Of a stretch of DNA of 64,000 nucleotides, positions 1 through 64,000 are shown piece by piece (position 1 is the stretch's first letter; every line of letters begins with the position of its first letter). The notes beneath the pieces were generated by a model. It did not search any database. It had not been told where the DNA came from and saw nothing but the letters and a program-made list of their open reading frames with translations. Source of the stretch: Salinisphaera hydrothermalis C41B8 (GTDB lineage: Bacteria; Pseudomonadota; Gammaproteobacteria; Nevskiales; Salinisphaeraceae); contig NZ_APNK01000018.1 of NCBI RefSeq assembly GCF_000732535.1, positions 1-64,000 on the forward strand, read 5' to 3'. A program made the translations under genes and the position numbers.

Positions 1-99
1 CTGATCGCTCCTGGTTCAACATCCTGGCGACTCAAAAGCCGCCATCATCACCCAGGGGGGGGGGCAAAATTATGTCGGCGTCAGGGGGTCATTTTTACA
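1..99 (-). mobile_element. Left end of a probable IS21-family insertion sequence (partial)
   Basis: Read on the minus strand from position 99, the sequence starts with TGT and carries two related units: TAAAAATGACCCCCTG, then a degenerate ATAATTTTG followed by a C10 run and TGG. Ends starting TG with several short internal repeats that include AAATTGACCCCC-like units are what I recall for IS21-family elements. An AGGAG (complement of 8-12) lies 7 nt before the window edge, as expected for the ribosome binding site of an istA-type transposase whose start codon would be just outside. The other end and the target duplication are not visible. The family call rests on end structure only, because no transposase sequence is present. 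Confidence 0.6.
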
Positions 100-584
100 T
101 CGGCGGTAACAATCAGACCGTCGATCTCGTCCGGCGAGTCGATCCGCGTCAAAGACTGGCCATGGCCGGCGCGCTGAACGGCCTGCTCGGCTACATAAAG
201 ATCGGTCGGAAAATTATGTCGTTCCGAGATCACACGCATGCGTTGGGGCCGTAGGTCCAGCGCCATCGACAGCACTTTGAACAGATTCAGCGACGTGCCA
301 TCGGTACAGATCACGTCGTCCGGCCCAGCGCCGATCAGCGGCGCGATGCGCGCGCCCACGCGTCGCGGCAGGTCGACCCAACCGGCCGTGTTCCACGAAC
401 CGATCAGCCCCTGCGCCCATTCGACGTCGATGGTCTGCGCCAGCGCTGCGCGCGCGGCGTGCGTCAACGGGCCAAGCGAGTTGCCATCGAGATAGATCAC
501 GCCCTTCGGCAGATCAAACGCATTACGTTTGTGCGCGAGCGGATCGGCGGCGTCGAGACGTTCGGCGTGTTTGCGTGACGTCAT
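81..584 (-). pseudogene. kynU: Kynureninase, truncated at the 3' end by the insertion element
   Basis: Kynureninase is a PLP enzyme that splits kynurenine to anthranilate and alanine in tryptophan breakdown. The N-terminal part is clear: DLPKGVIYLDGNSLGPL, a GLIGSWNTAGWVDLP block, and CTDGTSLNLFKVLSMAL. About 162 native residues remain of roughly 415. The frame then runs into the IS-like end at 99 and stops at 81. The PLP-lysine region is lost, so the product should be inactive. The ATG at 584 overlaps the stop of the upstream membrane-protein gene as ATGA, which indicates translational coupling. The rest of kynU may lie beyond the element, outside this window. Confidence 0.85.
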
Positions 585-1090
585 GCGGCACCGGTCTCGA
601 TTCGACGGCGGGCCCGGCAAGCCAGACGGACGTAACGACTCGCCATATCGTGCGTCACCTCGCGGTCGTCGGCTGCCAGCGCGTCATCGCGGATATCGGC
701 CAGCGCGCGGATGGCAACCGAATCGTCCGCCGCCATCGTATGTCGTTTTATCGCGGGCAAAGCCGTATCGCCGCCGTCCGAGACCGGAGACAGCACCTCG
801 GTCAGATCGGCCCAGGCTTCCAGAATCGCGGCTCGCGGGGCCTGCTCGGCCAGACGCTGCAACCGAGCCTCGCGCGGCTGTCGTTCCGCCCGCACCTCAC
901 CGCCCCGTTCGGCCGACAAGGCCTGCTCAGCCGGGCCGAGTAGGCGCTGAAAACGAACCGAAAACCCGTCGTAGCCGATCCGCGAAACACGCGCCAGCAA
1001 GGCCGATAACTGGGAACGAAAGCCGAACGCGAGTAACAGTACGGTGATCGGCCAGACCAGGATATCCAGAATGTCGATTACAGCTTGCAC
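581..1090 (-). CDS. Small membrane-anchored protein of unknown function, coupled to kynU
   Basis: I do not recognise this 169-residue protein. One hydrophobic segment at about residues 7-24 should anchor it in the inner membrane. The rest is charged, Arg- and Ala-rich, and probably helical and cytoplasmic. The start appears to be GTG at 1090 with a weak ribosome binding site. Its stop codon overlaps the kynU start, so the two are co-translated and it may have had a role linked to tryptophan or kynurenine metabolism. That link is inferred from position only. Confidence 0.6.
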   Translation of the reverse strand: MQAVIDILDILVWPITVLLLAFGFRSQLSALLARVSRIGYDGFSVRFQRLLGPAEQALSAERGGEVRAERQPREARLQRLAEQAPRAAILEAWADLTEVLSPVSDGGDTALPAIKRHTMAADDSVAIRALADIRDDALAADDREVTHDMASRYVRLACRARRRIETGAA

Positions 1091-1156
1091 GCGATCAGGC
1101 TATACCCGAGGCCACATGCTGACATCCGTATTCGCACGGCAACATGCATGAGGCCA

Positions 1157-1672
1157 TCAGCGTGGCCAACGCCCGGTCCATTCCTCGACTGTCAACGCGT
1201 AGCGGTCGTGATCGCGCCAGTGACCGCCAATCTTGAGATAGCGGGGAGAAAATCCTTCCAGCCGGAAACCCAGGCGTTCCACCAGGGCTTTCGACGCATG
1301 ATTGGATGGCTGGACATTGGCCTCGACGCGGTGCAGGCCGTGCCGATCGAAGGCAAGGTCGACCACGCCCGCGAGCATCTGCGACATCAAGCCCCTGCCC
1401 TGATAGGGCTCGAAGGCGAAATAGGCGAGATAGGCCGACTCCAGCGCGCCATGCACGATCTCGTTGAGATGCACGCAACCAATCAAGGGGCCGTCATCGG
1501 CGACCGCCACATAACTGGCCTGATTGGACGCTTCGTAACGTCGCAGATGCTGGCGAAAGCCGGCCACGGTCCGAGGCGGCGAGATCCAGGGATGGTGCAG
1601 CTTGGCGCTGCGCCGGGCGGCGTCGAGAAACGCGACTTCGTGCCGTGGCTGGATCGGCTCGATCGTAAACAT
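1157..1672 (-). CDS. GNAT-family N-acetyltransferase, RimJ/RimL type
   Basis: Transfers an acetyl group from acetyl-CoA to an amino group, probably the N-terminus of a protein. The 171 residues cover one GNAT domain. The acetyl-CoA loop is at about 90-96 (YQGRGLM), and the N-x-x-S motif with the following helix (SNHASKALVERLGF) is at 123-136, typical of RimJ/RimL-like enzymes. The start is ATG at 1672. The gene stands alone, 66 bp from the kynU pair on the same strand. The substrate cannot be predicted. Confidence 0.82.
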   Translation of the reverse strand: MFTIEPIQPRHEVAFLDAARRSAKLHHPWISPPRTVAGFRQHLRRYEASNQASYVAVADDGPLIGCVHLNEIVHGALESAYLAYFAFEPYQGRGLMSQMLAGVVDLAFDRHGLHRVEANVQPSNHASKALVERLGFRLEGFSPRYLKIGGHWRDHDRYALTVEEWTGRWPR

Positions 1673-1872
1673 TGCGCCTGCTTCTTCAGCTCGATCTACG
1701 CCCGATATATTAGCGATATTGAAGGCCGTCCGTATAAGCGCCCGGCTCGCGACAACGCCGAGTCACAACGCGCGGGTTCAGAACACGAAACCGCGGCTGA
1801 ACGAGCCAAATTGACGGGTCCTCGGCAATCTGGAACATTCCCGCCACCTTCACGCACCAACGGTTCTTGCTC

Positions 1873-2319
1873 ATGGCCGAAACACAACACGGGCCTCTGG
1901 CCCAACAGCTGCTCGACGACGCGGTGTTCCCCCAGCTTCTGGAAGACAGCAAGGCGCTGGTCGCCAGCGAAGTCGAAAAGAAGAACATGGCGATGCGCAC
2001 CGGGTTCAACATGGTGCGCAAGGCCAAACCGAACCTCGTCGACCGTGCGATGCGCACTTTGCTGCCGGAATTCGTGGGCGCGCTGGAACCGTTCTATGCC
2101 AGCGCCCAGGCCGACCCCGACACGCATTTCCGCGATCATCTGATGGCCAATCAGACCGAAGTCGCCGACGCCCTGCTAGCGGTGAGCGATCGTCGCGTGG
2201 CCGATGTCGACAATCGCGTGGTCAAGTCCGGCTATCAGCGCCTGCGCGGTCGCGCCCAGCGCGAAGTCGTCGCCGCCATGCCGGGCATTGCCGGTGTGAT
2301 GTCGAAATACGCCGACTGA
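1873..2319 (+). CDS. DUF6918-like protein of unknown function
   Basis: A 148-residue soluble, helical protein. The block pattern (LVASEVEKKNMAMRTGFNMVRKAKP, then LLPEFVGALEPFY, then a C-terminal AMPGIAGVMSKYA) resembles the DUF6918 family that I associate mainly with Actinobacteria. No catalytic motif, signal or membrane segment is visible. I chose ATG at 1873 over an in-frame TTG two codons earlier. About 200 bp of upstream DNA contain no other gene; I see AT-rich patches near 1708-1722 but no convincing promoter. The family call is from memory of the pattern. Confidence 0.6.
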   Translation: MAETQHGPLAQQLLDDAVFPQLLEDSKALVASEVEKKNMAMRTGFNMVRKAKPNLVDRAMRTLLPEFVGALEPFYASAQADPDTHFRDHLMANQTEVADALLAVSDRRVADVDNRVVKSGYQRLRGRAQREVVAAMPGIAGVMSKYAD

Positions 2320-2344
2320 GTCTCGGTTTCGGACACGGCGCCCG

Positions 2345-2746
2345 TCAACGCTCGATGGGGCGCCCGAACCAGCTCGCCGCCGGCTCGCGAAACACCAGAT
2401 AAAGACCGACGATCTGGGCCAAGCCCTGCGCGCAGGTCAGCGTCGCCGCCAGCGGAATGGCCGCGAAATGCGCGAACACCAGCGGCAAGGCCGGCAGAAT
2501 GCCGATGATGAACAGAATCAGCATCGCCCCGCGCGCCCAGGATGCGCCCATCGCGAGATAGATGGTCACAAGCGTCATCAGCGAATAGACCGCCACGAAG
2601 GTGAACACGGTGAACGAATGCCCCGCCGGTCCGGCGGGCAGCGAGAGCGTGCGACCCAGCTTGATCAAGCCGAGCACGATGGTCAGCCAGAACAGCACCA
2701 GCGCCCAGAACACCGCCGCCGGTCGACTCGAAGTGTGTTGAGGCAT
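2345..2746 (-). CDS. Small inner-membrane protein, four predicted helices
   Basis: A 133-residue hydrophobic protein with four likely transmembrane stretches at about 11-28, 45-65, 70-95 and 98-120, and short charged ends. I recognise no family signature, transport motif or catalytic residue. The ATG at 2746 lies 84 bp downstream of the fumC stop on the same strand, with a hairpin between them, so it may be in the fumC transcript or independent. It converges with the DUF6918-like gene. Confidence 0.6.
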   Translation of the reverse strand: MPQHTSSRPAAVFWALVLFWLTIVLGLIKLGRTLSLPAGPAGHSFTVFTFVAVYSLMTLVTIYLAMGASWARGAMLILFIIGILPALPLVFAHFAAIPLAATLTCAQGLAQIVGLYLVFREPAASWFGRPIER

Positions 2747-2778
2747 TAAACCGCCGTTAGTTGCGGATCGTGGAAACT

Positions 2779-2808
2779 CCGGCCGGCGCCGACACAGGCG
2801 CGGGCCGG
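2779..2808 (-). terminator. Stable hairpin downstream of fumC
   Basis: Twelve-base arms with a single G-G (C-C on the other strand) mismatch around a 6-base loop: CCGGCCGGCGCC, GACACA, GGCGCGGGCCGG on the plus strand. No clear U tract follows on the fumC strand, so termination there is uncertain. It may act as an mRNA 3' stabiliser. Confidence 0.35.
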
Positions 2809-2830
2809 GGGCTGTAAGACCAGCGGCCGT

Positions 2831-4219
2831 CTATTGCTTGATGCCGCCCTTGGTCAGCTCGGCCGGATCGAGCAGCCGATCGAGCTCTTCTTCAGAGAGA
2901 TCGGTCTGTTCCATGGCCAGTTCCTTGACCGGGCGACCTTCCTTGTAGGCCTGCTTGGCGATGGCCGCGCCCTTGTCGTAACCGATCACCGAGTTCAGCG
3001 CGGTGACCAGGATCGGGTTCCTCGACAGGGCGTCGTCCAGATTGTCCTGGTTGACGGTGAAGCCGGCGATGGCCTTGTCCGCCAGCACGCGCGAGGTATT
3101 GGTCAGCAGCTCGATCGACTGCAGCAGGTTATAGGCCACGACCGGCAGCATGACGTTGAGCTGGAAGTTGCCGGCCTGACCGGAAACAGTAATGGTCGTA
3201 TGGTTGCCCATGACCTGGGCGGCGACCATGGTGGCGGCTTCCGGGATCACCGGGTTGACCTTGCCCGGCATGATCGACGAACCGGGCTGAAGCGCGGGCA
3301 GCTGGATCTCGCCCAGACCGGCCAGCGGGCCGGAGTTCATCCAGCGCAGATCGTTGGCGATCTTCATGATCGACACCGCGATGGTGTTGAGCTGGCCGGA
3401 GAGTTCGACCGCGCTGTCCTGCGACGACAGGCATTCGAAGTAGTTCTCGCTGGTGGAGAACTCACAGCGCGCCGCCTCGCTGATGGCCTTGGCGATACGC
3501 TGGCCGAATTCCGGATGCGCGTTGATGCCGGTGCCTACGGCGGTGCCGCCCTGGGCCAGACGACGCATGCGCACCAATGCGGATTCCACGCGGGCGATGT
3601 TGGAATCGATCTGCGCGGCCCAGCCGCCCAGTTCCTGGTCGAAGCGCACCGGCATCGCGTCCATCAAATGGGTGCGCCCGGTCTTGACCACATCGGCGAG
3701 TTCCTCGCCCTTGTTGTGCAGCGTATCGCGCAGATGGCGCAGCGCCGGCAGCAGATGCTGCTCGCACTCCACCACTGCAGCGACCTGGATCGAGGTCGGA
3801 ATGGTGTCGTTGGACGACTGGCCCATGTTGACGTGATCGTTCGGATGCACCGTCTGGCCGGCCGTCTCAGTGGCGACGTGGGCGATGACCTCGTTGGTGT
3901 TCATATTGGTCGAGGTGCCCGAGCCGGTCTGGAAGATGTCGACCGGGAAATGGTCATCGTAATCACCGGCCGCGACTTTCTTGCCCGCGTCCATGATGGC
4001 CTTGGCGATATCGCCGTCGAGCAGTCCGAGATCGCGATTGACCTGGGCGGCGCTGGCCTTGATCAGCCCGAGCGCGTTGATCATCGCGCGCGGCGCACGC
4101 AGATCGGAGATCGGGAAATTCTCGATCGCACGCTGCGACTGGGCGCCCCAAAGCGCGTCCTTGGGCACGCGCAGCTCGCCCATGCTGTCTTTCTCGATGC
4201 GGTAGTTCTCGTCGGCCAT
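2831..4219 (-). CDS. fumC: Class II fumarate hydratase
   Basis: Iron-independent fumarase of the TCA cycle, interconverting fumarate and L-malate as a cytosolic homotetramer. The 462-residue length matches FumC. The superfamily signature GSSIMPGKVNP at 313-323 holds the mobile catalytic Ser loop. TGRTHLMDAMP at 180-190 holds the catalytic His, and SSNDTIPTS at 135-143 is the third conserved region. The gene is divergent from purB, with 142 bp between the two starts and a symmetric palindrome in that gap. Confidence 0.97.
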   Translation of the reverse strand: MADENYRIEKDSMGELRVPKDALWGAQSQRAIENFPISDLRAPRAMINALGLIKASAAQVNRDLGLLDGDIAKAIMDAGKKVAAGDYDDHFPVDIFQTGSGTSTNMNTNEVIAHVATETAGQTVHPNDHVNMGQSSNDTIPTSIQVAAVVECEQHLLPALRHLRDTLHNKGEELADVVKTGRTHLMDAMPVRFDQELGGWAAQIDSNIARVESALVRMRRLAQGGTAVGTGINAHPEFGQRIAKAISEAARCEFSTSENYFECLSSQDSAVELSGQLNTIAVSIMKIANDLRWMNSGPLAGLGEIQLPALQPGSSIMPGKVNPVIPEAATMVAAQVMGNHTTITVSGQAGNFQLNVMLPVVAYNLLQSIELLTNTSRVLADKAIAGFTVNQDNLDDALSRNPILVTALNSVIGYDKGAAIAKQAYKEGRPVKELAMEQTDLSEEELDRLLDPAELTKGGIKQ

Positions 4220-4313
4220 CGCGGACTCCTTGTCAAAGACACGCGCCGGCGCGGGGCCGGCACAAATGACGGCGACCCGCGCCGCACTGGCGACGCCGGC
4301 CCCCTGTATTCGG

Positions 4314-5753
<1,440 letters not shown>

Positions 5754-5755
5754 TC

Positions 5756-6373
5756 TTGGACGTACTCGAGGCGATCCGCCAGCGCCGCTCGGTCCGCAAG
5801 TTCGACCCGTCGCACCGCATGAGCGAGGCCGAGATCGGCCAGCTCATGGACCACGTCATCCTGTCGCCGACGGCGTTCAACATCCAGAACTGGCGCTTTA
5901 TCGCCGTGCGCGATCCGGAGCTGCGCGCCGAGATCCGCAAGGCCGCCTGGGGCCAGTCGCAGGTCACGGACGCCTCACTGCTGCTCGTGTTCTGCATGGA
6001 CTTGAAGAGCTGGGAGAAATCACCCGAACGCTACTGGGTGAACGCACCGGCGCACGTATCGGATTCGATGGTGCGTGAGATCCAGCATTTCTATCGCGAC
6101 GACGACATGCTCCAGCGCGACGAAGGCATGCGCTCCTGCGGCATGGCTGCGCAGACCGCCATGCTGGCGGCCAAGGCCATGGGCTACGAGTCTTGCCCGA
6201 TGGACGGTTTCGACTTCAAGCGGGTCGGCCACTTGATTAACCTGCCGCCGGATCATCGCATCTGCATGATGCTGTGTATCGGCAAGCCGCTGGCGGCCGC
6301 CCACCCGCGCGCCGGCCAGCTCGAACTGGCCGACGTATTCATGCAGGACGGGTTTCCCGAGCGCGACGACTGA
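5756..6373 (+). CDS. Nitroreductase-family flavoprotein
   Basis: A predicted FMN-dependent NAD(P)H oxidoreductase of the NfsB/YfkO type, 205 residues. The N-terminal IRQRRSVRKF (FMN phosphate contact) and SPTAFNIQNWRF are typical. GMAAQTAMLAAKAMGYESCPM in the middle and the closing GFPERDD tail also fit. The start is TTG at 5756, two bases after the purB stop, so it should be translated from the purB mRNA. The natural substrate (nitroaromatic, quinone or flavin) cannot be deduced. Confidence 0.88.
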   Translation: MDVLEAIRQRRSVRKFDPSHRMSEAEIGQLMDHVILSPTAFNIQNWRFIAVRDPELRAEIRKAAWGQSQVTDASLLLVFCMDLKSWEKSPERYWVNAPAHVSDSMVREIQHFYRDDDMLQRDEGMRSCGMAAQTAMLAAKAMGYESCPMDGFDFKRVGHLINLPPDHRICMMLCIGKPLAAAHPRAGQLELADVFMQDGFPERDD

Positions 6374-6378
6374 CGCTG

Positions 6379-6407
6379 CCCGGGCCATGCCTCATGCGAG
6401 GCCCGGG
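6379..6407. terminator. GC-rich hairpin between convergent genes
   Basis: CCCGGGCC at 6379-6386 pairs with GGCCCGGG at 6400-6407 across a 13-base loop, just after the nitroreductase stop. There is no T tract. The remaining roughly 140 bases to the convergent thioesterase gene hold nothing recognisable. Confidence 0.4.
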
Positions 6408-6545
6408 TCCCGACAGCCCCCGGTGCTCCACCCGCCGGCTCCGGGGCTCCATGCCCGGCACATGCTCGCGTTGTCGCCGGCAAGCCCGCCGACATGGAGA
6501 AACACAGCCGCCGCTTACGCCGCCCAGGCGCGCGGTGCGTCGCGT

Positions 6546-6986
6546 TTATTCCTCCGGCGCGATGTGCTCCAGACGCCGAATCTGCTCGCGGACCGTTTCC
6601 GGAATGCGCATGCTGGTCTGGGCGCCGTAGTCGAACCAGACGATGACGTTGGTATAGATCGCGATCGGGTCGTCGGAATCAGCGCCGAACAGGCACTGCT
6701 CCAGTTCGAGGCTGGAACGGCCCAACCGGCGCACTCGCGTACCGATCTCGACATCTGCCGGGAAACGCAGTTGACGCCGGAAGCTGCATTGCAGATCCGC
6801 CAGGATCGGCCCCGCGCTGGTCTGCGTATCGCCACCCTCGGTGATGCGATGGATGTAATCGATCCGGCCGTCTTCCGAATAGCGGAAGAACACCGTGTTG
6901 TTGACGTGGCCGAGGCTGTCCATTTCGCCCCATTTGACCTTGATCGGGGTGATGTGGGCGTAGTCTGAGCGGTTCGGTTCGCGCAT
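6546..6986 (-). CDS. Acyl-CoA thioesterase, 4HBT hotdog family
   Basis: A probable cytoplasmic acyl-CoA thioesterase of 146 residues. The 4HBT catalytic signature is intact: Asp23 in EMDSLGHVNNTVFFRY, with HVNN at 27-30. An upstream extension in the same frame is not needed, because ATG at 6986 has a strong ribosome binding site (GAGGGAGG). The gene is divergent from the TetR gene that precedes fadE, which suggests a link to fatty-acid turnover. Chain-length preference is unknown. Confidence 0.86.
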   Translation of the reverse strand: MREPNRSDYAHITPIKVKWGEMDSLGHVNNTVFFRYSEDGRIDYIHRITEGGDTQTSAGPILADLQCSFRRQLRFPADVEIGTRVRRLGRSSLELEQCLFGADSDDPIAIYTNVIVWFDYGAQTSMRIPETVREQIRRLEHIAPEE

Positions 6987-7087
6987 GGTCCTCCCTCGCA
7001 CTTCATCCGTTGTCCATACGCCGCCGTATTGACAGGGCACGACGACTGCGCAAGATTATACGGAAGTCTTAACGATGCGAACCCCGA

Positions 7088-7750
7088 ATGCCGAAAAGCC
7101 AGAAAAATGCATTGTCCGCCCAGGACTGGGCCGAAGCGGCGCTTGAAGCCATAGGGCGCCGCGGCGTGGAAGGTGTGGCCGTGGAACCGCTGGCGCGCGA
7201 GCTTGGCGTAACCAAGGGCAGCTTTTACTGGCATTTCACCAACCGCGATGCCCTGCTCACTGCCGCGCTCGCCCGCTGGGAAGCTCGTGAGACCGATGAA
7301 GTACTCGCTCGCGTGCAACAGGAAACCGATCCGCGAGCGCGCATCAAGCGACTGGTCACGGAAGTGAACACATCGCGGCGCGCCAGCCGGATCTATACCG
7401 CCCTGTCGAGCGCAACCAAGCCGTCGTTCGTACGTGAATACGTCGAGCGCGTGTCGCAGCGACGGCTGCAGTTTCTGGTGGATTGCTATGCCGCACTGGG
7501 TCTGGGCCCGGAGCGCGCGCGGCAATGGGCGCTGCAGACCTATTCGGTGTTCCTCGGCTCGCTGCAGATCCGGCGCGACCTTCCGGACGAATGGCCGGCC
7601 GCCGATGATCCCGCATTCGCAGACTATGTCCGGTTTCTGATGGTCAGCCTGCTGCCCCCGGAAGCCCGGACCGAGGACAACGAACACAACGGCGGGACCA
7701 CCGCCGATACGCCTGCGCCGGACCCGCAGGCCGTAGCCCAGTCACGTTAG
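7088..7750 (+). CDS. TetR-family transcriptional regulator upstream of fadE
   Basis: A 220-residue TetR-type regulator. The helix-turn-helix lies at about 28-58 (VEPLARELGVTKGSFYWHF, then NRDALL). The C-terminal ligand domain is not conserved enough to name a ligand, and the last 25 residues are low-complexity and polar. It lies 22 bp upstream of fadE on the same strand and is divergent from a thioesterase gene, so autoregulation plus control of beta-oxidation by an acyl-CoA-type ligand is likely but inferred. The 101-bp divergent gap contains a TTATAC -10-like element near 7056. Confidence 0.85.
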   Translation: MPKSQKNALSAQDWAEAALEAIGRRGVEGVAVEPLARELGVTKGSFYWHFTNRDALLTAALARWEARETDEVLARVQQETDPRARIKRLVTEVNTSRRASRIYTALSSATKPSFVREYVERVSQRRLQFLVDCYAALGLGPERARQWALQTYSVFLGSLQIRRDLPDEWPAADDPAFADYVRFLMVSLLPPEARTEDNEHNGGTTADTPAPDPQAVAQSR

Positions 7751-7772
7751 AGACCTTACGGAGGATTGAATC

Positions 7773-10235
7773 ATGAGTGTCTTCATTGCCCTTGTCATCG
7801 CCATCGCGGCGATTTGGGTGCTGGCCTATACCGGCGCATCGCTGGCTCTGTGGAGCACAGCGGTGGTCGTTTATTTCGTCGGCCTCGCCCTCACCGGCGT
7901 GATCGGCTGGCTTGGCCTACTGATCGCCGCCATCGTGTTCGTCCCGCCGCTGGTGTTGTTTAACAGCCCCGGCCTGCGCAAGCGCTACGCGACCAAACCG
8001 ATCTTCGCCAAGTTCAAAGCCGTCCTGCCGCCCATGTCGGATACCGAGCGCGAAGCGCTGGAAGCCGGCAGCACCTGGTGGGAGACGGAAATGTTCCGCG
8101 GCAAGCCGGACTGGCAGTATCTGCTGGATTTCCGTCGTACCCAGCTCACCGACGAAGAGCGTTCGTTTCTGGACAACGAGACCGAAACCCTCTGTTCGAT
8201 GCTCGATGAATGGGAAATCCTGAACGAGCGCCACGATATTCCGCCAGCCGGCTGGGATTACATCCGCAAGAACAAGTTCTTTGCCATGCTCATTCCCAAA
8301 GAGCACGGCGGCCTCGGTTTTTCCGCCCTGGCGCAGTCGACCGTGGTGGCGAAGATCGCCTCACGCTCGCTGACCACGGCCGTGACCGTGATGGTGCCGA
8401 ACTCGCTCGGCCCGGGCGAACTGCTCATTCACTACGGCACCAAGGAACAGCAGGCGAAGTGGCTGCCCGGCCTGGCCGACGGCAGCGAGATTCCCTGCTT
8501 CGGCCTGACCGGCCCGGAAGTCGGCTCCGACGCCGGCGCGTTGCCTGACTACGGCATCGTCTGCAAGGGCGAATATCAGGGCAAGGAAGTGCTCGGCATG
8601 AAGCTGACCTTCTCCAAGCGCTGGATCACCCTCGCCCCGGTCGCTACCGTCATTGGTCTGGCCTTCCGGCTGCACGATCCGGAGGGCCTGCTCGGCGATC
8701 CGGACAAGACCGACTACGGCATCACCTGTGCCCTGATTTCGGCCGATGAACCCGGCGTAGAGATCGGCAAGCGCCACTATCCGGGCGCGTTCATGAACGG
8801 CCCGATCTTCGGCAAGGACGTGTTCGTGCCCCTGGACGCCATCATCGGCGGTCAGGAGAAGGCCGGCGGCGGCTGGCGCATGCTGGTGGAATGCCTGTCC
8901 GCGGGCCGCGGCATCTCGCTGCCTGCCCTGTCTTCGGCAGCAGCCAAGACGTCGTACCGCATGACCGGCGCCTGGTGCCGCATTCGGCGTCAGTTCAAGC
9001 TGCCGGTCGGCAAGTTCGAGGGCGTGCAGGAAGCCTCGGCACGCATCTCCGGCCTCAACTACAAGATGGAAGCCGCGCGCATCATGACCGCCTCGGGCGT
9101 GGACAAGTGCACGCCGTCGGTGGTCACGGCCATGGCCAAGTACCACATGACCGAGTGGATGCGCGTGATCGTCAACGACGCCATGGATATCCACGGCGGC
9201 CGCGGTATCCAGCAGGGCCCGCGCAACTATCTGGCGAGTTCCTACCAGTCGATTCCGATCGCAATCACGGTCGAGGGCGCCAACATCCTGACCCGCAGCC
9301 TGATGATCTTCGGCCAGGGCGCGATCCGCTGTCATCCGTACGTCTTCCCGGAGATGGAAGCCGCGCGCGACGATAATCTCGACGAGTTCGATGATCTGCT
9401 CTGGTCGCACATCGGCTATTCGGTGAACCGGGCCGCCCGCGCTTTCACCTTCGGCCTCACCGGCGCGCTCACCGCGAAAGCTCCGGTGTCCGGTGTTGCG
9501 GCACCGTATTATCGCCAGCTCGAGCGTTTCTCCTCGGCACTGGCGATTTCGTCGGACATCACCATGGGCCTGCTCGGGGGCGAACTGAAACGCAAGGAGC
9601 TGCTGTCGGCCCGTCTGGGCGATGTGCTCTCCGAGCTGTACTTCGCCTCGGCCACGCTCAAGTACTTCTATGACGAAGGCGAGAAGGAAGAAGATGTCGC
9701 CCATCTGCACTATGTGATGGCCGAATCGCTGGCCCGTATCGAAAAGGCGTTCGACGGCTTCTTCCGCAACTTCCCGAACGGGTTCGTGGGCGGCGCGATG
9801 CGCTTCCTCGTGTTCCCCACCGGCATGGCGAACAAGGGCCCCAGCGATCGCCTGATCAACGCCCTGGGCGACGCCATCATGGAGCCCTCGGCGTTTCGCG
9901 ATCGTCTGTCCGCCGATATCTATGTCGGTCGCGATCCGGAGTCGGCCACTGGCCGTATCGAGACCACTTTCAAGAAGCTGGTCGAGGTGGAGCCGACCTA
10001 CGACAAATTCGTCAAGGCGGTCGCCAAGGGCCAGTTAGAAGGCCTGGATACGGAAACACGCCTGCGCTCGGCGGTGGACAAGCAGATCCTCAGCCAGGCC
10101 GAGGCCGATCAGGTCGCGGAATACGATCGCATGCGCTACGACGCCATCCTCACCGATGCCTTCACCAAGGAGTATCTGGCGGACATGGCGCACAAGCGGC
10201 ATGAAGACCAACGCAACGAATCGCGCGTGGCATAA
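7773..10235 (+). CDS. fadE: Acyl-CoA dehydrogenase FadE
   Basis: FAD-dependent first dehydrogenation step of fatty-acid beta-oxidation. At 820 residues it matches the large FadE class (E. coli 814), not the 380-residue acyl-CoA dehydrogenases. Residues 1-65 are hydrophobic and form membrane segments. The dehydrogenase core follows, with FGLTGPEVGSDAG in the flavin/substrate region and MDIHGGRGIQQGPRN from about 471. The C-terminal extension (about 560-820) is the FadE-specific domain. The start ATG has a strong GGAGG ribosome binding site. An intrinsic terminator follows at 10257. Confidence 0.95.
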   Translation: MSVFIALVIAIAAIWVLAYTGASLALWSTAVVVYFVGLALTGVIGWLGLLIAAIVFVPPLVLFNSPGLRKRYATKPIFAKFKAVLPPMSDTEREALEAGSTWWETEMFRGKPDWQYLLDFRRTQLTDEERSFLDNETETLCSMLDEWEILNERHDIPPAGWDYIRKNKFFAMLIPKEHGGLGFSALAQSTVVAKIASRSLTTAVTVMVPNSLGPGELLIHYGTKEQQAKWLPGLADGSEIPCFGLTGPEVGSDAGALPDYGIVCKGEYQGKEVLGMKLTFSKRWITLAPVATVIGLAFRLHDPEGLLGDPDKTDYGITCALISADEPGVEIGKRHYPGAFMNGPIFGKDVFVPLDAIIGGQEKAGGGWRMLVECLSAGRGISLPALSSAAAKTSYRMTGAWCRIRRQFKLPVGKFEGVQEASARISGLNYKMEAARIMTASGVDKCTPSVVTAMAKYHMTEWMRVIVNDAMDIHGGRGIQQGPRNYLASSYQSIPIAITVEGANILTRSLMIFGQGAIRCHPYVFPEMEAARDDNLDEFDDLLWSHIGYSVNRAARAFTFGLTGALTAKAPVSGVAAPYYRQLERFSSALAISSDITMGLLGGELKRKELLSARLGDVLSELYFASATLKYFYDEGEKEEDVAHLHYVMAESLARIEKAFDGFFRNFPNGFVGGAMRFLVFPTGMANKGPSDRLINALGDAIMEPSAFRDRLSADIYVGRDPESATGRIETTFKKLVEVEPTYDKFVKAVAKGQLEGLDTETRLRSAVDKQILSQAEADQVAEYDRMRYDAILTDAFTKEYLADMAHKRHEDQRNESRVA

Positions 10236-10256
10236 CGCGACCGACTTGCGCATCAT

Positions 10257-10284
10257 GGCCCGGGTCAATCCCGGGCCTTTTTTT
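10257..10284 (+). terminator. Intrinsic terminator of the tetR-fadE transcript
   Basis: GGCCCGGG, loop TCAAT, CCCGGGCC, then seven T residues. It is a textbook rho-independent terminator 21 bp after the fadE stop. The next gene's ATG comes only 3 bases after the T run. Confidence 0.92.
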
Positions 10285-10287
10285 GCC

Positions 10288-10707
10288 ATGCGTGCTCGAA
10301 CCGAACTCAGCGACGCTTTCGAAAGCACCGACTACTGCGCCGAATACCAGAACGAAACCGTCACCCTGAATCTTTACCACCCCACGCCCGCCGGGCTCGC
10401 CGCCTGGATCGAGGGCCACAACGGCCCCACGCCCGCCTGGCTGATCACCGCCTACAACCCCGGCGGCGAAGCGGCCTCGGACCGTGATAACCGGGCACGA
10501 GAATCCTTGCTCGACAACCTGCTCGATCGCGCCGGTCTCGCCTGTCTGCCAGCGGTCAATCGCGATACGGCCGGCTCATGGCCGAACGAACCGGGTTGGC
10601 TCGTCGCCGGGCTCGAGGAAGGCATGGCACGCCAGCTGGGGCGGCGGTTCGGCCAGGCCGCCCTCGTTGCAGTCGACCGCGAACGCGTCGATCTGATCTG
10701 GAGTTAA
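10288..10707 (+). CDS. DUF3293-like protein of unknown function
   Basis: A 139-residue soluble protein. The central WLITAYNPGGEAASDRDN block and a C-terminal GLEEGMARQLGRRFGQAALV region match my recollection of DUF3293. I took ATG at 10288 because in-frame upstream starts lie inside fadE or inside the terminator stem. This leaves almost no leader between the T tract and the start, so expression would need read-through or leaderless initiation. No function is known. Confidence 0.7.
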   Translation: MRARTELSDAFESTDYCAEYQNETVTLNLYHPTPAGLAAWIEGHNGPTPAWLITAYNPGGEAASDRDNRARESLLDNLLDRAGLACLPAVNRDTAGSWPNEPGWLVAGLEEGMARQLGRRFGQAALVAVDRERVDLIWS

Positions 10708-10723
10708 CGGCCCAACCGCGCCG

Positions 10724-11011
10724 CTAACCATCGGAATGACCGAGATCGCGCTCGGGCGCGATGCGATCGCGAATCAGCTGCTTGATCGGCTTGAGCTCGG
10801 GGAAACCACCGGCTTCGGCGCGGTCGTGCAGGCATTCGTCGTCCAGCCAGATCTGGAATATGCCGCGCCCGGCCGGCACGAGCGCGACTTCACCGAGCTC
10901 GGCGCCAAAGGTGGTGAGCAGCTCCTGAGCCATCCAGGCCGCACGCGCCGCCCAGCGGCAGCCCGGGCAATACCGGATCGCCACACGCGGGCCGAGCGGC
11001 ATCTCAGACAT
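10724..11011 (-). CDS. SelT/SelW/SelH-family (Rdx) thioredoxin-like protein
   Basis: A 95-residue Rdx-type protein. The redox motif YCPGC (Cys15, Cys18) corresponds to the CxxU/CxxC of selenoprotein W relatives, here with two cysteines and no selenocysteine. The AELGEVALVPAGRGIFQIWLDD strand pattern and the late FPELKPIKQLIRD helix fit the family. The ATG at 11011 overlaps the end of the thioesterase gene by 8 bases, so they are translated together. The cellular partner is unknown. Confidence 0.82.
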   Translation of the reverse strand: MSEMPLGPRVAIRYCPGCRWAARAAWMAQELLTTFGAELGEVALVPAGRGIFQIWLDDECLHDRAEAGGFPELKPIKQLIRDRIAPERDLGHSDG

Positions 11012-11447
11012 CGTCGACCGGCGCATACGCTTCGACGAACGCCGGCGGCATTCGGCAAGGCCGCCCGTTCGACAGGCAGACCGTCACGTACTGCGTGCGG
11101 GCCCGGAAGATCGTGCGCCCATCGACTGCACGCCGCATCTGGAAATAACGCCACATGGACACGCGACCATCGTTGTCACCGATCCACGTCGCCACCTGCA
11201 GACGATCGCCAATCTTTGCTGCGATCAGGTAATCGAGCTCGTGGCGGCGGACCACACAGGCCGCGTCCAGACTGACGTAGGCGTCCCAGTCGAGGCCAAG
11301 CGCCAGCGTATGCGCCCAGGCGGCCCGTTCCATGTATTTCGGATACACCGAATTATTGACGTGGTCGAGATGATCGATATCGCCCTCGCCCACCTCGATT
11401 TCGATATAGAACGGGACATCGATGTCCCAACGGCTGTCACGCGCCAT
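11004..11447 (-). CDS. Acyl-CoA thioesterase, 4HBT hotdog family
   Basis: A 147-residue hotdog-fold thioesterase. The catalytic block is DHLDHVNNSVYPKYMERAAW at about 25-44, with the Asp and HVNN motif intact. It is a paralogue of, but clearly distinct from, the thioesterase at 6546. Its 3' end overlaps the SelW-like gene. With fadE, fadH and a DUF4442 protein nearby, the region is enriched in acyl-CoA handling functions. Substrate unknown. Confidence 0.86.
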   Translation of the reverse strand: MARDSRWDIDVPFYIEIEVGEGDIDHLDHVNNSVYPKYMERAAWAHTLALGLDWDAYVSLDAACVVRRHELDYLIAAKIGDRLQVATWIGDNDGRVSMWRYFQMRRAVDGRTIFRARTQYVTVCLSNGRPCRMPPAFVEAYAPVDDV

Positions 11448-11464
11448 CTGCAGTTCCGTACTCG

Positions 11465-11495
11465 AAAAAAAGCCGGCGCACGCGGGGCGCCGGCT
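11465..11495 (-). terminator. Intrinsic terminator of the lipoprotein gene
   Basis: On the minus strand AGCCGGCGC (complement of 11487-11495) pairs with GCGCCGGCT (complement of 11471-11479) across a 7-base loop, followed by a run of seven T residues. It lies 25 bp after the lipoprotein stop and just before the thioesterase start. Confidence 0.9.
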
Positions 11496-11519
11496 CTGAT
11501 CCTAGAATCGCAAGCGCGA

Positions 11520-11978
11520 TCAGCTGGCGGCCAGGGCGTTTCCGCCCGTCGTACCGGTCATATCCGGTGGCGTGCCCACGACTTTATACAGTCGCGACAG
11601 GAACGCATCCGCGCTCGGCTTGCCCGAAAACAGTTCGCTGTAATGGGCCTGCACCGTGGATTCGAATGCCTGCTTGTTCTTTGCTTGCATCATGTAAGCC
11701 AGCGCGTCGAGATCCTCGCCGGTGCCCCGCGCGGCTTGGCTCTTGAGCATGGCATACTGCGAATGCACGAACTTCTTGCGCGCTTCCTGGCTCTGTGCGT
11801 AATTATCGTTCGTGGCGTCGGTCGTGGCCTGGCTGGTTTCCTTGACCGCGTTGGTCGTGGCATCGGCAATACGGGCCGTACCGTTGACCAGCGTGTTGGA
11901 CGTCACCGTGATCTGCGAGCAACCGGTCATGGCAAGACCAACCCCGACTGCCGCGCCGAGTGTGACAATCTTTCGCAT
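11520..11978 (-). CDS. Predicted lipoprotein of unknown function
   Basis: A 152-residue exported lipoprotein. Signal peptide residues 2-19 end in the lipobox LAMTGC with acylated Cys20. Ser at +2 predicts sorting to the outer membrane. The mature part begins with a Thr/Ala/Asn-rich linker, then a helical domain (about 70-140) with FVHSQYAMLKSQAARGTGEDLDALA. I recognise no family with certainty. It is monocistronic, with its own terminator, and divergent from the suf operon. Confidence 0.78.
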   Translation of the reverse strand: MRKIVTLGAAVGVGLAMTGCSQITVTSNTLVNGTARIADATTNAVKETSQATTDATNDNYAQSQEARKKFVHSQYAMLKSQAARGTGEDLDALAYMMQAKNKQAFESTVQAHYSELFSGKPSADAFLSRLYKVVGTPPDMTGTTGGNALAAS

Positions 11979-12146
11979 CAGGCTCTCCCTGTACGTATTT
12001 TATTGTGGTCTTTCATTAGAGCGCGCAGGGCTCCAACGATGCAAGCATTTGTTTCCACAATGCCTTGAAGGGCCACCATAGACCCCCACTATCATGGAAA
12101 TCGGCACAAGGCGATATTAGCCCCGCCGCTTTCGCGTTATACTTTT

Positions 12147-12163
12147 AGGTCGATAACCGACCT
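12147..12163. promoter_or_regulatory. Inverted repeat in the sufB promoter region, candidate operator
   Basis: AGGTCG-ATAAC-CGACCT is a perfect 6-base inverted repeat with a 5-base spacer, 22 bp before sufB. A TTATACT -10-like box at about 12138-12144 lies just upstream, so a bound dimer would overlap the transcription start. An Fe-S or iron regulator is the natural candidate, but no regulator gene lies beside the operon. Confidence 0.4.
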
Positions 12164-12184
12164 TTCCACAAGATTCGAGTTGCT

Positions 12185-13672
<1,488 letters not shown>

Positions 13673-13699
13673 GACCGCGACGAAGCACTGCCGTTTATC

Positions 13700-13727
13700 G
13701 GGCCCGGGCCGCAGAGGTGCCGGGCCC
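13700..13727 (+). terminator. Intra-operon hairpin between sufB and sufC
   Basis: GGGCCCGG at 13700-13707 and CCGGGCCC at 13720-13727 form a perfect 8-base stem around a 12-base loop, followed by the weak T stretch CAGTTTTCATTG. It could act as a partial terminator or an mRNA end that raises sufB over sufCDS. Confidence 0.5.
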
Positions 13728-13755
13728 ATCCAGTTTTCATTGTTGAATAACGCAT

Positions 13756-14517
13756 ATGATTTCAATCAAGAATCTGCACGCCGAGGTCGAAGGCAAGCCC
13801 ATTCTCCGCGGCATCGATCTCGAAATCCCCGACGGCGAAGTCCATGCCATCATGGGCCCGAACGGCTCGGGCAAGTCCACGTTGGCCAGTATTCTCGCCG
13901 GACGCGAGGAATACGAGGTCACCGAAGGCAGCGTGACGTACAAGGGCAAGGAGCTGCTCGAGCTCGACCCGGACGAGCGCGCCTGCGAAGGCGTTTTCCT
14001 GGGTTTTCAGTATCCGGTGGAGATTCCGGGCGTTTCCAACCTCTATCTGCTGCGGGCTGCGGTTAACGCGCGCCGCAAATATCACGGCGAGCCCGAGGTC
14101 GACGCGGTCGAATTCATGCAGATGGTGCAGGAAAAGATCGCGCACGTTGGCATGAGCATGGACATGGTCAAGCGCGGCGTGAACGAGGATTTCTCGGGCG
14201 GCGAAAAGAAACGCAACGAGATCTTCCAGATGCTGATGCTGGAACCCTCGCTGTCGGTCCTGGATGAAACGGACTCCGGCCTGGACATCGACGCGCTCAA
14301 GGTGGTCGCCAGCGGGATCAACCGCCTGCGTTCGCCGGAGCGCTCGACCATCCTGGTCACGCACTACAAGCGGCTGCTGGAGCACGTTGTGCCGGATCGC
14401 GTGCACGTACTGTATCAGGGCCGGATCGTGCGTTCGGGCGGCCCCGAGCTGGCCGATACGCTCGAGGAAGAAGGCTACGCCAACCTGGAAACCGACGAGG
14501 CCGCTGCGACGTCATGA
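13756..14517 (+). CDS. sufC: Fe-S assembly ATPase SufC
   Basis: Soluble ABC-type ATPase of the SufBC2D complex, 253 residues. Walker A GPNGSGKST is at 34-42, the signature SGGEKKR at 147-153, and Walker B (SVLDETDSGLD) at about 167-177. The atypical DETDSGLDID stretch is a SufC hallmark. Its last four bases overlap the sufD start (ATGA), so the complex subunits are translationally coupled. Confidence 0.97.
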   Translation: MISIKNLHAEVEGKPILRGIDLEIPDGEVHAIMGPNGSGKSTLASILAGREEYEVTEGSVTYKGKELLELDPDERACEGVFLGFQYPVEIPGVSNLYLLRAAVNARRKYHGEPEVDAVEFMQMVQEKIAHVGMSMDMVKRGVNEDFSGGEKKRNEIFQMLMLEPSLSVLDETDSGLDIDALKVVASGINRLRSPERSTILVTHYKRLLEHVVPDRVHVLYQGRIVRSGGPELADTLEEEGYANLETDEAAATS

Positions 14518-15851
14518 GCGCGACGCAACAGATCGAACCGAACATCGACCATTACCTGGCGGAATACGCCCGCGTCGAGCGCGATCTGCCCGGCAGCGAC
14601 GATTCCAAGCGTGAGCGCTCGGCCGAGTTGACGCGGTTCTCCGAGGCCGGGTTCCCCTCGCCCCGCGAGGAAGACTGGAAGTACACCAGCCTCCAGCCGG
14701 TCGAGAAACGCCGCTTCGAGATCAGCGACGAGGCCGAGCCCGTGGCGCTCGACGAACTCCGGGCGTTCCTGCCGACGGATCTGGACGCACATCGCATTAT
14801 CGTCATTGACGGCCATTTCAACGCGGCGCTATCGAGCCTTGACGAGCTGCCGGCCGGTGTAACCGTGCGTTCGTTTGCGGACTATCTGTCCGACAACGCA
14901 GGCGCCACCGTCAAGGCGCGCGAGATCGACGAAGAGCCCGGCAGCCTGACGGCCATGAACGCCGCGTTCTGCACCGACGGCGCCTATGTCGAAACCGCGG
15001 CCAATACCGTGCTCGACAAGCCGCTGCACGTGATCAGCGTGGCCTCTGGCGTGCGCGACGAACGCATGACCCAGGTCCGCCATCGCTATGTGCTCGGCGA
15101 GAACAGTCAGGCGACCATCATCGAGCACTCGGTGGGTCTCGGCAGCAAGGCGTATTTCGCCAACCAGGTCACCGAGGCCGTGGTGGGCCGCAACGCTCAG
15201 CTCACGCGTATCCGCATCCAGCAGGAATCCGAACGCGGCTACCACGTCTCCAGCTTCTTCGCCCAACAGCGTCGCGACAGCCGGGTGTTCAACCACGGCT
15301 TTGATCTGGGTGGCCGCCTCGCGCGTATCGATACCAACGCGCGCCTGGTCGATCACAATGCGGAAGTCCACTTCAACGGTGTTTATGCGCCCACCGGTCG
15401 CCAGCACATGGACAACCACACCAAGATCGATCATGCCACCGAGCACAGCGTGTCGCGCGAACAGTACAAGGGCGTACTGGCCGGGCATGCGCGCGGCGTG
15501 TTCAACGGCAAGATTTTGATCCAGAAGGACGCGCAGAAGACCGACTCGGACCTTTCCAGCGACGCCCTGCTGTTGTCGGACAACGCCGAGGTCGACGCCA
15601 AGCCGGAACTCGAGATCTACGCCGACGACGTCACGGCCGGCCATGGCTCGACTGTCGGTCAGCTCGACGAAGATGCCGTGTTCTATCTCAAGAGCCGCGG
15701 CGTCGGCGAAGAAGGCGCGCGCGCCATTCTCACCTATAGTTTTGCCAACGCGCTGGTCCAGAAGGTCGGTATCGAACCGATCGAGCGTTATGTAGAAGCC
15801 GCCATCCTGGCCAAGCTGCCGGGCGGTCGCGCCTACGTGGATCTGGCCTGA
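14514..15851 (+). CDS. sufD: Fe-S cluster assembly protein SufD
   Basis: Paralogue and partner of SufB in the SufBC2D scaffold, 445 residues. The N-terminal FPSPREEDWKYTSLQPVEKRRF and the C-terminal beta-helix region with ATEHSVSREQYKGVLAGHARGVFNGKI and KPELEIYADDVTAGHGSTVGQLDED identify it. It overlaps sufC by 4 bases, and sufS follows 19 bp after its stop. Confidence 0.96.
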   Translation: MSATQQIEPNIDHYLAEYARVERDLPGSDDSKRERSAELTRFSEAGFPSPREEDWKYTSLQPVEKRRFEISDEAEPVALDELRAFLPTDLDAHRIIVIDGHFNAALSSLDELPAGVTVRSFADYLSDNAGATVKAREIDEEPGSLTAMNAAFCTDGAYVETAANTVLDKPLHVISVASGVRDERMTQVRHRYVLGENSQATIIEHSVGLGSKAYFANQVTEAVVGRNAQLTRIRIQQESERGYHVSSFFAQQRRDSRVFNHGFDLGGRLARIDTNARLVDHNAEVHFNGVYAPTGRQHMDNHTKIDHATEHSVSREQYKGVLAGHARGVFNGKILIQKDAQKTDSDLSSDALLLSDNAEVDAKPELEIYADDVTAGHGSTVGQLDEDAVFYLKSRGVGEEGARAILTYSFANALVQKVGIEPIERYVEAAILAKLPGGRAYVDLA

Positions 15852-15870
15852 GTTGGCTGGAGGAGCCGCC

Positions 15871-17130
15871 ATGTCCGAAGTGAAGCAACAAACCGCCGAA
15901 CAGGCGCCGGCCTTCGATGCCGAGCGCGCGCGGGAAGACTTCCCCATCCTGCTCGAGGCCCTGCCCTCGGGGCGGCGACTGGTATATCTCGACAACGCGG
16001 CCACCACGCAAAAACCGCTGAGCGTCATCGAGGCCAGCGACGACTATTACCGTCATGCCAACGCCAACGTGCACCGGGCGATTCATACGCTGTCACAACG
16101 GGCGACCCAGCAATACGAGGCCTGTCGCGACAAGCTCGCCGCGTTCCTGGGCGCCGGCTCGCGTGACGAAATCGTCTATACCCGCGGCACTACCGATGCC
16201 ATCAACCTGGTGGCCCAGTGCTATGCCCGGCCGCGGCTACAGTCCGGCGACGAAATTCTGCTGACCGAGCTGGAGCACCATTCCAACATCGTACCCTGGC
16301 AGATGGTGGCCGAAGCCACCGGCGCCAAAGTCGTCGTGGTGCCGATCGGCGATGACGGTAGCGTGTCGATCGAGGACTTCCGCGCGAAACTGTCGGATCG
16401 GACGGTCATCGCAGCGTTCGCCCATATCTCCAACTCGCTGGGCACTGTACTGCCCGTCGCCGACATGATCGCGGCCGCACACGAGGCCGGCGCGGTCGCG
16501 CTGATCGATGGCGCCCAGGCCGTGGCCCACTTGCCGGTGGACGTGACCGCACTGGACGTCGATTTCTATGCAATGTCGGGCCACAAGCTGTTCGGCCCGA
16601 CCGGATTCGGCGCGCTATACGGCAAACGTGAGCTGCTCGACGCCATGCCGCCTTATCAAGGCGGCGGCGACATGATCGATACGGTCTCGTTCTCGGGTAC
16701 GACCTACAACGATGTGCCCTACAAGTTCGAGGCCGGCACCCCGAACATCGCGGGCGCGGCGGCACTCGGCGCCAGTATCGATTACGTCAACAGCCTGGAT
16801 CTGGCCGCCGTGTTCGACTACGAGCATGAGCTGCTGGCGCGAGCGACGCGTGAGATGGAAGCCATCGACGGCCTGCGCATCATTGGCACCGCGCCCGGCA
16901 AAGCCGGCATCATCTCGTTTGTGATGGACGGCGTGCACGCCCACGACATCGGCACCCTGCTCGATGAATCGGGCGTGGCGATCCGAACCGGGCACCACTG
17001 CGCCATGCCGGTGATGGAACGCTTTGACGTACCGGCGACTGCCCGCGTCTCCTTCGCGCTGTACAACACGCAGGCCGATGTCGATGCGCTGATCGCCGGC
17101 CTGGAAAGCATTCAACGCATCTTCGGATAA
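15871..17130 (+). CDS. sufS: Cysteine desulfurase SufS
   Basis: PLP enzyme that removes sulfur from cysteine and passes it, through a carrier, to SufB. From ATG at 15871, with a good GGAGG ribosome binding site, the protein has 419 residues. The PLP lysine is Lys239 (MSGHKLFGPTG) and the active-site persulfide cysteine is Cys377 (RTGHHCAMP). No SufE or SufU sulfur acceptor is encoded next to it, although this type normally depends on one. An in-frame TTG at 15853 is less likely to be used. Confidence 0.95.
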   Translation: MSEVKQQTAEQAPAFDAERAREDFPILLEALPSGRRLVYLDNAATTQKPLSVIEASDDYYRHANANVHRAIHTLSQRATQQYEACRDKLAAFLGAGSRDEIVYTRGTTDAINLVAQCYARPRLQSGDEILLTELEHHSNIVPWQMVAEATGAKVVVVPIGDDGSVSIEDFRAKLSDRTVIAAFAHISNSLGTVLPVADMIAAAHEAGAVALIDGAQAVAHLPVDVTALDVDFYAMSGHKLFGPTGFGALYGKRELLDAMPPYQGGGDMIDTVSFSGTTYNDVPYKFEAGTPNIAGAAALGASIDYVNSLDLAAVFDYEHELLARATREMEAIDGLRIIGTAPGKAGIISFVMDGVHAHDIGTLLDESGVAIRTGHHCAMPVMERFDVPATARVSFALYNTQADVDALIAGLESIQRIFG

Positions 17131-17143
17131 AGGATAGTCGCCA

Positions 17144-17464
17144 ATGACCGATTGGGTCGATGTCTGCAAGGACGGCGAACTCGACGAAGGCCAATGCCGC
17201 ATCGTCGACGTCGATGACACCATGATCGCGGTTTTTCGCTACGACAAGGACTATTACGCGATCCACGACATGTGTACGCACGATGGCGGCGAGCTCGCCA
17301 GCGGCGATGTCGAGGGCTGCGAAGTGATCTGCCCGCGTCACGGTGCTCGTTTCTGCATCAAGAACGGCAAGGCGTTGTCGGCGCCGGCCTATGAGGACGT
17401 CGCTACATTCCCGACCCGCGTCGAGGACGGCGTGGTCCAGGTCCGTGACGATCGATTCGATTAG
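17144..17464 (+). CDS. Rieske [2Fe-2S] ferredoxin-like protein at the end of the suf operon
   Basis: A 106-residue single-domain Rieske protein resembling the ferredoxin subunits of ring-hydroxylating dioxygenases. Both ligand motifs are present: Cys44-x-His46 and Cys63-x-x-His66 (CPRHG). No oxygenase or reductase gene accompanies it. Its place 13 bp after sufS suggests an electron-donor or cluster-related role in the Suf system, which is an inference from context. Confidence 0.9.
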   Translation: MTDWVDVCKDGELDEGQCRIVDVDDTMIAVFRYDKDYYAIHDMCTHDGGELASGDVEGCEVICPRHGARFCIKNGKALSAPAYEDVATFPTRVEDGVVQVRDDRFD

Positions 17465-17482
17465 CTCGGTCTGAAACGCCGC

Positions 17483-17535
17483 GAGCGAACGTTCGCTCTC
17501 AAAGCCGTGATGCGCCAGGCATCGCGGCTTTTTTT
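17483..17535 (+). terminator. Palindrome plus intrinsic terminator of the suf operon
   Basis: GAGCGAACGTTCGCTC (17483-17498) is a perfect 16-base palindrome. Right after it, AAGCCGTGATGC (17502-17513) pairs with GCATCGCGGCTT (17519-17530), one wobble pair, and T5 follows. The second hairpin is a convincing rho-independent terminator for sufBCDS-Rieske. Confidence 0.85.
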
Positions 17536-17732
17536 GTGCCCGCGACATCGCTGGCCAGTCGCCATCGGTCCGGCCGATACAGCTCGAATGCGACACGAGC
17601 TCGACCCAAAGATACCGACGCCGCATCGCTGGCCTGACACAAAACTCGCCGTGCCTGCTGCCACCAACGATCGATAGCGTTCTGGCGCCGAAATCTATAT
17701 AAAAAGGATTCTTTTCTTTTTCTAAGCATTCT

Positions 17733-18206
17733 ATGACCGATCGCTCGCCGATTCTGTCGCACTGGCGTCGTCTGCAATCCAAACCCGGCGGGCGCTGGCT
17801 GTTCGCACGGGCCGTCTGCCTGCGGGCGCCCTACTTCGCCACAATCAAGCCGAGCGTGAACCGGCTCGAACCGGGGTTCTGCGAAACCGGGCTGACCAAG
17901 CGGCGGCGTCTGCATAACCACATTGGTACGGTGCATGCGATCGCGATGTGTAATCTCGCCGAACTGGCCGCCGGCCTGATGGCCGAAGCCACGGTACGCC
18001 CGGCCTGGCGCTGGATTCCCAAAAGTATGACGGTCGCCTACCGGGCCAAGGCCGAGACCGACCTCGTGGCCAGGGCACGCCCTGCAGAGACCGCCCGGCT
18101 CGACGACGGTGTGAACTACGACGTCGAGGTGTCGATCATCGACACACGCGATACCGAGGTCATGCACGCCACGATCACGCTCTGGATCACGCGCGCCACC
18201 GCCTGA
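17733..18206 (+). CDS. DUF4442 hotdog-fold protein, possible acyl-CoA thioesterase
   Basis: A 157-residue protein with the DUF4442 pattern: FATIKPSVNRLEPGFCE, then RRRLHNHIGTVHAIAMCNLAELAAG, then WIPKSMTVAYRAKAETD. The NHIGTVHA block matches the active-site helix of hotdog thioesterases. The leader before the ATG is AT-rich (TATATAAAAAGG near 17695) and may hold its promoter. It precedes fadH by 51 bp on the same strand, consistent with a lipid role. Confidence 0.8.
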   Translation: MTDRSPILSHWRRLQSKPGGRWLFARAVCLRAPYFATIKPSVNRLEPGFCETGLTKRRRLHNHIGTVHAIAMCNLAELAAGLMAEATVRPAWRWIPKSMTVAYRAKAETDLVARARPAETARLDDGVNYDVEVSIIDTRDTEVMHATITLWITRATA

Positions 18207-22087
<3,881 letters not shown>

Positions 22088-22088
22088 C

Positions 22089-23489
22089 TCAACGGCGCTT
22101 GGCGGCGACGTAGGCCTGGACTTCGGCGAGCTCGGCCGGCAGGACCTCGAAACGCTCGGGGGCCGACATGAGATCCGCCATCGCCTCGGGCAACGGCGCG
22201 CCGGGGAAGCCGGCGCGCACGATGGCATCCTCGAACTTGGCCGGATGCGCGGTGGCGAGCGTGATCATCGGGGTCGTGGCATCGGCGCGACAACGCATCG
22301 CCGCGCGGTAGCCTGTCGCGGTATGCGGATCGAGCAGCTCGCCGGTATGGGCATGCGCCTCGCGGATGACTTCGAGAATCGTCTCGTCGTCGACGCTGTA
22401 GCTGGAAAACAGCGACCGCAGCTGGGCCAGTGGCGCATCGTCGATCGCCGCCCGGCCCTCGGCGAAGCGGCCGAGCAGATCCCGGACCGCCACGCTGTCG
22501 CGTCCGTAGGCCTCGAACAACAGCCGTTCGAAGTTGGACGACACGACGATATCCATCGACGGCGCAAGCGTGGCCTGTAGCGCCCGGCGCGAGAAGTCGT
22601 TGTCGGCGATCGTGCGATGCAGGATGTCGTTGGCGTTGGTCGCGATCACGAACTGCTTGACCGGCAGGCCCATGCGACGGGCCATATAGCCCGCGAAGAG
22701 GTTACCGAAGTTCGCCGACGGCACCGTGAACGCCACCTCGCGGTGCGGCGCGCCCAGGGCGACCGCCGAGGCGACGTAGTACACGATCTGGGCCATGATG
22801 CGCGCCCAGTTGATCGAGTTCACCGCGATCAGCCGCCGACCTTGCAGGAACGACTGATCGGCAAAGCTGGCCTTGACCATTGCCTGGGCATCGTCGAAAT
22901 CGCCCTGGATGGCGATGTTGTGCACATTGGGCGCGTCCACCGTGGTCATCTGCCGACGCTGGACAGCCGAGACGCGCTCATGCGGATGCAGGATAAAGAT
23001 ATCGAGCTGGTCGCAGGCACGACAGCCTTCGATCGCGGCCGAGCCGGTGTCGCCCGACGTCGCGCCCATGATCACGCCGCGCTCGCCCCGCCGGGCCAGA
23101 AAATGATCCAGCAGGCGACCGAGCAGCTGTAACGCCACGTCCTTGAAGGCCAGCGTCGGGCCGTGAAACAGTTCCAGCAGATGGTGGTTGTGCGACAGCT
23201 GCTTGAGCGGCACTACCGCATCGTGCTTGAAAGTGGCGTAAGTGTCCTCGACGATACGCCGGAAATCGTCCTCGGCGATGGCACCGCCCACGAACGGCTT
23301 CATCACGCGGAACGCGATCTCGGTGTACGGCAAGCCGGCCATCGCCGCCAGTTCATCGTGCGAGAACTGCGGGATGGTTTCCGGCACGTACAGGCCGCCG
23401 TCCGGCGCAAGCCCGGTGAGCACCACCTCTTCAAAGTTCAACGCCGGGGCATCACCCCGAGTGCTGATATAACGCATCGCCTCGGTCAT
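22089..23489 (-). CDS. thrC: Threonine synthase
   Basis: PLP enzyme making L-threonine from O-phosphohomoserine. The 466 residues are of the long, E. coli-like type. The PLP lysine is Lys116 in HGPTLAFKDVALQLLG, and the phosphate-binding GATSGDTGSAA lies about 40 residues on. I chose ATG at 23489, with a GAGGA ribosome binding site, over a TTG at 23504. The start lies 5 bases past the hom stop. recJ follows after one base, so hom-thrC-recJ is one transcript. Confidence 0.96.
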   Translation of the reverse strand: MTEAMRYISTRGDAPALNFEEVVLTGLAPDGGLYVPETIPQFSHDELAAMAGLPYTEIAFRVMKPFVGGAIAEDDFRRIVEDTYATFKHDAVVPLKQLSHNHHLLELFHGPTLAFKDVALQLLGRLLDHFLARRGERGVIMGATSGDTGSAAIEGCRACDQLDIFILHPHERVSAVQRRQMTTVDAPNVHNIAIQGDFDDAQAMVKASFADQSFLQGRRLIAVNSINWARIMAQIVYYVASAVALGAPHREVAFTVPSANFGNLFAGYMARRMGLPVKQFVIATNANDILHRTIADNDFSRRALQATLAPSMDIVVSSNFERLLFEAYGRDSVAVRDLLGRFAEGRAAIDDAPLAQLRSLFSSYSVDDETILEVIREAHAHTGELLDPHTATGYRAAMRCRADATTPMITLATAHPAKFEDAIVRAGFPGAPLPEAMADLMSAPERFEVLPAELAEVQAYVAAKRR

Positions 23490-23493
23490 CGCG

Positions 23494-24810
23494 TTAGTCC
23501 TCAAATTCGGCCACGCGGTAGTGCACCACGCCGTCGCGCGTGGTGGGCAGCGCCTTGATGTGGTCGAGCGCCTCGTGCAGCGTGCCCTCGCGTGCTGGCT
23601 TGGTGACGATGATGACCCGGGCGTCGTCCTCGGCGGTCGGCGGGTCCTTCTGCAGGATGGCCTCGATGCCGATCTCCAGCTCGGCCAGCATGCGCGTGAT
23701 CTCGGCCATCACGCCGGTCTTGTCGGCGACCTGCACGCGGAAATAGTGGCCGCAAACGAAGTCCGGCGATTCCAGGATCGGCTCTTCGGTGATCTGATCC
23801 GGCTGGAACGCCAGATGCGGTACGCGTCCGCTCGGATCCACGCTCATCATGCGGGCCGTATCGATCAGGTCGGCCACCACAGCCGAGGCGGTCGCGCCGG
23901 CCCCGGCGCCGGCGCCGTAATAGGCCGTCGGCCCCACGGCGTCGCCGTGGACCATGATCGCGTTCTTCTCGCCCTCGACGTTGGCCAGCAACGCGCGTTC
24001 GGGCACCAGCGTCGGATGCACGCGCATGGCCACCCCGGTCTCCTGACGCTGGGCGATGCCGAGATGCTTGACCCGATAGCCGAGCTCTTCGGCATACTCG
24101 ATGTCGTCGGCCGCTATACCCCGGATGCCATCGGTGACGATGCGATCGAACGACAACGGGATGCCGAACGCAATACTGCCGAGAATCGCGAGCTTGTGCG
24201 CGGCGTCGATGCCATCGACGTCGAAGGTGGGATCGGCCTCCGCGAAGCCGAGCTTCTGCGCCTCGGCCAGCGCCTGTTCGAAAGTCACGCCCTCGAACTT
24301 CATCTGGCTGAGGATGAAGTTGCCGGTGCCGTTGATGATGCCGGCCACCCATTCGATGCGGTTGGCGGCCAGCGATTCGCGGATCGCCTTGATGATCGGG
24401 ATACCGCCGGCCACCGCCGCTTCAAACGACACGACCACACCGGCTTCGTCGGCCGCGGCGAAGATCTCGTTGCCGTGCAGCGCGATCAGGTGCTTGTTCG
24501 CGGTCACGACGTGCTTGCCGTTGGCGATCGCTGCCATGACCAGCTCATAGGCCAGTTCGTCGCCACCGATCAGCTCGAGCACTACGTCGATGTTCGGATC
24601 CTCGACGATGGCCCGGGCATCGGTGCCGATATCAATGGCGCCGGTCTCGCAGTCGCGCGCGCGATCCAGGCTACGCACCGCTGCCCGAGTCACGCGAATC
24701 TCGCGGCCGGCACGGCGGGTGATTTCATCGCCGTTGCGCGCGAGCAGATTGACCACGCCGGCACCGACGGTGCCGAGGCCGAGTACGCCGACCTTGACCG
24801 GTTCCATCAT
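23494..24810 (-). CDS. hom: Homoserine dehydrogenase
   Basis: Reduces aspartate semialdehyde to homoserine, the branch point to threonine and methionine. The 438 residues form the monofunctional class: NAD(P) loop GLGTVGAGV at about 11-19, catalytic domain with GTGNFILSQM and AKKLGFAEADP-type blocks, and a C-terminal ACT domain (about 350-435) for threonine feedback. There is no fused aspartokinase, unlike E. coli ThrA/MetL. alaC lies upstream and thrC downstream, the order known from pseudomonads and xanthomonads. Confidence 0.96.
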   Translation of the reverse strand: MMEPVKVGVLGLGTVGAGVVNLLARNGDEITRRAGREIRVTRAAVRSLDRARDCETGAIDIGTDARAIVEDPNIDVVLELIGGDELAYELVMAAIANGKHVVTANKHLIALHGNEIFAAADEAGVVVSFEAAVAGGIPIIKAIRESLAANRIEWVAGIINGTGNFILSQMKFEGVTFEQALAEAQKLGFAEADPTFDVDGIDAAHKLAILGSIAFGIPLSFDRIVTDGIRGIAADDIEYAEELGYRVKHLGIAQRQETGVAMRVHPTLVPERALLANVEGEKNAIMVHGDAVGPTAYYGAGAGAGATASAVVADLIDTARMMSVDPSGRVPHLAFQPDQITEEPILESPDFVCGHYFRVQVADKTGVMAEITRMLAELEIGIEAILQKDPPTAEDDARVIIVTKPAREGTLHEALDHIKALPTTRDGVVHYRVAEFED

Positions 24811-24954
24811 CGTGAGTGTCCTCGTTTGCGGCGCCCGCCCCGAGTCCCGGTCGGCGCCCTTCTGATTGATGCGTTGAGAGATTGTATCGACCCGGCCCGC
24901 GCTCGCGCCGGCCGGGCCTGACTGCCCGGCGACGACGCCGAACGCAGCGTTGCG

Positions 24955-26163
24955 TTACGCCGCGATCACACCGTCGCGCTTGAACATGCGCTTGATGTTG
25001 CGCAGCGCCTGGCGCGTGCGTTGTTCGTTCTCGATCAGACCGAAGCGCACATGGGTATCGCCGTATTCGCCGAAACCCACGCCGGGCGAGACCGCCACAT
25101 AGGCCTCCGCGAGCAGCTTCTTGGTGAAATCGAGCGACCCCATATGCTGATAGGCCTCGGGGATACGCGCCCAGACGAACATCGTCGCCTTGGGCCGCTC
25201 CACCGGCCAGCCGATCTCGTTGAGGCCGTCACAGAGCACGTTGCGTCGTTTCTCGTACAGATCGCGAATCTCGGTGACGCAATCCTGCGGCCCGTTGAGC
25301 GCGGCAATGGCCGCCACCTGCACCGGCGTGAACATGCCGTAGTCGAGATACGACTTCATGCGCGCCAGCGCGGCGATGAGTTCCGGGTTGCCGCACATGA
25401 AGCCGACGCGCCAGCCCGGCATGTTGTAGCTCTTGGACAGGGTGAAGCACTCCACCGCGACATCCTTGGCCCCGGGCACCTGCAGAATCGAGGGCGCCTC
25501 ATAACCGTCGAACGTCAGATCGGCATAAGCCAGATCCTGCACGATCCAAAGGTCATATTCCTTGGCCATCTCGACCATGCGCTCGAAGAAATCGAGCTCG
25601 ACGCACTGGGTGGTCGGGTTGCCCGGGAAATTAAGCAGCATCATCTTCGGACGCGGCCAGGATTCCTTGATCGCTTTTTCCAGCTCGGCGAAGAAATCCG
25701 TATCCGGCATCATGCGCACATGGCGCACGTCCGCCCCGGCGATCACAGCGCCGTACGGATGGATCGGATAGGCCGGGTTCGGCACGAGCACCTGGTCGCC
25801 ATGCTCGAGGATCGCCAGCATCAGATGCGCCAGCCCTTCCTTCGAGCCCATGGTGACGATGGCCTCGCTCTCCGGATCGATATCGACGTCGTAACGGCGC
25901 TTGTACCAGGCCGAGATCGCCTGTCGAAGCCGCAGCACGCCGCGCGATACGGAGTAGCGATGGGTATCCGGGCGCTGCACCGCTTCGGTGAGCTTCTCCA
26001 CGATATGCGGCGGCGTGGGCCGGTCCGGATTGCCCATGCCGAAATCGATGATGTCCTCGCCCCGCGCTCGCGCCGCCTGCTTCAACTCATTGATAATCGC
26101 GAACACGTACGGCGGCAGACGATTGATGCGTACGAAGTTGGATTTCGATGAAGCGTTGGCCAT
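24955..26163 (-). CDS. alaC: Alanine-synthesising aminotransferase AlaC
   Basis: Class I PLP aminotransferase, most like AlaC, which transfers an amino group from glutamate to pyruvate. The 402 residues carry [13 protein letters not shown] at the N-terminus, NFPGNPTTQ for the substrate carboxylate, and PLP Lys244 in [15 protein letters not shown]. It is separated from hom by 144 bp that contain a GC-rich near-hairpin but no gene. In this neighbourhood it could also feed threonine/methionine branch chemistry, though AlaC is the better fit. Confidence 0.9.
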
Positions 26164-26272
26164 GGTTTTTCAGGCGGTTGGTGCGCGCCACAGCGGGCGC
26201 AGGTAGGCAATCGGTCAAACGTCGGAGTCTGCCAGATTCACCGGCGCGGCACTACCGGAGTGCGGTCGATGA

Positions 26273-27247
26273 TCAGTGGTCGGGCAGCACCTTCTGTGGA
26301 TTGATCGGATCGCCGTCCTTGCGAATCTCGAAATGCAGCATCGGCTTGTTTTCGGGGCCGAGGCCCATATCTGCAATATGCGCGCCCGCTTGAACTGTCT
26401 GGCCCTGCTTGACCCGACTGTGCTCGACGAAGCCGTAGGCCGAGAGATAATGCTGATCGTGCTTGATGATGATCAGCTTGCCATAGCCCTTCAGACCGGA
26501 GCCGTTATAGACCACGGTTCCGCTGGATGCCGCATAGATCGGGGAGCCGACCTTGCCGCCGATCTCGATGCCGCGTCGACGCGCTGACGGATCGTAGGCG
26601 CGCAGCAACGAGCCGCTGGCCGGCCATTGCCAGCCGTCCGCACTCGGGCCGCCCGCCTTGACCGTCGTCTGCCGCGTTGTCGCGGAAGACGTCGCATGGT
26701 CGATGGAGTTCTCTTCCTGCGAATTGGCCTGGGCCGTCGTCGCCGATTGCCCGCCGCCGCTCGGCGAGCTCGACTTCGTGACGTGATCCGGCGCGGCTGC
26801 GGACCCGGTGCTCGGATTCTGCGTCACCGTCGGCGTACCCGGCGATTGCAACGGCTGCACGTGGCCGTCGGAATCCGACGAGGGGGCCGATCGCGGCGGA
26901 CCGTTGTAGCCACCGGTGTTCAAAGGCGCCGGTTGCGTGCCCGACATACGCGCATAATCGAGCCGCGGATACGGTTTCAGCGTGAGCTGCTGGCCGACGC
27001 GTATACGATACGGCGGACCGATATGATTCCAGCGCGCCAGGTTGTGCCAGTCGATATCGTAATGCTGGGCGATCTCCGAGAGCGTGTCGCCGCGCTGCAC
27101 CGTATAGCTGTCGGGCCGCATAGCCCGGTTGATCGAGCAACCGGACATCAGCGCCGTGGCGGCCACCCCCAGCGTGGCCAGACCCACGGCTAAACGACGT
27201 GGCGATAAACCAGGTAAGCGATCACGACCAAGACAACGAATATCCAT
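26273..27247 (-). CDS. nlpD: NlpD-like lipoprotein with LysM and degenerate LytM domain
   Basis: Outer-membrane lipoprotein expected to activate periplasmic amidases at septation. The signal ends in lipobox LMSGC (Cys37). A LysM domain (about 47-91, YTVQRGDTLSEIAQHYDI) is followed by a Ser/Thr/Pro-rich linker and a C-terminal LytM/M23 domain (about 220-322). The metal-site HxxxD is GIEIGG here, and the later HxH region reads SAYGFVEHS, so no zinc site remains. The ATG overlaps the yqaA end by 58 bases. rpoS, the usual downstream partner, is absent and alaC follows. Confidence 0.9.
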   Translation of the reverse strand: MDIRCLGRDRLPGLSPRRLAVGLATLGVAATALMSGCSINRAMRPDSYTVQRGDTLSEIAQHYDIDWHNLARWNHIGPPYRIRVGQQLTLKPYPRLDYARMSGTQPAPLNTGGYNGPPRSAPSSDSDGHVQPLQSPGTPTVTQNPSTGSAAAPDHVTKSSSPSGGGQSATTAQANSQEENSIDHATSSATTRQTTVKAGGPSADGWQWPASGSLLRAYDPSARRRGIEIGGKVGSPIYAASSGTVVYNGSGLKGYGKLIIIKHDQHYLSAYGFVEHSRVKQGQTVQAGAHIADMGLGPENKPMLHFEIRKDGDPINPQKVLPDH

Positions 27248-27792
27248 CCGATCCAGTCCAGATATTTGAGTAGTCGGTCCTCGAACATGGGTCCGAGCCA
27301 GCGCACGAGCCCGGCGACCAGAAAGAACCGTGCGCCGCGCCCGACCGCCGATGCAAGCGCAAAGGCCAATAGCGGCATGCCGAGGGCTCCGGCAGCAATG
27401 GTGAAAAGTTTATAGGGCACCGGAGAAAAACCGGCAAACAGAACCGCCCAGAAGCCGTATTCGGCGAACCAGTGACGGACTGTTTCGTAACCCTGTTCAT
27501 AGCCGAGACTATGCAGCCACGGAAGCAACGGGTCGATGAACAGCGCCCCGATCAGGTAACCGAACAAGCCGCCGACGGTGGAACCGAGCGTCGCGATACC
27601 GGCATAACGTAAGAAACGCGCGCGCCTGGCCAGCGTCATCGGAATGAGCATGACGTCCGGCGGAATAGGAAAGAATGAACTCTCGGCGAAGGCGAGCGCC
27701 GCGAGCCAGACCTGGGCGTGGCGATGCGCGGCGGCCCGCACCACCGCGTCGTACAGACGGCGCCAGGCGCCGGGCCGGCGCGATGCGGCCAC
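27190..27792 (-). CDS. yqaA: YqaA/DedA-type inner-membrane protein
   Basis: A 200-residue polytopic membrane protein of the SNARE-associated/VTT (DedA) superfamily, YqaA branch. FAESSFFPIPPDVMLIPM at about 34-51 and GYFIG/GFSPVPYKLFTIAAGA at about 117-135 are the hallmark re-entrant segments. These proteins are linked to phospholipid or undecaprenyl-phosphate flipping in other branches, but the YqaA function is unsettled. The start is GTG at 27792, two bases after the pcm stop. Confidence 0.88.
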   Translation of the reverse strand: MAASRRPGAWRRLYDAVVRAAAHRHAQVWLAALAFAESSFFPIPPDVMLIPMTLARRARFLRYAGIATLGSTVGGLFGYLIGALFIDPLLPWLHSLGYEQGYETVRHWFAEYGFWAVLFAGFSPVPYKLFTIAAGALGMPLLAFALASAVGRGARFFLVAGLVRWLGPMFEDRLLKYLDWIGWIFVVLVVIAYLVYRHVV

Positions 27793-27794
27793 GC

Positions 27795-28475
27795 CTAGTC
27801 GTGCCCCTCGATCAACGGCACAAAGCTCACTGGATCGAGATCCTCGCGCTGGAACGACTGGCCCTGGCGCCGCACCACAACCAGACGCTGACCGCCGCCG
27901 GACGCGCCGACGGGCACGATCATCCGGCCTTGTTCGGCCATTTGTTCATATAACGAGGTCGGCAACGCCTCGGCGCCAGCCGTGACCAGAATCACATCGA
28001 ATGGCCCATACGACGGCAGCCCGAGCACATCGTCGCGTGCTTCGCGCGGGCGGATATTGCGATAACCGAGCTCGGCGAACCGGCGGCGCGCCTGATCGTA
28101 CAGTGGCTTGATCCGCTCGACGGTATAGACGGTGGCCACCAGTTCGGCCAGAACGGCGGCCTGGTATCCGCTGCCGGTGCCGATTTCCAGCACGTGGTCC
28201 GGCACGCCGTCGGCCAGTAGCAGACTGGTCATCTGGGCCACGATATACGGCTGCGAAATGGTCTGGCCGTAGCCGATGGGCAGCGCGGTATCGTCGTAAG
28301 CGCGGCTGGTCATGGCCTCGTCCACGAACATATGACGGGGTACGCGATTCATCGCCTCGAGTACGCGTTCGTCGCGGATACCGAGTTGCTCCAGCCGTGC
28401 AATCAGCCGCGCGCGGCTGCGCGCCGAGGCCATGCCGAAGCCACGGACATGGGGATGCTTGTCGGGTTGCATCAT
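27795..28475 (-). CDS. pcm: Protein-L-isoaspartate O-methyltransferase
   Basis: SAM-dependent repair enzyme that methylates isoaspartyl residues in aged proteins. From ATG at 28475 it has 226 residues. The SAM motif VLEIGTGSGYQAAVLA is at 95-110, and the substrate-binding GYGQTISQPYIVAQMT at 69-84. The start codon shares one base with the surE stop (TGATG), so the pair is coupled as in many gammaproteobacteria. Confidence 0.96.
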   Translation of the reverse strand: MMQPDKHPHVRGFGMASARSRARLIARLEQLGIRDERVLEAMNRVPRHMFVDEAMTSRAYDDTALPIGYGQTISQPYIVAQMTSLLLADGVPDHVLEIGTGSGYQAAVLAELVATVYTVERIKPLYDQARRRFAELGYRNIRPREARDDVLGLPSYGPFDVILVTAGAEALPTSLYEQMAEQGRMIVPVGASGGGQRLVVVRRQGQSFQREDLDPVSFVPLIEGHD

Positions 28476-29224
28476 CACAGGCGGTCCAGCCAGTCGGACA
28501 ACGACGACAGGCTGGCATGCCGCGTCAGGTCGATCTGCAACGGCGTGATCGAAACGAAGCCGTCGTTGACCGCATGAAAATCCGTGCCCGGGCCGGCGTC
28601 CGCCTGCGCCCCGGCCGGTCCGATCCAATACACCCGCCGCCCGCGCGGATCGCGATCGGCGATCAGCTTTTCGGCGCGGTGACGATAACCCAGTCGCGTC
28701 GCGCGATAGCCCGCCAGATCCTCGTAGGCTCGGTCCGGGACATTGACGTTGAGGATGGTATCGGCCGGCAACGGATGCGCCACAAGCAAACGGACCATCG
28801 ACACCGCGACGCGCGCCGCGGTGTCGTAATGAACACAGGCGTCGCCGACCAGCGAAATCGCGATCGCCGGCAGCCCGAGCGAGCGCCCCTCCGTCGCGGC
28901 CGCTACCGTTCCCGAATACAACACATCATCGCCGAGATTGGCGCCGGTATTGATGCCGGAGACCACCATGTCGGCGTCCTCATCGAACAGGCCGGTCGTG
29001 GCCAGATGGACACAATCGGTCGGCGTGCCGTCGACGGCGAAGACATTGTCGTCGACCTCGCGCACCCGAAGCGGACGTTCCAGGGTGAGAGAATTACTCG
29101 CGCCGCTCCGATTGCGATCCGGCGCCACCGTGACGACATCGTCACAGACCGTGGCCATGGCGGCGCGCAGCGCCGCGAGACCGGGTGCATGGCACCCGTC
29201 GTCGTTACTCAAAAGTAGTCGCAT
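28475..29224 (-). CDS. surE: 5'/3'-nucleotidase SurE
   Basis: Metal-dependent nucleotidase acting on nucleoside monophosphates and short polyphosphate. From ATG at 29224 it has 249 residues. The N-terminal LLLSNDDG supplies Asp8 and Asp9. Ser40 ([12 protein letters not shown]) and Asn92 ([12 protein letters not shown]) complete the metal site. It heads the surE-pcm-yqaA-nlpD run. The 307-bp region upstream contains a probable MITE rather than truD, which lies further away behind a gene on the opposite strand. Confidence 0.95.
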
Positions 29225-29282
29225 GAACAGACAAGGCTTGCGTGGTATCAACGCGCGTGCATGCACGCGTTCAGCTCGCTAA

Positions 29283-29454
29283 GGTCTGTTGATGCACCGC
29301 TCGAGCGCCGCGTTGGCATCCGCACATCGCGGCCGACAAGGCAACGAATCGTCGCGTCGTGGCATGCCACGGCCGAGACTCGCAACGCCCCCGGGACGCG
29401 ATTTGCGGCCGCCCCGCTGGTCGCGAGCGGACTCGCACGAAGCATCAACAGGCC
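29283..29454. mobile_element. Candidate 172-bp MITE with CTAR-type flanks
   Basis: The left end GGTCTGTTGATGC (29283-29295) and the right end GCATCAACAGGCC (29442-29454) are 13-base terminal inverted repeats with one mismatch. They are flanked by CTAA (29279-29282) and CTAG (29455-29458), similar to the CTAR/YTAR duplications of IS5-family elements. A perfect 14-base palindrome, CGTGGCATGCCACG (29358-29371), lies near the centre. No transposase fits inside. This accounts for most of the 307-bp gene-free stretch between surE and smr. Confidence 0.55.
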
Positions 29455-29531
29455 CTAGCATAGCTTATAGACACCGTGTTTGGCTTTGCCGTATTGGCCA
29501 CGAAGAGCGATATTCCGGGAAGAATGGCGGC

Positions 29532-30086
29532 GTGAGCGATTCCGACGACAACGACGACAGCATCAGCGCCGAGGACAGCGCCCTGTTCCGCAGCATGGTC
29601 GGCCCGGTGGCCACCGTACACCAGGACAAACGTGTACGCCGACGCTCCCTGCCCTCGGCCCGACCGCGTATGCGCGAAGCCGACGAAGCGGCCGTGATGG
29701 CTGAACTGCTCACCGATGCACCGCCCGATCCGGATATCGAGACTGGCGACGATCTGGTGCACCGGCGCGAAGGCGTGCAACACGCGGTCATCCGGCGCCT
29801 GCGCCGTGGTCATTATCGCTGCCAGGCGGAAATCGACCTGCACGGCATGGTGGTCGATGTCGCCCGCCAATGCCTGGGCGAATTTCTGCACGAGGCGCTG
29901 GAACGCGGCTATCGCTGCGTACGGGTCATCCACGGCAAGGGACTGCGCTCGGGCAACCGCGGCCCGGTGCTCAAGATCAAGGTCGCCGGCTGGCTCAGAC
30001 AGCGCGAGGAAGTGCTGGCCTATGCCTCGGCTCGCCCGGTGGACGGCGGCACGGGGGCGCTCTACGTCCTGCTCCGAAAAACCTAG
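29532..30086 (+). CDS. Smr-domain protein
   Basis: A 184-residue protein with a C-terminal Smr (small MutS-related) domain, a nicking-endonuclease or RNA-cleaving fold. DLHG at 102-105 and HGKG at 134-137 are intact, within EIDLHGMVVDVARQCLGEFL and RVIHGKGLRSGNRG. The N-terminal half is acidic and basic low-complexity. I chose GTG at 29532, preceded by GGGAAG. Upstream in-frame starts lie in the MITE. It is convergent with truD (2 bp between the stops) and interrupts the usual truD-surE order. Confidence 0.88.
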   Translation: MSDSDDNDDSISAEDSALFRSMVGPVATVHQDKRVRRRSLPSARPRMREADEAAVMAELLTDAPPDPDIETGDDLVHRREGVQHAVIRRLRRGHYRCQAEIDLHGMVVDVARQCLGEFLHEALERGYRCVRVIHGKGLRSGNRGPVLKIKVAGWLRQREEVLAYASARPVDGGTGALYVLLRKT

Positions 30087-30088
30087 AC

Positions 30089-31162
30089 TCAGCCCGGCGT
30101 CGACATATCCGCCACGCGCACCAGTTCGCGGATCACGCTGGTCGCGAACGACCCGGCCGGCAGGGTGAATACGAGGCGCACATCGGCACCCGCGGCCGAC
30201 GCGGCCAGATCCGACACTGGCAAGCGCAGCGCCCGGCGCTCGGCATCGACACCGAAGCGTTCCAGCCCGTCCCGGAATTCCGCGAACTCCGCCAGTACGC
30301 CGTCCTCGATGTCGCTGGCGGCATCCGTTGGTCTTATGTCAGTCGCGCGAGCTCGCCCGGGCATCGGCCCGGTCGGCTGAATATCGCCCTGCGCCGCGCG
30401 TTCGCGCAGCGAGGCCCAGGGCTCTTCGGTATCGGCCGCCGCGAACACGCTGCGCGAACCGGCCAGCATGAACACATCGCCGGGCAACGGGTCCGGCCAT
30501 GCCTCGGCGCGCAAGCGCGCATCGAGCACGGCGTTGAACAGCAGCGAACGCGCCGCCGACAGCGCGAAACTGCGGCGACCACGCGACAGGCGACGTCCTG
30601 AAAACAGCGCCCGCGACAGCGCGATGTTGCGCCCACCATGGCCGAAGCGCTGGGCACCGAAATAGTTGGGCACGCCGTCTCGCTGCACCCGCGCGGCGCG
30701 CGTCTCGAAGTCCGCCGCATCGAAATCGACGACATCGCGAATCGTGATGTCGAAACGATTGGCGCGATGCGTGCCGCGTCGTAGTTTGCGGCCATGGCGC
30801 CGGGCCTCGAGCACGCGCAGTTCATCATCCATCGGCCAAGCCGGCAACGCCTGCTTGATCGGCCAGGTCAGCGAGAACCACTGCCGGGTGATCGCGTGCC
30901 GATCCTTGAGCCCGCTGTAGCCGATGTCACGAGGCGCAACACCGATGGCTTGCGCGAGCCGTTCCACGGCCTGCGGCGTCGTCAGGCCGGTCTTTTCGAC
31001 CCAGAGCCAGACATGCTCGCCCTCGCCCGAAAGCTCGACATCGCAGATTTCTTCAACCTGAAAATCTGCGGGTACTGCGCGCAACCGACCCATGCCTGAA
31101 GGCGCTGAAGACACAAACGCAAATTCGGCAACGTCGACGGCGTCGCCGCTGAGAAAGGCCAT
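30089..31162 (-). CDS. truD: tRNA pseudouridine(13) synthase TruD
   Basis: Makes pseudouridine at position 13 of tRNA-Glu. At 357 residues it has the TruD signature GYSGLKDRHA at 81-90 with catalytic Asp87, and NYFGAQRFG further on. HRANRFDITI matches the conserved NxF region. Its start lies only 7 bases after the ftsB stop. In the reference order ispD and ispF stand between these two genes, and here they are absent. Confidence 0.95.
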   Translation of the reverse strand: MAFLSGDAVDVAEFAFVSSAPSGMGRLRAVPADFQVEEICDVELSGEGEHVWLWVEKTGLTTPQAVERLAQAIGVAPRDIGYSGLKDRHAITRQWFSLTWPIKQALPAWPMDDELRVLEARRHGRKLRRGTHRANRFDITIRDVVDFDAADFETRAARVQRDGVPNYFGAQRFGHGGRNIALSRALFSGRRLSRGRRSFALSAARSLLFNAVLDARLRAEAWPDPLPGDVFMLAGSRSVFAAADTEEPWASLRERAAQGDIQPTGPMPGRARATDIRPTDAASDIEDGVLAEFAEFRDGLERFGVDAERRALRLPVSDLAASAAGADVRLVFTLPAGSFATSVIRELVRVADMSTPG

Positions 31163-31169
31163 CCCGCGA

Positions 31170-31502
31170 TCAGCCGGCGCCGGAGGTTGCGCTCGGGGCG
31201 CTGGGCGCGTTATGTGCGGGCTTGGTTTCGTCCGGCACCGTCAGAAAAAAGGTCTCGCCTGGTTTCACCATGCCCATTTCCGCGCGTGCCCGGCCTTCGG
31301 TCGCGCCAATGCCCGATTTGAGATCGTTGATCTGGGTCTGGACCGCATCATTGCGCGCGCGATCCTGCTTGTTCGTCTTGGCGATCTTGTCGCGCATCGA
31401 CTGCAGATGGTGAACCTGCGCCAGACTGCCGTCACCAATCCACAGCCGGTACTGCAAACCGGCGAAAATGACAAGCAGTGCGATGACGGCGACGCGATAC
31501 AT
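31170..31502 (-). CDS. ftsB: Cell division protein FtsB
   Basis: Bitopic divisome protein of the FtsQBL complex, 110 residues. A transmembrane helix at about 4-18 is followed by a predicted coiled coil (about 28-70: VHHLQSMRDKIAKTNKQDRARNDAVQTQI) and the conserved tail ARAEMGMVKPGETFFLTVPD. The C-terminus is Ser/Ala/Pro-rich. The ATG at 31502 is chosen over an upstream in-frame extension that would overlap the end of eno. It follows eno as in most gammaproteobacteria. Confidence 0.93.
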   Translation of the reverse strand: MYRVAVIALLVIFAGLQYRLWIGDGSLAQVHHLQSMRDKIAKTNKQDRARNDAVQTQINDLKSGIGATEGRARAEMGMVKPGETFFLTVPDETKPAHNAPSAPSATSGAG

Positions 31503-31578
31503 GTTTCGATTGTATCGCGTCGCCGCCGGCTGTCCAGCCGCCGTTTTTTCGGTGCGGGAGACGCCGTCGCGCAACGAA

Positions 31579-35426
<3,848 letters not shown>

Positions 35427-35593
35427 TTAGATGGGGTCGAGGGAGGATGCTTGCCGCGCATGCTAGCCGAAAGCCGGTGCGCGGACAACGCGCGCACGCG
35501 TTCGCCAAGGCCTGTCAGGCCCGGCATGCCATAGCCCAAGCGGAGTTGCGCGCAATCCACGCCAAACCATCCGGCGGCCCTGCCGTGCGTTAC

Positions 35594-36913
35594 TCAGCCC
35601 GAACCCGCGCCCGGCAGGTCGTGGTACCAGAGAAAATCCGGCACGTCGTGGCCGAACCATCGCTCGATATGCGGATGCCGCCACAGCCTGGGCAACGCCA
35701 GCAGCGTATCACCGGCCTGAATACGGGGCAGGCGTTCCCGGATCCAGGGGGGTACACGCTGCTGACGCAGCCACTCGGCCAGCGGCACGGCCCGGCCGTC
35801 CGCGCGCGTCAACTCGGCGCCCGGGCGATTGAATACGACATGCAGATCGGCGGGATGCCGTCGCGGCTCTTTGGATCGAAACGTCAGACGTCCGCAGCCG
35901 GCCGGCAAATCGATCGCGGTGCTACCGGGCGGCCAATCCACGCGCTGCGCGATCGCCGGCGGGCTTGGCAGACGCGGCATCGCGAACAAGCGGCCGTCGA
36001 ACCGCCGGACCTCGGTGGACGCGAACGAGACCCGCGGGCCGGCGTGCTCGCGCGCCGTCAGCAACCGGCGGATCTGCGCCAGATGCCGGTGATCGGGCCG
36101 ATCGCGACCGCATTCCGCAAGCCATAGCCGAAGCGTCTCGCTCTGACGCGCAGTCGACAGTTCAGCGAGCGCGTCGATCCGCAGCCGCCCTTCCCCGTCG
36201 GCGGCGGCGTCGCAATCGATTCGGGCCAGCGTCGCCACGGCCTCCGCCGCCTGCCCAGCCCACGCGGCGCTACGCGACAGCGTCTCGGCGGCCGCCGGCC
36301 AGCGATCGATCAGCGTCGGCCACAGGCGCTCGCGCAGGTAGCCGCGCGCGCGCTGCGAATCGCGATTGGTGGCATCCTCCACCCAGTCGAGACCGTAGAC
36401 TTCGGCGTATGCCGTGATGGCCGCCCGCGGCACATCGAGCCACGGGCGCCAATGCTGCCCGGCGCCGAACGCCATCAGGCGCGGCATGGCCGCTAGGCCA
36501 GATACGCCCGTCCCCCGTAGAGCCTGCAATAGAAAGGTTTCGGCCTGATCCTCGGCATGATGTGCCGTGACCAGCACCTCGCCCGGGCCGAGACTGGCCC
36601 GCAGCGCGGCGTAGCGTGCCGCGCGGGCCGCCGCTTCCAGGCCGCCATCGCGGGTATCGACCGTGACCTCACGACAAGCAAAGTCGATATGGCGTGTTTC
36701 GCAGAACCGTCGACAGTGGTCGGCCCAGGTGGCGGCGTCAGGCTCGAGACCGTGGCCGATATGGATCGCGCGCAGCCCGACGGACAACTCCGCGCGGCTC
36801 AAGGCATGCAGGAGTACCGAGGAATCGCGACCACCGCTGAAGGCGACCACCAGCGCGCGCGCTTCAGAGGGATAGTGCTCGAGCGCGGCGATCAACCGAT
36901 CGGGCTCGCTCAC
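35594..36913 (-). CDS. tilS: tRNA(Ile)-lysidine synthase
   Basis: Modifies the CAU anticodon of tRNA-Ile with lysine so that it reads AUA. The 439 residues start with GTG at 36913. The N-type ATP pyrophosphatase loop SGGRDSSVLL is at 26-35, and AHHAEDQAETFLLQALRGTG follows. The C-terminal TilS_C-like part (FNRPGAELTRADGR, PPWIRERLPRI) completes it. It lies between accA and pyrG, as in Pseudomonas. Confidence 0.95.
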   Translation of the reverse strand: MSEPDRLIAALEHYPSEARALVVAFSGGRDSSVLLHALSRAELSVGLRAIHIGHGLEPDAATWADHCRRFCETRHIDFACREVTVDTRDGGLEAAARAARYAALRASLGPGEVLVTAHHAEDQAETFLLQALRGTGVSGLAAMPRLMAFGAGQHWRPWLDVPRAAITAYAEVYGLDWVEDATNRDSQRARGYLRERLWPTLIDRWPAAAETLSRSAAWAGQAAEAVATLARIDCDAAADGEGRLRIDALAELSTARQSETLRLWLAECGRDRPDHRHLAQIRRLLTAREHAGPRVSFASTEVRRFDGRLFAMPRLPSPPAIAQRVDWPPGSTAIDLPAGCGRLTFRSKEPRRHPADLHVVFNRPGAELTRADGRAVPLAEWLRQQRVPPWIRERLPRIQAGDTLLALPRLWRHPHIERWFGHDVPDFLWYHDLPGAGSG

Positions 36914-36986
36914 GCCGTGCCTCGCCGTTTCTGAAACCGTGGGACCGAATGCGGCTACCGAATCCCGGCCCGCACCGCGAGCCGAA

Positions 36987-37958
36987 TCAGCCCGCCGACT
37001 TGAAGTCGCCGAAGGCCATCCAGCGCTTGTAGCGCTCGTCCAGTAGTTCGTCGATGCTCAGGTGCTGGAGACGCGTCATGTGCGCGAGCAGACGATCCTT
37101 GAGATGCGTCATGAGGCGCTCGGGATCGCGGTGAGCGCCGCCCAGCGGCTCGTCCACGACTTCGTCGACCAGCTTGAGGCGTTTCAGATCCACCGACGAC
37201 ACCCGCATCGCTTCGGCCGCGTCTTCGGCCTTGTCAGCCGATTTCCATAGAATCGAGGCACAGCCTTCCGGCGAAATCACGGAGTAGATGCTGTATTGCA
37301 GCATCATCAGCTGATCGCCGACGCCGATCGCCAGCGCCCCGCCGGAGCCCCCCTCGCCGACCACGGTGCAGATCACTGGCACGCGCAGCTTGGCCATCTC
37401 GAACAGATTGCGGGCGATCGCCTCGGACTGGTTACGCTCTTCGGCGCCGATGCCCGGATAGGCGCCCGGGGTATCGATGAACGTCAGCACCGGCAGCTTG
37501 AAGCGTTCCGCGGTCTTCATCAGCCGCAGCGCCTTGCGATAGCCTTCGGGCCGCGGCATGCCGAAATTGCGGTGGATCTTTTCCTTGGTGTCACGGCCCT
37601 TCTGATGGCCGATCACCATCACCGGCTGGCCGCCGAGGCGCGCAGTGCCGCCGATGATCGCCGGGTCGTCGGCATAAGCCCGATCACCGTGCAGTTCGAC
37701 GAAGTCGGTGAACATGCCGTCGATATAATCCTGGGTATACGGCCGTAGCGGATGGCGTGCCATCTGCGCGACCTGCCAGGTCGACAGCTTCGAGAAAATC
37801 TGTTCGGTCAGGTGCTTGCGCTTGTCTTCGAGACGCTGGATCTCTTCCGACAGATTGACCTCGCTCCCGTCCGCGACAAAGCGCAGCTCCTCGATCTTCT
37901 CCTGCAGCTCGGCGATCGGTTGTTCGAAGTCCAGGTAATCGAGGTTTTTTTGCGCCAT
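36987..37958 (-). CDS. accA: Acetyl-CoA carboxylase carboxyltransferase, alpha subunit
   Basis: Alpha subunit of the carboxyltransferase that makes malonyl-CoA for fatty-acid synthesis, partner of AccD (not in this window). The 323 residues begin with [21 protein letters not shown]. They carry [49 protein letters not shown] and [15 protein letters not shown]. It follows dnaE by 25 bp on the same strand, the standard arrangement. Confidence 0.97.
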
Positions 37959-37983
37959 CGGTTCGTGGGTGCCGGTTGTCGGG

Positions 37984-41478
<3,495 letters not shown>

Positions 41479-41523
41479 CGATAATCCTCGAACTTGGGGC
41501 CACGGGCGAGGTGCGCCGGCGCC

Positions 41524-42150
41524 CTATCCTAACGTGAAATTGAGCGTCGTCTGACGCGCGGCCGCCGCGCGGGCAACCGGAGCAAAGCTGTGCCGATGGA
41601 TGGGCGTCGGTCCGAGTTCGGCCAGCGCGGCCCGATGCGCGGGCGTGCCATAGCCCTTGTGCGAGGCCAGGCCGTAGCCCGGATAAACCGCATCGAGTTC
41701 GACCATCTGACGATCGCGCGCAACCTTGGCGATCACCGACGCCGCGCTGATCGCCGGTACGCTGCCGTCACCGCCCACGATGGTCCGCACCGGCATCGAC
41801 AACATAGGCGGCCGATTGCCGTCGATCCACGCCGCGAACGGCTGGATCGACAGGGCCGAGACGGCCCGCTGCATCGCCAACAGCGTCGCGCCCAGAATAT
41901 TGTGGCGATCGATTTCCGCAACCGAGGCCTCGGCAATCGCCCAGGCGATCGCACGCTGGCGGATCTTGATATCCAGCGCCTCGCGGTCTTCAGCCGTCAG
42001 CGCCTTGGAATCGGTGAGCCCTTTCGGCAACGGGCGCGGGGGCATGATGACCGCCGCGGCCACCACTGGCCCGGCGAGCGGGCCCCGCCCGACCTCGTCG
42101 ACGCCCGCCACGACCGGGCACGCGAACTTGCGGCCGACGCGGGTCTTCAT
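41524..42150 (-). CDS. rnhB: Ribonuclease HII
   Basis: Removes single ribonucleotides and RNA from DNA-RNA hybrids. The 208 residues contain the RNase HII motif [21 protein letters not shown] with Asp18 and Glu19, and [10 protein letters not shown] holding the third acidic residue. [15 protein letters not shown] and [13 protein letters not shown] are further family blocks. The ATG overlaps the lpxB stop by 4 bases. Confidence 0.96.
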
Positions 42151-43325
42151 GAGCGGGCCTCCATGAGCTCGGCCACGGCCTCTGCCGCACGCGCGTCGGC
42201 ATCGCGCGCGAGCCCGGCGTGAATGGCCTCGAAGGCATCGATCTGCTCGGCGCGTGCGGCCGGCGAATGCAACAGCCGATAAAGCCAGGCGCCCAGCATC
42301 GGCACCTGGGCATCGGTCTGCAGCAGTTCGGGCACGAGCCGGCGTCCGGCAAGAAGGTTCGGCATGCTCACGAACTCAGTCTTGATGAGATTCAGACTGC
42401 GCGCAATCCAGTAATTCGTGCCGGACAGCTCATAGGCCACCACCATCGGCGTCTTAGCGAGCAGCGCTTCCAGCGTCGCAGTGCCCGAGGCCACGAGCAG
42501 CGCCTCTGCCGCGCGCATGACCTCGCGCGAACGCCCGTCGACGAGCTCGACGTCGACATCGGGGAACCGCTCGAGCTCGGCTTCGAAGCGTGCGCGCACG
42601 CGTTGATTGGCCATCGGCGCCACGAAACGCACTGATGGATCACGCCGGACGAGCCAGCGGGCCACCTCAAGAAACAAGGGCCCGAGTCGATCGACTTCGG
42701 CGCCGCGGCTGCCGGGCAACAGCCCGACCCAACGCGCGGCGCGCTCGAGACCCAGTGCGTCACGGGCCGCTGCCGCATCGGGATGCGCCGGCAGCTCATC
42801 GGCCAACGGATGTCCAACGAAGGTCACTGGAATATCGTGGGCCGCGAAGAAATCGGGCTCGAACGGAAATATTGCCAGCATCCGATCGACCGCGCGCCGG
42901 ATGCCGCGCGTGCGGCCGGCCCGCCAGGCCCAGGCGGTTGGACAGACATAATGCACGGTGGTGATGCCGGCCCGACGCACACGCGCCTCGAGCCGGGTGT
43001 TGAACGCTGGCGCATCAATCCCGATAAAGACATCCGGCCGCTGGCGCACGATGTCCTTGTATAGCCGCTGGCGGAGCCGGAGCAGCCGCGGAATCTGGCC
43101 GATCACCTCGCTGATACCAAACAACGACAGCGCTTCGATATCGGCCAGCGATTCGCAGCCTTCGGCCCGCATCCTCGGGCCGGTGACGCCGACGAAACGA
43201 GCCTCGGGGTAGCGCTTGCGCAACTCGCGAATCAGACCGGCGGCCAGCATATCGCCCGACACCTCGCCGGCCACGAGAAAAAACATCCGCGCGGGCTGCA
43301 CCATCGACGAGAGCGACCGATCCAC
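42147..43325 (-). CDS. lpxB: Lipid-A-disaccharide synthase
   Basis: GT19 glycosyltransferase joining UDP-2,3-diacylglucosamine and lipid X to form the lipid A disaccharide at the inner membrane. The 392 residues contain [18 protein letters not shown] near the N-terminus, [43 protein letters not shown] and [12 protein letters not shown] gave GTG at 43325 as start, 15 bp after lpxA. ATG at 43304 is an alternative with a shorter leader. Confidence 0.95.
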
Positions 43326-43340
43326 CGCCGCGGCGGCCGG

Positions 43341-44114
43341 TCAGCGAATGATGCCGCGTTCGGCGTTGTCCAGCGACGCGAGCATCGTGGCCACAGCCGG
43401 GCTCGTCTCGGCGGACTCGCGAATCACTTCCTTGGCATCGGCCAGCCGCATCTTGGATCGATACAGGGTGCGATAGGCTTTCTTGACCGCCGCGATTTCG
43501 TCGTTGGAATACCCCTGACGGCGCATGCCGATGGAGTTGATGCCATGCGGCTCGGCCGGCGACCCCGCCGACCGCACGAACGCCGGCACGTCCTGAACCA
43601 CGCCGCTGCAATACGCTAGAAACGCCAACGGCCCGACGCGACGGAACTGATAGACGAGCGCAAAGCCCGCCAGGATGCAGTGATCGCCGATATGTACATG
43701 CCCCGCCAGACTGGCCCCGTTGGCCATGGTGATGCCGTTGCCGAGAACGCAGTCGTGTGCGATATGGGTGTAGGCCATCAGCAGGTTGTCGTTGCCGATA
43801 CGGGTCACACCCTGATCGAGCATGGTGCCGCGGTGCACGCTCGAATATTCGCGAAATGTATTGCCATCGCCGACGACGAGCTCGGTCGGTTCACCCTTGT
43901 AGCCGCGATGCTGCGGCTCGGCGCCCAACGACACGAACTGCGAGACCCGGTTGTTGCGGCCCAGCGTGGTATGCCCCTCGATAACGACGTGGGGCCCGAT
44001 TCGCGAGCCCGCCCCGATCGTCACGTGCGGGCCGATGACAGTAAACGGCCCGATATGGACGTCGTCCGCGACCTTCGCTTCGGGATGAACCTGGGCCGAG
44101 GCGTCGATCGGCAT
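43341..44114 (-). CDS. lpxA: UDP-N-acetylglucosamine acyltransferase
   Basis: First lipid A enzyme: moves a 3-hydroxyacyl chain from ACP to UDP-GlcNAc. The 257 residues form a left-handed beta helix with repeated hexapeptides from residue 10 to about 180. The catalytic His is His120 in MAYTHIAHDCVLGN. The C-terminal helical domain ends the protein. The start shares one base with the fabZ stop (TAATG), so the two are coupled. Confidence 0.96.
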   Translation of the reverse strand: MPIDASAQVHPEAKVADDVHIGPFTVIGPHVTIGAGSRIGPHVVIEGHTTLGRNNRVSQFVSLGAEPQHRGYKGEPTELVVGDGNTFREYSSVHRGTMLDQGVTRIGNDNLLMAYTHIAHDCVLGNGITMANGASLAGHVHIGDHCILAGFALVYQFRRVGPLAFLAYCSGVVQDVPAFVRSAGSPAEPHGINSIGMRRQGYSNDEIAAVKKAYRTLYRSKMRLADAKEVIRESAETSPAVATMLASLDNAERGIIR

Positions 44115-44572
44115 TATTCGCCCTCGGCTTTCGCCGGCGCGCCCGGAATCGCCATCAGTTCGGCCCGACAGGCCAATTCGTCACCCACCCAGGCTTCTGC
44201 ATCGAAGCGCCACAACCGTTTCTTGGTCGAACCGATCACAAGCTTGAGCAACAGTTGGTCCCCCGGGATCACCTGCCGCTTGAAGCGCGCCTTGTCGATG
44301 CCGGCGAAATACACGATGGTCCCGTCTTCGGCGTCGACCGTACGCATGCCCAGAAGCAGGCCGGCCTGGGCCAGCGCTTCCAGGATCAGGACGCCCGGCA
44401 TAACCGGGTGACCGGGAAAGTGGCCGCCGAAGAAGGGCTCGTTGACGGTCACGTTTTTTAGCGCGGTAATCGATTTGCCCGGTTCGCATTCGAGCACCCG
44501 GTCGACCAGAAGAAACGGGTACCGATGCGGCACCCTCTTCATGATCTCGCGGATTCCGTCCTGTTCGTTCAT
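44114..44572 (-). CDS. fabZ: 3-hydroxyacyl-ACP dehydratase FabZ
   Basis: Dehydrates 3-hydroxyacyl-ACP in fatty-acid elongation and competes with LpxA for the same substrate, which is why the genes are coupled. From ATG at 44572 it has 152 residues. The active-site His51 lies in [21 protein letters not shown] with Glu65. The ATG shares one base with the lpxD stop. A longer in-frame reading upstream is antisense-like noise within lpxD. Confidence 0.96.
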
Positions 44573-45618
44573 CAAGGGTCTCCAGAAATCCCATGTGTAG
44601 TTTCGACGCGCCTGAGCCGGGCCTCGATGCGATCGAGCGCCCGAAACAACGCCAGTCGTTTGCGCCAGCTGCGAGCGGGCATGGCACGAAAAGTCGATGA
44701 GTATACCCCTTCGACTGCAATGTCCTTGGGCACCTGGCTGGCCGCCGTGATGATTACGCCATCGGCGATGGTCACGTGATCGCCGATGCCTACCCCGCCG
44801 CCGATCATGCAACGGGCGCCAATCCGGCTCGAGCCCGCGATACCGGTACAGCCGGCGATCACCGTGTGTTCGCCGATCAGACAATTATGTGCGATGTGCA
44901 CCTGATTATCGATCTTGGCGCCACGGCACACCACCGTGTCATCGATCGCCCCGCGGTCGATCGTGCTGTTGGCCCCGATCTCTACATCGTCACCGATACG
45001 CACGCCGCCGAGCTGCGGGACGGGTTCGAGCCCTGCCGCCCCCGGGACGAGCCCGAAGCCGCGCTCGCCCAACACCGCGCCGGAGCCGATACGAACACGG
45101 CACCCCAAGCGCGTATTCGCGCGGACCGCCACGCATGTGCCGAGCACGCTATCCGCGCCGATCTCTACGTCGTCGTCGATCACGCTACCGGCACCGATCG
45201 CCACGCGCTCGCCGATGACGACGCGTTCACCGACCACCGCGTTGGCGCCAATGCTCGCCGATGCCGAGACATCGGCGCTAGCAGCCACCACAGCGCCGGG
45301 CCCCATACCGGCAGACGGTAACGGACGCTCGAATACGGCGGCCACGCGGGCAAAGGTGAGTCGCGGCGTATCACTGATCAGCAGCGCGGGGGACTCGACA
45401 TCGGCCAGTTCCGGCGGAACGATGACCAGGCTGGCTTGGCTGGCCGCAACCAGCGCGCGTTGTCGTGCGCTCTCCGCGAACCCGAGCCCGCGCCGACGAC
45501 CGGGCGTCAACGCACAGACGCCGTCTACCGTAACGTCGCCGTCCCCAGTGCAGTCGAGCCCAAAGCGGTCGGCGAGCTCCCGCGCCCTGTACTGTTTCGA
45601 CGTGGTCGAGTCGGCCAC
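44572..45618 (-). CDS. lpxD: UDP-3-O-(3-hydroxyacyl)glucosamine N-acyltransferase
   Basis: Third lipid A enzyme, adding the N-linked hydroxyacyl chain. The 348 residues have an N-terminal uridine-binding domain (1-100) followed by hexapeptide repeats from about 105 to 300. The catalytic His region is [22 protein letters not shown]. The C-terminal helix is at about 318-340. skp lies 15 bp upstream. Confidence 0.96.
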
Positions 45619-45633
45619 GGCTGCCCTCGTCTT

Positions 45634-46242
45634 CTAGTCGGCCGAGTCTCCGCCTGCGGCGGCGCTCTTCGCTTTTTGCGAATCCTTGGCTTGTTTCGCG
45701 TCTTGATCGGCCTGTGTTTTCAGCCGCTGCAGAATGGCATCCGTGATGTCCACCGAGTCGCTCGCATACAGCACCGAGTCACCCATGATCAGATCATAGC
45801 CGTTGTTCTTGGCGTAGTCGTCGATCACCTGGCGCAAATCCGAGCGCATGTGATCGAGCTCTTTCTGCTCGGCGTCGGACACATCGTCGTTGTACTGCGA
45901 CTGCTTGAGCTGCAGCTGGTGCTTGTCGTCGCGAATCTTCGAGGACAGCTGGTCGCGCTCGTCATCGCTCATCGAATCCGCGTTGTTCTTGAGCCGATCC
46001 ATTTCCGACTGCAGCTCGGCCGACGCGGCTTCAAGCGCATTCTTCCGCTTGGCAAACCGCTCGGCCATGTTCTTCTTGGCGTTCTGTGCCTGCGGCGACT
46101 CCCGTACCAGACGATCCAGGTCAACCACGCCGATCTTCGGCGGCGGCCGGGTCGGCTGGGCATCGGCGACGCTCGAAGCCAGCCCCGTGGCCATGACCAC
46201 GGCGACCAGCCAGTACGACATACGGCGTGTCAGGACCGTCAT
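45634..46242 (-). CDS. skp: Periplasmic chaperone Skp (OmpH)
   Basis: Trimeric chaperone that holds unfolded outer-membrane proteins for the BAM complex. From ATG at 46242 it has 202 residues: a signal peptide (about 1-28, cleavage after VADA), the conserved KIGVVDLDRLVRESPQAQNA, long charged coiled-coil arms (about 60-140), and the closing NGYDLIMGDSVLYASDSVDIT. An Ala/Lys-rich tail of about 20 residues follows. The start lies 11 bases past the bamA stop, so I prefer this ATG to one that overlaps bamA. Confidence 0.93.
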   Translation of the reverse strand: MTVLTRRMSYWLVAVVMATGLASSVADAQPTRPPPKIGVVDLDRLVRESPQAQNAKKNMAERFAKRKNALEAASAELQSEMDRLKNNADSMSDDERDQLSSKIRDDKHQLQLKQSQYNDDVSDAEQKELDHMRSDLRQVIDDYAKNNGYDLIMGDSVLYASDSVDITDAILQRLKTQADQDAKQAKDSQKAKSAAAGGDSAD

Positions 46243-46252
46243 GACATCGCGC

Positions 46253-48601
46253 CTAGAAGTTCGCACCGAACGAGAACTGGAATCGGTTCGTACTATCCTG
46301 CCGCTCCGCCTTGCTCACGTAGGGCGCATAGCTCACGCGCAAGAGCCCGAAGAACGGCGTGAACCAGTCGAACGCCACACCCGCGGAATGGCCCATGCGG
46401 GAGAAGCTGAAATCACTGGCGTTCCGGTACGCGTTACCCATGTCGTAGAACAGGCTAAGACGCGTCGTCTTGTTATCCGATTTCAGGAACGTCGGAATCA
46501 CGAGATCGGTTTGCAGGGTGGTCAGGAATTTGCCGCCATAGGCGTTGCCAAACGAATCCTGCGGACCCAGGCCGCCACTGCGGAAGCCACGTACCGACTG
46601 CGCACCGCCAGCGAAGAAGTTGTCGTAGGGCGGCACATCGGTGCCCTTGCCCCAGACGCCCGTCTGGCCGACCTTGCCGTCAACCTGCAGCACCACCTTG
46701 TCGGACAGCTTCGGAATCCAGGAGCCGACACGGAAGTAGCGCTGGTGTTCAAGACTTGCCTTGTAGTACTCCAGATCCGAGCCCGGCCCCTTGATATTGA
46801 ACAGCAACTGGGTATCCGAACCGCGCGTGGCGAAGTAGGTCCGATTGCGGGTATCGCGATCGAAACCGGTCCGCAGCTCATAGGTGTTGGCGGTCCGTCC
46901 GTTTTCACGCACGAACTTGGCGACCTGCTGGGACACACCGAGCGTGCCATTGCTGTTGTAGACACTCTGAATTGTGTCTTGCTCCAGACCCAAACCGGCC
47001 CGCAGCGTTGAATACTCGGTGATCGGGAAGTTGAACGTCATCGCCGCGCCGAACGAGTCGATGTCGTAGCTGGAACTACTCGAATACAACTGGTTGGTCT
47101 TGCGATAGAACGCCGAAATGGTCCGCGAGACACCCTCGGGCGTGAAGTACGGATTGGTAAAGCTACCCGACACCGTTTTCGTGTACTGGTTGGTCGAAGC
47201 GTTGACCTGGATCGTGTCGCCGGTACCACGGAAGTTGGTGTGCTTCACACCACCATTGATCAGGAAGCCTTCCGAGTCGGAATAGCCGATGCCGGCGTTG
47301 ATCTGGCCTGCGGCCCGCTCAGTCACGTCGTAGTCGACGTTGACAAGGTCATCCGAGCCGGGAACCTTCTTGGTATTGACCTTGACGTCCTGCATGAACG
47401 GCAGGCGCGCCAGACGGGTACGCGAGCGCTGCACGGCGCGGCGTGAGTACGGCGCACCCTCGAATTGTCGCATCTCGCGCCGGAGGGTCTGGTCGTTGGT
47501 CTTCTCGTTACCCTCGAACACGATCTGGTTAACGTACGTCCGCTTGCCCGGATTCACGAAGAAAGTCAGATCCACGGTCTTCTTGTCATCGTCGATCTTG
47601 GTCAGCGGATCGACACTGGCGAAGGCATAACCGAAGTCCGCCATGCCGGAGGTAATGGCGTCGGTGGACTCCTGTACCTTCTTGCGCGAGAAGATCTCGC
47701 CGTCCTTGACCTTGACCAAGCGCTGTAGCGTGGCCTCCGGCACGATCATATCGCCGGCGAACTTGTAGTTCTTGATCTTGTACTGCGGCCCCTCGTCCAC
47801 ATTGATCGTGATAAACACGTTCTTCTTGTCGGGCGACAGCGACACCTGCACGGAGCTTACGTTGAAACGGATATAACCGCGGTTCTGGTAGAACGAATTG
47901 AGCGACTCGAGATCGCCCACCAGCTTTTCGCGCGAGTAGCGGTCGGGGTGTTTCCAGAACGTTAGCGGGTGATCGTAGAAGGGCTTGTGCGACTTCAGTT
48001 TGAAGACGCTCTTGAGCTGATCATCGGTGAATTCATGGTTTCCGATGATATTGATGTCCTTGATCGAGGCGATCGGACCTTCCTTGATCTTGATGTCGAT
48101 CGCGACCCGGTTGTTGCCTAGATGCTTGACGTTCGTTTTGATCTTTACGCTGTAGTAGCCGTTGGCGTAGTACTGACGGCGCAACTCCTGCTGCAGCGAG
48201 TCGAGCAGCGAGCGCTTGTACAGCTCACCCTGCGCCAGACCCTGTTTCTTGAGGGCCTCTTTGAGCTTCTTGCCACCGATCGCCTTGTTGCCTTCCAGCT
48301 TGAAGCTGGCGATCTCCGGCCGCTCGGATACGTTGACGATCAGGGTGTTGCCCTGGCGATCCAGCCCGACGTTCTGAAACAGGCCGGAATCGTAGAGCGC
48401 GCGGATCGATTGCTGGGCCCGCGCCTCGGTCATTTGATCGCCTACCGAAACCGGCAGATAGGTCAAGACCGTGCCCGGCTCAAGCCGTTGCACCCCCTCG
48501 AGCTTGATGTTGTCGATCTGGAAGTCATACGACTGCGCCCATGCGCCCGCCGCGTACATGACCAAGAGCGCGCCTGCCGCACGCTTCACCACTCCATTCA
48601 T
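46253..48601 (-). CDS. bamA: Outer-membrane protein assembly factor BamA
   Basis: Core of the BAM complex that folds beta-barrels into the outer membrane. The 782 residues comprise a signal peptide (1-22), five POTRA domains (about 25-420) and a 16-strand barrel. The barrel carries VRGFRSGGLGPQD near residue 665 (the lid-lock VRGF motif) and a terminal Phe in FSFGANF. It is downstream of rseP and upstream of skp. Confidence 0.97.
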   Translation of the reverse strand: MNGVVKRAAGALLVMYAAGAWAQSYDFQIDNIKLEGVQRLEPGTVLTYLPVSVGDQMTEARAQQSIRALYDSGLFQNVGLDRQGNTLIVNVSERPEIASFKLEGNKAIGGKKLKEALKKQGLAQGELYKRSLLDSLQQELRRQYYANGYYSVKIKTNVKHLGNNRVAIDIKIKEGPIASIKDINIIGNHEFTDDQLKSVFKLKSHKPFYDHPLTFWKHPDRYSREKLVGDLESLNSFYQNRGYIRFNVSSVQVSLSPDKKNVFITINVDEGPQYKIKNYKFAGDMIVPEATLQRLVKVKDGEIFSRKKVQESTDAITSGMADFGYAFASVDPLTKIDDDKKTVDLTFFVNPGKRTYVNQIVFEGNEKTNDQTLRREMRQFEGAPYSRRAVQRSRTRLARLPFMQDVKVNTKKVPGSDDLVNVDYDVTERAAGQINAGIGYSDSEGFLINGGVKHTNFRGTGDTIQVNASTNQYTKTVSGSFTNPYFTPEGVSRTISAFYRKTNQLYSSSSSYDIDSFGAAMTFNFPITEYSTLRAGLGLEQDTIQSVYNSNGTLGVSQQVAKFVRENGRTANTYELRTGFDRDTRNRTYFATRGSDTQLLFNIKGPGSDLEYYKASLEHQRYFRVGSWIPKLSDKVVLQVDGKVGQTGVWGKGTDVPPYDNFFAGGAQSVRGFRSGGLGPQDSFGNAYGGKFLTTLQTDLVIPTFLKSDNKTTRLSLFYDMGNAYRNASDFSFSRMGHSAGVAFDWFTPFFGLLRVSYAPYVSKAERQDSTNRFQFSFGANF

Positions 48602-48613
48602 AATTGAGCTCCG

Positions 48614-49975
48614 CTACCCGAGCAAGCGCAGGATATCGTTATAGAAAGCCAAGGCCATCAACATCAGCAACGCAACCATGCCCGCCTGCTGGCCCGCTGC
48701 CTGTACGGCCTCCGAGAGGGGCCGGCCCCGTATCCATTCGATCGCATAATACAGAAGATGCCCCCCGTCTAACACCGGGATTGGCAACAGGTTTATGAGC
48801 GCCAGATTGACGCTGATGAAAGCCAGAAAACTGATGAACGCCACCAGCCCGATCTGGGCCGTCTGACCGGCGTAGGTCGCGATCTGGATCGGACCACCGA
48901 CGTTGTGCCAGGAGATTTGCCCCATCACCATCCGTCCGATCAAACGCACGGACAGAGCCGAAAGCTCCCAGGTCTTGTGTACCGCTGCCGGGATCGCCGC
49001 CAGCGGGCCCAACCGACGTACGGTCTGCATCGATTCCCAGGCCGAGGGATCGACGGTAATGGCCGCGCCCAGATGACCGATCTGATCCCCGTCTTCGGCC
49101 TTGCGCGTAGCAAGCCGAACCGAGATTTGACGGGTCCGGCCGTCGCGACGCACGGTCATGTCGATCTGCTGGCCCGGGTGCGCCCGTACGGCATCCACCA
49201 AGGCCTGCGGCGAATCGACCTTTTGACCGTCGATCGACAATACCGCATCACCTGCCTGCAACGGCGAACGTGATGCCGGCGAATCGGACTCGATCCGACC
49301 GATTCGCGGGGTCGCCGGCGGCTGGTAAAGCGTCAGCCCCAGCTGTTGGAACAACTTATCCGGGTCGCTGGGCGCATTCGTGAGATCCAGCGTCAGCCGG
49401 CGCTCTGCGCCCCCCGGGGTCTTGACCGCGATCTGCACCGGCTTGCCGTCGAGGCTGCGCTCGATCAGCGCGAGCCTGAAATCCTGCCAATCGTCGATTG
49501 GCTCATTCGCCAGCGATACAACCTGATCCTTGGCCTGAAGACCGGCATGCGCAGCCGGGCTGTCCACCTTGGGCGTGCCGAGAATCGGCTTTACGCCCGG
49601 CACCCCGAGCATGAGCACCAGCCAATAGGCGGCGATCGCGAACAGGATATTCACCCCAGGCCCGGCCGCGACGATCGCGATCCGACGCCAGGGATGCACG
49701 CGATTGAAGGCATATCGCTTTTCGGCCTCCGGTACGGGGGCTTCGCGCTCGTCGAGCATCTTGACGTAGCCACCCAGCGGAATCGCCGCCAGCCAGTACT
49801 CGATGCCGGTCTTGCGACTGGTCCAGCCGACAACCCGGCCCCCGAATCCGATCGAATATCGCAGTACGCGCACGCCCAGCCGGCGCGCAACCCAGTAATG
49901 ACCGAATTCGTGAATCGAAACCAGGATACCGATAGCAACCGCAAAGGCCGCGGCCGAGATCAACCACTGCGTCAT
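48614..49975 (-). CDS. rseP: Site-2 protease RseP
   Basis: Intramembrane zinc metalloprotease that cleaves anti-sigma-E RseA and remnant signal peptides. The 453 residues have the HExxH motif (His22, Glu23, His26) in the first helix, two PDZ domains (about 115-195 and 205-290), and the second zinc-ligand motif NLLPIPVLDGGHL near 400. dxr, which lies just upstream in related genomes, is absent: 125 bp separate rseP from cdsA, with no coding signal. Confidence 0.96.
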   Translation of the reverse strand: MTQWLISAAAFAVAIGILVSIHEFGHYWVARRLGVRVLRYSIGFGGRVVGWTSRKTGIEYWLAAIPLGGYVKMLDEREAPVPEAEKRYAFNRVHPWRRIAIVAAGPGVNILFAIAAYWLVLMLGVPGVKPILGTPKVDSPAAHAGLQAKDQVVSLANEPIDDWQDFRLALIERSLDGKPVQIAVKTPGGAERRLTLDLTNAPSDPDKLFQQLGLTLYQPPATPRIGRIESDSPASRSPLQAGDAVLSIDGQKVDSPQALVDAVRAHPGQQIDMTVRRDGRTRQISVRLATRKAEDGDQIGHLGAAITVDPSAWESMQTVRRLGPLAAIPAAVHKTWELSALSVRLIGRMVMGQISWHNVGGPIQIATYAGQTAQIGLVAFISFLAFISVNLALINLLPIPVLDGGHLLYYAIEWIRGRPLSEAVQAAGQQAGMVALLMLMALAFYNDILRLLG

Positions 49976-50100
49976 CGACTAGTGCTCCGCCGACGATCGC
50001 GATCGATCGGTTGAGAACAAGCTGTAGCGTCGGTCTTCGTAGCGCATCCTACCCTTGGTCTACCGGTGAGACGGTATCGTCGATTGATTGGCCACCGCGG

Positions 50101-50931
50101 TCAGGCCGCCAGCAGAACCAGATGCAGGCCGATCACGAACCATGGCGCCGCTGCGAGCATGCTATCGAGGCGATCGAGTACACCGCCATGCCCGGGGAAC
50201 AAACGTCCACTATCCTTCACGCCGGCCGATCGCTTGAACATGCTGATAGTCAAATCCCCGACGATCGAGATCGACGCGATCCAGGCGCCGAGCAAGGCCA
50301 TGGCGAGTGTACGCCAGCCATCCAGATCCAGCACGAACGCCCCGAGCACGCCCACCAGCATGGCCACGATGAGACCGCCCGCTGCGCCCTCGACCGTTTT
50401 TCCGGGGCTGACCCGCGGCACGAGCTTGTGACGGCCCAGCGTACGTCCGGCGGCGTATGCGCCAGTATCCGCGCCCCAGATCATCAGGCAGAGCATCAAT
50501 ACGAGCAGCGGCCCTTCGTCGGCCTGGTCGATATAGGCCACCGCCACCACAGGCGCCGCAAGCACCACCAGACCGATCGCCAGCGCCAGCGGGCGCCGGC
50601 CGAGCGTGGTCCGCCATTGCGCGGGGAACCGAATCACCAGGCCAATAGCGCACAGCCAGAATAACGCAGCCAGCCCGAGAACCACGATGTCGGTCGATAC
50701 CGGCCCATCCGATTGACGAAGCCCGAGCACCAGGGCCATGACGCCTGCCGAAAGCACGGTATAGGCGACGCGCCCGGTATGGCCCAGACCGCTCAGCGCT
50801 GCCCATTCCCAGGCGCCTCCGAGCATGAGGGCCCCGACCGCCATCGCCAACCCCAGAGCCGGCAGGTAAATAATGGCAAGAACCGCAAGCGGTAACGCCA
50901 CGGCGGCGGTGAGAATTCGAGTGCTGAGCAT
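50101..50931 (-). CDS. cdsA: Phosphatidate cytidylyltransferase
   Basis: Makes CDP-diacylglycerol from phosphatidate and CTP, the entry to phospholipid head-group synthesis. It has 276 residues and about eight transmembrane helices. The family signature RVSPGKTVEGAAGG near 183-196 is followed by the conserved GDLTISMFKR and DSGRLFPGHGGVLDRLDS region holding the metal-binding aspartates. uppS ends 3 bp upstream, so they form one transcript. Confidence 0.95.
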   Translation of the reverse strand: MLSTRILTAAVALPLAVLAIIYLPALGLAMAVGALMLGGAWEWAALSGLGHTGRVAYTVLSAGVMALVLGLRQSDGPVSTDIVVLGLAALFWLCAIGLVIRFPAQWRTTLGRRPLALAIGLVVLAAPVVAVAYIDQADEGPLLVLMLCLMIWGADTGAYAAGRTLGRHKLVPRVSPGKTVEGAAGGLIVAMLVGVLGAFVLDLDGWRTLAMALLGAWIASISIVGDLTISMFKRSAGVKDSGRLFPGHGGVLDRLDSMLAAAPWFVIGLHLVLLAA

Positions 50932-50934
50932 GCC

Positions 50935-51657
50935 TCAGCGCTGAGCCGCCGGCGCCACCAGACTGCCGAAACGCCGCTCGCGTCCGGCGTACCAATCCAA
51001 TGCGTCGTAAAGTCGATCCGGTCCGAAGTCGGGCCACAGCACGTCGGTAAAATACAACTCGCTGTAGGCCAGGTCCCAGAGCAGAAAATTGCTGATGCGG
51101 CGCTCGCCGCCGGTTCGAATGAACAAATCCGGCGGCCCGAACGGACCGAGGCTCAGGCCTTCGCTGAATTGTTCTTCGGTAATGTCGTCCGCCTCGAGCT
51201 CGCCTCGACCACAGGCTGCAGCCAGTTCGCGTGTCCGGCGCACGATGTCCCATCGGCCGCCATAGTCGACCGCGATCAGCAGGCGCAGCCCGGTATTGCT
51301 CGCAGTGCGTTCTTCCGCTGCCTTCATCTCGTTCGCCAGCGCGGCCGAAAACCGCGTGCGGTCGCCGATGAAGTGCATTCGTACGTTATTGGCATCCAGC
51401 GAGGCGAGTTCCTTGCGGATCGTGCGCCGCAACAGGTCCATGAGCAGCCGCACCTCAGGGCGCGGGCGCTTCCAGTTTTCGCTGGAAAAAGCGAACAGCG
51501 TGAGAGTGCCCACACCCGCCTTCGACGCCGACTCCACAATCTCGTGGGCGATCTTGGCGCCGGCCCGATGGCCGGCCGCCCGCGGCAGGCCACGCCCGCT
51601 GGCCCAGCGACCGTTGCCGTCCATGATGACGGCCACATGCTTCGGGGTACTGCTCAT
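50935..51657 (-). CDS. uppS: Undecaprenyl diphosphate synthase
   Basis: Cis-prenyltransferase that adds eight isopentenyl units to farnesyl diphosphate for the peptidoglycan lipid carrier. The 240 residues carry MDGNGRWA at 12-19 with catalytic Asp13, FAFSSENWKRP near 70-80 and RTGGERRISNFLLWDLAYSE near 195. It needs IPP, although no MEP gene remains in the neighbourhood where dxr is usual. Confidence 0.96.
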   Translation of the reverse strand: MSSTPKHVAVIMDGNGRWASGRGLPRAAGHRAGAKIAHEIVESASKAGVGTLTLFAFSSENWKRPRPEVRLLMDLLRRTIRKELASLDANNVRMHFIGDRTRFSAALANEMKAAEERTASNTGLRLLIAVDYGGRWDIVRRTRELAAACGRGELEADDITEEQFSEGLSLGPFGPPDLFIRTGGERRISNFLLWDLAYSELYFTDVLWPDFGPDRLYDALDWYAGRERRFGSLVAPAAQR

Positions 51658-51671
51658 AGCCGGTGTGCCGA

Positions 51672-52229
51672 TCAGACCGTCATCAGTTCCTGCTCCTTCT
51701 CCTGGAGCAGGTTGTCGATGCGCTCGATGTGCTGATCAGTGAGCTTCTGAATGCGCTCTTCTCCGCCATGCTGATCGTCTTCGGTAATTTCCTTTTCCTT
51801 GACCAGCTCCTTGAGATCGGCGTTGGCGTCGCGCCGCACGTTACGCACCGCCACACGGGCGTCCTCGGCTTCCTGGCGAATTACCTTGACCAGATCCTTG
51901 CGGCGCTCTTCCGTGAGCGGCGGCAGCACCACACGAATCACCTGACCCGCCGTGGACGGATTGAGCCCGAGATCAGCGGTCATGATCGCTTTCTCGATCT
52001 TCTGCACCATCGTCTTTTCGTACGGCATGATGCTGATGGTACGGGCGTCTTCGGTCGACACATTGGCCGCCTGGTTCAGCGGCACCTCGACACCGTAGTA
52101 ATCCACCGTCACATGATCCAGCAGCGTCGTGCTCGCGCGGCCGGTGCGAATCTTGGAAAAGTTCTCGCGCATGACGCTGATGGTCTTGTCCATGCGCTGT
52201 TTGGCGTCCGCGTAGATATCGTCGATCAT
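51672..52229 (-). CDS. frr: Ribosome recycling factor
   Basis: Splits post-termination ribosomes together with EF-G. The 185 residues form the L-shaped tRNA-mimic: three-helix bundle segments [20 protein letters not shown] at the N-terminus and [34 protein letters not shown] in the middle. The 3' partner of the cluster is uppS, 14 bp on. Its start overlaps the pyrH stop by 4 bases (ATGA). Confidence 0.97.
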
Positions 52230-52975
52230 CGATTGGCTCTCGTCGTATTGTTATCGACCAGGGTGCCGACATCGTCGGCGCCCATGGCGATGCGCATCAA
52301 GTCGCCGGGCCGGTTGATATCGAACACGCGCAGCGGCATGCCGTTGTCACGGCATAGCACGATCGCGGTCGTGTCCATCACGGCCAGGCGCTGATCTATG
52401 ACTTCGTCGTAGGTCAAATGGGTATAGCGGCGGGCGTTGCTATCGGTAAACGGGTCCGCGCTGTAGATACCATCCACCTTGGTCGCCTTCAACATCAGGT
52501 CCGCGTTGATCTCGATCGCGCGCAGACTGGCGGCCGAGTCGGTGGTGAAGAACGGGTTACCCGTGCCCGCCGCAAAAATCACCACGCGGCCTTTTTCCAG
52601 ATGCCGGATCGCGCGGCGGCGGATGTAGTCCTCGCACACCTGATTGATTCGAACGGCCGACATCACGCGCGCGTTCAGCCCCGCGTGTTCGACCGCGTCC
52701 TGTAGCGCCAGCGCGTTGATCACGGTCGCGAGCATGCCCATCTGGTCGCCAGTCACTCGGTCCATGCCGCGCCCGGCCAGCCCGATGCCGCGAAAGATAT
52801 TGCCACCGCCCACCACGAGCGCCACCTGAACGCGTGCCTCGACCAGCTCGCGGATCTCCACGGCCAGACGCTCGACCACTTCCGCCGCGATACCGAACTC
52901 CGCCCCGCCCATCAGGGCCTCACCACTGAGCTTGAGCAGGATGCGGCGGTAACTCGGCGTCGGCTTGTCGGTCAT
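52226..52975 (-). CDS. pyrH: UMP kinase
   Basis: Hexameric amino-acid-kinase-fold enzyme that phosphorylates UMP to UDP. I start it at ATG 52975 because AGGA lies 7 bases upstream; ATG at 52981 is less well placed. The 249 residues contain [45 protein letters not shown] and [10 protein letters not shown]. It is separated from tsf by an intrinsic terminator, so it may have its own promoter. Confidence 0.95.
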
Positions 52976-53050
52976 GGTCATCCTGATCGGTGGCAATCAA
53001 ACGCGCGAATTATGTCACAACGCGGTGCGGAACCCGCAGTGATGCCGGAC

Positions 53051-53086
53051 AAAAAAAAGCCGGCTGCCGGGAGGCAGCCGGCTTTT
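53051..53086 (-). terminator. Intrinsic terminator of rpsB-tsf
   Basis: GCCGGCTGCC (53059-53068) and GGCAGCCGGC (53073-53082) form a 10-base perfect stem with a GGGA loop. It is preceded by A8 and followed by T4 on the plus strand. On the minus strand the hairpin is followed by T8, 13 bp after the tsf stop, and it also looks functional in the other direction. Confidence 0.92.
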
Positions 53087-53098
53087 CGGCTGATGCGA

Positions 53099-53980
53099 TC
53101 AGGCCGTCTTTTCGGCCTGCGCGCGAACTTCGGCGGCGAAGTCCTCTGTTTTCTTTTCGATCCCTTCGCCCACTTCCAGACGGGCATAGGCCTCGATCTT
53201 CGCGCCGCGCTCGGACACGAGCTTCTCGACGGTATAGTCCGGGTCCTTCACAAAGGGCTGGCCCATGAGCGTGATTTCACCCAGGAATTTCTTCAGGCGG
53301 CCTTCGACCATCTTCTCGATGATGTCTTCCGGCTTGCCCGAATCACGGGCCTGCGCCATGAGCAGTTCCTTCTCGGCGTTACGACGCTCTTCGGGCACAT
53401 CTTCGGTCGACAGATGCGCCGGCGCCGAAGCGGCGACGTGCATCGCCAGATCGCGTACGAGCTCGTCGTCGCCACCCGACACCGCCACCGCGGACGCAAT
53501 GCGCGCGCCGTGCGAATAGACATCGATGCGGCCTTCGCCGGCCGCGACGCGTTCGAAGCGACGCACGGTGATCTTTTCGCCAAGCTTGGCGATCAGGGCA
53601 CGACGCTTGTCTTCGACAGTCTCGCCGCCGAGGTACATGTCGCCCAGCGCTTCGACGTCGGCCGGCTCTTTCTCCAGAACCAGCTTGGCGACGTCCTCGG
53701 CGAACTCGATGAACTCTTCGTTCTTGCCGACGAAATCGGTCTCGCAGTTCACTTCCACGAGCACCGCGGCGGTGTTGTCAGCCGAGGTCGCACTCGCGAT
53801 ACGGCCTTCGGCAGCCACACGGCCGGCCTTCTTGTCGGCCTTGGCCAGACCTTCGCGACGCATGTTCTCGGCAGCGGCGTCGATATCGCCGTCGGTCGCC
53901 TGCAGCGCTTTCTTGCACTCCATCATGCCGGCGCCGGTGCGCTCACGCAGTTCCTTGACCAGGGAGGCACTGATTGCCAT
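53099..53980 (-). CDS. tsf: Elongation factor Ts
   Basis: Guanine nucleotide exchange factor for EF-Tu. ATG at 53980, with GGAGA ribosome binding site, gives 293 residues. The N-terminal [20 protein letters not shown] and the core [13 protein letters not shown] are the EF-Ts signatures. It is transcribed after rpsB across a 129-bp spacer containing a hairpin, the usual S2-Ts operon. Confidence 0.97.
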
Positions 53981-54022
53981 GTCGTTTCTCCAGAATTCGG
54001 TCGTTATTAATCCGTCAACGAA

Positions 54023-54043
54023 ACAGCCGGCCCTGCCGGCTGT
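54023..54043 (-). terminator. Hairpin in the rpsB-tsf spacer
   Basis: ACAGCCGGC (54023-54031), loop CCT and GCCGGCTGT (54035-54043) form a perfect 9-base stem. There is no T tract, only a short TTCG after the stem on the minus strand. It probably acts as an attenuator or processing site between rpsB and tsf. Confidence 0.5.
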
Positions 54044-54109
54044 ATTCAACGCCGAATGGACCGGCGCCCAAACTATCGGGCGCCGATGTCATTCAGGCGA
54101 CAGGCCGTA

Positions 54110-55024
54110 TTACTGATCGGCCTTTTTCGGATCGGACTCTGCCGGCTCTTCGGCCGGCACCGAGGCGACGTCGCCCAGCGATGCGGTCGCGCGCGGCTCC
54201 GTCTCGCCCTGCGATTCCTGGATGACCGTGTTCTGGGTCACCTTGGCTGCTTCCTCGGCCTCGGCGGGCTTACCCGGTTCGTGCGCCGCACCCTGCGCCT
54301 GCACGTCGACCAGGTCCTCTTCCTCACCGGAAAACTGGCCCTTGCTGCCACGACCGGCCAGCACGGCGTCCGCCGCCATTTCGGTGTAGATGCGGATGGC
54401 TCGGATCGCGTCGTCGTTGCCGGGAATCACCACGTCGATACCTTCCGGCGAGCAGTTGGTGTCGACCACGGCCACAACCGGAATGCCCAGCTTGCGCGCC
54501 TCATCAATGGCGATCTTTTCGAAGCCGACGTCAATCACGAACAGCGCGTCCGGCAGGCTGGTCATTTCCTTGATGCCGCCGATCGAGCGCTCGAGCTTGT
54601 CGCGCTCGCGATACAGGTCCAGACCTTCGCGCTTGGACAGCTTGCGAATCGAACCGTCTTCGATCATCTGCTCGAGATCGTGCAGCCGCTGGATCGAGTT
54701 CTTGACCGTCTTGAAGTTGGTCAGCATGCCGCCGAGCCAACGATAGTTGACGAACGGCATGCCGGCGCGCTGCGCCTGCTTGCCGATCGCCTCGCGCGCG
54801 GCGCGCTTGGTGCCGACGAACATGATGTTGCCACCGTTCGCGGACAGACGGCTGATATAATTATAGGCATCCTTGATCAGAGGCAGTGTCTGCTCAAGGT
54901 TGATGATATGGATCTTGTTGCGATGGCCGAAGATGTACGGACCCATCTTCGGGTTCCAGTAACGGGTGCGGTGACCAAAGTGCACGCCCGCTTCCAGCAG
55001 CTGACGCATGCTGATTTCGCTCAT
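54110..55024 (-). CDS. rpsB: 30S ribosomal protein S2
   Basis: Essential small-subunit protein. From ATG at 55024 (GGAGAC ribosome binding site) it has 304 residues, longer than the roughly 241 of E. coli. [22 protein letters not shown] and [49 protein letters not shown] are the S2 hallmarks. Residues from about 243 on form an acidic Ala/Glu/Pro-rich tail without known function. It is divergent from map. Confidence 0.97.
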
Positions 55025-55264
55025 AGATTGTCTCCGGGTTGAGCCTCCGCGCATCCCATGGAACAACCCCCAGCCGATTGGCGAGAGGCACCCTATTCCA
55101 TGTGTCGATACACGTGTGTATTTACAGAATTATGAACGGCATCATGCCGCTCGAACGCCGCGGATTGCCGCGAACGCGAGCGGTTTATACCATAGCGGCC
55201 CTTCACAGGCCACCGTCGCGCTGATGCGACGTTGTTATTTTGCCACCGGCAAGGATCGAACGCG
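55025..55264 (-). promoter_or_regulatory. rpsB leader and divergent rpsB/map promoter region
   Basis: A 240-bp gap between rpsB (minus) and map (plus). Gammaproteobacterial rpsB messages carry a structured leader (t44/S2 leader) that mediates S2 autoregulation. This region is where one should lie, but I cannot fold it here. Visible elements: inverted repeat ATACAC-GT-GTGTAT at 55108-55121, a 13-base palindrome CGGCATCATGCCG at 55137-55149, and a CATAAT -10-like box on the minus strand at about 55130. The map start follows GCAAGGATCGAACGCG. Confidence 0.4.
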
Positions 55265-56032
55265 ATGAGCGCGACAATCAAAACGCCCGAGGAACAGGAC
55301 AAGATGCGCGAGGCCGGACGGCTCGCCGCGCAGGTGCTCGACATGATCGGGCCGTACGTCGAACCGGGCGTGACCACCGACGAGCTCAACACTATCTGCC
55401 ACAACTACATGGTGGATGAACTCGGCACCACGCCGGCGCCACTCAACTACAACGGCTTTCCGAAATCCGTGTGCACGTCGATCAACCACGTTGTATGCCA
55501 CGGTATTCCAGGCGACAAGAAGCTCAAGAAAGGCGACGCGGTCAACATCGACGTGACGCTGATCAAGAATGGCTTCCACGGCGACAGCTCGCGCATGTAT
55601 TTCGCCGGCGAACCGTCGATCAAGGCCAAGCGCCTGTCCGATGTGGCCGAGAAAGCCATGTATATCGGCATCGATCAGGTCAAGCCCGGCGCGACGCTCG
55701 GCGATATCGGCGCAGCGATTCAAAAGTATGTCGAGTCCGAGCGCTGCTCGGTAGTGCGCGAATACTGCGGCCACGGCATCGGACGCGGCTTTCACGAAGA
55801 ACCGCAGGTGCTGCACTACGGAAAACCCGGCAGCGGCATGACGCTGGAAGCCGGCATGACCTTCACCATCGAACCGATGGTCAACGCCGGCAAACGCCAC
55901 GTGAAGATGCTGCCGGACGGCTGGACGGTCGTAACCAAGGATCATTCGCTGTCGGCGCAGTGGGAGCACACCATTCTGGTGACCGAAACCGGCGTGGAAA
56001 TTCTGACGCCGAGCCAGCTGGTCGCCGCCTGA
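55265..56032 (+). CDS. map: Methionine aminopeptidase, type I
   Basis: Removes the initiator methionine from nascent proteins. ATG at 55265 gives 255 residues. The di-metal ligands lie in VNIDVTLIKNGFHGDSSRMY (two Asp), CGHGIGRGFHEEP (His), TIEPMV and QWEHTI (two Glu). The nearby Cys of DGWTV-type loops is not needed for the call. The pair map-glnD is conserved; glnD starts 1 base after this stop. Confidence 0.96.
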   Translation: MSATIKTPEEQDKMREAGRLAAQVLDMIGPYVEPGVTTDELNTICHNYMVDELGTTPAPLNYNGFPKSVCTSINHVVCHGIPGDKKLKKGDAVNIDVTLIKNGFHGDSSRMYFAGEPSIKAKRLSDVAEKAMYIGIDQVKPGATLGDIGAAIQKYVESERCSVVREYCGHGIGRGFHEEPQVLHYGKPGSGMTLEAGMTFTIEPMVNAGKRHVKMLPDGWTVVTKDHSLSAQWEHTILVTETGVEILTPSQLVAA

Positions 56033-56033
56033 T

Positions 56034-58712
56034 ATGGTCACCAGCCAACCCTTTGAAGAAGAACTGGAATCGGTTGGCCTGACCGACTGGGACGCGTTTC
56101 TCGATCGCGTCTGGGCCCTGGATATCGGTGACGCTAAATCGGTGCGCGCCGCGCTCGACGAGGGCCAGCAATATATCGCGGATGCATTCCGGCACGGCGA
56201 ATCCATCACGCGCTTGGTGCGCGCCCGGTGCGAGGTCGTCGATGCCGTGCTGGTGCACGCCTGGCGCGAGCTCGTGGCTACCGACAGCGCCTGCCTGGTG
56301 GCGGTCGGCGGTTATGGTCGTAACGAACTGTTGCCGCAGTCTGATATCGACCTGCTGGTGCTCTACCAGCACAACCAGCTCGATACGGTCGGCCCGGCGC
56401 TGGAAGGATTTTTCACTTATCTGTGGGACCTGGGCCTGGAAATCGGGCACAGCGTCCGCTCGCCGGCCGAATGCGCCGAACTCGCCGCCGACGACATCAC
56501 CATCATGACCAATCTGATGGAGTCGCGCGTGCTGGTCGGCGATCCGGCACTGTTCGCGCGCATGCGCGCCACCACCTCGGCCGAACACGTCTGGTCCTCG
56601 GCCGATTTTTTCAACGCCAAAGTCAAGGAACAAGCCGCCCGCCACGAACGCTACGACGAAACGGCGTACAAGCTCGAACCGAACGTCAAGGAATCGCCCG
56701 GTGGGTTGCGCGACATCCAGACCATTGCCTGGGTGGCCAAACGTCAGTTTGCCGCCCACACCCTCGACGGCCTGGTCGATTACGGCTTCCTCAGCCGTCG
56801 CGAATTCTCCGAGCTGCATCGCGGTCAGGCGTTCCTCTGGCGCGTGCGTTTCGCCCTCCACATGCTGACCGGGCGCAACGAGAACCGCCTGCTGTTCGAC
56901 CACCAGATTCAGATCGCACAGCTGCTCGGTTATCACGATGCTGAGAACACGCTTGCGGTCGAGCGGTTCATGCAACGGTACTACCGTAATATCAAGGCGT
57001 TATCGGCGCTTAATGATGTATTGCTTCAATTGTTTTCCGAAGCCATCCTGCATGCCACCGACGACGAACGCCCGCGGCCGATCAACGATCGCTTTCAGGC
57101 GCGCCACGGTTTCATCGAGGCCACTCACGACAAGGTGTTCGTCGAAACCCCCAGCGCGCTGCTCGAGATCTTTTACCTTATGGAGACGCGCCCGGGCCTG
57201 AGCGGCATTCGTGCCCGCACGCTGCGCCTGCTTCGCCGCGACCGCCGCCTGATTGACGATAACTTCAGAAATTCAATACATTGCCGCCGGTTGTTCACGG
57301 AAATTCTGCGACAGCGCAGTGGCGTCACCCGTGCCTTGCGTCGAATGAACCGATACGGGATTCTGGGACGTTATCTGCCAAAGTTCGGGCAGATTATAGG
57401 CCGGATGCAATACGACCTGTTCCATACGCTGACCGTGGACGAACACACCCTGTTCGTGATCCGCAACATGCGGCGGCTAGCAATCCCGCGGTTCAACGAC
57501 GAACTGCCGTTCGCGAGCGAGCTGATGCAGGGGCTGAACAAGCCGCAGATCCTGTACATCGCTGGGCTGATGCACGATATCGCCAAGGGCCGAGGCGGCG
57601 ATCACTCCGAACTCGGCGCCGAAGATGCCCGCGAGTTCTGCAAGGCGCACGGTATTTCCTCGGACGACACCGAGCTCGTGTGCTGGCTCGTTCGCCGCCA
57701 TCTGTTGATGTCGATGACCGCCCAGCGTCGCGATATCAACGACGTCCAGGTGGTCAACGAATTCGCCCGAGAGGTAGGCTCGCGCGAACGGCTCGACCGG
57801 CTGTTCCTGCTCACGATCTGCGATATCCGCGCTACCAATCCGGATCTCTGGAATTCGTGGAAGGAAAGCCTGCTCACGGATCTCTACAACAATACCCGTC
57901 GCGCGCTGGAACGCGGGCTGGACGACCCGCTGGACCGCGACGAGCTGATTGCCGAGACGCGTAGCGCGGCCGCGGCCATGCTCACCCGCGCCGGTGTGAA
58001 CACGCCGCACTTCAAGAATCTCTGGGCACGTTTCGATCCGGAATATTTCCTGCGCCACAGCCCGGACGAGATCGCGCGTCAAACCAAGGCCATCATCACG
58101 CACGGCGACGACAAGAATCCGCTGGTCTCGATCACCGATATTCCGGAGCAAGGCACCACGCTGTTCGTCTATACCCAGGATCGGGATTATCTGTTTGGCG
58201 TGACCACCGGTGTGCTGGCCCAGCTCGGGCTATCGGTGCTCGACGCGCGCATCAACACCACCAGCGACGACTACACGCTGGATACCTATGTCATTGCCGA
58301 AGGCGATGGGCATCCGATTCGCGACGCCTATCGCCGCAGCGAGGTCGAAAGCGCACTGGTCGCCGCCATCGCCGATCCGGCGGTCGAGAGTATCGACGTC
58401 ACGCGTCGCCAGGGGCGCCGTAACCAGTACTTCAACGTCCCCACGCAGATCTATTTCACCCAGGCCACCGAGCGCGACTGCACGGTCATGGAAATCATGA
58501 CGGCCGATCGTCCCGGCCTGTTGTCGATCATCGGCGATGTATTTCATCGCTGCGGCATCCTGCTGGAGACGGCCAAGATCGCCACCATCGGCGAGCGCGC
58601 CGAGGATGTGTTCTTCATCACCGATCGCCAGCAGATGGCCATCCGCGACGACGACGTACTCCGCGAGCTGCGCGACGTCATGACCGCCGAACTGGATCAG
58701 TCGGACAGCTGA
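56034..58712 (+). CDS. glnD: Bifunctional PII uridylyltransferase/uridylyl-removing enzyme
   Basis: Nitrogen sensor that uridylylates PII proteins at low glutamine and removes UMP at high glutamine. The 892 residues comprise the nucleotidyltransferase domain (VGGYGRNELLPQSDIDLLVL at 91-110, catalytic Asp104 and Asp106), an HD hydrolase domain (GLMHDIAKGRGGDHSE, about 510), and two C-terminal ACT domains (about 700-780 and 815-890) for glutamine. The reading is intact throughout. Confidence 0.96.
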   Translation: MVTSQPFEEELESVGLTDWDAFLDRVWALDIGDAKSVRAALDEGQQYIADAFRHGESITRLVRARCEVVDAVLVHAWRELVATDSACLVAVGGYGRNELLPQSDIDLLVLYQHNQLDTVGPALEGFFTYLWDLGLEIGHSVRSPAECAELAADDITIMTNLMESRVLVGDPALFARMRATTSAEHVWSSADFFNAKVKEQAARHERYDETAYKLEPNVKESPGGLRDIQTIAWVAKRQFAAHTLDGLVDYGFLSRREFSELHRGQAFLWRVRFALHMLTGRNENRLLFDHQIQIAQLLGYHDAENTLAVERFMQRYYRNIKALSALNDVLLQLFSEAILHATDDERPRPINDRFQARHGFIEATHDKVFVETPSALLEIFYLMETRPGLSGIRARTLRLLRRDRRLIDDNFRNSIHCRRLFTEILRQRSGVTRALRRMNRYGILGRYLPKFGQIIGRMQYDLFHTLTVDEHTLFVIRNMRRLAIPRFNDELPFASELMQGLNKPQILYIAGLMHDIAKGRGGDHSELGAEDAREFCKAHGISSDDTELVCWLVRRHLLMSMTAQRRDINDVQVVNEFAREVGSRERLDRLFLLTICDIRATNPDLWNSWKESLLTDLYNNTRRALERGLDDPLDRDELIAETRSAAAAMLTRAGVNTPHFKNLWARFDPEYFLRHSPDEIARQTKAIITHGDDKNPLVSITDIPEQGTTLFVYTQDRDYLFGVTTGVLAQLGLSVLDARINTTSDDYTLDTYVIAEGDGHPIRDAYRRSEVESALVAAIADPAVESIDVTRRQGRRNQYFNVPTQIYFTQATERDCTVMEIMTADRPGLLSIIGDVFHRCGILLETAKIATIGERAEDVFFITDRQQMAIRDDDVLRELRDVMTAELDQSDS

Positions 58713-58725
58713 CACGCGCGAAATC

Positions 58726-58796
58726 GCGGGCCGCCGGGCCGCGACGCGGATGGCGGCCCGCCAACGTGCTCGGGGCGCAGGGCGTTTATCACGCCC
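58726..58796. terminator. Two hairpins in the glnD/aldA convergent gap
   Basis: GCGGGCCGCC (58726-58735) pairs with GGCGGCCCGC (58752-58761) as a perfect 10-base stem. A second stem, GGGCGT (58780-58785) with ACGCCC (58791-58796), has loop TTATC. Neither is followed by a clear T tract. They probably bound both convergent transcripts. Confidence 0.45.
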
Positions 58797-58809
58797 CGCC
58801 CCTCGGGCC

Positions 58810-60252
58810 TCAGGTCTGGATATAGGCCACGTGCGTACGGGTGTATTCATACAGCCCGTGCTTGCCGTCCGCGCCGCCGATACCCGACTTCCCAGTACCG
58901 GCATGGAAGCCCTGCATGGCCTCGAAGTTCTCGCGGTTGACATAGGTCTCGCCATACTCGAGTTCGCGACAGGCCTGAAGCGCCGAATTGAGATCGCGGG
59001 TATAGATCGACGAGGTCAGCCCGTAGTCCGAGTTGTTGGCCATCGCGATCGCTTCATCCAGATCATCGACCACCTGAATCGGTAGCACCGGCCCGAAGAT
59101 CTCGTCCTTCATCACGTCCATATCGGGGGTACAGGCGGCGAGCACTGTCGGTTCGAAGTGGTAGCCCTGCCCGATATCGGCGACATTGCCGCCGGTGAGC
59201 ACTTCGGCACCGGCTCTTTTCGCCGACTCGACCATGGCAGCGACCTTATCCAGACCTTCCTGGTTGATCAGAGGCCCCATGTCGACCGACGCGTCGGCGC
59301 CCGGGTCGCCATAGGTCGTCGCCTTCATCGCTTCGGCGATGCGCTGCTGGAAGGCCTCGGCCACGCCCCGCTGGACATAGACTCGCTCGGCGCAGTTGCA
59401 GACCTGGCCGTTGTTGATCACGCGCGAGTCCTTGATCGCGCGAACCGCGAGATCGAGATCGGCGTCGTCGAGCACGATGGCCGGCGCTTTGCCGCCGAGC
59501 TCGAGGTTGACCTTGGTAATGTTGTCGGCCGCGTTGTGCATGATCGCCGAGCCCGTCGCGACACTGCCGGTAAAGCTGATCATGTCGACATTGGGATGCG
59601 CGGTCAGCGCGCTGCCGGTGGTCGCACCGCCGCCGGACACCACATTGAACACACCCTTGGGCAGATCGAGGGTATCGAGCAGCTTGGTGAATTCGAAGCA
59701 GTTGTTCGGCGTTTCCTCGCTCGGCTTGATCACGATGGTATTGCCGGTCACCAGCGCCGGCGCCATCTTGCGCGCGATGAGAAAGAACGGGAAGTTCCAC
59801 GGCAGAATGCCGGCGACCACGCCCAGCGGCTTGCGGAACAGGAACATGTGCTCGCCGGGACGATCGCTTTCGATGATCTCGCCCTCGATGCGGCGCGCCC
59901 ATTCGGCCATGTAGTCGAGATATTCGGCCGTGAAGTTCACCTCGGTTTCGGCCAGCGCCCGCACCTTGCCCTGCTCGGCCACGATGACGGTCGCAAGATG
60001 ATCGACATTCTCGCGAAGCTTGTCGGCCAGCGCATGCAGATAGCCCGCGCGCTGGATCGCGGGCCGGGCGGCCCAGGCCTTCTGCGCGCCGCGCGCCGCT
60101 TCCACGGCACGCTGAACGTCGTTGGCATCCGATTCCGGCACGTGCGACAACAACGCGTTCGTTGCCGGATTGCGGTTTTCCCGGGTTTCCCCGGACGCCG
60201 ACGCGACGAAAGCGCCGTCGATATAGTTCTGATAAGTCGTCACGCCGCTCAT
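58810..60252 (-). CDS. aldA: Lactaldehyde dehydrogenase (AldA-type)
   Basis: Oxidises L-lactaldehyde to L-lactate with NAD+. The 480 residues closely match E. coli AldA by eye: EYLDYMAEWARRIEGEIIESDRPGE, ILPWNFPFFLIARKMAPAL with Asn153, KVNLELGGKAPAIV with Glu251, and INNGQVCNCAERVYVQ with catalytic Cys285. ATG at 60252 has GAGGAGATCG before it. The gene is last in the L-rhamnose operon and disposes of the lactaldehyde made by the aldolase encoded upstream. Confidence 0.93.
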   Translation of the reverse strand: MSGVTTYQNYIDGAFVASASGETRENRNPATNALLSHVPESDANDVQRAVEAARGAQKAWAARPAIQRAGYLHALADKLRENVDHLATVIVAEQGKVRALAETEVNFTAEYLDYMAEWARRIEGEIIESDRPGEHMFLFRKPLGVVAGILPWNFPFFLIARKMAPALVTGNTIVIKPSEETPNNCFEFTKLLDTLDLPKGVFNVVSGGGATTGSALTAHPNVDMISFTGSVATGSAIMHNAADNITKVNLELGGKAPAIVLDDADLDLAVRAIKDSRVINNGQVCNCAERVYVQRGVAEAFQQRIAEAMKATTYGDPGADASVDMGPLINQEGLDKVAAMVESAKRAGAEVLTGGNVADIGQGYHFEPTVLAACTPDMDVMKDEIFGPVLPIQVVDDLDEAIAMANNSDYGLTSSIYTRDLNSALQACRELEYGETYVNRENFEAMQGFHAGTGKSGIGGADGKHGLYEYTRTHVAYIQT

Positions 60253-60298
60253 CTCGATCTCCTCGCTGGGTAACGCGGGGCGCGATGCCCCGCCTGGA

Positions 60299-61093
60299 TC
60301 AGTAAATGGTTCGTTCGGCGGGGCCCGCCCCACCACGATGACGGACCGCATTGGCGTCCGCCGCGCTCTTGAGCATCGCCACATCGAGGCCCGTGGCAAT
60401 GAAATCGAAGCCCGCCTCGCGATAACGGTTCGTATCGGCCTCGGCCGGCGCCAGAATGCCCGCCGCCTTGCCGGCGGCATGGGTCGCATCGAGCACATGC
60501 ATGATCGCGGCCTGCACGTCATCGTGGCCCGGGTTACCGAGATGGCCCATGTTCGTCGACAAATCCGCGGGCCCGACGAACACGGCGTCCACCCCGTCGG
60601 TATTCGCGATTGCCTCGACGTTGTCGACGCCGGTCGTCGATTCCACTTGGGTGATCAGGCACAGCGACTCGGCCGCCCGGTGGGCGTAGTCGCCGATCGA
60701 GCCCCAGCGGTCGGCACGGATCACGCCGGCGCCCATGCCGCGAAATCCGTGCGGCGCATAGCGCATGGCCGCCACCAGCGCTGCGGCCTGTTCGCCGGTC
60801 TCGACCATGGGAATCATCAGCGTGCGGCTGCCGATATCCAGCAGCTGCTTGATCAGCGCCGGGTCGTGGTTGACGGCGCGCACGATGGGCGCGGCCGGAT
60901 AGCCCTCGACCGCGCGCAGCTGATCGAGGATGGTCACGACCGTGTTCGGGGCATGCTCACCGTCGATCAACAGCCAGTCGAAACCGGCCGTGGCCACGAT
61001 TTCCGCGGTGTAGGCATGGGCCAGACCCAGCCAGCAACCATAGAGCGGCGCATCGACCAGTTTGGATTTGAACGCGTTGGCAGGAAGTTCCAT
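60299..61093 (-). CDS. rhmA: 2-keto-3-deoxy-L-rhamnonate aldolase (HpcH/HpaI family)
   Basis: Retro-aldol cleavage of 2-keto-3-deoxy-L-rhamnonate to pyruvate and L-lactaldehyde. The 264 residues show the class II HpcH/HpaI fold: DWLLIDGEHAPN at about 39-50, RAVNHDPALIKQLLDIGSRTLMIPMVET, QVESTTGVDNVEAIA with the metal Glu, and VFVGPADLSTNMGHLG with the metal Asp. It lies between the SDR gene and aldA. The substrate is inferred from the operon and likeness to E. coli RhmA. Confidence 0.9.
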   Translation of the reverse strand: MELPANAFKSKLVDAPLYGCWLGLAHAYTAEIVATAGFDWLLIDGEHAPNTVVTILDQLRAVEGYPAAPIVRAVNHDPALIKQLLDIGSRTLMIPMVETGEQAAALVAAMRYAPHGFRGMGAGVIRADRWGSIGDYAHRAAESLCLITQVESTTGVDNVEAIANTDGVDAVFVGPADLSTNMGHLGNPGHDDVQAAIMHVLDATHAAGKAAGILAPAEADTNRYREAGFDFIATGLDVAMLKSAADANAVRHRGGAGPAERTIY

Positions 61094-61116
61094 GAGTACG
61101 GCTCGCTTTAAAAGAG

Positions 61117-61887
61117 TTACTGCAGATTGACGTACAGCCCGCCGTCGACCAAGAGCGCCGCCCCGGTCACGTACTTCGCCAGGTCCGAAGCCAGAAACAC
61201 GGCCGGGCCGCCCATGTCGTCCGGCGCGCCCAGCCGTCCGAGCGGCGTGCGCGAGATCATGTAATCGCGCTTGCGCGTGTCCGACAGGTCCTCGCGGTTG
61301 ATGTCGGTCTCGATCGTGCCCGGCAACAGCGCGTTGCAGCGGATGCCATAGCCGCCGAGCGCGATCGCGGTGGATTGCATCAGCGACAGCACACCGGCCT
61401 TCGTCGGCGTGTAATGGGTCTGCATGCCGCCGCCGACCAGTGCCGATATCGAGCTGACCGCAATGATCGAACCGCCGTCGCCCTGCGCGACCATCTGATT
61501 GGCGGCGGCCTGGACGGCGAAGAACGCGCCGTTGAGGTTCACGTCCACGGTCTTGAGATACGTCTCGCGCGGCATGTCCAGAAACGAATGGAACGGACAG
61601 ATGCCGGCGTTGTTGATGAACACGTCCAGCCGGCCCAAGGCGTCGACTGCGGTTTCGACCAGCCTGTCGCCGGTATCCGGATTTTCCGCCGAGGCCGCCA
61701 CCCAGGCCGACTTCACGCCATGGGCCTCGATCTCGGCCACCGTGGCGGCCAGCGTTTCGCGCTCGGCGGCGGTGTCTTCGGCGCTGATCGCGACGTTCGC
61801 GCCGTGCTCGGCACAGGCCAGCGCGATGCCGCGACCGATACCGCGCGAACCGCCGGTCACGAAGATGTTCTTGTCTTTCAGCAGCAT
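61117..61887 (-). CDS. L-rhamnose 1-dehydrogenase (SDR family)
   Basis: Short-chain dehydrogenase expected to oxidise L-rhamnose to the lactone. From ATG at 61887 it has 256 residues: cofactor loop TGGSRGIGRG (11-20), NNAG at 92-95, catalytic Ser146, Tyr159 and Lys163 (SSISALVGGGMQTHYTPTK). NAGICPFHSFLDMP and the final ALLVDGGLYVNLQ strongly resemble Azotobacter/Sphingomonas rhamnose dehydrogenases as I recall them. The start shares a base with the upstream lactonase stop (TGATG). Confidence 0.88.
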   Translation of the reverse strand: MLLKDKNIFVTGGSRGIGRGIALACAEHGANVAISAEDTAAERETLAATVAEIEAHGVKSAWVAASAENPDTGDRLVETAVDALGRLDVFINNAGICPFHSFLDMPRETYLKTVDVNLNGAFFAVQAAANQMVAQGDGGSIIAVSSISALVGGGMQTHYTPTKAGVLSLMQSTAIALGGYGIRCNALLPGTIETDINREDLSDTRKRDYMISRTPLGRLGAPDDMGGPAVFLASDLAKYVTGAALLVDGGLYVNLQ

Positions 61888-62798
61888 CAGGAAACCTCCG
61901 GGATCGAAAGGCGATACAGCCGACACGCGTTGTCCGCGAACAAGGCGCGATTGTCGCTGGCGCTGGCGTCCGCCACCACGGCGGCATACGCCATCCATAT
62001 ATCGTCATAGGACGCATACAGCGCATCGACCGGGTAGTTGGACGCAAACAGACAGCGCTCGACGCCGAAGGCATCGATGGCCTCGAAGATCAGCGGCCGG
62101 ATCGAACCGAGCGTCCAGTCGTGATCGAGCATGCCGAAGCCGGACAGCTTGATCGCGACGTTGGGCAGCGACGCGAGCCGGCGCAGCCCGTCGCGCCAGA
62201 TCTGCCAGCCGGCCACATGGGCCCGGTCCACATACATGCCGGCATGGTTGATCACGAACGTCACATCCGGATGCTCGGCGGCCAGGATCGCCGCGGCCGG
62301 CATCTGATCGGGATAGAGCTGCAGATCGAACGACAGGCCGAACTCGGCCAGCAGCGCGAAGTTCGCCCGCCATTGCGGCTCGCGCATGTAGTGCCGGCCG
62401 ACGTAATCGAACAACGGATCGGCGTGCACATTCAGAATCTGGCGCACGCCGCGCACCCGGTCGCTCGCGACAAGCTGGCGCTCCAGCACGTCGCGGGCAT
62501 CGGGCGCCGACAGATCGGCGCCGATCACCAGCACGCTGGGCAGATCGCCCGTCCCGTCGGCCTGCGGCAACGTCGCCAGCCACTCGGTCTCGCGCACGGG
62601 GTCGACGGCATCGGCCTCAATATGGACCGCAGCCGCGATCTCGATCTCGCCGGCGGCCGACACGAGTTCGGCCGGGCCGAAGTCGTGCGCCATCGGCGAA
62701 TAATCGCCGAGCAGATTCGGCTGCGGGTTCTCCAGCCACGGCTGGTTGCCGAGATCCAGCCGCCAGAAATGCACGTGAGGATCAACGACTCGCATCAT
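61887..62798 (-). CDS. Amidohydrolase, probable L-rhamnono-lactonase
   Basis: A 303-residue amidohydrolase 2 (COG3618-like) protein that begins MMRVVDPHVHFWRLDLGNQPWL, with the HxH metal motif at about 8-10. FVINHAGMYVDRA supplies another metal His, and LFASNYPVDALYASYD the final acidic residue. Related enzymes open fucono- and rhamnono-lactones. Its place between mutarotase and dehydrogenase genes makes rhamnono-lactone the likely substrate. It overlaps the rhaM end by 17 bases. Confidence 0.82.
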   Translation of the reverse strand: MMRVVDPHVHFWRLDLGNQPWLENPQPNLLGDYSPMAHDFGPAELVSAAGEIEIAAAVHIEADAVDPVRETEWLATLPQADGTGDLPSVLVIGADLSAPDARDVLERQLVASDRVRGVRQILNVHADPLFDYVGRHYMREPQWRANFALLAEFGLSFDLQLYPDQMPAAAILAAEHPDVTFVINHAGMYVDRAHVAGWQIWRDGLRRLASLPNVAIKLSGFGMLDHDWTLGSIRPLIFEAIDAFGVERCLFASNYPVDALYASYDDIWMAYAAVVADASASDNRALFADNACRLYRLSIPEVS

Positions 62799-63117
62799 CG
62801 GCCTCCGTCAGACAGAACATCTCGGTGAGCGGCACCTCGACCGGCGCGTTATCCGGCCGGGTTTCCATGATGTCGGCCATGGTCCGCCACCAGTGCTGCA
62901 TCACCTCGTGGCCGGGCAGTTCATCGACACGATGGTCCTCGGCCAGATGCATGACCGCGAACAGCCGGCCGGTGTCTTCGTTGCAGAAGATCCGGTAGTC
63001 GCGGATGCCGGCCGCGCGCAGCAGATCGATCAATTCCGGCCAGATCGCATCGTGGCGCCGCCGGTATTCGGCGACCTGGCCGGGGTGGAGCTGCATCTCG
63101 AAGGCACGCACCGTCAC
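62782..63117 (-). CDS. rhaM: L-rhamnose mutarotase
   Basis: Interconverts alpha and beta anomers of L-rhamnose so that the dehydrogenase gets the right form. The 111 residues match RhaM: FEMQLHPGQVAEYRRRHDAIWPEL with catalytic His22, AAGIRDYRIFCNEDTGRLFA, and MQHWWRTMADIM with the paired Trp. The start is GTG at 63117 with GAGGTCGA before it, 9 bases after the dehydratase stop. Confidence 0.93.
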   Translation of the reverse strand: MTVRAFEMQLHPGQVAEYRRRHDAIWPELIDLLRAAGIRDYRIFCNEDTGRLFAVMHLAEDHRVDELPGHEVMQHWWRTMADIMETRPDNAPVEVPLTEMFCLTEADDASR

Positions 63118-63126
63118 AATTCGACC

Positions 63127-64000
63127 TCAGTGCTCGTAGGGGCGGGCCAGGTCGGCGTCGGCGGCGATCGAGACGCCGAAGCCCGGCTTGTCGAGCGCCG
63201 AGGCCTTGATCCGGCCGTTCTCCGGCACCGGCTCGCCTTCCAGCAGCGGCGTGAACATCGGCACGACCTCGTCGGCCTGCGGCGCCATCATCAGGAATTC
63301 CGAGAACGGGCTGTTATGCCGCGTGATCACGAAGTGGTAGCTGTACACCGACGAACCGTGCGGAATCACCAGCTTCTGATGCGCATCGGCGAGCGCCGAG
63401 ATCTTGATCAGCTCGGTCACGCCGCCGCACCAGCCGACATCCGGCTGGATCACGTCGCAGCATTCCATCTCCATCAGCATGCGGAAGCCCCAGCGGGTGG
63501 CTTCATGCTCGCCGGTGTTGACCCACATGCCGGGCGGCACGTTGCGGCGCAGTTCGGCATAGCCCCAGTAGTCGTCCGGCGGCAGCGCTTCCTCGATCCA
63601 CTTGAGACCGTATTCGGCCGCGCCATGCGCCAGGCGGGTCGCATATTCAACATCCAGGCTCATCCAGCAGTCGAACATCAGCCAGAAATCGTCGCCGACG
63701 CGATTGCGCATGTCGGCGAGCTGGTCGAGGTTGGCCTTAAGACCTGCGTCGAACTCCGCCGGGCTGTGCTTGAGCGGCAGCTTGCCGCCGATGAAACCCA
63801 TGTCCTTGGCCAGATCCGGACGGGCGCCGGTGGCATAGAAGATCAACTCGTCGCGCACCGGGCCACCGAGCATGGCGTGTACCGGCTCGTCGCGCACCTT
63901 GCCGAGCAGATCCCAGAGCGCCAGATCCACGCCGGAGATCGTATTCAGCACGATGCCCTTACGGCCGTAGAACAGCGTGGCGTGGAACATCTGGTCCCAC
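63127..64000 (-). CDS. rhmD: L-rhamnonate dehydratase, 5' end outside the window
   Basis: Enolase-superfamily enzyme that dehydrates L-rhamnonate to 2-keto-3-deoxy-L-rhamnonate. About 290 C-terminal residues are present (full length about 400). Visible: [25 protein letters not shown], the metal-binding Asp in [16 protein letters not shown], the next acids in [17 protein letters not shown] and [12 protein letters not shown], and the catalytic His in [13 protein letters not shown]. The frame continues through 64000 without a start (WDQ before MFHATLF), so it is truncated only by the window. Confidence 0.93.

Follow-up and report, generated by a model that had tools for sequence, protein, structure and literature searches.

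The ftsB-truD junction of a Salinisphaera relative is a very probable scar of the replacement of the MEP pathway by mevalonate in Salinisphaeraceae

Replacement of the MEP pathway by the mevalonate pathway is known from several bacteria, for example Gram-positive cocci and Borrelia. Related bacteria can differ in the isoprenoid pathway they use, according to the available excerpt of a review (PMC13001223). The accessible portion of a survey of MEP-using species describes 181 without Dxs, the mechanism being unknown for 172 of the 181, and indicates that its approach would not catch species with a complete mevalonate pathway (PMC10663253). For E. coli, suppressors of dxs loss are reported in RibB (G108S or D113G) and in aceE (commonest L633R), and a dxs-null strain still holds trace DXP, in the accessible part of the paper concerned (PMC3424233). 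As to the IspD enzyme, R157 contacts MEP in the excerpt available of one study (PMC11770629), and T189 appears as a MEP-site residue in a docking result of another, likewise available in part (PMC13071607).

The window analysed here is a stretch of 64,000 nucleotides from the genome of a salt-loving Salinisphaera relative (4.28 Mb in 91 contigs, rated 99.92% complete), a genus listed under Salinisphaerales in the NCBI taxonomy and belonging to the order named Nevskiales in GTDB. Order-wide searches covered 85 genomes: 17 of the same family, Salinisphaeraceae (f1), 18 of a group identified as Nevskia by named matches for several members (g10), two of group g13, and 48 others. On the minus strand of the window the gene order is kdsA-eno-ftsB-truD, then divergent smr, surE and pcm (Table 1). 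The original prediction placed the ftsB stop at 31170 and the truD start at 31162, with ispD and ispF gone from the 7 bases between them; the coordinates confirm the junction, and the absence of both genes was confirmed by a tblastn search with queries from a sister family, f5 (E 1e-3), which detected neither IspD nor IspF in window positions 26001-34000, both being present at the f5 counterpart. Sister genomes of f5 keep ispD-ispF in the same gene order, as foreseen: kdsA-eno-ftsB-ispD-ispF-truD-smr-surE-pcm, equal to the window order plus ispD-ispF and one extra gene after truD. The reference order assumed at the outset thus held for the flanks and for ispD and ispF between them, but not for the several genes supposed to separate ispD from ispF, which are directly adjacent in f5. 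The genomes examined of f2, f3, f6, g14 and g17 have the order ftsB-ispD-ispF-smr-surE with no truD match between. TruD is patchy across the order (34 of 85 genomes); by coordinates, it adjoins ispF in three f5 genomes (G061, G062 and G064) and lies far from ispF on the same contig in G003.

Table 1. Genes and intervals at the two sites of the window where MEP genes are missing
Feature	Position in window	Strand	Basis
surE, downstream anchor	28475..29266	-	Pfam SurE; synteny
Smr-domain gene, in relatives too between junction and surE	29289..30086	+	Pfam Smr; synteny
truD, 357 aa	30089..31162	-	Pfam TruD, 216.5 bits
ftsB-truD junction, 7 bases; ispD and ispF here in f5 relatives	31163..31169	.	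Coordinates, synteny
ftsB, 110 aa	31170..31502	-	Pfam DivIC PF04977, 56.7 bits on longer ORF; ATG start chosen
eno, upstream anchor	31579..32862	-	Pfam enolase N and C domains
rseP	48614..49975	-	Pfam Peptidase_M50 and PDZ
cdsA-rseP gap, 125 bases; dxr here in MEP-positive relatives	49976..50100	.	Coordinates; Dxr matches by position
cdsA	50101..50931	-	Pfam CTP_transf_1, 195 bits

The dxr site, predicted to be a second and independent place of loss, is empty as well and separate from the junction, cdsA and rseP being only 125 bases apart. This gap measures 1.2-1.3 kb in five MEP-positive relatives examined, within whose gaps the genome-wide Dxr matches fall by coordinates (Dxr was not queried at the loci), and 110-210 bases in seven f1, g10 and g13 genomes examined; an eighth switched genome, G027, had no cdsA-rseP match in the stretch examined. 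Elsewhere in the window, the sole Rfam match over its gathering score is a t44 RNA (55038-55136, minus strand, 74 bits) that overlaps the beginning of the frame for ribosomal protein S2.

Searches of the source genome for MEP genes covered dxs, dxr, ispD, ispF and ispH. IspF (PF02542), Dxr (TIGR00243) and IspH (PF02401) had no matches there; IspD (TIGR00453), searched across the whole of this genome and downstream of ftsB in relatives, had six matches, the best of them at 41.9 bits against a cut-off of 181.3; and the best DXS match (E 1.1e-13) was not above cut-off. Relocation of ispD, ispF or an ispDF fusion elsewhere in the genome, named in the original prediction as the finding that would speak against loss, is rejected for this genome on these genome-wide profile searches, which had none over cut-off. 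Among the 85 genomes there are 46 with an IspF match, 47 with a Dxr match (over cut-off in 46) and 47 with an IspH match, and the counts are the same for the 48 genomes outside the three groups. All three are absent from 17 of 17 f1, 18 of 18 g10 and both g13 genomes; the misses outside these groups are G009 (86% complete; IspF) and G012 (76% complete; all three). A dxs gene over cut-off occurs in none of the 17 f1 and neither of the g13 genomes, and in 17 of the 18 g10 genomes; G009 and G062 have no full-score dxs, only partial matches. No ispD follows ftsB in the 15 junctions examined among the other 16 f1 genomes, the count excluding G078, which has no enolase match. The loss of MEP genes is real and extends beyond the three first proposed, dxs and ispH being missing along with dxr, ispD and ispF. 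The further expectation that all MEP genes would be lost together on the tree failed: nearly all g10 genomes keep dxs, and ispD stays at the junction in 14 of the 20 g10 and g13 genomes.

On another contig than the window, the source genome carries an operon encoding diphosphomevalonate decarboxylase (MDD; TIGR01240, 269 bits, cut-off 171), a PMK-like kinase, a 775-aa frame in which HMG-CoA reductase (HMGR; TIGR00532, 422 bits, cut-off 260; PF00368, 378 bits) and mevalonate kinase (MK; TIGR00549, 239 bits, cut-off 163) form one chain, and IPP isomerase (IDI1; TIGR02150, 148 bits, cut-off 106), with a divergent HMG-CoA synthase (HMGS) gene upstream. The PMK-like protein (TIGR01220, 120 bits) is below the cut-off of 165.7 and has a GHMP kinase domain over the Pfam cut-off, and HMGS (TIGR01835, 159 bits) is below the cut-off of 360 and has HMG_CoA_synt_N (54 bits) and HMG_CoA_synt_C (41 bits) domains both over cut-off, so that the assignment of these two steps depends on weaker family resemblance together with operon context. 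MDD, PMK, HMGR, MK and IDI stand together in 18 of 18 f1, g10 and g13 loci, with HMGS inside the stretch in 13 of the 18. A fused-length HMGR frame (>700 aa) is found in 17 of 17 f1, both g13 and 16 of 18 g10 genomes and in none of the 48 others; the g10 exceptions are G015, which has an unfused HMGR copy only, and G028, whose copy is cut by a contig end. Three HMGR loci examined from MEP-positive genomes show matches of 23-25%, and their frames are of the usual length for an unfused reductase. Unfused HMG-CoA reductases of approximately 400-450 aa occur in several genomes of the order, some of them MEP-positive, where they possibly serve in mevalonate breakdown. Beside the mevalonate operon of the source genome (L029:8-5164) are genes for a radical SAM/DUF3463 protein that resembles HpnH on inspection, for a PEP mutase carrying a nucleotidyltransferase part, for a thiamin-diphosphate enzyme and for a class-V aminotransferase, a set that looks like a phosphonate cluster. 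In the part of the open-licence PMC literature that was available, no description of an HMG-CoA reductase-mevalonate kinase fusion was found, and Salinisphaera together with mevalonate led only to a paper on iron-sulfur enzymes; no paper joining Nevskia with mevalonate and isoprenoids was found in the open-licence PMC literature.

The junction is very probably the scar of a pathway replacement, in which mevalonate took over from MEP in Salinisphaeraceae and the MEP genes, having become dispensable, were removed. The Salinisphaeraceae lineage would have gained the operon of MDD, PMK-like kinase, HMGR-MK fusion and IDI1, with HMGS beside it, presumably by transfer; if the operon carries flux, as its content suggests, isopentenyl diphosphate would then have come from acetyl-CoA and the MEP genes could be dispensed with. 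ispD and ispF would have been excised cleanly between ftsB and truD, and dxr between cdsA and rseP; such clean excisions are consistent with relaxed constraint after replacement. The original prediction offered selection for, or tolerance of, MEP loss: tolerance is explained by the mevalonate operon, and selection for loss is not separated from neutral loss. The loss of dxs carries this family further than its switched relatives, with the DXP for PdxJ (vitamin B6) and ThiG (thiamin) coming, judging from gene content, from a source other than DXS.

PdxJ was found by profile search in 84 of the 85 genomes, including all 17 f1 genomes, both g13 genomes and G017, the one g10 genome that, like g13, also lacks DXS. 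The PdxJ of the source genome (PF03740, 327 bits) keeps 15 of 15 active-site positions checked, and all 15 are kept in 13 of 13 DXS-less genomes examined. In an alignment that leaves aside G029 and G017, 80 PdxJ columns are invariant in 16 controls (15 relatives and E. coli); one or more DXS-less genomes depart from the controls at 14 of these columns, all of them outside the 15 active-site positions. Pairwise dN/dS of pdxJ among nine f1 genomes is 0.09-0.32, a rough range because dS is near or above 1 in many pairs, and pdxJ adjoins its usual recO-like neighbour in the f1 loci listed. ThiG is present in both f1 genomes examined, as a ThiS-ThiG fusion (360 bits) in the source genome and at 374 bits in G069. 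Since PdxJ and ThiG are kept while DXS is absent, Salinisphaeraceae probably make DXP without DXS.

Three candidate bypasses were examined, of which RibB, in the form known from E. coli, and AceE were rejected. For RibB, G108 and D113 are intact in all 19 copies read of the 22 f1 RibB or RibBA copies, with all 17 genomes covered. For AceE, residue 633 looked promising at first, being I in 13 of 13 f1 main copies versus L in 8 of 8 DXS-positive controls; larger controls show I in 7 of 46 DXS-positive copies (15 of 17 in f1), and the lead was dropped because I at 633 occurs in DXS-positive copies too. Q408 and E636 of AceE are intact in 17 of 17 f1 copies examined, and three DXS-less copies from outside f1 have L (two) or F (one, G037) at 633. 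As to a transketolase that might act covertly as DXP synthase, the protein of the source genome matches ordinary transketolases along its length (954 bits) and shows no sign of change at this level of overall similarity. As separate observations, the AceE of the DXS-less G037 (L304) is remodelled in the loop that corresponds to residues 630-634 of the E. coli protein; RibB occurs solely as a stand-alone protein in seven f1 genomes and alongside a gene of RibBA length in five others (L143:8302-8976); and a stand-alone RibB copy lies near transketolase in the f1 loci listed.

One reading, rated below an even chance, is that a dedicated and undescribed enzyme unrelated to DXS makes DXP for vitamins B6 and B1 in Salinisphaeraceae; as g13 and G017 are DXS-less too, such an enzyme may have originated or been passed on in more than one instance. 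A slightly less likely possibility is a leak, in which common carboligases such as pyruvate dehydrogenase or acetolactate synthase yield trace DXP, enough for vitamins and not for isoprenoids. The vitamin demand is far below the isoprenoid demand, which favours a leak, and the genomes in which full-score dxs is missing are likewise without dxr, ispF and ispH, the exceptions being G009 and G062 with their partial matches. Trace DXP in dxs-null E. coli, as given in the accessible part of PMC3424233, also agrees with a leak. Against it, no candidate gene was found; AceE is absent from G069 (99% complete), which keeps both PdxJ and ThiG, and is also not found in G078 (81% complete); and most g10 genomes keep dxs though they are without dxr, ispF and ispH. 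It is unlikely that PdxJ and ThiG have ceased to make vitamins from DXP, the vitamins being taken up and the genes lingering or using another substrate: DXS absence throughout f1 would fit, but the intact PdxJ active sites, the low pdxJ dN/dS and the kept recO-like neighbour all argue otherwise.

The history of the replacement was approached through the fusion protein, whose homologues were taken as the best 80 of at least 585 related loci from a genome scan; the resulting quick tree (LG+G4) has 98 rows, 91 of them different, all of fused length (at least 650 aa). Among the matches listed for L028:14701-17028, HMGR-MK fusions occur in Salinisphaera, Nevskia, Dyella, Wenzhouxiangella, Cryobacterium, Calditrichota and Balneolota. 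A branch whose SH-aLRT is 100 has the f1 fusions and those of the actinobacterial Microbacteriaceae to one side and those of Nevskia and g13 to the other, the latter within a clade of 30 rows that includes Dyella and relatives and likewise has SH-aLRT 100; L204 is placed inside Salinisphaera, and Dyella inside the Nevskia clade. When the 15 f1 rows are constrained to group with all 30 rows of the Nevskia/Dyella clade, the log-likelihood drops by 263 units (AU p=5.5e-6), the groups having been named after the tree was seen. A single f1 clade is not rejected (AU p=0.589), its position beside Microbacteriaceae being left open by the drawn tree. Because the joint grouping is rejected, the swap to mevalonate probably happened at least twice in the order, taking families as clades. 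The operon order MDD-PMK-HMGR/MK-IDI, identical in f1, g10 and g13, would suit a single mevalonate gain in the ancestor of the order, after which other lineages lost mevalonate and kept MEP, but the fully supported branch between the f1 and the Nevskia/g13 fusions and the rejection of their joint clade make this very improbable. Hardly credible at all is that no pathway was lost and that ispD, ispF and dxr were simply missed in assembly gaps or elsewhere, as the 91 contigs of the source genome might suggest, since no f1 genome has ispF, dxr or ispH, not even the single-contig G080 and the 9-contig G084, the same searches score in 46-47 of the 48 other genomes, and all 17 f1 genomes carry HMGR.

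The switched relatives mark a different state, with dxr, ispF and ispH gone in 20 of 20 g10 and g13 genomes and dxs kept in 17 of 18 g10 genomes. In 12 of 18 g10 genomes and in both g13 genomes an orphan ispD immediately follows ftsB (e.g. L173:2490-3200). None follows it in G013, G019, G020 or G025, or within the readable 0.9 kb of G028; the junction of G024 is unreadable. The orphan IspD of G017, the one copy scanned, scores 215.8 bits with the NCBIfam ispD model (cut-off 181.3). Twelve of the 14 orphan copies were aligned by residue, with G026 and G029 counted and not aligned: of the CTP-site residues, all 12 copies keep R20, K27, D106 and R109, 11 keep K213 and 10 keep G18, whereas in the cytosine pocket all 12 carry S in place of A14, which is A in 7 of 7 MEP-positive relatives. 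Of the MEP-contact residues, R157 is kept in 5 of 12 orphan copies and T189, the MEP-site residue of the docking result, in 2 of 12, versus 7 of 7 for both in MEP-positive relatives. Pairwise dN/dS of 0.08-0.41, a rough range since many pairs have dS near 1, points in an approximate way to purifying selection on orphan ispD, and the orphan IspD is likely a repurposed nucleotidyltransferase.

Together these genomes constitute a natural experiment in stages: MEP intact, MEP broken with dxs and ispD kept, and MEP and dxs both gone. The role of an IspD in cells that have stopped making MEP thereby becomes testable. Bacterial ribitol-phosphate cytidylyltransferases are, like the Nevskia orphan, IspD-type enzymes without the MEP pathway. 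The same is true of human IspD/CRPPA, in the excerpt available of PMC11770629: an IspD-type enzyme in an organism without that pathway. Unlike these, the one Nevskia copy scanned is still named ispD by NCBIfam. The origin of DXP in bacteria that have no DXS, raised as a question in the accessible portion of PMC10663253, likewise becomes testable. Like the species of that survey, Salinisphaeraceae apparently need DXP and have no DXS that could be found; unlike them, as far as the accessible text describes a use of DXP for isoprenoids, Salinisphaeraceae would need it for vitamins only. The E. coli aceE and ribB suppressors make DXP without DXS by a non-homologous enzyme, according to the available part of PMC3424233, but the suppressor residues were not found in f1. 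As in other bacteria that went from MEP to mevalonate, in the terms of the excerpt of PMC13001223, mevalonate genes are present and MEP genes gone; unlike other replacements, this one concerns a gammaproteobacterial family, with excisions that are clean by synteny, a fused HMGR-mevalonate kinase, and dxs lost with PdxJ kept. The replacement itself is thus a known kind of event, and what distinguishes it is a DXS-less, PdxJ-bearing family with a neighbouring stage of orphan IspD.
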